A stretch of DNA of 40,423 nucleotides from Hyphomicrobium sp. (lineage in GTDB: Bacteria > Pseudomonadota > Alphaproteobacteria > Rhizobiales > Hyphomicrobiaceae): contig JASBSU010000010.1 of the NCBI GenBank assembly GCA_030148725.1, positions 1-40,423 on the forward strand, in the 5' to 3' direction. Under the pieces are notes generated by a model. The model ran no database searches. It was not told the DNA's origin and worked only from the letters and a program-made list of their open reading frames with translations. The position numbers were made by a program, and so were the translations under genes. Positions 1 through 40,423 of the stretch are shown here, piece after piece; position 1 is the stretch's first letter, and each line of letters begins with the position of its first letter.

Positions 1-233
1 CTGTACGGCGTGGTCGGCCGCAAGGCCGGAACGGAAAAGGGCTACGCCTACACCCAGTCGATGCAGGACTCCGGCATCACCTGGACCGAGGCGACACTCG
101 ACAAGTGGATCGCCAATCCCGATGCGGTCATTCCTGGCAACGGCATGAGCCCCCGCCCTACAGCGGCATCTCTGATCCCGAAATCCGCAAGCGCATTATC
201 GCGTTTCTGAAGTCGATCTCGCCCAAGAGCTGA
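1..233 (+). pseudogene. class I cytochrome c, 3' part, with an apparent frameshift
   Basis: The 5' end lies outside the window. Frame 1 reads LYGVVGRKAGTEKGYAYTQ then TEATLDKWIANPDAVIPGNGMS, typical of the C-terminal half of mitochondrial-type (c2/c550-like) cytochromes, where the Met of NGM is the distal heme ligand. Right after that Met the frame breaks: the expected tail YSGISDPEIRKRIIAFLKS continues in another frame and stops at 231-233. One extra C in the C run at 150-154 would restore MSPPPYSG. Either a one-base deletion has broken the gene or the run was miscalled. The heme CXXCH site is upstream of the window. Expected role is periplasmic electron transfer. Confidence 0.75.
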
Positions 234-245
234 TCGGCCTCCGCA

Positions 246-278
246 AACAAAAACGGCGGCCCACGAAGGACCGCCGCT
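246..278 (-). terminator. rho-independent terminator after pqqA
   Basis: On the minus strand a CGGCGG/CCGCCG stem (254-259 with 271-276), extended by two GC pairs past a mismatch, is followed by TTTTTGTTT. It lies 30 nt past the pqqA stop and between convergent genes, so it can end the pqqA transcript. Confidence 0.7.
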
Positions 279-304
279 GACCGTTCCAGAGAACGTATCG
301 ACAG

Positions 305-394
305 TTAGATGATGTCGATCTCGGCCGGCATGTAGGATGTGACCTCGAGGCCAACTTCCTGCTCGCGAACGGCCGGCTTGCTCCAAACCTTCAT
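305..394 (-). CDS. pqqA: PQQ precursor peptide PqqA
   Basis: A 29-residue peptide, MKVWSKPAVREQEVGLEVTS then YMPAEIDII. PqqA is the ribosomal substrate whose Glu and Tyr are crosslinked by PqqE and excised to give pyrroloquinoline quinone, cofactor of periplasmic alcohol and sugar dehydrogenases. The conserved Glu-x3-Tyr pair is Glu17 and Tyr21 (EVTSY), and the PAEID tail is typical. A strong Shine-Dalgarno (AAGGAGG) lies 8 nt before the ATG. No pqqB-E follows: the next gene downstream is the convergent cytochrome, and a terminator sits between. This copy is therefore an orphan, as seen in bacteria with several pqqA genes. Confidence 0.88.
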   Translation of the reverse strand: MKVWSKPAVREQEVGLEVTSYMPAEIDII

Positions 395-555
395 CTTGTT
401 TCCTCCTTAGGGCCGTCCGACCAATTTCGTCCGGCCTATGATGATTATGTAGGCAACCGAGGAGATAAGTGCCAATTGCGTTTTCTTGACGGAGGCATAA
501 GGCCGCCTGATGCAGTTATAGTATTCAGTTACAGCCGCGCGTGCCACAGCCGTAC

Positions 556-3549
556 CTAGTGCGCAGCTTCCCAGTTCTCGGCCGCCTTAGCATCGACCTG
601 GATCGGAACCTTCAGCTTCACGACCGGCAGAGCCGCGCCTTCCATCACCTTTTTCACGATGGCGAGAGCGCTCGGCACCTCCGCCTCAGCGACCTCGAAC
701 ACGAGTTCGTCATGCACCTGCAGCAGCATTTTCGCGGTCTTGAGACCCGCGTCGGCGAGCGCATCCGGCATCCGTATCATGGCGCGGCGAATGATGTCGG
801 CGGCTGATCCCTGGATCGGCGCGTTGATCGCAGCACGCTCCAGGAACCCCCGCATGGATGGGTTCCGGGTGTTGATCTCAGGGTAATGGATACGCCGCCC
901 GAAGATCGTTTCCACGTAGCTGCGCTCATGGGCGATGCGCTTCGTCTCGTCCATGTAGGCGCGGATGCCCGGGAAGCGTTCGAAGTAGGTCCTGATGTAG
1001 GCGCCGGCCTCCTCCTTCGAAATGCCGAGCTGATTGGCGAGCCCGAACGCCGAGATACCGTAGATGATGCCGAAGTTGATCGCCTTGGCACGGCGGCGGA
1101 CCTCGGCGGGCATCCCTTCGACCGGCACCCCGAACATCTCCGACGCCGTCATGGCGTGGATGTCGAGGCCGTCCTCGAACGCCTTCCTCAGCTGTGGGAT
1201 GTCGGCAATGTGCGCCAGCACCCGTAGTTCGATCTGGCTGTAATCGGCCGAGATGAGCTGCTTGCCCGGCTCCGCGATGAATGCCGTGCGGATTTCCCGC
1301 CCTTCCTTGGTGCGAATGGGAATGTTCTGCAGGTTGGGCTCTGACGAAGCGAGCCGCCCTGTCGTCGTCGCACCCAGCGCATAGCTCGTATGGATGCGTC
1401 CGGTGCCGCCGTGCACGTACGCCGGCAGCGCGTCCGTATACGTCGAGCGCAGCTTCGTCAGCTGCCGCCATTCGAGCATCGTATTGATGAGCTTGCGTGC
1501 GTCGTCCGGCAGCTCCTCGTTGGCAGCAAGATCGTCGAGCAGCCCGGCACGCGTCTCCCACTGTCCGCTCTTGGTCCGCTTGCCGCCCGGAAGCTGCAGG
1601 CGATCGAACAGCAGTTCGCCGAGCTGACGCGGCGAGCCGAGGTTGAACTTGTGCCCGACGAGCCCGTTCACTTCCTCCTCGAGGCGCGCGACACCCTGCG
1701 CATACGTCGACGACAGCCGCGAGAGGATGCCACCGTTGACGCGAATGCCGGCCCGCTCCATCTCGGCGATCACCGGAATGAGTGGCCGCTCCAATGTCTC
1801 GTAGACGGTCGTGAGGCGCTCCGCCGCAAGCCGCGGTTTCAAGACGAGCCACAGCCGCAGCGTAACGTCGGCGTCCTCGGCCGCATATTCCGTCGCCTTG
1901 TCGAGCGGAGCCTGCGCGAACGTCCGTTCCGACTTTTTCTTCCCCGGCACGTGCGAAATGACCTGCTCGAAGGTGATGCAGGTATGGCCGAGGTGACGCA
2001 TCGCGAGGTCGTCCATGCCGTGCGACCCGCGCCCCGCGTCGAGCGCGTACGACATCAGCATCGTGTCATCGACCGGAGCTACATTGATCCCGTGCTGCGC
2101 CAGCACGTTGAGATCGAACTTGATGTTCTGCCCGATCTTGAGGATCGCCGTATCCTCGAGCAGAGGCTTGAGCAGCGCCACCGCTTCCGCCACCGGAATT
2201 TGCACGATGCCGTCATGGCTGCCGAAATCGAAAGCGTCGGACGCCGCGCGATGGCTCAGCGGCACGTAGCACGCTTCGCCCGGCGCCACCGCCATCGAGA
2301 ACCCGACAAGTTCGGCCACCATCGGGTCGATCGACGTCGTCTCGGTGTCGAACGCGACGAGCCCGGAGTCATAGGCTTTGCCGATCCAAGCCTGCAATTG
2401 CTCGCGCGTCGTAACCGTCTCGTATTGCGAGCGGTCGAACGGTGCCCGCGCCCGCTGTAACATCTCAGCGGCGGCGGCAGCCGGAGACTCGGCAACCGGC
2501 GCACCTGCGTCGGCCTGCGCGCCCTCCGCCGCTGGCGGCCTGCGCCCTTTGGTCGGCACCGTCGAGCCGACCGAAACCGCGACCGGCGCCGGCGCTTCGA
2601 CATTCAGCGCCTCCGCGATGCGCCGCGTCAGAGTGTTGAACTCCATCAGCTGCAAGAAGCCGAGCAGCGACGACGGATCGGGATCGTGCACTCCCAATGC
2701 TTCGGGCGAAATGAGATCCGGCACATCGTCCTTGAGCCGCACCAATTCGCGCGAAACGCGCGCCTGGTCCGCGAACTCGATGAGCTTCTCCCGCCGCTTC
2801 GGCTGCCGGATCTCGCCCGCCCGCGCCAAAAGCGTATCGAGATCCCCGTATTCGTTGATCAGCTCCGCCGCCGTCTTGATGCCGATCCCCGGCACGCCGG
2901 GAACGTTGTCGGTGGAATCGCCGGCCAGCGACTGCACGTCGACCACCTTGTCCGGCGGCACGCCGAACTTCTCCATCACCTCTTCGCGCCCGAGCTTCTT
3001 CGCCTTCATGGCGTCGAACATCACGACGCCGGGCCGCACGAGCTGCATCAAGTCCTTGTCGGAGGAAACGACGGTGACGTCGCCGCCCGCATCGACGATC
3101 TGGCGGGCATAGGTCGCGATGAGATCGTCGGCCTCGAAGCCCTCCTGCTCGATGCACGCGACGTTGAATGCCTGCACGGCATTGCGGATCAGCGGGAACT
3201 GCGGGATGAGTTCATCCGGCGGCGGCGGACGGTTCGCCTTGTATTGCTCGTAAATGGCGTTGCGATAGTTCTCGCGCGACGCATCGAAGACGACCGCCAT
3301 GTGGGTCGGCGCCTCCGAAGCTTTCGTCTCGCGCAGCAATTTCCACAGCATGGCGCAAAAGCCGTGCACGGCGCCCACCGGTAACCCGTCAGACGGGCGC
3401 GTCAACGGCGGCAGAGCGTGGAAGGCGCGGAAGATGTAGCCGGAGCCGTCGATCAGATAGACGTGGCTCCCCTTGATGATCGGCGTGGCTTCGCCCGCGG
3501 GCACGGTCGACGTCGAAGCCTTTTTGGCTTTGATCTTGGGATCGCTCAT
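556..3549 (-). CDS. polA: DNA polymerase I
   Basis: A 997-residue three-domain enzyme that fills gaps and removes RNA primers during replication and repair. Domain order: 5'-nuclease (about residues 25-320, with VYLIDGSGYIFRAFHALPPL and VVFDASRENYR), a proofreading 3'-5' exonuclease with intact motifs FDTETTSIDP, NIKFDLN and YAAEDADVTL, then the polymerase with motif A DYSQIELRVLAHI, motif B RRAKAINFGIIYG and motif C QVHDELVFEV near the C-terminus. Length and the functional exonuclease fit alphaproteobacterial PolA. An Ala/Pro-rich linker (about 330-370) joins the nuclease to the rest. It is a single-copy host gene lying outside the prophage. Confidence 0.97.
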   Translation of the reverse strand: MSDPKIKAKKASTSTVPAGEATPIIKGSHVYLIDGSGYIFRAFHALPPLTRPSDGLPVGAVHGFCAMLWKLLRETKASEAPTHMAVVFDASRENYRNAIYEQYKANRPPPPDELIPQFPLIRNAVQAFNVACIEQEGFEADDLIATYARQIVDAGGDVTVVSSDKDLMQLVRPGVVMFDAMKAKKLGREEVMEKFGVPPDKVVDVQSLAGDSTDNVPGVPGIGIKTAAELINEYGDLDTLLARAGEIRQPKRREKLIEFADQARVSRELVRLKDDVPDLISPEALGVHDPDPSSLLGFLQLMEFNTLTRRIAEALNVEAPAPVAVSVGSTVPTKGRRPPAAEGAQADAGAPVAESPAAAAAEMLQRARAPFDRSQYETVTTREQLQAWIGKAYDSGLVAFDTETTSIDPMVAELVGFSMAVAPGEACYVPLSHRAASDAFDFGSHDGIVQIPVAEAVALLKPLLEDTAILKIGQNIKFDLNVLAQHGINVAPVDDTMLMSYALDAGRGSHGMDDLAMRHLGHTCITFEQVISHVPGKKKSERTFAQAPLDKATEYAAEDADVTLRLWLVLKPRLAAERLTTVYETLERPLIPVIAEMERAGIRVNGGILSRLSSTYAQGVARLEEEVNGLVGHKFNLGSPRQLGELLFDRLQLPGGKRTKSGQWETRAGLLDDLAANEELPDDARKLINTMLEWRQLTKLRSTYTDALPAYVHGGTGRIHTSYALGATTTGRLASSEPNLQNIPIRTKEGREIRTAFIAEPGKQLISADYSQIELRVLAHIADIPQLRKAFEDGLDIHAMTASEMFGVPVEGMPAEVRRRAKAINFGIIYGISAFGLANQLGISKEEAGAYIRTYFERFPGIRAYMDETKRIAHERSYVETIFGRRIHYPEINTRNPSMRGFLERAAINAPIQGSAADIIRRAMIRMPDALADAGLKTAKMLLQVHDELVFEVAEAEVPSALAIVKKVMEGAALPVVKLKVPIQVDAKAAENWEAAH

Positions 3550-3741
3550 GGATTGGGTCTGATGTCCGCCTGTTGGAAGGGGACTATAGAAGCTCGGGCG
3601 AGGCCGGTCAGCCCGCCCGCGGCAGTCATATGGGGATGGGGAAGGTTGAGGAAAACGCCCGCCGCCGGCCGGGGGCGCCGCAAAGGCAGACTTCTCCGCA
3701 TTTGCGAGGGCCAGCCGAATGCGCTATCTAGCCCCCCTCAA

Positions 3742-3830
<89 letters not shown>

Positions 3831-3878
3831 AAATCAGGGGTTTCTGGGGGTGTCGAAAATCGACGGATGCAACATCCG

Positions 3879-5024
3879 TCAAATTCTCCGTTGACGCTTT
3901 CCAGGCGACATCAGCGCCGCCTCCTCCAATTCGTCCTGCTCGGCGTGCAAATAGACCGTCGACAGAGTGGCAGGCGTCTTGTTGATCAGCTTTGAGAGAA
4001 CGTGCTGCGGCGTCGACCGCGCACGCCACGTCGCGCCCGTATGGATCAAGTCGTGGAAGCGGAACTGAGCGAGCGCAGGCGCGGGATCGTGCCACGGGTG
4101 GTCGGCTCGCTCCCACGGATCTCCGTTGGCTTTCATCAGCGGCTTCGACGCCCACTCGCGAACTGGTTGCCACGAGTTGTGCATGTCTATCACGTGCTCG
4201 CCGGGCTTCTTGTTACTCTCAAACAGCCAGGTCGTCGTTCGCTTGCGAGCCAACTTCAAAAACAATCGCAGCGGTCGCGGTATGGGCATGTCCGCGCGGG
4301 GCTTCTTGTTCTCCGCTTCACCAAGGCGCTTGAATGATATGCGCATCGTATCGAGGTCGATGTGGCCGTGCCCGCGGCGCCGCTCCCAGCTCAGCTGCGT
4401 GCAGGCTTCCTCGCGCTGGCAGCAGTAGAGCGCAACGAGGATCATCAGTACCATGTCACGCTGAGACTTTTCCCAGCGAAGGCGTCGACACGCCCACAAT
4501 AGGCGCGCGACTTGCGACCGCGTGAGTGTCGTGCCAGCCGGCTCGGGTTTTTTTGGCAACCACAGCGGTTTGTATTCCGCGCCGAGCGCAAACTTGACCG
4601 CAGTCCGCAGCCGCGAAAGTTCCGTCCAGACGGTCCATGGCGCCGCGCCTTGATCGAGGCGGTCGCGGTAGTATCTCTCGATCTTTTGCCGGTTCAGGGC
4701 GAGACACATTTCAGCGCCCAGCGCCGGCCGGACGTACACGAATGCCTGCTCGACGCGCGCGAGCGTGTGCTTTTCAGGAGCAGATTCGCGGTAGAGCTTG
4801 AATGCCGCAGCAACCGTGAGCTTGCCGATCGCAGGTTTGCCATCGCGAATGTACTTCGCGAGCGCTAGCTCTGCGTCACGCCTCTCAGCCAAGCAATGGC
4901 CGGTTGTAATTTCCGTCCGTTTGTGGACGATGTACCAGTAGTAATCTTTGAAGCCCGCCTTCTTGCGCGCCCCGTTTTTTGTGTCGGGGCCGAAAAGGAC
5001 GAGCCTAGGTGCGCCGCGCGCCAT
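3879..5024 (-). CDS. int: phage tyrosine recombinase (integrase) with altered active site
   Basis: A 381-residue integrase reading toward tRNA-Arg. The N-terminal arm ([20 protein letters not shown]) and core-binding region (about 80-170) are followed by a catalytic domain. Arg I is in [13 protein letters not shown] (about residue 206) and the nucleophile Tyr in STVYLHAEQ (about 355). The HxxR box reads [11 protein letters not shown]: the second catalytic Arg is Ile, and the GH expected before the Tyr is replaced ([11 protein letters not shown]). It may be impaired or use another residue. The ATG used gives a normal N-terminus but overlaps the upstream excisionase-like frame by 160 nt. Family placement is secure; activity is doubtful. 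Confidence 0.85.
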
Positions 5025-5191
5025 AGTAATTCCGCCTCATACGCATCAAGGAAAGCAATCGTGGTCTTCCACGACCGACCATCCTTTATGGCAGAGAGCT
5101 TCTTGCTGGCAATGGCAGCGCGAAGGACGTTCACAGTTTGGCCGTCGAGGCCGCGATCGTGCATCAGCTTCGCGGCGGCTTTGAGGTCCAT
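4865..5191 (-). CDS. excisionase-like HTH protein
   Basis: A 108-residue frame whose first 60 residues (MDLKAAAKLMHDRG, TVNVLRAAIASKKLSAIKDG, RSWKTTIAFLDAYEAEL) follow the winged-helix pattern of Xis/AlpA-type proteins (xLKEAAxxL...IRxGKLxAIKxGRSWxxxxxxLxAY). Such proteins bend att DNA and bias the integrase toward excision. Position just upstream of int fits. The ATG at 5191 is preceded directly by a GTAAAC palindrome that fills the gap to the previous stop. The last 50 residues run over the int start in another frame and look non-native, so the true end may be earlier or a frame change may occur. Confidence 0.6.
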   Translation of the reverse strand: MDLKAAAKLMHDRGLDGQTVNVLRAAIASKKLSAIKDGRSWKTTIAFLDAYEAELLWRAAHLGSSFSAPTQKTGRARRRASKITTGTSSTNGRKLQPAIAWLRGVTQS

Positions 5192-5205
5192 GTAAACTTG
5201 TTTAC
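5192..5205. repeat. GTAAAC palindrome 1
   Basis: GTAAACTTGTTTAC, a 14-bp palindrome with full GTAAAC/GTTTAC arms. It exactly fills the gap between the stop at 5206-5208 and the ATG at 5191. Confidence 0.8.
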
Positions 5206-5481
5206 TCACGTCACGCCACCAATGGGTTGGCCGTGATACTCCAGCTGCCAGTTGAACGTGCCGAACCGGTGATCGCGCGACGCCTTGTGGTTCTCGTACG
5301 CGAGCTTCCACACCGCGAACATCAGGTCGAAGTCGGCCGGCTGCAGCGCGTTCAGGTCCGTCACGCCGCGTCGTACGAGCGCGCCGATTGCTTGACGTCG
5401 CGCGTATTGCAGCGCCGCCTCATCAAGGTCGGTCTCGTCGAACGTGATCGTAATCTGCCGTTTTGGTTGCTGCTCAATCAT
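5206..5481 (-). CDS. phage protein of unknown function
   Basis: 91 residues (MIEQQPKRQITITFDETDLD...FNWQLEYHGQPIGGVT), acidic, no known motif. The start overlaps the HD-protein stop as ATGA, so translation is probably coupled. The downstream stop abuts palindrome 1. Confidence 0.65.
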   Translation of the reverse strand: MIEQQPKRQITITFDETDLDEAALQYARRQAIGALVRRGVTDLNALQPADFDLMFAVWKLAYENHKASRDHRFGTFNWQLEYHGQPIGGVT

Positions 5482-6620
5482 GACTTCCATTCCTCGAAGA
5501 CGGCGAGCTTGAGTGACGCTGCCTCGTCGATCCAGACGCCTCTCGGGTCGTACCCAGCGAATTTCACCTTCTCCGCTCCCGGCCCGATGTGCGACGGGCC
5601 GTACTCGGTCAGCCACGTGATCGCCTGCATCTTCCTGTGGCGCTCCAGTGCGGCCTCGTACGTGTCGATGAATACAGCAGCAGCGTGCTGCGGCTCCCAG
5701 CCGCTGGTGATCGGCCCCAATTGCCACAGCAGCTCCTCGCGCTGGATCTCGGTCAGCTTTTTCATCGCATCGAACGCGCCATGCCAGTGCGGCCCAACGA
5801 CGTTCTCCAGAACGTCTTGACTTTCACGCCAAGCCGTCCAGATGTCGAGAACATGCACAATGTCCCAGTTGAGCGTTGCGCCGTGCCCAAGCGCTCGCCA
5901 GACACACTCCCAGATCGGCCCCTCGATGCGCTCAATGACGCCCTGACCGCCAGCAAGGGCGATAGCCTTCTTCATCGGCGAGTTGATGTCGCCGATCACA
6001 TACTCCGGCGCGTCGTGCAGCAGCGCGTGCAGCTCGCACTCAGGTGCGATCAGCCGTGCTGCGTAGCTGGCAATCACGCTGTGTTGCGCGACCGTGAAGT
6101 GATCGAACTTGATGGCGCCGTTCCAGCGGTTGATGCGAGCGAGCTGGTGCGCCACGTCGTTAATGTCGACGTCCTCGGTGCGCGGGTTGAGAATGTCGAA
6201 TGGCTTGCCCGATGGCGTGTGCCGCGTAGCCGGCGACAACGTGCGATGCCTTGGCTGCAGCGCGTCCATCGCCGCAGCGACGTCCTTGATCGTTAGTGGT
6301 GGTGCCTCTGGCGCCCGGGTGGTGCTCGTCATCGTTGCCCCTGTTCCGTAAATGATTGCGTTTGCCAGCGCCTCGTCGAGTTCTTTCGTCATGTTCTTCA
6401 TGAAGTGATCGACGATTTGATGCTTCGCTTTGATCTCGCTGGCCGACACGCGGAGCGATGGGTCTACCTTCTGCTCAATGCGCCAGCCCGTAATCGTCGG
6501 GTCGACGACAACCGGCAGGCCGTAAAGGCTGTTTACTGGCCCATGCTTGACCCTCCGGACTGGAAGCTGAGCCGCAATGACGTCATGCAGGTCTGGGCTG
6601 ATGCGCAGCTTCTCAGACAT
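5478..6620 (-). CDS. HD-domain phosphohydrolase (YfbR-like) with N-terminal extension
   Basis: 380 residues. The HD part (about 140-330) has NRWNGAIKFDHFTVAQHSVI then HALLHDAPEYVIGDINSPMK, giving the metal-binding H...HD...D pattern of the YfbR 5'-deoxynucleotidase group. Phages carry such enzymes to tune nucleotide pools. Residues 1-115 are unlike that family and look like a separate small phage protein (SLYGLPVVVDPTITGWRIEQ). An internal ATG at about residue 117 (MTSTTRAPEA) has an AGGGG Shine-Dalgarno, so a shorter HD protein may also be made. The gene overlaps the helicase gene before it and the unknown gene after it by a few bases, as in a tight operon. Confidence 0.78.
   Translation of the reverse strand: MSEKLRISPDLHDVIAAQLPVRRVKHGPVNSLYGLPVVVDPTITGWRIEQKVDPSLRVSASEIKAKHQIVDHFMKNMTKELDEALANAIIYGTGATMTSTTRAPEAPPLTIKDVAAAMDALQPRHRTLSPATRHTPSGKPFDILNPRTEDVDINDVAHQLARINRWNGAIKFDHFTVAQHSVIASYAARLIAPECELHALLHDAPEYVIGDINSPMKKAIALAGGQGVIERIEGPIWECVWRALGHGATLNWDIVHVLDIWTAWRESQDVLENVVGPHWHGAFDAMKKLTEIQREELLWQLGPITSGWEPQHAAAVFIDTYEAALERHRKMQAITWLTEYGPSHIGPGAEKVKFAGYDPRGVWIDEAASLKLAVFEEWKS
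6532..6546. repeat. GTAAAC palindrome 2
   Basis: GTAAAGGCTGTTTAC, 15 bp, one of four copies inside a coding region (the N-terminal part of the HD-protein gene). Confidence 0.5.
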
Positions 6621-8301
6621 TTGCTACCTCGCGCGCCTCAGCGTCGGTCATCAGGTTGCTCTTGGGTCCGTCCCTGTGTGCGATCGAGTAGTCGAGCGCG
6701 ACGATCTCCCAATACTTGCCGTTCTTGCGCAGCTGCAGGCGCGCCGGCTTGCGCAGCTCGGCGACCATGCCAAGCGCCTCCTCGCCGGTCGCCGGCATCA
6801 CGTCACCGACGCTGCGAGCGCGCCATTTGCGCTGCGCCAGCGTGCGCGCGCCAGGCTTCGGATGCGCGAAGGCCAGAAACTCGCTGACGTTCACGCTGCC
6901 GCCGCAATAGTAGGAGACGCGCAGCGACTTCGGCATCGGCTGGTTGGTCGCCGGGTCGATCCTCTGGTGCAGCGAGTAGTGGACGTCGTGAACGTCGAAC
7001 CACTTGGCATCCTGCTGCGTGCTCAGAATCGGCGCGTCGAATGCCTCGGTCGACAACTTCGGCGCGGGCTTCTCCCACTCGTGGCCGCAATGCTCGCACT
7101 TGAGCGTGCTGGCGGGGACATACGTATCGCACGTCGGGCAGACCTTCGTCGGCGCCTTGCCGGGCTCGCCGGCAACCTTGCTGCTCACCAACTGGTCGAT
7201 ACAGCCAAGCTCGCGAATGCTGCCGCCGTAGTCGAGTGCGAGCGCGTTCGCCTTGCCGGGGTGCGCGCGCATGGCGCGGCCGAGGATCTGCACCAGCTTG
7301 CCCTTGCTCTTGGTCATCATGACCAAGGCGACGGCGTCGCAGGGCGGGTGATTGAATCCCGTTGTCAGAATGCCGACGTTGATTGCGAATTTGGCGGCGC
7401 CGCGCATGAAGTACTCGATGCGCTCGTCGCGCGCCTTATCCTTGCCTTCGAGGTCACCGTGGACCACGACGGCTGATGCGCCCTGCTGCACGAATTCCTC
7501 GTGCAGATGCTCGGCATGCTCCACGCCCGCTGCGAACACGAGAACGGAATTCCGGTCGTACGTCTTGCTGATGATGTCAGCGACGATTGCGCGGTTCAGC
7601 TCCTTCGTGTCGACGGCCTTCTGGACCTGCGAGTCGATATACTCGCCGCCGCGCGTGCCGACGCCAGCATTCGACAGCTTGACGCCGCCGGGGCGTGGAA
7701 TGACGGGCACCAGATAGCCGTCACGGATGCCATCCAGCATGTTGTATGTGTGGACGGGCTCGTCCCACATGGACGCCTTGCCCTTCCACGGTTCCCACAA
7801 CAGCCCGGTGTCGAGACGGTACGCCGTGCCGGTAAGGCCGACGATGCGCAGGTCGGGCACAGCATCCCGCAGTTGCGTGATGATCTTGCCGTACGTGCTC
7901 GCCTCCTCCTTGCGGGAGACGTTGTGAACCTCGTCGATCATGATCACGTGGCGCTTGCCGAGCGTGCGCACATTGCGAACAATCGACAGCGGATGCGCGA
8001 AGATGATCGGCAGCTTTGTGTCGCGGCGCTTGAGGCCGGCGCTATTGATGCCGACCGGCGCGTCCGGCCAATACTTTTTCAGGTCCGCCGCGTTCTGACG
8101 GATAAGCTCCTTGGTCATCGTGAGCCCGAGCACCTGCACGCCCCAGCTCTTGATGGCCGTCGATGCAATCGCGGCCTGCGTGAGCGACTTGCCCGACGCA
8201 ACGCAGTGGTCGATCAGCGCGTTACCGCCGCCGTTGAGCCAGTGGTCGAACACGGCGTCATGCGCCGCCTGCTGATGCGGGCGAAGGACAATCGGGCTCA
8301 C
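6613..8301 (-). CDS. SF2 DEAD-like helicase with zinc ribbon
   Basis: 562 residues. Motifs in order: Q-like LRPHQQAAHDAV, Walker A CVASGKSLTQ (about 33-42), DEVH box MIDEVHNV (about 120), motif III GLTGTAYR, then the second RecA fold with VLVFAAGVEHAEHL, GILTTGFNHPP and motif VI QILGRAMRAHPGK. A four-cysteine ribbon (CPTC...CEHC, about 385-410) and a C-terminal domain follow. It is an ATP-dependent nucleic-acid translocase typical of phage replication/recombination blocks, close to the primase-helicase. It overlaps its neighbours by a few bases on both sides. Confidence 0.9.
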   Translation of the reverse strand: MSPIVLRPHQQAAHDAVFDHWLNGGGNALIDHCVASGKSLTQAAIASTAIKSWGVQVLGLTMTKELIRQNAADLKKYWPDAPVGINSAGLKRRDTKLPIIFAHPLSIVRNVRTLGKRHVIMIDEVHNVSRKEEASTYGKIITQLRDAVPDLRIVGLTGTAYRLDTGLLWEPWKGKASMWDEPVHTYNMLDGIRDGYLVPVIPRPGGVKLSNAGVGTRGGEYIDSQVQKAVDTKELNRAIVADIISKTYDRNSVLVFAAGVEHAEHLHEEFVQQGASAVVVHGDLEGKDKARDERIEYFMRGAAKFAINVGILTTGFNHPPCDAVALVMMTKSKGKLVQILGRAMRAHPGKANALALDYGGSIRELGCIDQLVSSKVAGEPGKAPTKVCPTCDTYVPASTLKCEHCGHEWEKPAPKLSTEAFDAPILSTQQDAKWFDVHDVHYSLHQRIDPATNQPMPKSLRVSYYCGGSVNVSEFLAFAHPKPGARTLAQRKWRARSVGDVMPATGEEALGMVAELRKPARLQLRKNGKYWEIVALDYSIAHRDGPKSNLMTDAEAREVANV

Positions 8302-8459
8302 AGGATCACTTCCCCAAGGCGCTCGATACGATCAACGCGGCGGTGCGGGCACTTCTGCTGATACTTCTCCTCGGCGTGTCGCTCATCACGCGCGACGACG
8401 TAAGCAGTGCCGACATCGCGCGTCACTCGACCGCCCCAGCGGATAAGCCACAGACTCAT
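8298..8459 (-). CDS. small phage protein
   Basis: 53 residues, MSLWLIRWGGRVTRDVGTAY onward, ending RVDRIERLGEVIL. The ATG at 8459 overlaps the previous stop as ATGA; a longer frame upstream is shadow sequence. Basic, one Cys, no recognised domain. Confidence 0.65.
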   Translation of the reverse strand: MSLWLIRWGGRVTRDVGTAYVVARDERHAEEKYQQKCPHRRVDRIERLGEVIL

Positions 8460-8794
8460 TGAGGTAGCTCCTCGACATGCGTGATTGCGAGTGTGTCGCC
8501 GACTACCACCAGATGGTCCGTGGGCGGCGCCGGCAGTTGGCTTATGGCCTCGGCGCACTGCTCGACCATGCCGAACAGACGCTCCACGGCGCGGGCTGTT
8601 TCCAGCGAGAGCTGCAAGACGACGCGTTGCGTTTTGACAAGCTCGTCACGCACCGCATCAACCTCGCGACCAAGTCGGTCGGCGTCACGGTCGCTCAGGT
8701 TGAGTTCTTCAAGCGCCGCCTCGACCTGCTGCATGCGCTCATGCAGGTTCTCGATCTCGAAAGTGTGCTCAACGAGCGTGCTCATGCGGCTCAT
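8456..8794 (-). CDS. coiled-coil phage protein
   Basis: 112 residues with heptad-like stretches (NLHERMQQVEAALEELNLSD, then GREVDAVRDELVKTQRVVLQ), predicted largely helical. A start at MSTLVEHT, four codons in, is also possible. Function unknown; it sits in the replication-side operon. Confidence 0.65.
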   Translation of the reverse strand: MSRMSTLVEHTFEIENLHERMQQVEAALEELNLSDRDADRLGREVDAVRDELVKTQRVVLQLSLETARAVERLFGMVEQCAEAISQLPAPPTDHLVVVGDTLAITHVEELPQ

Positions 8795-8805
8795 GCGGCC
8801 CTCCA

Positions 8806-8820
8806 GTAAGCAGGCGTTAC
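8806..8820. repeat. GTAAAC palindrome 3
   Basis: GTAAGCAGGCGTTAC between the start of the coiled-coil gene and the upstream Cys-rich gene. Confidence 0.75.
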
Positions 8821-8830
8821 TGCGGTGAGG

Positions 8831-9082
8831 TCAGTACGAAGGGTTTGACGCCGAGGCGGTGCTCGACTTCGCGCAAAGCGCTTCGAGCGAGTTCAAGGCG
8901 CCGTCGATACGCGAGACTTCCAGGGCGCGCAGGCTCTGGAATTGCGTCTGGCAACCGTCGCTTGCGTGCGTCGCGATCGGACGAGGCAGACCGCAGCACG
9001 ACTTCTGACGATGCGCCGTGCATGTGCCCATGATGCTCTTTGGGTCCGGTATCCACTTTGTGCAGTCCTTGCAGAAGTTCAT
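8831..9082 (-). CDS. Cys-rich phage protein
   Basis: 83 residues starting MNFCKDCTKWIPDPKSIMGT then CTAHRQKSCCG and ASDGCQTQF. The spaced Cys/His pattern resembles small zinc-binding phage proteins of unknown role. A second frame over the same DNA (8817-9140) lacks such a pattern, so this one is preferred. Confidence 0.65.
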   Translation of the reverse strand: MNFCKDCTKWIPDPKSIMGTCTAHRQKSCCGLPRPIATHASDGCQTQFQSLRALEVSRIDGALNSLEALCAKSSTASASNPSY

Positions 9083-9113
9083 GAGGGTGCTCGCTTTCTT
9101 GAGGAGGGAGATG

Positions 9114-9140
9114 GTGGGGCGGGTTTAGAGCCCGCCCCAC
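9114..9140. terminator. strong GC hairpin
   Basis: Perfect 10-bp stem GTGGGGCGGG/CCCGCCCCAC around a 7-nt loop, just upstream of the gene starting at 9082. No T tract, so it may be a factor-assisted terminator or a leader structure. Confidence 0.5.
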
Positions 9141-9159
9141 CGGGTTGCCGGAGATGTTG

Positions 9160-9237
9160 TCAGCACAGTCGTCGCTCGTGACCCGGAGGACGGTGAGTAC
9201 GTGTCCACCAGCGAGTACACTTGAGGTCGAACGTCAT
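9160..9237 (-). CDS. possible small peptide, perhaps frameshifted
   Basis: A good Shine-Dalgarno (GGGGAGAG) precedes ATG 9237. The 25-residue frame (MTFDLKCTRWW...) looks odd; the alternative frame reads GGHVLTVLRVTSDDCADNIS, more protein-like. A lost base may have broken a small Cys protein. Weak call. Confidence 0.3.
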   Translation of the reverse strand: MTFDLKCTRWWTRTHRPPGHERRLC

Positions 9238-9255
9238 GGGACTCTCCCCAGCTAC

Positions 9256-9278
9256 ACGCGCAGCCCAATGCTGCGCGT
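9256..9278. terminator. hairpin after the SPFH gene
   Basis: Perfect 9-bp stem ACGCGCAGC/GCTGCGCGT with loop CCAAT, 10 nt past the SPFH stop. No clear T tract. Confidence 0.45.
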
Positions 9279-9287
9279 ATCTCGGGA

Positions 9288-10370
9288 TTACTTGCGTGAG
9301 GTGTTCACGAAAGGAACGAACCCGCTCGTGTCGCCGCTGCACATACTGGTGCAGCCACCGGCCCACTTTTCGAGCGCCATGTAGTTGACGAGTTCGGGAG
9401 ACAGCGACTTGGCGAGCAGCACGTTGGCCTCAGCCTGGGCCGTGGCGCGCTTCAAAATCGCGTTCGCCTCACCCTGCGCCTCAGCCTCGACTTTCTTGGC
9501 CTTGGCCTCAGACTCCTTGACCTCGTTCTCGCGCTGCACGGCGACCTGGGTTGCCTTGATGCTGGCGTTGAGGGCTTCAATCACTTCCTGCGGCGGGCGG
9601 GCGGGGCTGACGAGGTAGACATCCTCGACCTTGATGCCGAGAGGCCCAACGCGGTCGCGAAGGTCTTTTTCAACAGCAGCCATGAGCGCGTTTTTCTTCT
9701 CGCCCATGATGTCCTCAACCTTCATGCCAGCGGCGTGATGCACAAACGCATCCTGCGTCATGCGGCGCAGATAGACGTCGGTGATCTCAGCGATGCTGCC
9801 GCGCCACTTCTCGAAGACGGTGCCCGCCTTGTCGGGGATGATGCTGAACGACATGCCCACGTCGGCATTGATCGTCACACCCTTGTCCGCCTGGAAGTCG
9901 ATGCTTTCGTCGGCGCAGTCGCCGTCGATGCACTCCTTGGTCCACGTGACCGTCTGCGTGGACGTCTTAAACAGATGGCCCTCTTGGTTGTAGCTGAGCC
10001 AGTAGCGACCAGGGCCGCGCACTTCGGTCTCGTCGACGCCTTTGCTGCTGCCGTACTTGTTGACGACAACGAGCACGTGGCCGGCTGGCACAGCGTGGTA
10101 TTCCCAAACGCAGCCGCCGAGTGTCGGCGTGATTGCGAGCAGAGCCACCAGGGGCAGCGCCTTGCCGGCGAATGCGAGGAGTCGCTTGACGCCGTTGTCG
10201 CGCCAGGCCCAGGCAAGCATCATGACGATGGCGATCGGAGCAGACACTGCCAGCAGCGCACCAGCGATGCACGCGGCGGTGTTGTACGAGGACGTGAGCG
10301 CCGGCACGAGCCACCCGTAGGTGGCAAATGCGAAGATGGCCGTCGCCATGAGTTTCAGATAGAGCTTCAT
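9288..10370 (-). CDS. SPFH/Band-7 (prohibitin-like) membrane protein
   Basis: 360 residues from ATG 10370, which has a GGAGGGG Shine-Dalgarno. Hydrophobic segments at about 7-25, 32-53 and 71-86 are followed by TLGGCVWEY, a lipobox-like LGGC at Cys87. The SPFH domain covers about 95-280 (PAGHVLVVVNKYG, GVTINADVGMSFSI, GIKVEDVYLVSPARP). A helical tail rich in Ala/Glu (KVEAEAQGEANAILKRATAQ) matches the oligomerising coiled coil of HflC/prohibitin proteins. Known relatives form membrane rings that restrain FtsH-type proteases or organise microdomains; in a phage this could protect phage proteins or change the host membrane. Family call is firm, role inferred. Confidence 0.88.
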   Translation of the reverse strand: MKLYLKLMATAIFAFATYGWLVPALTSSYNTAACIAGALLAVSAPIAIVMMLAWAWRDNGVKRLLAFAGKALPLVALLAITPTLGGCVWEYHAVPAGHVLVVVNKYGSSKGVDETEVRGPGRYWLSYNQEGHLFKTSTQTVTWTKECIDGDCADESIDFQADKGVTINADVGMSFSIIPDKAGTVFEKWRGSIAEITDVYLRRMTQDAFVHHAAGMKVEDIMGEKKNALMAAVEKDLRDRVGPLGIKVEDVYLVSPARPPQEVIEALNASIKATQVAVQRENEVKESEAKAKKVEAEAQGEANAILKRATAQAEANVLLAKSLSPELVNYMALEKWAGGCTSMCSGDTSGFVPFVNTSRK

Positions 10371-10416
10371 CGTTGGCCCCTCCACGGGCGCTATGGGTTG
10401 TTGCGGCGGCGCCGCG

Positions 10417-10431
10417 GTAAACGCGCGTTAC
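10417..10431. repeat. GTAAAC palindrome 4
   Basis: GTAAACGCGCGTTAC, overlapping the stop codon of the small membrane gene (10428-10430). Confidence 0.8.
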
Positions 10432-10607
10432 TGGATGTTGAAGAAACAGCCCGGCGTCGGCGGGCGGGGCGGCTCGGAGAGCCAGCCGGCGGCGTACGCA
10501 AACGAGATCGCCGCGGCGTAGACGAACAGGAAGATGGTTGCGGCAGTCAGCGTCGTGTCGGAGAAGCAGCGCTGCAGAAGATCATCAGCTCGATTGACCA
10601 GGTTCAT
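10428..10607 (-). CDS. small membrane protein
   Basis: 59 residues: MNLVNRADDLLQRCFSDTTL, a membrane segment TAATIFLFVYAAAISFAYAA, and a Pro-rich end (EPPRPPTPGCFFNIQ). First gene after the 10.6-kb promoter. Unknown role. Confidence 0.65.
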   Translation of the reverse strand: MNLVNRADDLLQRCFSDTTLTAATIFLFVYAAAISFAYAAGWLSEPPRPPTPGCFFNIQ

Positions 10608-10627
10608 CGGTTTGCTCGGTTCGGTTT

Positions 10628-10667
10628 GGTGCGTTTATCGTACAGACTGTTCGATGATTCGTCCAAC
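10628..10667 (-). promoter_or_regulatory. leftward promoter with 19-bp operator
   Basis: On the minus strand: -35 TTGGAC (10666-10661), 18-bp spacer, -10 TACGAT (10642-10637), then AAACGCACC. The operator GTTCGATGATTCGTCCAAC (10649-10667) covers the -35 and half the spacer; a bound protein would block polymerase. Serves the genes from 10,607 leftward. Confidence 0.75.
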
Positions 10668-10669
10668 GG

Positions 10670-11209
10670 TTAGGAGACGAGCAGCCCAGGCATGTGAATC
10701 GTGCGCCAGTCCTTGCCTTCGTCCTTCGGGAACATCTGACGTGCCAGCCGCTTAAAGATCATGAGCCACTGCTCGCCCGTGAGTGCGTTCTCCAGGCGCT
10801 TGTCGCGCTTGAGCCGGCCGGCGCCGTAGCGCAGCAGCCTGACGTCGTCGAAGTACGGCTTGCCCGTCTTCTCGTCCGTCGCCATGTTGAATGCGACCAC
10901 CCGCGCAACCGCCGACTTCCACGGCAGCGTAATGCGCAGCTGATGCTTGGGTGCCGGCGGACGCACACGAGACACGCCGCGCTGCGCTTCGAGCGCTTGC
11001 ACAGTCTTGCCGCTGTACTTCTTGCCGTGATCCAGTTTGAACCGGCGCAGGACTGGGACAGCGTGGCCAACCTTGCCGACGCCGTCGCCGCGATAGTGCT
11101 GCGCGGTCTCGCCGATCTGCACGTACTGGTATCGCGCATGATGCGCGTTCCAGCGGCGGACGGCGTCGCGAATTGCCGGGTCGATGAATGGTGCGGGCGC
11201 GTTGAACAT
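10670..11209 (-). CDS. phage protein of unknown function
   Basis: 179 residues, basic in the middle (RRFKLDHGKKYSGKTVQ, PPAPKHQLRITLPWKS), ATG with CGGAGCC Shine-Dalgarno. No motif recognised. Predicted soluble, possibly nucleic-acid binding from charge alone. Confidence 0.7.
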   Translation of the reverse strand: MFNAPAPFIDPAIRDAVRRWNAHHARYQYVQIGETAQHYRGDGVGKVGHAVPVLRRFKLDHGKKYSGKTVQALEAQRGVSRVRPPAPKHQLRITLPWKSAVARVVAFNMATDEKTGKPYFDDVRLLRYGAGRLKRDKRLENALTGEQWLMIFKRLARQMFPKDEGKDWRTIHMPGLLVS

Positions 11210-11224
11210 CGTGGCTCCGTTGAG

Positions 11225-11371
11225 TTAGAGGGTCCCGCGACAGATCGCCAGAAGCAGCGCAATAATGCCGAGGACGGGGTGACCTAGTGAGCAAAGGATC
11301 ACAAGCATAGTGATCCCAGGGCAGAACAGCAGACCGAGGAAGCACCAGAGCGCGTTGACTGGGTCGACCAT
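11225..11371 (-). CDS. small membrane protein
   Basis: 48 residues, MVDPVNALWCFLGLLFCPGI, then TMLVILCSLG and GIIALLLAICRG: two hydrophobic segments. Start overlaps the MazG-like stop as TGATG, so it is probably translationally coupled. Confidence 0.6.
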   Translation of the reverse strand: MVDPVNALWCFLGLLFCPGITMLVILCSLGHPVLGIIALLLAICRGTL

Positions 11372-11835
11372 CAGTACGCCTTCCCGCCCTTAGCCATGCG
11401 CGCCTTGGCTTTGTGGTCAGGGCGCGTGTGGTTGAAGATCAGCTTCTCCATCACCGCGTCGCCGATGTTCAGCTTGTGCTTGCGCTTGGTGCGGTGATAG
11501 TTGCGTGCGGTATCGAGCACGCGAATGATCTCGTCAGCCAACTCGACCTCGACTCCGCGGCGGTGAGGCAGCTTGTCGTCCATCAGGTCTTTGCGGTCGG
11601 CTTCGAGCGCTTCCGACAGCTCGCTGTGCCCCAGCGCGATCAGCTCCCCGAAGTTGCGCTTAATGAAGCGGCCCGTCTTCGGGTGACGCCACCAGCGCTC
11701 GTTCAGTTGCTCGACGATCTCCGCGACACGATTGATGTACGTGCCGGCGAGATAGGCCATTTTGCGCAGCTCGATCTCGCTCAGCGAGTCGCTCTTGAGT
11801 TTCACCGGGCGCTTGGTGTTACGACGACGTGCCAT
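11371..11835 (-). CDS. MazG-like NTP pyrophosphohydrolase
   Basis: 154 residues from ATG 11835 with GAGGGAC Shine-Dalgarno. The all-alpha NTP-PPase signature is present: ELIALGHSELSEALEADRKD (ExxE) followed by GVEVELADEIIRVLDTARNY (ExxD), which bind Mg2+. Enzymes of this class remove pyrophosphate from (d)NTPs; phage versions are proposed to adjust nucleotide or (p)ppGpp levels. N-terminal 20 residues are basic (ARRRNTKRPVKLKSD). Confidence 0.75.
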   Translation of the reverse strand: MARRRNTKRPVKLKSDSLSEIELRKMAYLAGTYINRVAEIVEQLNERWWRHPKTGRFIKRNFGELIALGHSELSEALEADRKDLMDDKLPHRRGVEVELADEIIRVLDTARNYHRTKRKHKLNIGDAVMEKLIFNHTRPDHKAKARMAKGGKAY

Positions 11836-11842
11836 CTGTCCC

Positions 11843-11929
11843 TCAGATGTTGTGAGCAATCACAACGGCGAGGGCGCCAGTGATGACCAGTGCGGTGATG
11901 CAGAGACCGATGATTCCGCTGGTGTTCAT
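11843..11929 (-). CDS. 28-residue membrane peptide
   Basis: MNTSGIIGLCITALVITGAL then AVVIAHNI: a single membrane span. First codons after the leftward early promoter; no good Shine-Dalgarno is visible, yet the hydrophobic pattern is unlikely by chance. Confidence 0.5.
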   Translation of the reverse strand: MNTSGIIGLCITALVITGALAVVIAHNI

Positions 11930-11940
11930 TGGACAACCCA

Positions 11941-12031
11941 ACTGTTGCGTTTATCGTCCAACAGTACACACCGACTCGGGTCTGGTCAATAGACGCACCA
12001 AAAATAGCTGCGATGGACAATAAACGCACCA
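11941..12031. promoter_or_regulatory. divergent control region of blocks 1 and 2
   Basis: Leftward: ACTGTTG...CAACAGT palindrome (11941-11965) containing TTGGACGATAAACGC in reverse. Rightward: two copies of the start block, ending at 12000 (GGTCAATAGACGCACCA) and 12031 (GGACAATAAACGCACCA), upstream of the primase-helicase. Paired opposing signals suggest the main early switch. Confidence 0.7.
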
Positions 12032-12064
12032 GCGTGATAGCATGGAGTGAATCGAAGGAATCCC

Positions 12065-15000
12065 ATGCACGTCGGTCTGATCCGGTCATACGGCGAAAAG
12101 CTGCTGACCAAGCAATACCGTCTGAACGCGCCGGCCGGCGTCACGTGGGGCAACGACGCACCGAGTGCAGTTGCTGGTACATGGGAGGAGCTTGGTGACG
12201 TTGGGCGCGGCGTTGTGCTGCACGGCTATCGCGAGCAGCCGATCGACAACCTCAAGGGCCTTCGCGACTTCCTGATCGGCGTCGCCGACGAGCAGCAGAT
12301 TGCGCTCATCCAAGGTCGCCTACGCCCAGGTGCCGAACTCCAGATTGAAAACGGCTGGAAAGACGTCGTCGGGCGCGCGCAAGAGAACTACGAGGACTAT
12401 CCGCGCAGGCTGCTGGTGCTCGATGCCGACGAGATCCCCGGCGACATCGCCGACGCGCCCGACATCGTCCGCGACTGGCTATACGCAATCCCCGAATTCG
12501 ATGGCTGCGCGCACGTTGCGTGCTTCTCGCCGAGCGCCGGCATTCGACCGCACATTCGCGTGCGCCTATTCGTGCTCACCAGCGAGGAGCACACGCTTGC
12601 TTCTCAGCGGGCGTTTATCCGATTCATCAACGAGCGCGCCGGCTATCGCCGCGAAGGCAGCAAGCACGTCGGCCAGAAGCTCTTTGACGACTCGATCTAT
12701 GGCCCACAGAGTTTCACGGCACTTGCTGGCCCATTGCTCATTGCTGAGACATCAGCCGGAGCAAGGCGCCTGCCACGACCCGTGCCACAACCGATCGCTT
12801 GGTTTTTCGATGGTGACGCTGCGGACATCGGTGTGTCGCGAGCGGCGGCGCAGCTCGGCATCGACCCGCGCGACATCCAGTATATCGAGCAGTACGCCGG
12901 CCCGGCGGGCGACAAGACCGACTGGTGGGCGGAGATCGCGCCGGACAACGTCGTTGGCCCACTGCACAGAGCGCTGTGCCGCGCGGCGTTCGCGTCCCCC
13001 GAGGATCAGCAAGCACAGCACTTCGGTGCGTTCGTTGCGCAAGCGCGTCGCCGGCTGCTTGAGATCGACCCGCAAGACTACCCACGACGCGAGAAGCGCC
13101 ATCTGAACATCCAGCGCCTGCAACAGGCATGGGACAAAGCCCGCGCGCGCCGGCAGCTGGTAACGCCCGTTTACTCAGCCAAGCCAGCCCCGGCGCCGAC
13201 ACCCAGCGCGCTCACGCCGCGGCAGCAGCTGGCACGTGACGTGGTCGCGGAGGCGCGCTCGATCCTCGACGGGAAGCCTATGCAGGTTCTCGTCAGCAGC
13301 CCACCAGGCGCCGGCAAGAGTTTTGCGCTGCAAGGCATCCTGACGCCGGGCACGATCAGCTCGAACCGCATCACCACAATGGCGCCGACGCACGAACTGA
13401 CGGCGCAGCTCACCGACGACCACAAGCGCCACGCCTTCAATATCGCGCCGGGCGGTATGCACCACGGCCTCGACCTGCCCGGCATGATCCGCCACCACAA
13501 AGGGCGCAAGCATCTCTGCATCAACGAGAAGCACGGCAAGATGGCGGAGCGCGCCGAGCGCCTGGGCATCAGCGTCAAGAAGGCGGCATGCGCCACGTGC
13601 CCCGACCGCGACGCGTGCGCCTGGATCAAGCAGGCCGATGACACTGGACCGGGCGAGATACTGCAGCCGCACGCCGCCGGCCTCAACCGCTACGCCAAGA
13701 CAGACGAGCGCGCGGACCTCACAATCTACGACGAGAGCATCATTGGCGGCTTGATCGACGGCACCGTGTCGGGCGACATGCAGATCGCCGAGCTGGAGCA
13801 CAAAGGCGCCTTCGCCAAGCTCAAGGACGCCCGTCAGTCGATCATCAGGCATCTACTCGCGTGCATCCCGCGTGGCCAGAGTGAGCGGGCAATGGTGCCC
13901 AACGCCTTCGACGCCGACACGATCAACTTCTGGCTGGAGCTGGAGGAGACACACCGGAAGACGATCAGCCAGAACGCGATAGCCGCCGTCGACGCCAAGT
14001 TCAATGCCACTGAGCGCCAGGTGTTCATTTCGCGCTTCGTCACCGCACTGCTGGAGAACATGCGCGACAGCCGGAAGCTGCCGCACTGCAAGGCGGTACG
14101 GGTATGGCACGCGCGCGGCGCTAAGTGGGTCACCACGGTGCGCCGCTTGTTCCTACAGGACAACGTGCTGGCCAAAGGCGCTATCCACCTGGACGGCACC
14201 GCGCGGCTCGATCCCGACTTGAAGATCTGGAAGGCGGTAATATCGCCGGACGGGACGCCCTTCGACCACCGGGTGATCGACATGCAGCCGACGCCCGGCA
14301 ACGTGCGCATCACGCAGGTCGTGGACGCGTCATTCGCCAAGAGCAGCCTGTTGCCGAAAGACGATCCCGAGCTGGACGAGGCCATCGCGCGCGCCGAGAG
14401 CATCGCGTCGGCCACCTGGATCGCAAACGCATTGGCGGACGACCCTGCCGCACACAGAATTCAACACGACGCGGGGGTCACGGCCCGGACGCTGGCCAAC
14501 AAACGCGCCGGCCGCAAGAAGCGCGCCGACAGCCGCCTTTATGCGATCTGGCTCACGGTGCTGCACCAGGCGTTCACGCACAAAGAGACGCTGCTTGTGG
14601 CGCAGAAGGAGGTTCTGGCCGCGCTCGGTAAGATGGGTTTACCGGGCAACGTCATGCGCGCGCACTTCGGAGCGCTGCGCGGCCTCAACCACTTCAAGGA
14701 TGTACCTGCAGCCACCATCGTGGGACGGCCGGCGCTGGATAACTTGCAGCTAGAACTGAACACTGAGGCGCTGTTTGTGCAGAACGACTCCGTCGCGCCG
14801 ATTGCCCACGCCGACACCTGGGGTGTGCAGACGTTGTCGGTGCAGCTGACCGATGGCAGCGAAGTGCAGATACAGTGCGACGGGCATCCTGATGTGCATT
14901 GCAGGTCACTGCAAGCGCTGGTGAGCCACGCCGAGGTCGCCCAGGCCGTCGCGCGCATCAGGCCGTACGACCGCGGGCCGGACAATCCGTGCAACGTCGT

Positions 15001-15784
15001 CGTGTTCGGGCAATGGCCGGTTGGGCTACCAGTTGACCGCGTCTGCGCCCTGAGCGACGTGCGGCCGGCTGAGGCCGAGGTTGCCCTTAAAGGACTCGGC
15101 GTGTTCGACGACGTGGTGACGACGGTCGACGTGTTCGACAGGCTGTATCCGAACGACCCAAAGAAGCTCGAAGTGCAACAGCAAGTGAAGCTCGACTATG
15201 TGCGCATCGCGCTCCGCACGTGGCTCGCGGTCGATCCACTTGAGGACGGGTTGTATTCGCGACATACGCCGTTTTTGGAGCCGCCGCCGGCATCTCATAC
15301 CTTGGTTGCAGATGCCGGCATTACCCCTCAAATCGGGGGTATTTTGGTTGCATCTAAAATGGTTAATGCGGACTCCTTATCCCATATAGTAAGTAGGGAA
15401 GTTGGGTATCTCAAAACCAATAAGGAGTCCGCATTAACCATTGCAGGTGCATCTAAACAGGGTGCTTGGGATGGGTATCAGTTTGTGGAATTGGTGGTTG
15501 GTCACAACACCAATGGGAAGTGGAGGACGAAGCGCGTAACGGCGATCGTGCGGGGCGGGATGACCGCGGAGCAGATCGCGCACCGGTCGGGGCTCGACAT
15601 CAGGGGGATGCGGGTACTGACGGCGCGACAGGTGCGCAGCTACGGGCTGCAGTTGGTGCGAGGGCTGATCGACTACGAGTGCAAACGATCCCCCGCCTTG
15701 GCTTCGTTTGCGGCGCAGATAGTCGATGACGTGGGCATGCTAGAATTCATCGAGACGTGGTGCGGCTGGAACCTGCGTGTGTGA
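12065..15784 (+). CDS. primase-helicase replication protein
   Basis: 1,239 residues from ATG 12065 (AAGGAA Shine-Dalgarno). The N-terminal part looks like an archaeo-eukaryotic-type primase: DxD in RLLVLDADEIP (Asp120, Asp122), then SAGIRPHIRVRLFVL, the S...H.R motif that binds the nucleotide. After a Pro-rich linker (about 378-390) comes an ATPase: Walker A SSPPGAGKS (about 410-418), a Cys cluster ACATCPDRDAC (about 510), DEAH-like YDES (about 553). Length and pairing with the SF2 helicase suggest it starts phage DNA synthesis. The C-terminal 160 residues are encoded by less GC-rich DNA holding a perfect inverted repeat. Primase call is from motif pattern only. Confidence 0.75.
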   Translation: MHVGLIRSYGEKLLTKQYRLNAPAGVTWGNDAPSAVAGTWEELGDVGRGVVLHGYREQPIDNLKGLRDFLIGVADEQQIALIQGRLRPGAELQIENGWKDVVGRAQENYEDYPRRLLVLDADEIPGDIADAPDIVRDWLYAIPEFDGCAHVACFSPSAGIRPHIRVRLFVLTSEEHTLASQRAFIRFINERAGYRREGSKHVGQKLFDDSIYGPQSFTALAGPLLIAETSAGARRLPRPVPQPIAWFFDGDAADIGVSRAAAQLGIDPRDIQYIEQYAGPAGDKTDWWAEIAPDNVVGPLHRALCRAAFASPEDQQAQHFGAFVAQARRRLLEIDPQDYPRREKRHLNIQRLQQAWDKARARRQLVTPVYSAKPAPAPTPSALTPRQQLARDVVAEARSILDGKPMQVLVSSPPGAGKSFALQGILTPGTISSNRITTMAPTHELTAQLTDDHKRHAFNIAPGGMHHGLDLPGMIRHHKGRKHLCINEKHGKMAERAERLGISVKKAACATCPDRDACAWIKQADDTGPGEILQPHAAGLNRYAKTDERADLTIYDESIIGGLIDGTVSGDMQIAELEHKGAFAKLKDARQSIIRHLLACIPRGQSERAMVPNAFDADTINFWLELEETHRKTISQNAIAAVDAKFNATERQVFISRFVTALLENMRDSRKLPHCKAVRVWHARGAKWVTTVRRLFLQDNVLAKGAIHLDGTARLDPDLKIWKAVISPDGTPFDHRVIDMQPTPGNVRITQVVDASFAKSSLLPKDDPELDEAIARAESIASATWIANALADDPAAHRIQHDAGVTARTLANKRAGRKKRADSRLYAIWLTVLHQAFTHKETLLVAQKEVLAALGKMGLPGNVMRAHFGALRGLNHFKDVPAATIVGRPALDNLQLELNTEALFVQNDSVAPIAHADTWGVQTLSVQLTDGSEVQIQCDGHPDVHCRSLQALVSHAEVAQAVARIRPYDRGPDNPCNVVVFGQWPVGLPVDRVCALSDVRPAEAEVALKGLGVFDDVVTTVDVFDRLYPNDPKKLEVQQQVKLDYVRIALRTWLAVDPLEDGLYSRHTPFLEPPPASHTLVADAGITPQIGGILVASKMVNADSLSHIVSREVGYLKTNKESALTIAGASKQGAWDGYQFVELVVGHNTNGKWRTKRVTAIVRGGMTAEQIAHRSGLDIRGMRVLTARQVRSYGLQLVRGLIDYECKRSPALASFAAQIVDDVGMLEFIETWCGWNLRV
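13160..13174. repeat. GTAAAC palindrome 5
   Basis: GTAACGCCCGTTTAC inside the primase-helicase gene, near the linker between the two enzyme parts. Confidence 0.5.
15358..15442. repeat. perfect 23-bp inverted repeat in the primase-helicase gene
   Basis: Arms at 15358-15380 and 15420-15442 are exact reverse complements, separated by 39 nt. They are flanked by direct copies of GCATCTAAA (15350-15358, 15449-15457). The block is AT-richer than its surroundings and stays in frame. Iteron-like TTGGTTGCA occurs at 15302 and 15345. Confidence 0.85.
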
Positions 15785-15850
15785 ACTGTTGCGTTTGACG
15801 AACAACGGTCTTGACTTTGGTGCGTGAGTCGTCCAGAGTGTTGCGTATGG
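15785..15850. promoter_or_regulatory. operator/promoter-like motifs upstream of the RNA region
   Basis: ACTGTTGCG...AACGGT palindrome (15785-15809), then TTGACT, GGTGCGTGAGTCGTCC and TTGCGTATGG: degenerate copies of the phage promoter module just past the primase-helicase stop. TTGACT (15811-15816) could be the -35 of a rightward transcript into the RNA region. Confidence 0.5.
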
Positions 15851-16001
15851 TGACCGAGCACATCCCTGTATCGGTATCGCCTACCCTACCCCGGGTCGCC
15901 GCTAGTGGGTCACCACGAGCAGCAGGAGGGGTGCCGGCGGGCATACGTCGCGGACGTCAGCGCAGAAGGCGTGACAGGGCGGAGAGACGTCCACCAAGTT
16001 T
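15851..16001. other. gene-free stretch before the tRNA-like element
   Basis: No credible gene. GC-rich, with CTACCCTACCCCGGGTC and a GTGGGTCACCAC hairpin; may be the 5' part of the structured RNA. Confidence 0.4.
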
Positions 16002-16076
16002 TACCGGGTAGCTCAATGGTAGAGCGGCGCTGGAAAGCAGCGAGAGTGTGGTGTTCGATGCCCACCCCGGTATCCA
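16002..16076 (+). tRNA. tRNA-like element, degenerate (Gly-type discriminator)
   Basis: Acceptor TACCGGG/CCCGGTA pairs perfectly; D arm GCTC/GAGC is intact with AATGGTA loop; T arm has TTCGATG loop on a five-pair stem with one bulged T. U73 and encoded CCA follow, then a second CCA (tandem CCACCA). The anticodon arm is abnormal: CGCTG/CAGCG closes only five bases (GAAAG), and a seven-base loop (GGAAAGC) lacks U33. It is thus probably not a decoding tRNA, but a mimic or a domain of the RNA that follows. Confidence 0.6.
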
Positions 16077-16080
16077 CCAA

Positions 16081-16680
16081 GCCCCGAGAGGGGCGGTTTG
16101 CTCGCAGTGGGTAACCACTGCCACCGATCACCCGCCGGGGTGAGCGCCTTAGTCACGAGCCGCAAGGCCACGACGGGCAGAGAGCCGGGGACGTGGCGCT
16201 GTTCCTTAAAGCGCTTGCGTGGGTGGTCTGCAAATACCACCGGGCAGCTCGGGAAGACGAGCACGTAGGACCAAGCCTGAATGCTTGGCGGTGCCGGTAC
16301 GTCATCGGAACCACGCCGCGAGGGAGATCGCGGTACGGAGCACACCGGGAGAAAAGCCGTGTCGAGTTACCATCGCACGTAAACGGTGGCCGACCTAGTA
16401 CTGGGCAACCAGATGTTTCGGCGCAAACGAAGACGGGAACCGCGTCCAGTGCAGCGGTGACACTCGGGAGAGACCGAGCACGTGCTTACTCGGACGCCCT
16501 GGGCTGATGGGGCGGTTTGGCCTTTCCCGACCCTGTCCGCCGTTGCGTGCGGCGTGAGGGAGCCTGGGGCGTCTCGGTAAGCACGCGTTACTGACTTATG
16601 GGCCGGGGCAGCTTGAGCTGCGGGGCTGTTTTGCGAACGCCGGAATATCGGCAGCCCGGCGGGGTCACTCCCCGCCCTCG
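16081..16680 (+). ncRNA. candidate large structured phage RNA (GOLLD/ROOL-like by style)
   Basis: No plausible gene for 600 nt, but dense local folding: GCCCC-GAGA-GGGGC (16081-16094), GCAGTGG-GTAA-CCACTGC (16104-16121), GGTGGT/ACCACC (16222-16241), CCAAGC/GCTTGG (16271-16288), CCGCGA/TCGCGG (16316-16333), CCATCG/CGGTGG (16370-16389), CTCGG/CCGAG (16463-16478), CGCCG/CGGCG (16538-16554), GCAGC-TTGA-GCTGC (16608-16621), GGCGGGG/CCCCGCC (16658-16676). Two loops are GNRA tetraloops, and GGGGCGGTTTG occurs twice (16090, 16509). Giant phage RNAs such as GOLLD are known to lie beside tRNAs. Strand is inferred from the tRNA-like element and neighbours; homology is not shown. Confidence 0.6.
16577..16591. 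repeat. GTAAAC palindrome 6
   Basis: GTAAGCACGCGTTAC, inside the 3' part of the structured RNA region. Confidence 0.7.
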
Positions 16681-16706
16681 CCCTGAGCCCTTACTGCGTC
16701 TTGAGT

Positions 16707-16727
16707 GGTGCGTTTATCGAACACCTG
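16707..16727 (-). promoter_or_regulatory. phage start-block motif
   Basis: GGTGCGTTTATCGAACACC, matching the conserved start block in leftward orientation, though the next gene is rightward. It may be an operator or an antisense promoter into the RNA region. Confidence 0.45.
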
Positions 16728-16743
16728 TACGGGAGACACACCA

Positions 16744-17157
16744 GTGACGCCGACCATTTCACCCGTGCCGCTGACACGCAACCAGATGCGGTGCCTTATG
16801 GAAGCGTGCGGGCCGGGCGGCACGCCCGCCTCGCGCTGGACTGAGCAGACGGTCAAGAGCCTCGTCCGGCACAAATTCATCGAGCAGCGTTTTGTTGGGG
16901 CGATCTCGCCCGCCGCGCCACGCGGCACACGCGTCTCGATCTACGTGACGACGCCAGCCGGCGTTGAGCGCATGCAGCTGCCGCTCAAAGCCAAGAGCAA
17001 CGGCTATGTCTCGGCGGCGCAGCTCAAGGACATGCTCCGCCAGACGCGCGCAGCGCTCAAGGCTGCGCAGCAGTGGATGCCGCCGCATGATGGCGCCGAC
17101 GCCGCCCGCGCCAAGATCGCGGAAGCTCTGGCAACAAGCGCAAGGGCGGTGCTGTGA
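16744..17157 (+). CDS. winged-helix-like phage protein
   Basis: 137 residues from GTG 16744 (GGGAG Shine-Dalgarno 8 nt before). Residues 10-75 (LTRNQMRCLMEACGPGG, TEQTVKSLVRHKFIEQRF, RGTRVSIYVTTPAGVERM) fit a winged helix with a beta wing, as in small regulators that separate restart and effector phases. C-terminal part is helical with Ala-rich stretches. Possible regulator; target unknown. Confidence 0.6.
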   Translation: MTPTISPVPLTRNQMRCLMEACGPGGTPASRWTEQTVKSLVRHKFIEQRFVGAISPAAPRGTRVSIYVTTPAGVERMQLPLKAKSNGYVSAAQLKDMLRQTRAALKAAQQWMPPHDGADAARAKIAEALATSARAVL

Positions 17158-17726
17158 TCATCGCGCCGCTCGATCTCTTTGAGGTTGCAGCAGTGGCCCG
17201 CGCAGGGCTCGCAGGGCTGGCTGAGGTCCATGCCGGCTATCCAGGTAGCCAGGAGGTCGGCGGAGCGCCCTCAGCGGTCAAATCTGGGGCACCTGCGCGC
17301 GCTATCCCTGAGACCGAGGACGCGGTTCTAGGTTTTCTGCGTGCCTGCGACGCCTACAGTGGCAAGCTGCCAAAGCACACATACCGGGCGCTTGCCGAAA
17401 TGGCGTGCGCCTACGGACTGGTCGAGCCCAGTGTCCGGGGCGTCGAAGCCGCGTTCGAGCACTGCCGCGCTCGTCTGCCTGACAACAAGTACGGGCGACT
17501 GGCGATCTTCAACATCGAGAAGTATCTGCGCCGGCACCGACAGGGCCTGGAGATGGCCTTGATGTGGGCCGGGCAAGACCTTGGGTTGTGGCTTCTGCAT
17601 GAGGGCCGCGCCGATCTCGCGATTGTCGTGCTGGCGCATCTGATGGGCGCCAATGTCACGGAGAAACAGAAGTTGACGGAGTCGAGTGAGTGTCAGGGGA
17701 CGAGCAGCCCACAGTTGTCAGTCTGA
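17154..17726 (+). CDS. phage protein of unknown function
   Basis: 190 residues, GTG start overlapping the previous stop (GTGA). Helical C-terminal half (YRALAEMACAYGLVEPSVRG, NIEKYLRRHRQGLEMALMWA). No motif recognised. Confidence 0.65.
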   Translation: MIIAPLDLFEVAAVARAGLAGLAEVHAGYPGSQEVGGAPSAVKSGAPARAIPETEDAVLGFLRACDAYSGKLPKHTYRALAEMACAYGLVEPSVRGVEAAFEHCRARLPDNKYGRLAIFNIEKYLRRHRQGLEMALMWAGQDLGLWLLHEGRADLAIVVLAHLMGANVTEKQKLTESSECQGTSSPQLSV

Positions 17727-18028
17727 GCGCGGCGTCTGCGCTCAGCCAAAACGTCCGTCTGGTCATCGGCTGGTATGCCGGCGTCATGGGTGTGAAAAGC
17801 ATCGAGCAGGACGGACTGGATGGCGTTGAGCTTGGCCTTGTCGGTGTCGATCACAAGACGCTGACGCTTGTCTGCTTCTGGCGAACGGAACCGAACGCCG
17901 CTCAGCAGGCCGCAATGGCCGGAGCTTCCGTCTTCGCATTCAACCTCAAGATACCGGTGCTGCACGTGCTCTCGGAAAACGGAAAGCGCGTCGGTGCCTC
18001 AAATAGTGGCGCCTTGGCGCTCAATTAG
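17690..18028 (+). CDS. phage protein of unknown function
   Basis: 112 residues, GTG start 17690, overlapping the end of the previous gene by 37 nt. Alpha/beta pattern (VRLVIGWYAGVMGVKSIEQD, KTLTLVCFWRTEP). Stop TAG shares its G with palindrome 7. Confidence 0.6.
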   Translation: MSGDEQPTVVSLSAASALSQNVRLVIGWYAGVMGVKSIEQDGLDGVELGLVGVDHKTLTLVCFWRTEPNAAQQAAMAGASVFAFNLKIPVLHVLSENGKRVGASNSGALALN

Positions 18029-18042
18029 TAAGCAGGGTTTAC
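18028..18042. repeat. GTAAAC palindrome 7
   Basis: GTAAGCAGGGTTTAC filling the gap between the stop at 18026-18028 and the GTG at 18044. Confidence 0.8.
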
Positions 18043-18043
18043 T

Positions 18044-18791
18044 CGTGTCGCGACAGGTTACAGTGTTCATTGCCGATCCCCCGTGGGCGTGGTCCGGCGG
18101 TAAGAAAAAAGCGCCAAAGTACAGCACGATGAAGCTCAAAGAGCTTTGCGAGTTGGCGCCCTGTGTGAAGGCGCTCCGCACCGACGACAGCCTGATGCTT
18201 ATGTGGGCAACCGCGCCGACGCTCGATCAGGCGATGGCGCTCATGGCAACCTGGGGTTTCGCCTACAAGTCGTTTTTGGTGTGGCGCAAGCGCCGGTTGG
18301 GGACCGGTTTTTACTCCCGCAACAACGCAGAGATAGTTCTTATCGGTCGGAAGGGGCGCCCTGGTTGTCCGAAAAAAGGTGCGCAGAGCGAAACGATTTT
18401 CGATGGAGAACCACGCGACGCACGGCATAGTTCCAAGCCGATTGACCTACACCAGTGGGTCGAGCGGCACTACGCGTCCGCACAGAAGATCGAACTATTC
18501 GCTCGTGTTAATCGAGAAGGATGGAAGTGCTTCGGTTTTGATGTCGGAAGCGCGATAACGCCGCTCGGGATAGTCCCAATCAACACGAGAACCGAGCCGC
18601 AAAGTAATGCCCAAGAGACTGGAAGCCGCGAACAACGCGCTGCGAGTCGCAAGCGACAAGGTGCGCGACGCAGTGGTGGATCTGTGCGATGCGAAGACGG
18701 GGGACGACTCCCTGATCGCATTGAGCGCCGTGACCAATGCGATGGCGGAGTTGACGACCGCCGCGGGGCAGAAAGTGAAGCTGCTGCATGA
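18044..18791 (+). CDS. MT-A70 family N6-adenine DNA methyltransferase
   Basis: 248 residues from GTG 18044, directly after palindrome 7. The catalytic DPPW is residues 11-14 (FIADPPWAWSG); SDSLMLMWATAP-type strand, GFAYKSFLVWRKRRLGTGFY and EIVLIGRKGRP follow, and HSSKPIDLHQWVERHY completes the MT-A70 fold by about residue 185 (EGWKCFGFD). Transfers methyl from SAM to adenine N6; in phages it can mask sites from host restriction. The last 60 residues are Arg/Gly-rich and overlap the next gene in another frame, so the tail may be vestigial. Confidence 0.85.
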
Positions 18792-18804
18792 GCAGCGAAA
18801 TTGA
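18607..18804 (+). CDS. small helical phage protein
   Basis: 65 residues (MPKRLEAANNALRVASDKVR, DAVVDLCDAKTGDDSLIALS...), amphipathic helices. Overlaps the methyltransferase tail by 185 nt in another frame; its composition is more natural than that tail. Confidence 0.6.
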   Translation: MPKRLEAANNALRVASDKVRDAVVDLCDAKTGDDSLIALSAVTNAMAELTTAAGQKVKLLHEQRN

Positions 18805-19183
18805 CCGGTTCCTTCGTCAGGCACAACTAGACCCACGCCATACGCGTCCTCGGTATGGGCACAAACCGCGTCTGCTCACTGCCAAAGAGAAGCGGGCCGA
18901 CGTCCGAGCGCGCATTGAAAATCTCCTCGTCCTGTTGTTCAACGATCCGCTGCCATACGAGCGACTGACGGTCGTGTGTGGCCGCAGCTATGAGTATTGG
19001 CGCAAGGCGCTACGTATCCGCCCGTCTGGCGAGCCCGCGATCACCAGGGAAGCCATTAAGCTGCTCACGCAGGGTTTGAGGGCGCACGTCATGGGCTTGC
19101 GTGACCACCTTTCGGATGTCGACGCGCAGATCGTCCGTGTCACGGACGCCCTCGATGAGGCTGGTCTTTACGACAGCAAGTAA
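18788..19183 (+). CDS. phage protein of unknown function
   Basis: 131 residues, basic N-terminus (PRHTRPRYGHKPRLLTAKEK) and helical body (VVCGRSYEYWRKALRIRPSG, REAIKLLTQGLRAHVMGLRD). Start overlaps the previous gene by 17 nt; ends in palindrome 8. Confidence 0.65.
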   Translation: MSSEIDRFLRQAQLDPRHTRPRYGHKPRLLTAKEKRADVRARIENLLVLLFNDPLPYERLTVVCGRSYEYWRKALRIRPSGEPAITREAIKLLTQGLRAHVMGLRDHLSDVDAQIVRVTDALDEAGLYDSK

Positions 19184-19193
19184 CGGTGTTTAC
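19180..19193. repeat. GTAAAC palindrome 8
   Basis: GTAACGGTGTTTAC at the tail-to-tail junction of blocks 2 and 3, overlapping both stop codons. Confidence 0.8.
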
Positions 19194-19528
19194 CGGCCCA
19201 GCTTCGCGACCGCGCGTGCTACCGCGTCAGCGAGCTGCTGCACAAGCTCGTTCATGTCGTCGATCATCTGGACGGGGTCGTCATGGGCGGTTTGGCCCAT
19301 CGCCATCAGGCGTTCACCAGCCAACTCGCAGGCCATGCCAATGGCGTGGCACATCGTGCGGTCGGTGCCGGCCCGGATAAGCGCGTCGAGCTTGGCCTCG
19401 TAGGTGACCTCAACGATGCGCTCTGCGATGTCTGCCTGAACGACAGCCACACGCGCACCTTGCAGGGACGGGTCATCGGAAGTCACTTGCTGGATGACGC
19501 CATCTTCAATGTGAATTGCAATGTTCAC
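19190..19528 (-). CDS. phage protein of unknown function
   Basis: 112 residues (MNIAIHIEDGVIQQVTSDDP, then VAVVQADIAERIVEV). Beta start then helices; acidic. Overlaps the upstream gene by 23 nt. Confidence 0.65.
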   Translation of the reverse strand: MNIAIHIEDGVIQQVTSDDPSLQGARVAVVQADIAERIVEVTYEAKLDALIRAGTDRTMCHAIGMACELAGERLMAMGQTAHDDPVQMIDDMNELVQQLADAVARAVAKLGR

Positions 19529-20072
19529 CTTCGTGCTCCCCTAAGAGTTCCAGCGCTTCGTCCGCGGCGTCGGAAATGGCGGCCTGCAGGAAATCGAAGT
19601 TGGCGAATCCGCTAGGAACCCCAGCGATTGAACGCACAACCACAGGTCGACCGTCAACCTCGATCTGAATACGAACCGTCAGTAATCCATCGACAAATGT
19701 TTGAGCGTAAATCTCGGCCTGATTGCTGGCATCCTCTTGCATACGCCCCCAGCGCGCGATCACGAATCTCGGGACTGCGGCTGGCGCGCGGCCGGACAGC
19801 AACTTCGCGAGGTAGGCTCGATCGACCGGCGCAAAGTGCGAGCGACGGCCGAGCACAATTCTGGACCGCATAGGTAGGTCGCCGAATTCCTCGTCGAATT
19901 CCTCAACCAGAGCCAAGCAGCTTTCAATTGCCCACCAAAGGTAGGACCCTGGATACTCCGCTTCCGCGTTCTCGTCGGGCTCGCACAGCAGGCGCACAAC
20001 GAGTCCGTTGCCCAGCTCCCTGAGCGCGTCGCCGTCTGGGCGCAGCGTTTCGGAGTCGAGCAAGGTAGGCAT
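19506..20072 (-). CDS. phage protein of unknown function
   Basis: 188 residues from ATG 20072, which overlaps the previous stop as TAATG. Acidic centre (CLALVEEFDEEFGDLPMRSR) and His-rich end (GEHEGEHCNSH). No family recognised. Confidence 0.65.
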   Translation of the reverse strand: MPTLLDSETLRPDGDALRELGNGLVVRLLCEPDENAEAEYPGSYLWWAIESCLALVEEFDEEFGDLPMRSRIVLGRRSHFAPVDRAYLAKLLSGRAPAAVPRFVIARWGRMQEDASNQAEIYAQTFVDGLLTVRIQIEVDGRPVVVRSIAGVPSGFANFDFLQAAISDAADEALELLGEHEGEHCNSH

Positions 20073-20353
20073 TACGCTTGTGCGCCCGCGATTGGAGTCG
20101 GTGAGGTAGGAGTCGGTGAGGTAGGCCCTGGCGGCAGTGGGCGCTGCGCTTTGGCGTTCGCCTCGACAATGGCGATCTCGTTGCGCAAGTCTTCGACGGC
20201 CTTGTCGAGCACGTCCGTCAGCCCGTGGATGCCCATGGACTCCAGGTTGGCAGTCGCGTCGTAAACTTCCTCGAACATGACCTCGATTGCCTTCCGCGCC
20301 CGCGCGCACAGCGCCAGCGTCCGGGCAATCTTCACTTTCGGATGAATATCCAT
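20072..20353 (-). CDS. small helical phage protein with Pro/Thr tail repeat
   Basis: 93 residues; helical body (ALCARARKAIEVMFEEVYDA) ending PPGPTSPTPTSPTPIAGAQA. The tail repeat is encoded by two tandem copies of a 15-bp element also found between genes nearby. Confidence 0.65.
   Translation of the reverse strand: MDIHPKVKIARTLALCARARKAIEVMFEEVYDATANLESMGIHGLTDVLDKAVEDLRNEIAIVEANAKAQRPLPPGPTSPTPTSPTPIAGAQA
20095..20124. repeat. tandem 15-bp element (copies 1-2)
   Basis: GAGTCGGTGAGGTAG twice in a row. Further copies at 21357 and 22057, each shortly before the start of the next leftward gene. Confidence 0.8.
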
Positions 20354-20365
20354 GCGTACCCCTTT

Positions 20366-20436
20366 GGTGCGTTGAGTAAACGATCTTACCTGATTTGGTG
20401 CGTCGACGCTACACGCCGTTTCGTTTAACGTCGAAC
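20366..20436 (-). promoter_or_regulatory. leftward promoter region with operator and palindrome 9
   Basis: Two start blocks in reverse (GGTGCGT at 20366 and 20397). A degenerate 19-bp operator GTTTCGTTTAACGTCGAAC (20418-20436) is 21 bp from the second. GTAAACGATCTTAC (20376-20389) lies between the blocks, so both regulators could act on one promoter. Confidence 0.6.
20376..20389. repeat. GTAAAC palindrome 9
   Basis: GTAAACGATCTTAC in the leader of the gene starting at 20353. Confidence 0.7.
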
Positions 20437-20621
20437 TGTCGGGGCTCGAAGCAAGAGCAAGTCTCTCCCTCGTGGCGGTAAACGGTGACAGCCTCCCGCG
20501 CACCCCACCTGAGCGCATGAGGTAGACGCTCGACCGGCCAACCGCACAAGCCAGGGGAGTCCTCGACGCCCTCGACCAGCGGCGCGAACCATTTGCATGC
20601 GCCACAGCTGCGCTCGGTCAT
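20409..20621 (-). CDS. Cys-rich phage protein
   Basis: 70 residues starting MTERSCGACKWFAP, with later GLCGW and CSCFEPR: a CxxCxWF...C...C layout of small zinc-site phage proteins. Start overlaps the preceding stop as ATGA. The 3' end overlaps the promoter region. Confidence 0.65.
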   Translation of the reverse strand: MTERSCGACKWFAPLVEGVEDSPGLCGWPVERLPHALRWGAREAVTVYRHEGETCSCFEPRQFDVKRNGV

Positions 20622-20854
20622 TTGCTGCTGCCGACGAGCTTGACGGGCACGCGCTTCGTGAATTCGCGCTCTGCCGCGGCCAAGCCGTGCAGATAGCCGC
20701 GTGAGTAGGCAAGGCGCACATCCTGATCGTGGCTCATGCGCTTTGGCATAGCTGCCTCGCGCATTTGGTACGCGAGTAGCGCCTGCGCCTTAAGCAGCAC
20801 GATGTTGGTGCATGCGAGACGCAGCGCTTCCTTTCGGAGTTTGTTGAGGTTCAC
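20618..20854 (-). CDS. small basic phage protein
   Basis: 78 residues from GTG 20854 (GTGA overlap with previous stop). Helical and basic (NLNKLRKEALRLACTNIVLL, RGYLHGLAAAEREFTKRVPV). Unknown. Confidence 0.6.
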   Translation of the reverse strand: MNLNKLRKEALRLACTNIVLLKAQALLAYQMREAAMPKRMSHDQDVRLAYSRGYLHGLAAAEREFTKRVPVKLVGSSK

Positions 20855-21030
20855 CAAACTGACTCCCGCAGGTAGCAGACCGAATTGACGTCGGCCATGC
20901 GTGAGCCGGCGAGCAGCGCATAGGCCGGCGGTGGGATCGGTGGCGCGGCGATGACGTGCCAGCAGGCGCTAACGAGTGCCACGCCCAGCACGAGCGCTGC
21001 GAAGCGCGGTAACGGTTGCTTACTGGTCAT
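20851..21030 (-). CDS. small predicted lipoprotein
   Basis: 59 residues: MTSKQPLPRF, hydrophobic AALVLGVALVSAC with lipobox VSAC, then a Pro-rich mature part. Position in a late-style small-gene run could fit an outer spanin, but its partner is not evident. Confidence 0.6.
   Translation of the reverse strand: MTSKQPLPRFAALVLGVALVSACWHVIAAPPIPPPAYALLAGSRMADVNSVCYLRESVW
21009..21023. repeat. GTAAAC palindrome 10
   Basis: GTAACGGTTGCTTAC (one arm imperfect) over the stop of the upstream gene and first codons of the lipoprotein gene. Confidence 0.6.
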
Positions 21031-21340
21031 GCTGCGCCCCGACTGTGTCTCGCAGCAGCTGCGCATTGCGATCACCCCGAAGCGCCGCGCCCAGGTCCGC
21101 ATACAGTTTGCGCGCGTCGGTGTATCGGATCGTGCGCACCCTGCCTGTCAGCTTGTCGCAAAGGCCGAGAGCGAGCACGAATAGGAACAGATCGAGTAGC
21201 ACGCTATGCCAGCCGAGCACCGCGTGATTGAGCGCGGCGAGGGCAAGGGCGAGCGAGTAGGTGACGCCGTCCTTGGTCAGCGACTCGCGAACCGTCTCGC
21301 GCGCCAACACGATGGTGGTTGTGTTCTTGATGTCGTTCAT
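21020..21340 (-). CDS. small membrane protein
   Basis: 106 residues from ATG 21340. Two hydrophobic helices (SLALALAALNHAVLGWHSVL, LDLFLFVLALGLCDKLTG) and a soluble C-tail. Unknown role. Confidence 0.65.
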   Translation of the reverse strand: MNDIKNTTTIVLARETVRESLTKDGVTYSLALALAALNHAVLGWHSVLLDLFLFVLALGLCDKLTGRVRTIRYTDARKLYADLGAALRGDRNAQLLRDTVGAQHDQ

Positions 21341-21356
21341 GGTGGATCTCCGATTT

Positions 21357-21371
21357 GAGTTGGTGAGGTAG
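21357..21371. repeat. 15-bp element (copy 3)
   Basis: GAGTTGGTGAGGTAG between the stop at 21378 and the start at 21340. Confidence 0.75.
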
Positions 21372-21377
21372 GCGCTC

Positions 21378-22037
21378 CTACTCGTTGCCCTCATAGAAGC
21401 CGAGCGTTCTGCACGCGTCTTCGGCCGCGGCCTCTTCGGTGTCGAATGGGCCGGCGAAAAAGCCATTGCGTGCGCGCCATTTCCAGGTGCCCACGTTGGC
21501 ATGCTCATTCTGCGAAACGAGCACGCCATTTGCGCGTGCGGTCCTGACGTAGTCGTAATCGTTGCCGTACCAGTACAGATCAACCTTGCCGCAGGCGGCC
21601 TCGTGCGTGGATACGTGCGTTAGTGGGTCGTCGATGCCGAGTGCTTCGTTCGCGCAGTCCTTCCACGTGCCGTAGATGGAATCGTTTTCGTTGGCGTCGC
21701 CCTCGGTCGTCGGCTCATGCGCGATGCCGTGCGTGTGGCCGGTCAGGCTGGCGAGCACACTGCTGTTGTCGTACCAGCGCCAACCGGCAGCGAGACATTG
21801 CGCTTTAAAGCCGTCGTCGGGCGGTTCGGTCGGGTTGATACTGCCGCTGTTGATGCGCTCGCACAGCTGGTCAACCTCGTCATGGTTGAGTGCGTCGAGC
21901 GCGCCGTAGTTGGTCGCGATGTCGACGATCTCGGGCGCCAGCGGCTCATGCTGCTGCACGTTCTGCGTGGCTCGCAGGCTGGCCAGGATGGTGGCAAGCT
22001 CGCGGTCGTTCAGCGTGATGGTGTGGATTTTGGCCAT
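21378..22037 (-). CDS. phage protein of unknown function
   Basis: 219 residues from ATG 22037 (GGGGA Shine-Dalgarno 9 nt before). N-terminal helices (LNDRELATILASLRATQNVQ) and an acidic, Trp/Tyr-rich C-terminal part ending FFAGPFDTEEAAAEDACRTL. No family recognised. Confidence 0.65.
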   Translation of the reverse strand: MAKIHTITLNDRELATILASLRATQNVQQHEPLAPEIVDIATNYGALDALNHDEVDQLCERINSGSINPTEPPDDGFKAQCLAAGWRWYDNSSVLASLTGHTHGIAHEPTTEGDANENDSIYGTWKDCANEALGIDDPLTHVSTHEAACGKVDLYWYGNDYDYVRTARANGVLVSQNEHANVGTWKWRARNGFFAGPFDTEEAAAEDACRTLGFYEGNE

Positions 22038-22056
22038 TTTCATTCCCCGTTTTTCT

Positions 22057-22071
22057 GAGTTGATGAGGTAG
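22057..22071. repeat. 15-bp element (copy 4)
   Basis: GAGTTGATGAGGTAG, one base different, between the stop at 22074 and the start at 22037. Confidence 0.75.
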
Positions 22072-22073
22072 GG

Positions 22074-22523
22074 CTACGCGGCTTGCGCCTGCGATGCGGC
22101 GGCTTCCTTGGCTTCGCGGATGCTGGCGAACGTCGGCGCGTACCACGCGCGACCGTCCGGGCTGTCGAGCCAGTCCTGCTCACGCTGTCGCGTGCGGTCG
22201 CTTTCCTTTGCGGGCGTGTACCAGCTGGACCAAATCACCATGCCGTTAGGCAGCTTCACGCGCTTGCGCGGCGCGTCGCTGTCAGGGGCCAGCCCGCAAT
22301 GCTGCTGCTTAGCAAGGTGCGGCGCCGAGTCGAGCAATGCAGCTTCGAGCTTGCGGCGCCGCCGGTCCCACGTTGGATCAGCGCGGCCTAGTTTGTCGCA
22401 TTCCGCTTTGATGCGCGCGCGGTTTGCCTTCACGCGTGCGATGTTATCTCGCTGCAATTCAGTGAGGGCCGGGCCGCGCTTCACGCGCATGCGCTTCTCG
22501 ATGTCGTCGAATAGTTCAAGCAT
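22074..22523 (-). CDS. phage protein of unknown function
   Basis: 149 residues; basic helical first half (ELFDDIEKRMRVKRGPALTE, RVKANRARIKAECDKLG), then a Trp-rich stretch (NGMVIWSSWYTP). Unknown. Confidence 0.65.
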   Translation of the reverse strand: MLELFDDIEKRMRVKRGPALTELQRDNIARVKANRARIKAECDKLGRADPTWDRRRRKLEAALLDSAPHLAKQQHCGLAPDSDAPRKRVKLPNGMVIWSSWYTPAKESDRTRQREQDWLDSPDGRAWYAPTFASIREAKEAAASQAQAA

Positions 22524-22553
22524 CTGAATTCCCCGTCAGTTGCTAGGTTGCTG

Positions 22554-22568
22554 GTAACGCGTGTTTAC
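22554..22568. repeat. GTAAAC palindrome 11
   Basis: GTAACGCGTGTTTAC in the short gap between the VWA gene and the next gene. Confidence 0.8.
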
Positions 22569-22571
22569 TGG

Positions 22572-24122
22572 TCATTCTTCCATTGCCACGACGTCGCCAA
22601 AGGGCGGCTCCGCGTGCTCATACTGCGGCGGTACGATGTGGATCACATGCACGCCGCGCGGTTCGTCCGGCCAAGCGCCTTGCAGGTCTGAGAAGTGCAG
22701 GACGTGCGTCGGACGAGTCGCAAGCTCCTCAATCCAGCGATCAAAGACGTCGACGAACGACGTGCCTCCGCGCGGCGCCGGAATTGTGCTTTCATCAGCG
22801 AATTCGCTGATAGGTCCAGCCTTCACAACGTGCGTATTGAAATACGCCACGTGAATATCGGCCTCGCGTGCAAACTTGCGCGCCCATGCGTGCGCGCACG
22901 CTGTGAATTTCTGCACTTGCTCGCGAGATATTGAGCCGCTGATGTCGATTGCGATTGCAACGTGGTATTCCTTCACGTTGCGCGGTCCAGGTATCAGGCG
23001 CCCATATTCGCGCGACATAGCGTGGGGCGTGCGCAATGACCGGTGACGCTTTGGCCAGCCGCGCATAATGCCCTGCACTTTGCTGCCGAGCACGCGCATG
23101 AAGCGAAGCGACGGCGCATTGACGAATAGTCCAAGCTTTTCGAGCGCGCCGTAAGCGGCGCTTTGCTCGATCGACCAGCCCTTGCCACCTGAGCCCGGCA
23201 GCGCGAAGTCATTAGCCGCCGGCTTGTTGCCGCCCTTGGTTGCTGCCGGCTTGCTGAATAGTCCCGACTCGTCGTCGCCTTCGTCGTCAAAGAACGACTC
23301 CGCGCCGCCGTCCGACTCGTCGTCATCAAGCTCCGGCTCGGGTTGCTCTTGTTCGCCAGTTTCCTGCGCCGCCTGTTGCGCGTCGAAGTCGCGAGCACGC
23401 TGGACGGCCTCCGCTTCGTCCAGGGCTTTGCGCGCCATCTCGCGAATTTTGCGTGCGACGTCTTCGTCGACCTTGTCGCGCTCTTGCCCCGCCGCGTTGT
23501 CGGGTTGCTTGGTTTTGTCCTTTAGCGTGTTGTATTTGTCGGCAGTCGTCGCCTGCTTTCGCGCGGACGGGTCGCGATTCAGTTGGTCATAAACAAAAAC
23601 GGCCGTTACGTTCTGCGCCCGCGTGGCGATGGCACTCGGCGGCGCCTTGTCCGGCGGTGCGACGGCATATCGCTTTTTGCCGGTTTGGCGCCCTATCCGT
23701 GAATAGAATTCAGACGGGTCCAGTGGGTCGTTAAAGAGCATGCCGGGAAAGCGCCAACCGGCAGCCAGCAAGTCGCGATTAATCACGGCATCAAGCGCGA
23801 CGTTTGCGATTTGATGATTCCGGCCGCGTGTGAATTCGTGATCCATGCGCAGCACGTGCATTGCTTCATGGGCAATAATGCACGCGAGCAATGCCGGCGA
23901 CCAAAGGTCAGCGTCAGCGTTGATTGTGTTGGGGTTGTAATAAAACACGTCAACGCAATTGGTCGCCATAACCCAAATGCGCGTGTCGCGCTTCCAAGTC
24001 ATGTTGCGAGAAAAGGCGCCCAGGAAAGGATCGAGCAACGGCATTAGCGCGATTGCGCGGCGCAGATTGCGCGGCATCGGGTCCGCGTCGTCGACGTCTT
24101 CGATGTCGTCAAATAGGCTCAT
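22572..24122 (-). CDS. metallopeptidase-like VWA protein (MoxR partner)
   Basis: 516 residues, ATG with GGGGGA Shine-Dalgarno. N-terminal domain has CIIAHEAMHVLRMDHEFTRG, a zinc-peptidase HExxH (His85, Glu86, His89). The middle is a charged linker (about 200-300, runs of Asp/Glu). The C-terminal VWA-like domain has a MIDAS motif in HVAIAIDISGSISREQVQKF (about 390-405). This two-domain layout is typical of proteins encoded beside MoxR AAA+ ATPases, thought to act together in remodelling or metal insertion on client proteins. Gene order here (basic protein, MoxR, VWA) supports one complex. The client in the phage is unknown. Confidence 0.85.
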   Translation of the reverse strand: MSLFDDIEDVDDADPMPRNLRRAIALMPLLDPFLGAFSRNMTWKRDTRIWVMATNCVDVFYYNPNTINADADLWSPALLACIIAHEAMHVLRMDHEFTRGRNHQIANVALDAVINRDLLAAGWRFPGMLFNDPLDPSEFYSRIGRQTGKKRYAVAPPDKAPPSAIATRAQNVTAVFVYDQLNRDPSARKQATTADKYNTLKDKTKQPDNAAGQERDKVDEDVARKIREMARKALDEAEAVQRARDFDAQQAAQETGEQEQPEPELDDDESDGGAESFFDDEGDDESGLFSKPAATKGGNKPAANDFALPGSGGKGWSIEQSAAYGALEKLGLFVNAPSLRFMRVLGSKVQGIMRGWPKRHRSLRTPHAMSREYGRLIPGPRNVKEYHVAIAIDISGSISREQVQKFTACAHAWARKFAREADIHVAYFNTHVVKAGPISEFADESTIPAPRGGTSFVDVFDRWIEELATRPTHVLHFSDLQGAWPDEPRGVHVIHIVPPQYEHAEPPFGDVVAMEE

Positions 24123-24142
24123 TGGAATCCCCCGTCGCGAGT

Positions 24143-24181
24143 GTAAGGCGAACGACGCAACAGTAGTACGATTCGCCTTAC
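24143..24181. repeat. 10-bp inverted repeat between MoxR and VWA genes
   Basis: GTAAGGCGAA/TTCGCCTTAC, 19-nt loop. In reverse the loop contains CTGTTGCGTCGTTCG, like the phage operator. No T tract. Could be an operator or mRNA processing hairpin setting the MoxR:VWA ratio. Confidence 0.6.
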
Positions 24182-24194
24182 AGTCGGCTGACTA

Positions 24195-25367
24195 TCAGCG
24201 CCGCGCCTCGCCTGCCATTTCCGAAAGGCTGGACCCTGGGGCGCCGCATTCATCAAGGATGCGAGTCGCCTTGATCGTATCGCAAAGCAGCGCGCGCACT
24301 TCGCGCGTGATCTGCGTCGACCAAACGCGCACCATTTCCTTGTTGCCGGCGGCGCAATGTTCCAGATAGTCGGCGACGGCCTTAACGGCCTTGTCGCGCG
24401 CCTTGCCCGGCAGCATCCCGCCAACGTGGCGATAAATGGCGCCCATCTGGGCAATAAAGCCCTCCGTTGTGCCGGGCGCCTTGTTGGCGGTCGGGTTGGA
24501 GAGAACTTCGCTAGCCGGCTTCACTGTGCCGAGCAGAATTGCATGGCTGCAGATTTGCCCCCAGACAACCGGCCCGATGCTGGACGCCATACGCAGCGCC
24601 GCCGCGTAATTGTTTTGCAGGTCCGTAAGGTCCGTCACGTATGGCGCGGCAAGGCGCAAGCCCTGCTCAAGCCCGCGCGGCGTGAAAAACGTCGCTTCGT
24701 CGCCAACCATGCGATTGCTGGAAAAGTGCGCCTTTGCGTTGCTGCCGGTAAGCCAAGACGTGACAGCCGTAAGCAGGGGCGACGCCGGCAGAATGCGCGT
24801 CAGATAGGCCGCGACTTCTTCCGGCGTCGTTTCGAGAATGACCGACGCCATACGCGAGCGAACGGGCGGGTCCAGCACCATGGCTGACGAAGTGTCAGTC
24901 GTGCGGTTGCCGGCGGCAACAATGCGCGTATCGGCCGGCAACGCAAAGCCGGCAGCGCGCTTGTCGAGTAGCACTTCGAGCGCGGCGCTAAGCGTATCTG
25001 CGGCGGCAAGCGTCAGCTCGTCGCAAAGCAGAATGACCGGCTTACCAGTCTCGGCGCGTAGGACTTCCACGCGGTCGACAATCGCGGGCTTGAGTGAAAC
25101 AGTGCTGCGCTTGTCGTCGCTCACATACTGAATGCCCGAAACGAATTCGGGCTGTATCTGGGCGAGTCGCACGTCCAGCACGGCATAGCCGTGCCGCTCG
25201 GCAATCTGAGCGATCAGCGACGACTTGCCGACGCCTGGGGCGCCGTAAAGCATCGGCACCGCGATTTGATAGCCGTCATGGCGCGGTTTGAAGCAATCCA
25301 GCATGAACGACTCAACATCGTTGCCGGTGACGACATAGAGCGACTGGTAAGCGTCTTTCTTGGCCAT
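24195..25367 (-). CDS. MoxR-type AAA+ ATPase
   Basis: 390 residues from ATG 25367 (AGGGGA upstream); a longer frame upstream is shadow of the basic protein gene. Walker A GAPGVGKSS (about 43-51), Walker B ILLCDELTLA (about 110-119), sensor 1 RIVAAGNRTTD, arginine-finger zone DPPVRSRMASVI. C-terminal lid helices follow. AAA+ chaperone that would work with the VWA protein encoded next. Confidence 0.88.
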   Translation of the reverse strand: MAKKDAYQSLYVVTGNDVESFMLDCFKPRHDGYQIAVPMLYGAPGVGKSSLIAQIAERHGYAVLDVRLAQIQPEFVSGIQYVSDDKRSTVSLKPAIVDRVEVLRAETGKPVILLCDELTLAAADTLSAALEVLLDKRAAGFALPADTRIVAAGNRTTDTSSAMVLDPPVRSRMASVILETTPEEVAAYLTRILPASPLLTAVTSWLTGSNAKAHFSSNRMVGDEATFFTPRGLEQGLRLAAPYVTDLTDLQNNYAAALRMASSIGPVVWGQICSHAILLGTVKPASEVLSNPTANKAPGTTEGFIAQMGAIYRHVGGMLPGKARDKAVKAVADYLEHCAAGNKEMVRVWSTQITREVRALLCDTIKATRILDECGAPGSSLSEMAGEARR

Positions 25368-25408
25368 TGGCCTATCCCCTGTTTGAGCGTGAAAGGTTGC
25401 GCGCGATA

Positions 25409-25428
25409 GCGCGGGCTTAAGCCCGCGC
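25409..25428. repeat. 20-bp perfect palindrome at a gene end
   Basis: GCGCGGGCTTAAGCCCGCGC overlapping the stop codon of the basic-protein gene. As RNA it gives a long GC stem without T tract. Confidence 0.7.
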
Positions 25429-26109
25429 CTCGCCTGCGTTCTGCGTTGCTTTGGCCTTGGCCGGCTTGGTTGCCTTCGGCGCTTTCTGCGCCTTGGCCGC
25501 TGCATCGGCTGCAACTGCCGTCGCCTCTTCACGCGAGATCGCGGCGCCCGCAACCTGCATGAGCTTGTCGAGCTTGCCGCCTACCGACTTCAATGCGTGG
25601 CGCGCATCCTTGGCGGCATCCTTGTGCGTCTTGTCTTTGGCGGCAGCTTCGAGCCCCGCGAACGCGGCCACGCAAAGCTTGATCAGGTCCGCGTTGATGC
25701 CGGCCTTTTCCAGCATCTCGCGAGCGATTGCCGCCTTGTCGACGGGCGCCGCCTTGGTTGGCGCTTCCTCGCCTTCGGCGTCGGAGGCGTCGGCATCGCT
25801 GGACGTCTTGCCCTTGCCGCCGTTCTTACCCATGCCCTTCCGGCCGCGTTCTTCGAGCGCAAGCCCTTCCTCGATCAGGTCATCCCATGCGCGGGCAAAA
25901 AGCACGTTGCCGGCGTTCTTGGACTTGCCGGCGGCTGCACATGCGTCGCGGAAAGCGGCGCGCATGTCGCTAATGATAACGTCGCCGAACGAGCGGGCGC
26001 CCGTGGCGTATGCGTCGCGTATCGCGTCGCGAAGCATCTGCGTCGCCGAGCCGGCCTGAGCGCCGGCAGTGCGCGCCTTGGTAATAAGCTCCTCGTGAAT
26101 CTTGGTCAT
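25417..26109 (-). CDS. Ala/Lys-rich phage protein upstream of MoxR
   Basis: 230 residues from ATG 26109 (GGGGTAG upstream). Helical N-terminal domain (ELITKARTAGAQAGSATQML, ARSFGDVIISDMRAAFRDAC), a Gly/Lys/Asp linker, a helical middle, and a basic tail (KAQKAPKATKPAKAKATQ). First gene after the 26.1-kb promoter and likely part of the MoxR-VWA module; DNA binding is possible from the tail. Confidence 0.7.
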   Translation of the reverse strand: MTKIHEELITKARTAGAQAGSATQMLRDAIRDAYATGARSFGDVIISDMRAAFRDACAAAGKSKNAGNVLFARAWDDLIEEGLALEERGRKGMGKNGGKGKTSSDADASDAEGEEAPTKAAPVDKAAIAREMLEKAGINADLIKLCVAAFAGLEAAAKDKTHKDAAKDARHALKSVGGKLDKLMQVAGAAISREEATAVAADAAAKAQKAPKATKPAKAKATQNAGEARA

Positions 26110-26140
26110 TGGTCTACCCCGTTTTGAGCCGTGGATCATT

Positions 26141-26180
26141 GGTGCGTCTGTTGTACACCGCGTTCGACGATTCGCACAAC
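26141..26180 (-). promoter_or_regulatory. leftward promoter with 19-bp operator
   Basis: Start block GGTGCGT (26141) is 21 bp from operator GTTCGACGATTCGCACAAC (26162-26180). Minus-strand -35 TTGTGC, 18-bp spacer, -10 TACAAC. Feeds the basic-protein/MoxR/VWA genes. Confidence 0.75.
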
Positions 26181-26182
26181 AA

Positions 26183-26214
26183 TAAAAATGGCCAGCCGTT
26201 TGACGGGCTGGCCA
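26183..26214 (-). terminator. rho-independent terminator
   Basis: Stem TGGCCAGCC/GGCTGGCCA (26189-26197, 26206-26214) followed on the minus strand by TTTTTATT. It ends transcripts from 26.4 kb directly before the next promoter, insulating the MoxR-VWA unit. Confidence 0.85.
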
Positions 26215-26244
26215 AGGTCGACGGGAGAGAAGAGAACGTGGTCG

Positions 26245-26259
26245 GTAAGCCGGGTTTAC
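26245..26259. repeat. GTAAAC palindrome 12
   Basis: GTAAGCCGGGTTTAC just past the stop at 26267, before the terminator. Confidence 0.8.
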
Positions 26260-26266
26260 TGGGCGA

Positions 26267-26425
26267 TCAGACGCGCAGGAATTCGCAGCGCGAGTCGAGG
26301 TTGGAGCGGATATAGTCCAGCACCTGCGCGGCAGTCATTTTGCGACCGGTGCGCTTGCCGGCCCGCATGAGATAGCCGCCAAGAACCTTGCCGGTGAATG
26401 CGTTAACGTGGATGACTACGGTCAT
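26267..26425 (-). CDS. small phage protein
   Basis: 52 residues (MTVVIHVNAFTGKVLGGYLM, RAGKRTGRKMTAAQVLDYIR), start fixed by GGAGG 8 nt upstream. Unknown. Confidence 0.65.
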   Translation of the reverse strand: MTVVIHVNAFTGKVLGGYLMRAGKRTGRKMTAAQVLDYIRSNLDSRCEFLRV

Positions 26426-26474
26426 TTTTGCGCCTCCGTTTGGTATTGGGCCGACTTGCGCCGGCCCGGTTGCC

Positions 26475-26684
26475 TCACCATTCGCCGTAAACGCGGTCGC
26501 CGTCGCGGCCCGCTTCAATCCAGCAATCCATCTCGAATGCCGCGCCGCCGATCTCGAACGATACGACTACGTAGTCGCTACCGAAGGCATGCGCTTTGCG
26601 GGCGCCCGTGATGTCGTGAGCAAGGCGCCCATGGCTCAGAAGCTCGTTAGCGTAGGCCACAGCGTTGTCGATTGTGATCTGCAT
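26475..26684 (-). CDS. small phage protein, near-leaderless
   Basis: 69 residues (MQITIDNAVAYANELLSHGR...DRVYGEW). The ATG follows the start block directly (ACGCACCAATG), so the mRNA leader would be very short and lacks a Shine-Dalgarno. Confidence 0.65.
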   Translation of the reverse strand: MQITIDNAVAYANELLSHGRLAHDITGARKAHAFGSDYVVVSFEIGGAAFEMDCWIEAGRDGDRVYGEW

Positions 26685-26685
26685 T

Positions 26686-26724
26686 GGTGCGTTCTCCGTC
26701 CTACCGTTCGACGTTTCGACCAAC
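26686..26724 (-). promoter_or_regulatory. leftward promoter with operator
   Basis: Start block GGTGCGT at 26686; operator GTTCGACGTTTCGACCAAC at 26706-26724 (20-bp offset). Minus -35 TTGGTC; the -10 is poor. Confidence 0.65.
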
Positions 26725-26997
26725 AATTTGCGCCGAGTCGCCTTCGGCCTCAAGCGCAATCATCAGATAGCGTTCAATGTTCCGAAGCTCAGCCATAAGC
26801 AGGTCATTGGGATGCGGGATAAGCTCAGACGGCCCGCGTTCAATCATCTCCGCGGCGCGCATTGCGGCGCGTGTGTTGACCAGCGCTTGCTTGGCTGGCG
26901 AGTGCGCGTAGCCTCGCATGGCTCTATGATCCGCCTGCGGCACGGGCTTTGCGTCATTGCGGGCTTGCTGCTCATTGGGTGTGGACTTGCGAGTCAT
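26701..26997 (-). CDS. phage protein of unknown function
   Basis: 98 residues, GGAG Shine-Dalgarno. Polar N-terminus (RKSTPNEQQARNDAKPVPQA) and helical end (LMAELRNIERYLMIALEAEG). Leads block 3. Confidence 0.6.
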   Translation of the reverse strand: MTRKSTPNEQQARNDAKPVPQADHRAMRGYAHSPAKQALVNTRAAMRAAEMIERGPSELIPHPNDLLMAELRNIERYLMIALEAEGDSAQIVGRNVER

Positions 26998-27065
26998 TGG
27001 GTTGCGCTCCTATGCGTTTTTGGTCATCGGCGATTCGCCCGGCTTTGTATTGCCGGAAAGGTATC

Positions 27066-27105
27066 GTTGTGCGATAAACCTAACAGTGAGTCGGTAAACG
27101 CACCA
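27066..27105 (+). promoter_or_regulatory. degenerate rightward promoter module
   Basis: Operator-like GTTGTGCGATAAACCTAAC (27066-27084) and start block TAAACGCACCA ending 27105, pointing into the gene-free 27.1-27.5 kb stretch. Confidence 0.45.
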
Positions 27106-27116
27106 TTAACGTTGCG

Positions 27117-27131
27117 GTAAGCAATGTTTAC
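27117..27131. repeat. GTAAAC palindrome 13
   Basis: GTAAGCAATGTTTAC in the divergent intergenic region. Confidence 0.8.
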
Positions 27132-27510
27132 TCGAAAGGCGGCAGATACAAATCGAACCCCAGGCGCGCTAAGCCCTTGGTTGTAGGGCGCATTTTCCAT
27201 AATCGTTATTAGCGGACGTGATTCGCTGACAGCTTGCCCCGCGGCGTGCGGGGCGCCCCGGCCCCCTTGACGGAGGGTCCCGAATCGGCGTGCGCGCCGG
27301 CACCCCCGCCCCGGTCGACCCGAAAGAGGACTCTCGGCGGCGAGGCTCGGACAGTACTGTTACCCGCGCTCTCGCGTACCTGCCAAAAACCGGCGGCATA
27401 CGCTGGGGCGCATAAAGCCCGGTAATGCGCGATTGCGTATGTCACCCCTCCCCCGGCCTCTTTCCGCGCGAGGGACCCGCTGCCCTAGAAAAAGGGGGAC
27501 CCAGAATTTT
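27132..27510. other. gene-free divergent region
   Basis: No credible gene in 380 nt between leftward block 3 and rightward block 4. Contains hairpin GCCCCGC-GGCGT-GCGGGGC (27236-27254) and several C-rich runs. The promoter-like motif at 27066-27105 reads into it, so a small RNA or long leader is possible. Confidence 0.5.
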
Positions 27511-27553
27511 ACTGTTGGACGAATCGCCGAACAGTGTGTACATTAAACGCACC
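27511..27553 (+). promoter_or_regulatory. rightward promoter with extended operator
   Basis: Best copy of the module. -35 TTGGAC (27515-27520), 18-bp spacer, -10 TACATT (27539-27544), AAACGCACC. Operator GTTGGACGAATCGCCGAAC (27514-27532), extended to a 25-bp palindrome by ACT/AGT ends. Leads the HAD gene at 27569. Confidence 0.82.
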
Positions 27554-27568
27554 ATTGACGGAGGCACT

Positions 27569-28405
27569 ATGAGCGGCAAGGGTTGGATCGGCGTCGACCT
27601 CGACGGCACGCTGGCAAAGTACGACGGCTGGAAGGGTCCAGCCCATATCGGTGACCCGATACCGGCGATGGTCGAGCGCGTGCAGCGCTGGCTGGCGGAA
27701 GGCAAGACGGTCAAGGTCATGACCGCTCGCGTGTCGACCGACGATCGGCACGAGCTGGCGGACGTGCATCTGGCCATCCAGGCTTGGACCCGCAAGCACA
27801 TCGGCACCGAGCTTGAGGCGACCTGCGTCAAAGACTACGCGATGGTCGAGCTTTGGGACGATCGCGCAGTCGGCGTCGAGCCCAACACCGGCCGCCGCAT
27901 GGACGAGACGGCGCCCGTCGACGGTTACGCGCTTCTTGTGGCCGTCATCAATCGCCTCGCTGCCTCGCGTGCTGACGGCAAGCACCCGCTGCCCGGCTCG
28001 GTTGAGGAAGCGCTGCTGAACGTCAAGTCGTTCGTCAGCTTCCCGGCCAAGAACGATCCACTGATGAACGCCCATGTCCGCGTTACCGACGAGTGCCGCT
28101 ACGAGGACATGCGTGGGCTGGCCGGCACTGTTGTCGACTGCTATCTCACGTGGGGCGACGTCAAGTACGTTCACGTCAAGTTGGACGATCAGACCGGCGG
28201 CAAGCGCATCATCAACGTCCCCGCCGAGCATGTCGCTGCCGATGGTTCCAAGAACCATGAGCAGCCGAAGCCCGTCCGCGGCTTCGCGGGGTCGGAAGTC
28301 ACGGACCTGCACAACCACAACCCGCTGGCGCCGACGCCCAAGATCATCCTGCCGGCGAAATCCCTCGACGTGCGCGTCGGCGGCCTCGGCAAGGTGATCG
28401 ACTGA
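27569..28405 (+). CDS. HAD-family phosphatase with extra C-terminal domain
   Basis: 278 residues from ATG 27569 (GGAGG 5 nt before). HAD motif I GVDLDGTLAKYDGW (residues 8-20) with nucleophile Asp, motif II KTVKVMTARVS, and an acidic motif DYAMVELWDDRAVGVEPNTG. Likely a hydrolase of a phosphorylated small molecule or nucleotide. The C-terminal part (about 170-230, HVRVTDECRYEDMRGLAGTV...YVHVKLDDQTGGKRI) is also present in the protein two genes downstream and looks like a small beta barrel. Confidence 0.8.
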   Translation: MSGKGWIGVDLDGTLAKYDGWKGPAHIGDPIPAMVERVQRWLAEGKTVKVMTARVSTDDRHELADVHLAIQAWTRKHIGTELEATCVKDYAMVELWDDRAVGVEPNTGRRMDETAPVDGYALLVAVINRLAASRADGKHPLPGSVEEALLNVKSFVSFPAKNDPLMNAHVRVTDECRYEDMRGLAGTVVDCYLTWGDVKYVHVKLDDQTGGKRIINVPAEHVAADGSKNHEQPKPVRGFAGSEVTDLHNHNPLAPTPKIILPAKSLDVRVGGLGKVID

Positions 28406-28632
28406 TGCTCCGCACCCTTCGCATCTGCTGGCACGCGGCCAGCTGCTTCGCAAGCATGGTGACCCATAGCCTGCGAACGCTCAACGTGAGCGGCATCAGC
28501 CTCAGCATCGCCTGGGGATACGGCCAGACGGTTGTGGACCTCATGGATGGCCTGACCGACTTCGGCGACGACTACGAGATTGCCGCCGCGCGCGCCGCCC
28601 TCACCACCAAACCCGCCGGAGAACAGCAGTGA
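28405..28632 (+). CDS. small phage protein
   Basis: 75 residues (MLRTLRICWHAASCFASMVT ... YEIAAARAALTTKPAGEQQ), start overlapping the HAD stop as TGATG. Possibly one membrane-associated helix. Confidence 0.6.
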   Translation: MLRTLRICWHAASCFASMVTHSLRTLNVSGISLSIAWGYGQTVVDLMDGLTDFGDDYEIAAARAALTTKPAGEQQ

Positions 28633-29324
28633 TCCTCGCCGTCGCCCGTGCTGTGCCCAGCTACTTGGCCGATTGGGCCACGTGGTGGCGCTTCCGCCCG
28701 CGCTGGATGGCGCGTCATGTGCCTGGCGCCCACCAGATTGCATGGAGGGGCGTCATGGTCGCCAGCCCCCTCACCATGCAGGGCGTCGTCGTCGAGTGGG
28801 ACGACAAGTATGGGTACGCCGTGAAGGCGCCCGGCGTTAGTGAGCGCCTGGATGAGATCATTTCCGAAGCCGAGCATCAAGCTGCTCATGCGGAGCTGGT
28901 GCAGCCACCGCAGGGGCGCGCGCTGCCGGTTGATGCGCCCGACAACTACCAGCCGCTCGGCGAGGAGGTCCGCTACTCGCGGTACTCCGTGCAGAACTAT
29001 GCGCCGGCCAAGACCGGGGCCATCGACGGTGACAACCCCGAGCTGCGCTACCGCGGCTTCGACACGATGGAAATCAAGCGCGATCCAGCCATTGAGCCGG
29101 CCGAGTACAAGCTGGTGCCTCGCCGCGTCCGCATTACGGACGGCTGCGACCTTCCTCAGTTCCGCGGCCTCACTGGTGACGTCGTCATTGTGACGGCCAC
29201 CTGGGATGGCGTCGAGTACACGACCGTGAAGCTCGATCACCCCGTTGGCGATGCTGACACGGTGATGGTGTTCTCTGACGTCGTCGTCGACCTCGATGGT
29301 GACGCCAGCGAGGAGCACTTCTGA
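28629..29324 (+). CDS. phage protein sharing a domain with the HAD protein
   Basis: 231 residues, GTG start (GTGA overlap). Residues about 165-220 (RVRITDGCDLPQFRGLTGDV, then WDGVEYTTVKLDHPVGDADT) align with the C-terminal part of the HAD neighbour: RxTDxC, RGLxGxVV, W..V.Y..VKLD. N-terminal part basic/aromatic, unknown. Confidence 0.65.
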   Translation: MILAVARAVPSYLADWATWWRFRPRWMARHVPGAHQIAWRGVMVASPLTMQGVVVEWDDKYGYAVKAPGVSERLDEIISEAEHQAAHAELVQPPQGRALPVDAPDNYQPLGEEVRYSRYSVQNYAPAKTGAIDGDNPELRYRGFDTMEIKRDPAIEPAEYKLVPRRVRITDGCDLPQFRGLTGDVVIVTATWDGVEYTTVKLDHPVGDADTVMVFSDVVVDLDGDASEEHF

Positions 29325-29512
29325 TGTGGTCCCGTTCGCGCGAGCGAGAAATTGAGGAGGCATTGACGTGGCCTGCGCGCTCGTACGCCTCGTTTCCTTA
29401 TCGCGACAGGTTGCGCGCCGAGCTGGCCGCCATGCAGCGCGAGATAGACACACAGGCTCACAGCTTCGCCCGTGACTGCTACTCCGGCCTGGAGGGCGAG
29501 CTTTATGCGTAA
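29324..29512 (+). CDS. small phage protein
   Basis: 62 residues (MWSRSREREIEEALTWPARS...), TGATG overlap with previous gene. Unknown. Confidence 0.6.
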   Translation: MWSRSREREIEEALTWPARSYASFPYRDRLRAELAAMQREIDTQAHSFARDCYSGLEGELYA

Positions 29513-29693
29513 CTTCACCGACGTTCACGTACGCGCCTACCCGGTCGACGGCGGCTGGTGCTTCCGCTTCGACGACGGCACGCAGGTCGAGGTTTCGTAT
29601 GCCGAGCGTGATCGCGCCGGGAGCGATGCGGAGCTGCTGGCGCTTATCGAGAGCCGCTGGCGTGCCGCACGCGGGGAGCTGCCCCATGCGTGA
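29505..29693 (+). CDS. small phage protein
   Basis: 62 residues (MRNFTDVHVRAYPVDGGWCF, RFDDGTQVEVSYAERDRAGS), GGAGGG Shine-Dalgarno. Beta-rich start, unknown. Confidence 0.6.
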   Translation: MRNFTDVHVRAYPVDGGWCFRFDDGTQVEVSYAERDRAGSDAELLALIESRWRAARGELPHA

Positions 29694-30564
29694 CGCCATC
29701 GACGCCTGGGCGCAGCACCAGCTGACGCATGACCTGCTCGCGGTAAACAGTGTTACCGCCTACCAGACGCAGCTGACGCTCGTTGTCGACCTGCTGCCAC
29801 CGCCGGAGCACGCCAGCGCGTCGGACATCCGCGCCATCATCAAGCACGCGCGCGCTCGCGGCCTAGGCGACAAGTCGGTCGGTGTGCTTCTGGCCGCACT
29901 CAAGAGCTTCTATCGCTGGTGCGCTGACAACAGCGCCGCCATCGAAGCGCTGCGCACCGTGCGCGGCCCGCGGGTTAAGGTGAATTCTCGTCTGCCGCGC
30001 GCACTGACGATCGACCAGTGCTGGCAGCTGCTCGATGCAGCATCAGCACGCAACACCTGGCTCGGCGCGCGCGACGCCGCGCTTTACACGCTTCTGTGGG
30101 CCACTGGCCTGCGCGTGTCTGAGGCGCTGCGCCTCACCATTGGCGATGCGGGCACCCAGCGCGACGTAATCCGCGTTTGGGGCAAGGGCGACAAGGAACG
30201 CGCCGTGCCGGTCCTGGCTGCGGCGTGGGAGGCGATCGACGCCTACCTGATCGCACTTCCGACTGCGGATCTGGCTGACGAGCACCCCCTTTTCGTGTCC
30301 GAAAATCTGGTGCCTCTTTCGGACAGGGACGTACGCAGAACATTTGAGCTCTATGCGAAGCGCCTTGGTTTCCCGCCGGACGCCAGCCCGCACTCGCTGC
30401 GCCACAGCTTCGCGACCCAGATGCTCAACGGCGGTGCCAACCTGATCGACCTGAAAGAGCTTCTTGGCCACGAGTCCGTGAGCACGACGGCGATTTACGC
30501 CCATGTCGCCACAGACCGCTTGGTTGAGATCTACGACAACGCCCACCCACGCGCGGCGGCCTAA
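29686..30564 (+). CDS. XerC/D-like tyrosine recombinase
   Basis: 292 residues from ATG 29686 (GGGGAG upstream). N-terminal SAM-like core-binding domain (about 1-95), then a complete catalytic set: Arg in WATGLRVSEALRLTI (about 142), Lys in WGKGDKERAVPV, HSLRH (about 236), GH in LLGHESVSTTAIYAHVA with Tyr (about 271). Length and sequence are close to host Xer enzymes. It lies far from the attachment site and beside packaging genes, so it may resolve genome dimers or act at dif rather than integrate the phage. Confidence 0.9.
   Translation: MRDAIDAWAQHQLTHDLLAVNSVTAYQTQLTLVVDLLPPPEHASASDIRAIIKHARARGLGDKSVGVLLAALKSFYRWCADNSAAIEALRTVRGPRVKVNSRLPRALTIDQCWQLLDAASARNTWLGARDAALYTLLWATGLRVSEALRLTIGDAGTQRDVIRVWGKGDKERAVPVLAAAWEAIDAYLIALPTADLADEHPLFVSENLVPLSDRDVRRTFELYAKRLGFPPDASPHSLRHSFATQMLNGGANLIDLKELLGHESVSTTAIYAHVATDRLVEIYDNAHPRAAA
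29743..29756. repeat. GTAAAC palindrome 14
   Basis: GTAAACAGTGTTAC inside the XerC-like gene (codons 20-24). Confidence 0.55.
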
Positions 30565-30604
30565 TCGCTCGCGCCAACAGTGTAGAATGCAGGGGATCAC
30601 GAGC

Positions 30605-32425
30605 ATGGATTACACGGCATGGATTTCGCTCACCTTGGCCGCCTTCGCGATTGCGGGCTTTTTGGCGATGACGCGCCGTCACGCCGATCTGCAGGCCGCT
30701 GTGAGGGAGCTGAGGGCCGGGCACGAGAACGTGACCGATCTGGCTGCAAAGGCGATGAAGCGCGTAGGCATTGCAGCGGCTGGCCCCAGGGATGCGGTGC
30801 TGGTGACGGATGCGGACCCGCTGCCCAGGGTGCTTGCTGGGATGCGGGGCAACGAGACCTATTCGACGGCCAACAGGAGTTCGGCTTTGAGCGAGACTGA
30901 TAACGGGCAAGACGTGCTGGAGCTGGCAAGCCTGCGCCGGCAGCTCCGCGAGGAGATCAAGGAGTCCGACGAGCGCGCCCGCAAGGCGTTCGCCGCGCTG
31001 ACCGCGCAGCTCAAGGAGATCACGGCACGGCTCGAAGGCGTCGACATCGTCCAGTCGGCGCACAAGACTGACGCCGCGAATAGCGACGAAGCACTGTCGA
31101 AGCGCCACGACGAGAACGTTGCCGCCACCAAGGGCGCCTTCGACGTCGTGCAGCAGGCAATTCTGGCGCTGCAGAAGCGCACCGATGCCGCTGAACGTGT
31201 GGCCGCCAGTGCGGCAGCGCTGACTGACAAGATCGAGGCAGCGAGCCAGAGCGTAACGAATGTGGCCAGCAAGGCTGGTGAGATCGAGTCGCGCCTCGCC
31301 GCCGCCGAAGGCAACATGCACATGGTCTTCGAGGCCCTGAACATGAAGGCCCACGTCAGTGACGCGCGCCGGCTCGATGCCGCCGTCGACAAGAACGCAG
31401 CTGAGATCATCCGCATCGCCGAGCGGCTGCAGACGACCGAGCGCCAGCTCGCTCTGACCAGCAACGTCGTCGACACGCACCACACGAGCATCAGTGAGAT
31501 CAACACCAAGCTCGCCAACGTCGACCGCGTCTACGAGGCCGCCGACCTGGTCAACCGTGCCCTGCCGACTGTGCAGGAGAACGCCGCGCGCGCCACCGCA
31601 GCAGCTGACGCATCAGCAGAGGCTGCTGCCAAGCTGAGCGGCGCAACCGGCGCCTGGGAAGCCAAGCTGCAGGCCGTGGCGGACAAGGCCACGGGAGCAG
31701 ACGTTGCCGTCATCGCCCTGAACAAGCGCTTTGAGGACTTCGCTGCTGGCGCCAATGTCGTTGCTCGGCGCCTCCAGGGGGACGTACAGAAAGAGGCCGC
31801 CACCCGCGACGATCTTGCGCGCGCTGTGCACTCGTCGCTCGACCGGCTTGTGTCGCGTATTGACGATACTCAGCGCCGCAACGTCTCCGCCACCAACGAG
31901 CTTTCTGCCGCAGTAAGCGCGCTGCGAGGCCGCCTCGACGCGCTTCCGGCGCCCGTCGACATCCCCGACGTCGCGGCCATCCAGGCCGCCGCCGATCGCG
32001 TGGCCGCAGCTGACGCATTGGCCGTGAACAACGCCGAAGTTGTGCAGCGCTTGTTGCGCACCACTACGGAGCAGTCGCAGCTGCTGGGCGCCACGATCGA
32101 CACCCTACAGAACCACGGGGCCAACATCACCAAGCTGGCCAGCGACATCGAAGTCGAGTCGACCGCTCGCGCCTCCGCCGACGACAAGACGCGTACCGAG
32201 CTTGGCGGCGCCATCGACGGCCTCTCGGTCGTTATGAACGACATGCACCGCCTGGTCTCTGGCCTCGCGAAGCGTGTCGACGACGGCATCACTGACCCGC
32301 GCCTTGATCCCATCATTGCCGAACGCGATGCCGCCCGCCGCAGGCGCGCGCAGATCATCGCCACTGGTAATGTGCCGCCGGCTCCTGCGCCGGATCAGCC
32401 CAACCCGAATTACCCGCCCCAGTAA
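30605..32425 (+). CDS. long coiled-coil membrane-anchored protein
   Basis: 606 residues from ATG 30605. N-terminal membrane span (AWISLTLAAFAIAGFLAM, 5-22), then about 500 residues of helix with many Ala/Leu/Asp/Glu heptads (e.g. KTDAANSDEALSKRHDENVA, LNKRFEDFAAGANVVARRLQ) and a Pro-rich tail (PPAPAPDQPNPNYPPQ). Cys is absent. Not a tail-fibre or tape-measure in an obvious way, given one N-terminal span and position before TerS. Structural or surface role is only a guess. Confidence 0.7.
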   Translation: MDYTAWISLTLAAFAIAGFLAMTRRHADLQAAVRELRAGHENVTDLAAKAMKRVGIAAAGPRDAVLVTDADPLPRVLAGMRGNETYSTANRSSALSETDNGQDVLELASLRRQLREEIKESDERARKAFAALTAQLKEITARLEGVDIVQSAHKTDAANSDEALSKRHDENVAATKGAFDVVQQAILALQKRTDAAERVAASAAALTDKIEAASQSVTNVASKAGEIESRLAAAEGNMHMVFEALNMKAHVSDARRLDAAVDKNAAEIIRIAERLQTTERQLALTSNVVDTHHTSISEINTKLANVDRVYEAADLVNRALPTVQENAARATAAADASAEAAAKLSGATGAWEAKLQAVADKATGADVAVIALNKRFEDFAAGANVVARRLQGDVQKEAATRDDLARAVHSSLDRLVSRIDDTQRRNVSATNELSAAVSALRGRLDALPAPVDIPDVAAIQAAADRVAAADALAVNNAEVVQRLLRTTTEQSQLLGATIDTLQNHGANITKLASDIEVESTARASADDKTRTELGGAIDGLSVVMNDMHRLVSGLAKRVDDGITDPRLDPIIAERDAARRRRAQIIATGNVPPAPAPDQPNPNYPPQ

Positions 32426-32436
32426 GCAGCGTTTAC
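32422..32436. repeat. GTAAAC palindrome 15
   Basis: GTAAGCAGCGTTTAC over the coiled-coil gene stop, before the next start. Confidence 0.8.
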
Positions 32437-32449
32437 TCAGGAGTTCGCC

Positions 32450-32767
32450 GTGTCCGACTTGTCCTCAATGCGCCCGCACCCTCCGGTGTTCGATGTCCGT
32501 ATGGCGCTCAGCCTGTTCGGACCCATCGCGGCCATCGTAGCTGCCAGCATCGCTTACGGCATGCTGTCCGGCACCGTGGAGCGCAGCGCGCGGGACATCG
32601 ACGACTTGAAGGCGCAGCTCCGCGACGTGGGTCAACTGGACCGGCGCGTTGCTGTGCTGGACAGCAACTTCGGCACGATCGACAAGCGGCTAGAGCGCAT
32701 CGAGCGGGCACTCGAATTGCTCGCCCAGCGCGCCAACGCCATCGCACCAAACACGCGGGTCCGCTGA
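32450..32767 (+). CDS. small membrane protein with coiled coil
   Basis: 105 residues from GTG 32450 (CAGGAG upstream). Span LFGPIAAIVAASIAYGML then RDIDDLKAQLRDVGQLDRRV and KRLERIERALELLAQRA helices. Layout like XhlA-type haemolysin/holin accessory proteins; role uncertain. Confidence 0.6.
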   Translation: MSDLSSMRPHPPVFDVRMALSLFGPIAAIVAASIAYGMLSGTVERSARDIDDLKAQLRDVGQLDRRVAVLDSNFGTIDKRLERIERALELLAQRANAIAPNTRVR

Positions 32768-33318
32768 TGCCGCGCGACGGTTCCATTGCAATCATCAACG
32801 TCGCCGGCAACTCTGCGTATCAGATGACGGCGGCTGGCATCGAGCAGCTTCGCCAGTTGGCCACGGTCGGCACTCCGATCAAGGCGATTGCGGAGTTCTT
32901 CGACGTTTCCGATGACTGGCTGCGAGCTGCGATCGTCGGCGACCCCGACGTTCGCACGGCGTACCAGAGCGCCAAGGGTGATGGCGAGCTGGAGTTGCGC
33001 ACCGCGGCGCACGAAGCTGCCAAGGCTGGAGACAGTCGCGTTCTGACGTTCATGATGGAACGCCGGCTCAAGATGAACAAGGAAGTCGAGCACACGCACA
33101 ATCACAACGTGAAGGTGATCGGTGCGGTGCCTGACTACAAACTTTCGCACGATCAGTGGATGGAGCGCTTCGCACCGCCGTCATTGCCGGCGCCGGGCGT
33201 TTCGCCAATCACGGATGCCGAGTATTCGGAAGTGGGGGACGACAGTGGACAAGCAGGAACTGGGCGAGCTGGTGCCACCGGAGAAGTTCGTAAACCGGTT
33301 GGCGGAGAAGGGGCGTAA
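32767..33318 (+). CDS. probable terminase small subunit
   Basis: 183 residues; start overlaps the previous stop. N-terminal HTH-like region (TAAGIEQLRQLATVGTPIKA, IAEFFDVSDDWLRAAIVGDP) and AKAGDSRVLTFMMERRLKMN match the pattern of TerS proteins, which bind pac/cos DNA and feed it to the large subunit. Location 1.1 kb before TerL supports this. The last 50 residues overlap the next gene. Confidence 0.6.
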   Translation: MPRDGSIAIINVAGNSAYQMTAAGIEQLRQLATVGTPIKAIAEFFDVSDDWLRAAIVGDPDVRTAYQSAKGDGELELRTAAHEAAKAGDSRVLTFMMERRLKMNKEVEHTHNHNVKVIGAVPDYKLSHDQWMERFAPPSLPAPGVSPITDAEYSEVGDDSGQAGTGRAGATGEVRKPVGGEGA

Positions 33319-33583
33319 GGTCGAGATCGACCCAACGCACGCCTTCGAGTGTCGCATGGCCGGCGTCGGCGAAACGCAGCTCGAACACACGCGGGCCGGG
33401 CTGCACGCCATCCAGGTCCGCATCACCGTGGCGTTGCGCGAGCTGCGCGGTGCCCTGTCCGACTTTTACGGCAAGCCCGACCGCTACGGCGCCAAGTATT
33501 GCGAGTCCCGCCTTGAAAAGGTGGACGCCCGCGCCGCGGCCGACATCAGCAAGGCTGCCGCCAAGATCAAGGAGGCTGTGTAA
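33245..33583 (+). CDS. phage protein of unknown function
   Basis: 112 residues from GTG 33245 (GGGGGA upstream), overlapping the previous gene by 74 nt. Helical (RAGLHAIQVRITVALRELRG). Unknown. Confidence 0.6.
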   Translation: MDKQELGELVPPEKFVNRLAEKGRKVEIDPTHAFECRMAGVGETQLEHTRAGLHAIQVRITVALRELRGALSDFYGKPDRYGAKYCESRLEKVDARAAADISKAAAKIKEAV

Positions 33584-34119
33584 TGGCTGTTCTCGGCAAC
33601 GGATCGAAGGCACCCGAGTCGCCTCGCCCGAACGGCGCTCAGAAGTCGCTTCCGGGACTGCCTGCGCCTGCTGCCAGTTCGCAGAACAAGCAGCAGGAGA
33701 GCGAAGCCGACAAGCGCAAGCGTGAAATGCGGGAGCGCATCGAGAAGGCGAAAAAAGAGCGCGAGGAGAAGGAAGCGAAGGCGAAGGCCGAAGCCAAGCC
33801 AGAGCCCAAGCCCGAGCCGAAGAAGGACGACAAGGCCGATGCCGAGCCCGCGCAGACCGCGCCCGTCGACGCCACCATGCGTCGCTTCGAGGAGCTGCTG
33901 CGCGCCGGAGGTTTCACGCGTCGTCTGACGTGGCGTCAGCGCCGCGCGTTGCGCAAGATCGAGCGGCGCTGTGATCGCGTGCGCACCGCGCTGCACGACG
34001 CATTCGCCGGGACGCCGCCCGAGGGTGTGATGCGCTCGATGGATAGCCTCGCCGCCCTTGAGGCTGTGGCCCGCCTGGAGATGCTATGCGAGCCTGGTCC
34101 GACATCGTCGAAACGATAA
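33583..34119 (+). CDS. Lys/Glu-rich phage protein
   Basis: 178 residues, TAATG overlap. Long charged helix (ADKRKREMRERIEKAKKERE) and KPEPKPEPKKD repeat, then a basic globular end (RRLTWRQRRALRKIERRCDR). Possibly a scaffold or nucleic-acid contact; unproven. Confidence 0.6.
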   Translation: MAVLGNGSKAPESPRPNGAQKSLPGLPAPAASSQNKQQESEADKRKREMRERIEKAKKEREEKEAKAKAEAKPEPKPEPKKDDKADAEPAQTAPVDATMRRFEELLRAGGFTRRLTWRQRRALRKIERRCDRVRTALHDAFAGTPPEGVMRSMDSLAALEAVARLEMLCEPGPTSSKR

Positions 34120-34418
34120 CAATTCCAATCTACCAGCGCCTCGCCGAGCGCGGTTTTGTTGCGTGGTGTGTCCACAAGAGCAATGTCGACTGCATTGAGA
34201 TTCGGTTGACCCCTCGCGTCGCGTTGCATCCGGCGCTCGAAGGCAAGTCGGCATCAGTGCTTATTTCAGGGCTAGAAGTCCTGCAGGCCGGCGACACCTT
34301 TGATGGGCTCATCAGCCTCGCCGTCCGCGCGGCCATTGACGGCTGGTGGCGCGTCATGGATGAAAATCAACCGCCGCACGCGGGCTGTTGCGTCGAGGCG
34401 ATTCAACTGGTCGGATAA
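34086..34418 (+). CDS. phage protein of unknown function
   Basis: 110 residues (MRAWSDIVETITIPIYQRLA, VDCIEIRLTPRVAL), overlapping the previous gene by 34 nt. Alpha/beta. The end overlaps the TerL promoter elements. Confidence 0.6.
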   Translation: MRAWSDIVETITIPIYQRLAERGFVAWCVHKSNVDCIEIRLTPRVALHPALEGKSASVLISGLEVLQAGDTFDGLISLAVRAAIDGWWRVMDENQPPHAGCCVEAIQLVG

Positions 34419-34448
34419 ATACGCACCAGTCTGTACAGTAAACTGTAC
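34387..34448 (+). promoter_or_regulatory. TerL promoter region with 16-bp palindrome
   Basis: Degenerate operator GTTGCG...TTCAAC (34387-34407), start block TAAATACGCACCA (to 34428), then the perfect palindrome GTACAGTAAACTGTAC (34433-34448), 3 nt before the TerL ATG. The palindrome would cover the ribosome site in RNA. Confidence 0.65.
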
Positions 34449-34451
34449 GGT

Positions 34452-35996
34452 ATGGCTGCAAGTGACACAGAGAAGTTTGGCGCAGACCCCACGTGCGTGT
34501 GGTCGCCGCAGGAAGGCGCTCAGACCGCCTTCGTACATTGCCCGATCGAGGAGATCGCTTACGGAGGTTCGCGCGGCGGCGGAAAGACCGACGCGCAGCT
34601 TGGGCGGTTGGCTGTTCGATCGCAGATCTTCGGCAAAGACCTCAAGGCGTTGCTTATCAGGCGCGAGCTTCCGCAGCTTGAGCCGGTCATCTCGCGCAGC
34701 AAGGAGATCTTCGGCCCGCTCGGCGCCGAGTACGTCGACTCCAAAAAGAAGTGGACCTTCCACAACGGCGCAACCGTAATCTTCCGCCACTTCTCGGAAG
34801 AAGACGACGTCGAGAAAACGCAGGGCTGGTCGCTCACCGACGTCTGCATCGAAGAGGGGACGAACTTCCCCAACTTCCTGTCGCTGCTCAAGCTCAAAGC
34901 CACGCTGCGCAGCACAGCTGGCGTGCCGACGTCGTTCACGGTGACGATGAACCCCGGCGGCCCCGGCCACAACATCGTCAAGAAGCGCTACATCGACCCG
35001 GCCCCGCTCGGCTGGAAAAAAATCATCGACCGGGACAAATTCACCGGGCTGGAAAGCGCGCGGATCTACATCCCCAGCCGCGTCTTCGACAACAAGAGGC
35101 TGCTCGCGGCGGACCCTCTGTATATCGCTCGTCTTGCTCAGTCGGGCTCAGAAGCGCTGGTCAGAGCGTGGTTGCACGGTGACTGGAACATCATCGACGG
35201 CGCATTCTTCGACTCGTTCGACACGAACAAGCACGTCATACGGCACTGCGAGCTGCCGCCGCATTGGACGCGCATCTGTGGCGCGGACTGGGGCTCCGCA
35301 AAGCCGTTCGCCTTTGTCTGGGGCGCGGTGGCCAGTGAGACATGGGCAACCCCCTGCGGAAAGATGATCCCGAAGGGCGCCATCATCATCGAACGCGAGC
35401 TGTACGGCATCAAGCTCGATCAGAATGGTGATTTCGTCCCCAACGAGGGCTTGCGCCTTTACGCCGAGGACGTCGCGCGGCAGGCGTACGAGGTCGACAA
35501 GGAGCTGCCGAACGTCCGTATGCGCGTCATCGACCCCAGCGCGCACGCTACTGATGGTGGCCCATCAATCGCCGAGCGCATCTATCGCGCCACGAACGGC
35601 AAGCTGGGCTTCGCCAGGGCGGACAACAAGCGCGTGCCGGGTCGCGGTGCCCTGGGCGGCTGGGACGTCGTGCGGAGCCGTCTCGGCGGCGAGGAGATGC
35701 TGATACCGGGCGTGAAGACGCCCATGCTGTTCTTTATGGACAGCTGCGTTCACGGCATCCGCACGCTTCCGACGCTGCAGCATGACAAGCTCAATCCCGA
35801 AGACCTCGACACGGACGGCGAGGACCACTGGGCCGACGCGCTGCGCTATCTGTGTATGTCGCGTCCGTGGATGGCGAAGACGCCGGACAAGTTGAAGCCG
35901 GTTGAGGGCATCGAGAAGGTCAAAATCAATGACCTGTGGCGGCGCCAGGCCGAGGAGATGGCGCTGGAGCAAAGTGGCGCTCCGATGCGCATCTGA
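34452..35996 (+). CDS. terL: terminase large subunit
   Basis: 514 residues. ATPase: Walker A YGGSRGGGKTDAQ (38-46), Walker B TDVCIEEGT (about 132-138), coupling motif FTVTMNP. RNase H-like nuclease: first Asp in ICGADWGSAKP (about 277), second in RVIDPSAHATDG (about 360), third in EDHWADALRYL (about 457). It cuts concatemeric DNA and pumps it into the prohead through the portal. No Shine-Dalgarno is evident since the palindrome fills that space. Confidence 0.95.
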   Translation: MAASDTEKFGADPTCVWSPQEGAQTAFVHCPIEEIAYGGSRGGGKTDAQLGRLAVRSQIFGKDLKALLIRRELPQLEPVISRSKEIFGPLGAEYVDSKKKWTFHNGATVIFRHFSEEDDVEKTQGWSLTDVCIEEGTNFPNFLSLLKLKATLRSTAGVPTSFTVTMNPGGPGHNIVKKRYIDPAPLGWKKIIDRDKFTGLESARIYIPSRVFDNKRLLAADPLYIARLAQSGSEALVRAWLHGDWNIIDGAFFDSFDTNKHVIRHCELPPHWTRICGADWGSAKPFAFVWGAVASETWATPCGKMIPKGAIIIERELYGIKLDQNGDFVPNEGLRLYAEDVARQAYEVDKELPNVRMRVIDPSAHATDGGPSIAERIYRATNGKLGFARADNKRVPGRGALGGWDVVRSRLGGEEMLIPGVKTPMLFFMDSCVHGIRTLPTLQHDKLNPEDLDTDGEDHWADALRYLCMSRPWMAKTPDKLKPVEGIEKVKINDLWRRQAEEMALEQSGAPMRI

Positions 35997-36011
35997 GTAA
36001 CGCGCGTTTAC
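35997..36011. repeat. GTAAAC palindrome 16
   Basis: GTAACGCGCGTTTAC directly after the TerL stop (35994-35996), between convergent blocks 4 and 5. Confidence 0.8.
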
Positions 36012-36015
36012 TGCC

Positions 36016-36426
36016 CTAGAGCGTGATGATCCACTCGTCCTTGCCTTCGCGGACGGTTTGTGGCTGCGCGTTCATCCAGTTATTGACATCGTTGTCGCAT
36101 CGCCTAATCAGGTGATACAGCGCGCTCCGCTCGCCGTGATGTCTGATCGTTAGTGCGTGATCGAGAACGACAGCGCGCCCTGTGGCACCCTTGTCCAGCG
36201 ACGAGGGCGCGTAGATGCGCAGGTCGCCACGCTGAAGAAATTTGGCGAGCGCAGAGTAGTACTCCGGTCTGCCGCTAACTACGTAGACGGCATCTTTCGG
36301 CGCGCTGATCATCTGGCGCGATGTCTGCCCCGAGTTGCGCTGATACTTCCAGGTGTAAACAGGCTGTTCCGCGCTACGAGATGGCGGCATCTGCTGCATG
36401 TAGACGTCGCGATACCAGTCACTCAT
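36016..36426 (-). CDS. phage protein of unknown function
   Basis: 136 residues (MSDWYRDVYMQQMPPSRSAE, DAVYVVSGRPEYYSALAKFL). Alpha/beta pattern, no family recognised. GGGAG upstream. Confidence 0.65.
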   Translation of the reverse strand: MSDWYRDVYMQQMPPSRSAEQPVYTWKYQRNSGQTSRQMISAPKDAVYVVSGRPEYYSALAKFLQRGDLRIYAPSSLDKGATGRAVVLDHALTIRHHGERSALYHLIRRCDNDVNNWMNAQPQTVREGKDEWIITL

Positions 36427-36484
36427 TTTCTATGCTCCCGTTCGGTAACAATTTGCTCGTGATGCAGTGTTTTAGCGGCTCTTG

Positions 36485-36697
36485 TTACCGATCGGGATCA
36501 CGCCGCATCGCCGCCTCGGCGACGTTGTGTACGCCCGACACAAGCGGCCAGGACTCGTCGTCCTTGTATGGAGCGGTCCTCGTCATGATGTCTTGCAGCG
36601 CTGCCTCAAGCCGCTCGATGCGCTTCTGCAGCGGCACGACGTTGCCGGTGATGTGCTCGGCGGGGTCCAGCCCCACGTTGAAGGCTGGCTTCCTCAT
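36485..36697 (-). CDS. small coiled-coil phage protein
   Basis: 70 residues (PLQKRIERLEAALQDIMTRT is a short coiled coil), start ATG 36697 overlapping the previous stop. Unknown. Confidence 0.6.
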   Translation of the reverse strand: MRKPAFNVGLDPAEHITGNVVPLQKRIERLEAALQDIMTRTAPYKDDESWPLVSGVHNVAEAAMRRDPDR

Positions 36698-36930
36698 GCG
36701 AACCTCGGCTTGATCCAGTTGTTCCAGACGCCGCGGCCCCATGAAAGCGTGTAGAGCATGCAGAGCGCGAAGATTCCCCACTGCCCTGCCTTCCACGTGG
36801 CGACAAACCAGAACGGCTGACCGGCCATGCCGAACAGACACGCATAGCGACGCCACGCATCGCGCTTGTCTTGCGACAGCCAGACAGCAGTAACTCCCGT
36901 TACTGCGATCGCGACTTGCTCCAGCGCCAT
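36694..36930 (-). CDS. small membrane protein
   Basis: 78 residues from ATG 36930 (TGATG overlap). Hydrophobic EQVAIAVTGVTAVWL and WGIFALCMLYTLSWG segments. Palindrome 17 lies within it. Confidence 0.65.
   Translation of the reverse strand: MALEQVAIAVTGVTAVWLSQDKRDAWRRYACLFGMAGQPFWFVATWKAGQWGIFALCMLYTLSWGRGVWNNWIKPRFA
36890..36903. repeat. GTAAAC palindrome 17
   Basis: GTAACTCCCGTTAC, symmetric to GCAGTAAC/GTTACTGC, inside a small membrane-protein gene. Confidence 0.55.
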
Positions 36931-37583
36931 CACGCCACCTTCAACATCGCCGACCGAAGGCCGGCGCTGATGTCCCATTCAAAGAAGCGGTTGACGTGAT
37001 CAATCGCCGGGGCGTCAAGGTCGGGCCAATCACGCTCGTCGGTGACGTTGCGGCGCCGGCTAATGTCGAGATCCAGATCGTGCGCGAGTAGACCCAGCTC
37101 CTCGAACGGATAGACTTGCGTGCCGAGATCAGGCCGCAGATAGACGAACTGGCTCTTGCGGTTCTCGGGTATCGCGTGCCGCACCGTGAATGCTGGGAAG
37201 TAGTCGCCGCACTTTACTTGGTCGTACGGGCTGGTGAACACGACCTCGTTGTTGACTATCCAGTCGCTGAACGGACGCTGCACACTGGCGCGCATCTTCG
37301 CCTGATACAGCGTATCATCGCGACGCGTGGACGCCTGCGGATCGTAACCTTTCAGCCCGAAGTCCTGCAGGAATTTGTAGAGGCTCCAGAGTCGGGCTAC
37401 TGGATGGCGCACAACGCCGACACGGCGCCAGCGGTCGTACCCGAGCGGGACGCCATCCGCCTCCATGTGCCGGTAGAGCTGGAACGCGCGCGGGTAGCGC
37501 TGCGGGATCGCGCGCTTGAGTGTACCGCTGCCGGTGCGCGGGACAAGGATAACGACCGTTTCCAATTCGGGGATGATAATCAT
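36930..37583 (-). CDS. sulfotransferase-like protein
   Basis: 217 residues from ATG 37583. PAPS-binding loop VILVPRTGSGTLKRAI (residues 11-26) and the 3'-phosphate motif WRRVGVVRHPVARLWSLYKF (52-71) fit the sulfotransferase-2/3 fold, which moves sulfate from PAPS to sugars, lipids or proteins. Phage examples could change surface or virion glycans. Acceptor unknown. Confidence 0.75.
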   Translation of the reverse strand: MIIIPELETVVILVPRTGSGTLKRAIPQRYPRAFQLYRHMEADGVPLGYDRWRRVGVVRHPVARLWSLYKFLQDFGLKGYDPQASTRRDDTLYQAKMRASVQRPFSDWIVNNEVVFTSPYDQVKCGDYFPAFTVRHAIPENRKSQFVYLRPDLGTQVYPFEELGLLAHDLDLDISRRRNVTDERDWPDLDAPAIDHVNRFFEWDISAGLRSAMLKVA

Positions 37584-37726
37584 CGTATCCACCCGATGAT
37601 CGCTACGGCAGTCATGGCCACGAGCGCGACTCGTAGCACGAGGCGATGCCACTGCAGCTCGTAGACCACGCGCACAAGCCGCATGTGTCGCCTGTATTCC
37701 ACTTCTTGCTCTACTGTGAGCCTCAT
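37580..37726 (-). CDS. small membrane protein
   Basis: 48 residues: basic MRLTVEQEVEYRRHMRLVRV then VLRVALVAMTAVAIIGWIR span. Stop overlaps the sulfotransferase start as ATGA. Confidence 0.6.
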   Translation of the reverse strand: MRLTVEQEVEYRRHMRLVRVVYELQWHRLVLRVALVAMTAVAIIGWIR

Positions 37727-37749
37727 TTTCTTACGTCCGCTAATAATGC

Positions 37750-38187
37750 TTATGGAAAATGGCGCTTGAAGCGCTGCTTTTTGAGCGCGCTCAGCTCCAG
37801 CTTGAGTGCAAGTCGTTCGTCGATCTGTGCCACCGTCAAAGGCGTCGGCGAACGCGTAACCTTCGACTGGAATTTTCTCGCGACGTCGATTTGCTCGGCT
37901 TTGATGACGGTGAACGGGCGGATGTCGTTTAGTAGCGCGAGCGCGGTCGGGCCGGTGAGCTTCCAGCGGAATTGCGTGTGTGCGCTCTTTGGCGCCGGGC
38001 GCTCAGTTGTCTTGCCGCCCCAGCGAGACGCAAGCCATGTCGACAAGCGCGGATCGTTCTGGTTGACAATCACCGAGAGCATGAACGAGCGCCCTCCGCG
38101 CTTCGTCACCCGCTCAAGAATTGTGATGCACCCCTCGCCGTCAACAATGCCGGCGGCGTAAGCGCAGTCGTATGGGCAGGCATTCAC
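37750..38187 (-). CDS. LAGLIDADG-type homing endonuclease
   Basis: 145 residues from GTG 38187, overlapping the upstream stop (GTGA). One LAGLIDADG-like motif YAAGIVDGEGCITI (10-23), then SFMLSVIVNQNDPRLSTWLA and the C-terminal helix typical of single-motif enzymes that act as dimers. Freestanding, not in an intron or intein that I can see. It cuts a long asymmetric site to spread its gene. Confidence 0.75.
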   Translation of the reverse strand: MNACPYDCAYAAGIVDGEGCITILERVTKRGGRSFMLSVIVNQNDPRLSTWLASRWGGKTTERPAPKSAHTQFRWKLTGPTALALLNDIRPFTVIKAEQIDVARKFQSKVTRSPTPLTVAQIDERLALKLELSALKKQRFKRHFP

Positions 38188-38711
38188 GGCTTCCGCCCCA
38201 TGCTCTCGAAGTCCGCGAGCTTCGCGCCCTTCGCGAGCTTGTCCGCCAGCCACTTCGGCTTGCGCCCGCGGCCGGACCACCCCTGCTTGCGGTTGTCGGG
38301 GTTGATGTAGCGCGCTACCTGATTGTTGCCGCCAACAATGGTGTAGCGCCCGCCGGCCTCAGACTGGCGCACCATGTTGCGAGCGGCAAGATCGGCCATG
38401 AACCGCGCCGACAACTTTGCGACGTAGGCGCGGTGGCCGCCGAAGTAGACCGCGGCGTTGTGGTGGCAGTCCACAACGACGGTCGTGTACGCGTTGGTGA
38501 ACGCCTGCCCAGCCCACGTGATGTCGGCGTCAAGTCCGATCGCGGTGTTCTCCCACTGCTGAGCGAAGTGGATGACCTCGACCTCGCTTTCGTGCGGTCG
38601 GCGCTTGTGCGCGGCGCCGTGCCGTGACTGGGCGACCGACACCGGCGGCAGATCGCGCAGAAGTGCCGAATGCAGCGCTTTGGCAAGTGTCTCGACTGCG
38701 CCGTCGCTCAT
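38184..38711 (-). CDS. phage protein with H-NS-type DNA-binding tail
   Basis: 175 residues from ATG 38711. The C-terminal 35 residues (YINPDNRKQGWSGRGRKPKW, LADKLAKGAKLADF; 135-168) match the H-NS family DNA-binding module, whose loop inserts into AT-rich minor groove. The N-terminal part (about 40-125, VEVIHFAQQWENTAIGLDAD ... NMVRQSEAGGRYTI) is not the H-NS oligomerisation domain. So it may bind DNA without bridging it and could silence or counter-silence genes. Confidence 0.75.
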   Translation of the reverse strand: MSDGAVETLAKALHSALLRDLPPVSVAQSRHGAAHKRRPHESEVEVIHFAQQWENTAIGLDADITWAGQAFTNAYTTVVVDCHHNAAVYFGGHRAYVAKLSARFMADLAARNMVRQSEAGGRYTIVGGNNQVARYINPDNRKQGWSGRGRKPKWLADKLAKGAKLADFESMGRKP

Positions 38712-38854
38712 TCCTCGCTCCCTGGGCACGGCTTCCGCGCCGCCTTGCGTGACTCGTCGTTGTTAAGCGCGACCATCCCGCACTTGCCGCAATAGACCCA
38801 CGGGCACCAACGACGTGCGAAGTGATGCCAGTCGTGTTTGCCCTTGGTGCTCAC
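38708..38854 (-). CDS. small zinc-binding-like protein
   Basis: 48 residues from GTG 38854 (AGGAG upstream). HDWHHFARRWCPWVYCGKCGMV: CPxxxCxxC cluster. Ends overlapping the H-NS-tail gene by 4 nt (ATGA). Confidence 0.6.
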   Translation of the reverse strand: MSTKGKHDWHHFARRWCPWVYCGKCGMVALNNDESRKAARKPCPGSEE

Positions 38855-39030
38855 TTGCGCGGCTCCTGCTTGTTGCCAAGCATCAGCCGCCACGCGGTGA
38901 AGCCGGCGGCGCACGCAAGGAATCCAGTCCCTGCGGCCACGCCGAACAATGAGCCCACGCAAGCCGTGCCGAATATGGCGCACACCACGAGCGCGAGGCC
39001 GGCAAGAACGAGTCGCACGTCGTTATCCAT
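38851..39030 (-). CDS. small membrane protein
   Basis: 59 residues: MDNDVRLVLAGLALVVCAIF, GTACVGSLFGVAAGTGFLAC, basic end. Two spans, holin-like size; no proof. Confidence 0.6.
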   Translation of the reverse strand: MDNDVRLVLAGLALVVCAIFGTACVGSLFGVAAGTGFLACAAGFTAWRLMLGNKQEPRK

Positions 39031-39399
39031 CTTTCTTCACTCCAGTTCCGTCGCAGGCTTCGCACTCGGCTTCACCTTGCGCACCGCTGCCATTGCACGC
39101 TGTGCAAGCGCAGCCCACCAGCTGGTGGTACGTGACGTCGTCGGTGGCGACGCTGATCCAGACAAGCGGGCCGCGTTCTGCGCGGACGACTGCGTAGACG
39201 CTACGGCAGGCACCGCATTGAAATACTGCTCCAGGGGAAAAATCGGCGCATTGCGAGCGGTGTCCGCAGGAGCAGGAGAATGCGCCAGTCCGTCCAGTCG
39301 CTGGATGTGAAACCAGCGACCCCCAAGGACCACACAGACGCCTCCATAGGCGCTGCGATAGATCCAGAGCAGACGTCGCCACTGCAAGAACCACGGCAT
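39023..39399 (-). pseudogene. zinc-ribbon/DnaJ-type protein with frame change
   Basis: ATG 39399 gives a protein-like N-terminus (MPWFLQWRRLLWIYRSAYGG, RWFHIQRLDGLAH). Then good sequence continues in another frame: FSCSCGHRSQCADFSPGAVF QCGACRSVYAVV, and CTACNGSG...CEACDGTG, two CxxCxGxG repeats. The frames join near 39290. Either a one-base indel or a -1 ribosomal shift is needed. Likely a small zinc protein. Confidence 0.55.
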
Positions 39400-39413
39400 G
39401 CAATCTCCCCCGA

Positions 39414-39427
39414 GTAACGTGTGTTAC
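39414..39427. repeat. GTAAAC palindrome 18
   Basis: GTAACGTGTGTTAC over the exonuclease stop, before the zinc-ribbon gene. Confidence 0.8.
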
Positions 39428-39909
39428 CGCGCCCAGGACGGAACCGGCTCAACCAAGTAGTGGCGCTCGAAGTCCATGTGCGCCTCCATTGTCCAGACGG
39501 CATCATTCAGCGCGTGGTGCTTAGTGGTGCGCTGCTCGCGTGCGCGCCAGGGTGTGCCGTCTGCCAGCTGCCGCAGGTCGCGGACGAACATGGGCCAGCC
39601 GGGCGGAAGGTCGATCATGCGGCCATAGAGTTGGCACAGAGACACCCAGTCGTAAGAGCCAAACCATGCCCAAAACTCGGGATCGTCGCCGGCGAAGTCG
39701 CGAATGTCCTGGGCTATGCGGCCTTTATTCTTGCGCTCGCCAGTCAAGTGGGGAAACACATTCGCCTCGACCCACGGGCAGGCTTTGCTCAGTGCGCACT
39801 CGGCGCTCTCCGCATAATAGGTGCGGCCATCCTCACGAATGAGGCCGATCGAGATCAGGTCGATCGTCTTGCCGTCTTCGATAAATTCTGTGTCGAACCA
39901 GATGCGCAC
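39424..39909 (-). CDS. DEDDh 3'-5' exonuclease (Rv2179c-like)
   Basis: 161 residues from GTG 39909 (AAGGA 7 nt before); a longer frame from ATG 40002 is possible. DEDD residues: IWFDTEFIED (D, E), WFGSYDWVSLC (D), HHALNDAVWTME (H, D). Size and DTEF start resemble the Rv2179c exoribonuclease family found in phages. Digests RNA or DNA from the 3' end using two metal ions. Confidence 0.8.
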   Translation of the reverse strand: MRIWFDTEFIEDGKTIDLISIGLIREDGRTYYAESAECALSKACPWVEANVFPHLTGERKNKGRIAQDIRDFAGDDPEFWAWFGSYDWVSLCQLYGRMIDLPPGWPMFVRDLRQLADGTPWRAREQRTTKHHALNDAVWTMEAHMDFERHYLVEPVPSWAR

Positions 39910-39929
39910 GTGGCGTTCCTTCGGAGTAA

Positions 39930-39971
39930 CCCCCTCGCCCAGAGGCACAGCGGCGTGCGTGTGCGAGGGGG
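39930..39971 (-). promoter_or_regulatory. leader hairpin of the exonuclease gene
   Basis: Perfect 9-bp stem CCCCCTCGC/GCGAGGGGG with 24-nt loop, ending 20 nt before GTG 39909. Supports GTG as the start and suggests translational control. Confidence 0.5.
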
Positions 39972-40066
39972 AGTCGTCTTTTCCGAGGGATTGAAGGGTC
40001 ATCGCCTTCGCACCCCAGCTCAATTTGCCGCTGCTTCGCTCGTGACGGGGATCACATTCAGCACCT

Positions 40067-40087
40067 GACCTGGTGAGCAACCAGGTC
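40067..40087. repeat. 8-bp hairpin in the block 5/6 intergenic region
   Basis: GACCTGGT-GAGCA-ACCAGGTC perfect stem. No T tract. The rest of 39972-40131 shows no gene I trust. Confidence 0.5.
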
Positions 40088-40131
40088 GTGCGGCCTCTCG
40101 GCCAGCGGTCAACTTGATCACCCTACCAACT

Positions 40132-40172
40132 GTTCGATGATTCGTCAAACAATGGTGTTGCGTCTATTGTAC
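40132..40172. promoter_or_regulatory. operator and promoter elements before the portal gene
   Basis: Operator GTTCGATGATTCGTCAAAC (40132-40150), then TTGCGTCTATTGTAC. A leftward -10 TACAAT and a rightward TATTGT overlap, so the direction is unclear; the region separates leftward block 5 from the portal gene. Confidence 0.6.
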
Positions 40173-40173
40173 A

Positions 40174-40423
40174 ATGGCCCAGTTGGCCATAAAACGGGGC
40201 GCATGCGTGCTACAGCCCGACAATACGACAGCTCAATTCGAGTCGAAGAAGGACATCCAGAGCGAGGGCGAAAGCCCTGCGCGTGTGAAAGCGCGCCGCT
40301 GGGCGATGGAGATCCAGACCGCCGACAAGGTGTTCGACGCCTTCCATAGGCGCGCGGACAAAATCCTTGAGCGCTACCGCGACGACCGCGTCGACGACTC
40401 CATCGAGAACCCCGGCGTCAAAG
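40174..40423 (+). CDS. phage portal protein, N-terminal part
   Basis: Runs off the right edge; 83 codons seen from ATG 40174. KARRWAMEIQTADKVFDAFH then RRADKILERYRDDR is the N-terminal helix pattern of podovirus-type portals (xxxW...EI..A.K....FH.R..KI..RYRD.R). Portals form the 12-mer DNA channel that docks TerL. No Shine-Dalgarno precedes this ATG, which sits inside promoter-like DNA; ATG 40309 is in frame but would cut into the conserved helix. Confidence 0.65.
   Translation, partial: MAQLAIKRGACVLQPDNTTAQFESKKDIQSEGESPARVKARRWAMEIQTADKVFDAFHRRADKILERYRDDRVDDSIENPGVK

Follow-up and report, generated by a model that had tools for sequence, protein, structure and literature searches.

A candidate large noncoding RNA with an embedded tRNA-like element in a Hyphomicrobium prophage and a related phage

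The prophage locus and its gene-free stretch

The window analysed here, 40,423 nucleotides from Hyphomicrobium sp., comprises a complete contig (C50), one of the 61 that make up a 3.84-Mb draft genome. Its tRNA-Arg gene, its integrase and phage genes that reach as far as a terminase at 34452-35996 point to a prophage adjoining a tRNA gene. The prophage also carries a DUF2201 (VWA-like) protein next to an AAA ATPase (22572-25553, Pfam matches), a pair that we take to resemble a MoxR-VWA type module. The features referred to below are as follows, in window coordinates:

556-3549: DNA polymerase I-like ORF, recognised by eye
3742-3818: tRNA-Arg(CCG), called by ARAGORN
3879-5024: integrase
12047..15784, plus strand: upstream neighbour, a primase/helicase-like protein of 1245 aa with a counterpart in the related phage
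15787..15804, plus strand: operator-like site just 5' of the RNA (PWM 26.5)
15811..15816, plus strand: TTGACT, a candidate -35 element; TTGAC apparently also in the homolog, from the pairwise alignment
15818-15835: weaker operator-like copy (PWM 16.4)
15843..15960, plus strand: 5' segment, starting with GCGTATGGTG, kept in both phages (73% identical over aligned letters, first ~105 nt)
16002..16073, plus strand: embedded tRNA-like element (Rfam tRNA) with a 7-bp acceptor stem, D-arm, bulged T-arm and anticodon loop GGAAAGC
16081..16100, plus strand: GNRA hairpin GCCCC GAGA GGGGC, then GGTTTG; in the homolog TGGCC GAAA GGCCA, then GTTTG
16104..16121, plus strand: hairpin GCAGTGG GTAA CCACTGC (pair probability 1.0)
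16128..16143, plus strand: hairpin TCACCC GCCG GGGTGA; in the homolog ATCCCC GCCG GGGGAT
16144..16434, plus strand: middle part, with hairpins predicted by single-sequence folding at 16196-16214, 16222-16241, 16247-16262 (GGAAGA loop) and 16315-16334 (GGGAGA loop)
16435..16585, plus strand: conserved 3' core, GGGAACCGC N10 GCGGTGACA (85% identical over 53 nt)
16463-16478, plus strand: hexaloop hairpin CTCGG GAGAGA CCGAG, within the 3' core
16481-16505 with 16561-16585, plus strand: long arm of the 3' core
16506-16537 and 16538-16554, plus strand: two head hairpins of the 3' core, the first compared in a hand-set register
16594..16698, plus strand: 3' extension, with hairpins 16608-16621 and 16658-16676 from the single-sequence fold only
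16706..16723, plus strand: operator-like site 3' of the RNA, before the next gene (PWM 30.9)
16744..17157, plus strand: downstream neighbour, a protein of 137 aa without assigned family; the start at 16744 is our choice, and the longest ORF runs from 16705

At E up to 0.001 the upstream neighbour matches nothing in Pfam or PHROG; among 16 plasmid records with a distant relative of this primase-like protein, five are annotated as DEAD/DEAH helicase, one as toprim and one as primase/polymerase, the others being hypothetical or carrying no annotation. Within its ORF, in a stretch of lower GC content, lies a 38-nt inverted repeat of 87% complementarity (15343-15457), and no tile of the window has a lower folding z than the one that holds it. 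No second copy of the repeat was found in the Hyphomicrobium genome itself, and since the primase-like frame stays open across its middle and, judged by eye, encodes residues similar to those of the related phage, the repeat is not plainly an insert.

The stop codon at 15784 is followed by 920-959 bases that show no codon periodicity before the next start, at 16705 or 16744. From ~15780 to 16740 codon-position GC stays level, with a range of 0.02-0.19 in 240-nt windows; in both flanking genes it is periodic and reaches 0.43. This bears out the claim of the initial annotation that no credible gene lies here. In view of the absence of codon periodicity and of a one-base gap in the core alignment with a homolog (described below), we reject a coding function. 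The same annotation had placed a gene-free RNA candidate of ~600 nt at 15990-16680; the observation stands, but the unit is larger, extending over about 15843-16593 and possibly to 16698. We estimate the length of the element at about 750-860 nt and that of the homolog at ~740 nt.

Folding of the single sequence predicts 13 local hairpins on the plus strand with a mean pair probability of at least 0.92, in agreement with the ten or more noticed initially, and the two GNRA loops reported then, GAGA (16086-16089) and GTAA (16111-16114), are joined by a third, GCAA (16162-16165). A repeat noted at the same time, GGGGCGGTTTG, is indeed present twice, at 16090 and 16509, but the homolog keeps only GTTTG after the first hairpin; because the second copy is lost there, we set this 11-nt repeat aside as probably incidental. 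The region from 15990 to 16690 has a folding z of -3.66, and its reverse strand one of -2.38 (20 shuffles each). When both strands of the window were tiled (161 entries, 14 shuffles each), 11 entries beat the best placed tile of the element (-2.83), and the regular tile 16001-16500(+) scored -2.19; single-sequence folding energy is thus not exceptional for this GC-rich window.

The window has two candidate long-range helices. The end of the 3' extension can pair with 15961-15980, forming a closing helix (15961-15980/16680-16698) with a probability of about 0.76-0.80, while a helix between 15843-15857 and 16362-16376 is equalled in 9 of 1000 shuffles in the window and in 629 of 1000 in the homolog. 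The homolog confirms neither of them, and as the two cross, their coexistence would need a pseudoknot.

A palindromic site with a consensus of about TGKTGCGTYTATYGTACA occurs in nine strong copies in the prophage (10627, 11943, 11983, 12014, 15787, 16706, 26140, 27537 and 40156), at least five of which lie between genes (11943, 11983, 12014, 15787 and 16706). The nine score 26.5-31.8, whereas five mononucleotide-shuffled windows reached 10.6 at best; the scores of the nine are partly circular, since the sites also built the PWM. This site is probably the operator of a phage regulator, and we infer that the copies flanking the gene-free stretch are repressor or activator sites that would place the RNA under separate control. 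The motif was not found in the related phage loci L044, L068 and L070, as expected if the regulator differs, which leaves the regulatory reading without comparative support from the loci scanned. A consensus scan of 15700-16800 gave no full sigma-70 promoter match and no intrinsic terminator.

Conserved structure in a related phage

A scan of viral contigs for the terminase yielded 17 loci, and eight such records were compared with the RNA region. One of them, IMGVR_UViG_3300036987_000538 (L044; 66,876 nt), whose terminase is 81% identical to that of the window, contains two matches in the same order, one of 53 nt at 85% identity (E 3e-11) and one of 48 nt at 79% (E 3e-5); in the other seven records the best RNA-region match had an E value of 0.3. 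The flanking genes correspond as well: the primase-like proteins are 63% identical over residues 7-1075 and 45% over residues 1108-1244, and two genes 3' of the RNA are 48% and 43% identical to those of the related phage, the 137-aa downstream neighbour being 48% identical to its counterpart over 97 aa. The homologous stretch, likewise gene-free, runs on the minus strand of L070 from about 2819 down to 2075 and has a fold z of -3.3.

The order of parts is common to both phages: firstly, the 5' segment; secondly, the tRNA-like element; thirdly, a GNRA hairpin followed by GTTTG; then the GCCG-loop hairpin and, finally, the 3' core. The GTAA and GCCG-loop hairpins differ in order: the GTAA hairpin comes first in the window, the GCCG-loop hairpin in the relative. 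The 105 bases of the 3' extension (16594-16698) have no evident counterpart in the homolog; in their place, between the RNA and the shared downstream gene, the related phage has a 160-aa ORF of unconfirmed gene status, for which no convincing family match was found.

Conservation is strongest in the 3' core. In its 151-column alignment 95.6% of cells are paired and six of the 34 pairs are changed on both sides; when the partners are slid by 1-3 columns, pairing drops to 29-48% and the double changes to 0-1. Letter shuffling, a control to which two sequences give little power, reaches six double changes in 32 of 500 shuffles. The consensus fold of the core has a z of -7.1 on the plus strand and -4.1 on the reverse strand (0 of 1000 column shuffles as good in each case), as compared to -1.7 to +1.6 for 20 tiles of neighbouring coding sequence on both strands. 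In the arm, four changes on one side only are compatible with pairing solely as G-U, on the plus strand, which points to RNA rather than to DNA hairpins. The hexaloop hairpin (CTCGG GARAGA CCGAG across the two phages) and its surroundings are almost invariant, suggesting a tertiary contact or a protein site.

Upstream of the core, the consensus-fold z is -5.0 for the tRNA block, equalled in 1 of 300 shuffles, and -4.4 for the block that follows (0 of 300). Within the latter, the GNRA hairpin at 16081..16100 has three of its five pairs changed on both sides in a hand-set register, from which the MAFFT alignment is one base off. The GCCG-loop hairpin has three of six pairs changed on both sides and none in slid versions, a count that 62 of 500 letter shuffles reach. 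Neither the 5' segment (z -1.03, 45 of 300 shuffles as good) nor the middle part, in a crude alignment (z -0.75, 66 of 300), is significant.

Chance or GC-rich folding, which energy alone does not exclude, is excluded by the comparative fold; it is the comparison with the homolog that settles that the structure is more than chance. The covariation check suggested at the outset yielded one homolog with compensatory changes, two sequences being too few for formal covariation statistics. The element lacks a coding signal, has a conserved secondary structure on the plus strand with an embedded tRNA-like element, and occupies the same gene slot in both phages. The initial description of a large, ornate, phage-borne structured RNA is in this way supported by one homolog, by compensatory changes and by strand preference.

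The tRNA-like element and the search for relatives

ARAGORN and a whole-window Rfam scan with fast filters both missed the element at 16002-16073. In local scans it exceeds the Rfam tRNA (RF00005) cut-off of 29 in both phages, with 32.7 bits in the window and 38.3 bits in the homolog, and ARAGORN calls the homolog's copy tRNA-Ser GGA. By our reading, U33 is absent from both copies, G or C standing instead (a C precedes the GGA anticodon in the homolog), and two pairs of the homolog's anticodon stem are mismatched. The loss of U33 makes a decoding role improbable, and we conclude that the element is probably not a decoding tRNA. It lies in the same place in both phages, where the tRNA block is 50% identical. 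The RNA had at first been said to follow a tRNA-like element; the element exists, but it is inside the unit and not before it.

Searching all 4227 Rfam families by cmscan at E up to 10 returned, besides tRNA, only chance-level, unrelated matches (two in the window element and six in the homolog). Membership in GOLLD or ROOL, as first proposed, is therefore not supported, neither copy matching their Rfam models at E up to 10, and the same is true of OLE and HEARO, which had been named for checking. A model search of the Hyphomicrobium genome for GOLLD (RF02032) at E up to 10 was also empty, in a search without a positive control (0 of 14 control genomes passed the cut-off). The other possibility raised initially, a new class, is the better reading, in that no known large Rfam RNA credibly matches either copy. 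In the literature covered, outside which most subscription-journal papers fall, we found no published description of such an RNA.

Further homologs were sought by several routes. With both copies as queries, blastn against phages and plasmids gave only short chance or tRNA matches, and blastn against 100 relatives and 103 family genomes gave only the element itself beyond chance and tRNA matches. Viral contigs selected through the primase, the downstream protein, the helicase and the VWA protein held no homolog; of the RNA patterns applied to viral contigs, one gave 14 stretches, which nhmmer showed to be unrelated, and another none. Genome contigs selected through the primase held no homolog, and those selected through a core pattern gave two stretches that we judge to be chance and that did not match a covariance model of the core (R1). 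A further pattern, which does not fit the homolog itself, picked out seven stretches of viral contigs, none with an R1 match at E up to 1. Neither tblastn with the neighbouring proteins of the relative nor a search for the 190-aa neighbour in 105 relatives, which returned only itself, led to a further homolog.

R1 was then run, with Infernal's stricter filters, on overlapping draws of 385, 397 and 398 genomes. The Hyphomicrobium genome scored 173 bits; elsewhere, E limits of 0.1, 0.05 and 0.01 left matches in 12, 7 and 4 genomes, respectively, which reached at most 27.8 bits and are judged to be chance. In ten plasmid loci with primase relatives (L011-L015 and L039-L043; L038 left out) nothing exceeded 12 bits, and in two family relatives (L111 and L112; the L111 primase is 34-42% identical in three segments) the only match, of 10.3 bits, is likewise put down to chance. 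The absence of R1 matches near these more distant primase relatives indicates that the RNA does not accompany the primase family as a whole. Among the sequences covered, the class is rare, with two members known.

Other intergenic stretches came to light beside the plasmid primase relatives. A Methylobacterium radiotolerans plasmid has a structured stretch upstream of its primase relative (L011 4380-4740, fold z -2.3) for which no credible Rfam match was found; this intergenic stretch (~470 nt) was set aside, having only a 17-nt hairpin in common with the window element. Upstream of primase relatives on two Agrobacterium plasmids lies a further intergenic stretch, 76% identical between them (L013 2563-2699 and L039 4189-4324), each copy showing, by eye, an AAGGCCT-type inverted repeat.

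Interpretation and comparison with known RNAs

On balance we favour, with some reserve, a large noncoding RNA of about 750-860 nt that is free-standing, acts in trans and belongs to a temperate phage. A dedicated promoter under phage control would drive its transcription in the interval from the operator-like sites at 15787/15818 to the next gene, and in the folded RNA a 3' core of conserved sequence would be joined to a 5' part that varies more and holds the tRNA-like element. By analogy with GOLLD and ROOL its role may be structural, probably that of a scaffold or of a particle that assembles by itself. In the least certain step, it might present or shelter the tRNA-like element and engage the host translation or tRNA-processing machinery late in infection. 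We put forward only tentatively the more specific version, in which a giant RNA without detectable sequence relation to GOLLD and ROOL has arrived at the same design, a self-assembling particle with a conserved 3' core and a non-decoding tRNA as cargo or bait.

An unlikely alternative is a cis-acting leader or inter-gene structure of the replication operon that controls the downstream gene, the tRNA-like element being a cleavage site for RNase P or RNase Z. Genes are co-directional on both sides of the RNA in both phages, the scan of the region gave neither a promoter nor a terminator, and tRNA-like elements can serve as processing sites. Against this, the length and the multi-part core go beyond ordinary leaders, the 160-aa ORF of the relative (an unconfirmed gene) would separate the RNA from the shared downstream gene, and the operator-like sites on both flanks suggest a separate unit.

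Less probable again is that the tRNA-like element is itself the product, an altered tRNA or a decoy by which host anticodon nucleases would be resisted or distracted, with the rest of the RNA as its folding or processing carrier. The constancy of its place in both phages would agree with this, and phage tRNAs with altered anticodons have been described as escaping nucleases (PMC10264068). However, conservation is highest in the 3' core rather than in the tRNA block, and the window's element has a bulged T-stem. We consider improbable a DNA-level element, namely a phage replication or single-strand origin whose hairpins act as DNA: a primase-like gene adjoins in both phages, the stretch is hairpin-rich and the reverse-strand consensus fold is also significant, whereas the stronger fold of the RNA strand, the arm changes that pair only as G-U on the plus strand and an embedded tRNA fold, unexpected in an origin, all argue for RNA. 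Hardly credible is a very divergent GOLLD (or ROOL) beyond the recognition of the Rfam models, which would account for the shared layout (phage, large, internal pseudo-tRNA, 3' part conserved and 5' part variable, as described for GOLLD in PMC12286853) but is opposed by the empty searches for both families in either copy and for GOLLD in the Hyphomicrobium genome.

If the free-standing RNA that we favour is real, the presence of a tRNA-like element at a fixed place within an unrelated design, in two diverged phages, would speak for the element as a functional part and not as a passenger. The function of large phage RNAs would then become open to testing by comparison: features that recur (phage location, an internal pseudo-tRNA, a conserved 3' part) would be candidates for function, and those that differ between families would be dispensable.

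Among known RNAs, tRNA (RF00005) is matched in the acceptor, D and T arms and by a score above gathering in both phages; the element differs from it in lacking U33, in the bulged T-stem of the window's copy and in having other structure on both flanks. A tmRNA combines a tRNA-like domain with a tag reading frame, and none was reported by ARAGORN or Rfam in the window or the homolog. OLE and HEARO are large structured bacterial RNAs to which the two copies show no Rfam match at E up to 10. Like the present element, ROOL is large, ornate, borne by phages or prophages and often found near tRNA islands (PMC12286853), but the tRNA-like element is internal here and a ROOL model match is missing.

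GOLLD offers the closest parallel. GOLLD assembles as a 14-mer RNA nanocage; the cages of GOLLD and ROOL have no known function. Many GOLLD members exceed 800 nt, as compared to the 750-860 nt estimated here and ~740 nt for the homolog. Carriage by phages is common to both: the window has tRNA-Arg, integrase and terminase, and the homolog lies on an IMG/VR viral contig with a terminase. RNA-only cages formed by the phage RNAs GOLLD and ROOL are described in Nature in 2025 (PMC12286853), where some GOLLD members have tRNAs in a linker, inside the cage, and where GOLLD binds ribosomes in pull-downs; a mycobacterial GOLLD is described with a predicted pseudo-tRNA (PMC6582537). Both of our copies likewise hold a tRNA-like element within the RNA, a feature that alone does not define the family. 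The likeness to GOLLD is one of layout only, in the absence of a covariance-model match in either copy, and comprises phage carriage, a perhaps similar size, the internal pseudo-tRNA of some members, a conserved 3' part and a variable 5' part (PMC12286853; PMC6582537). Together, these comparisons suggest that the two copies probably represent, as its first two members, a new class of large noncoding RNAs in phages, GOLLD-like in layout.
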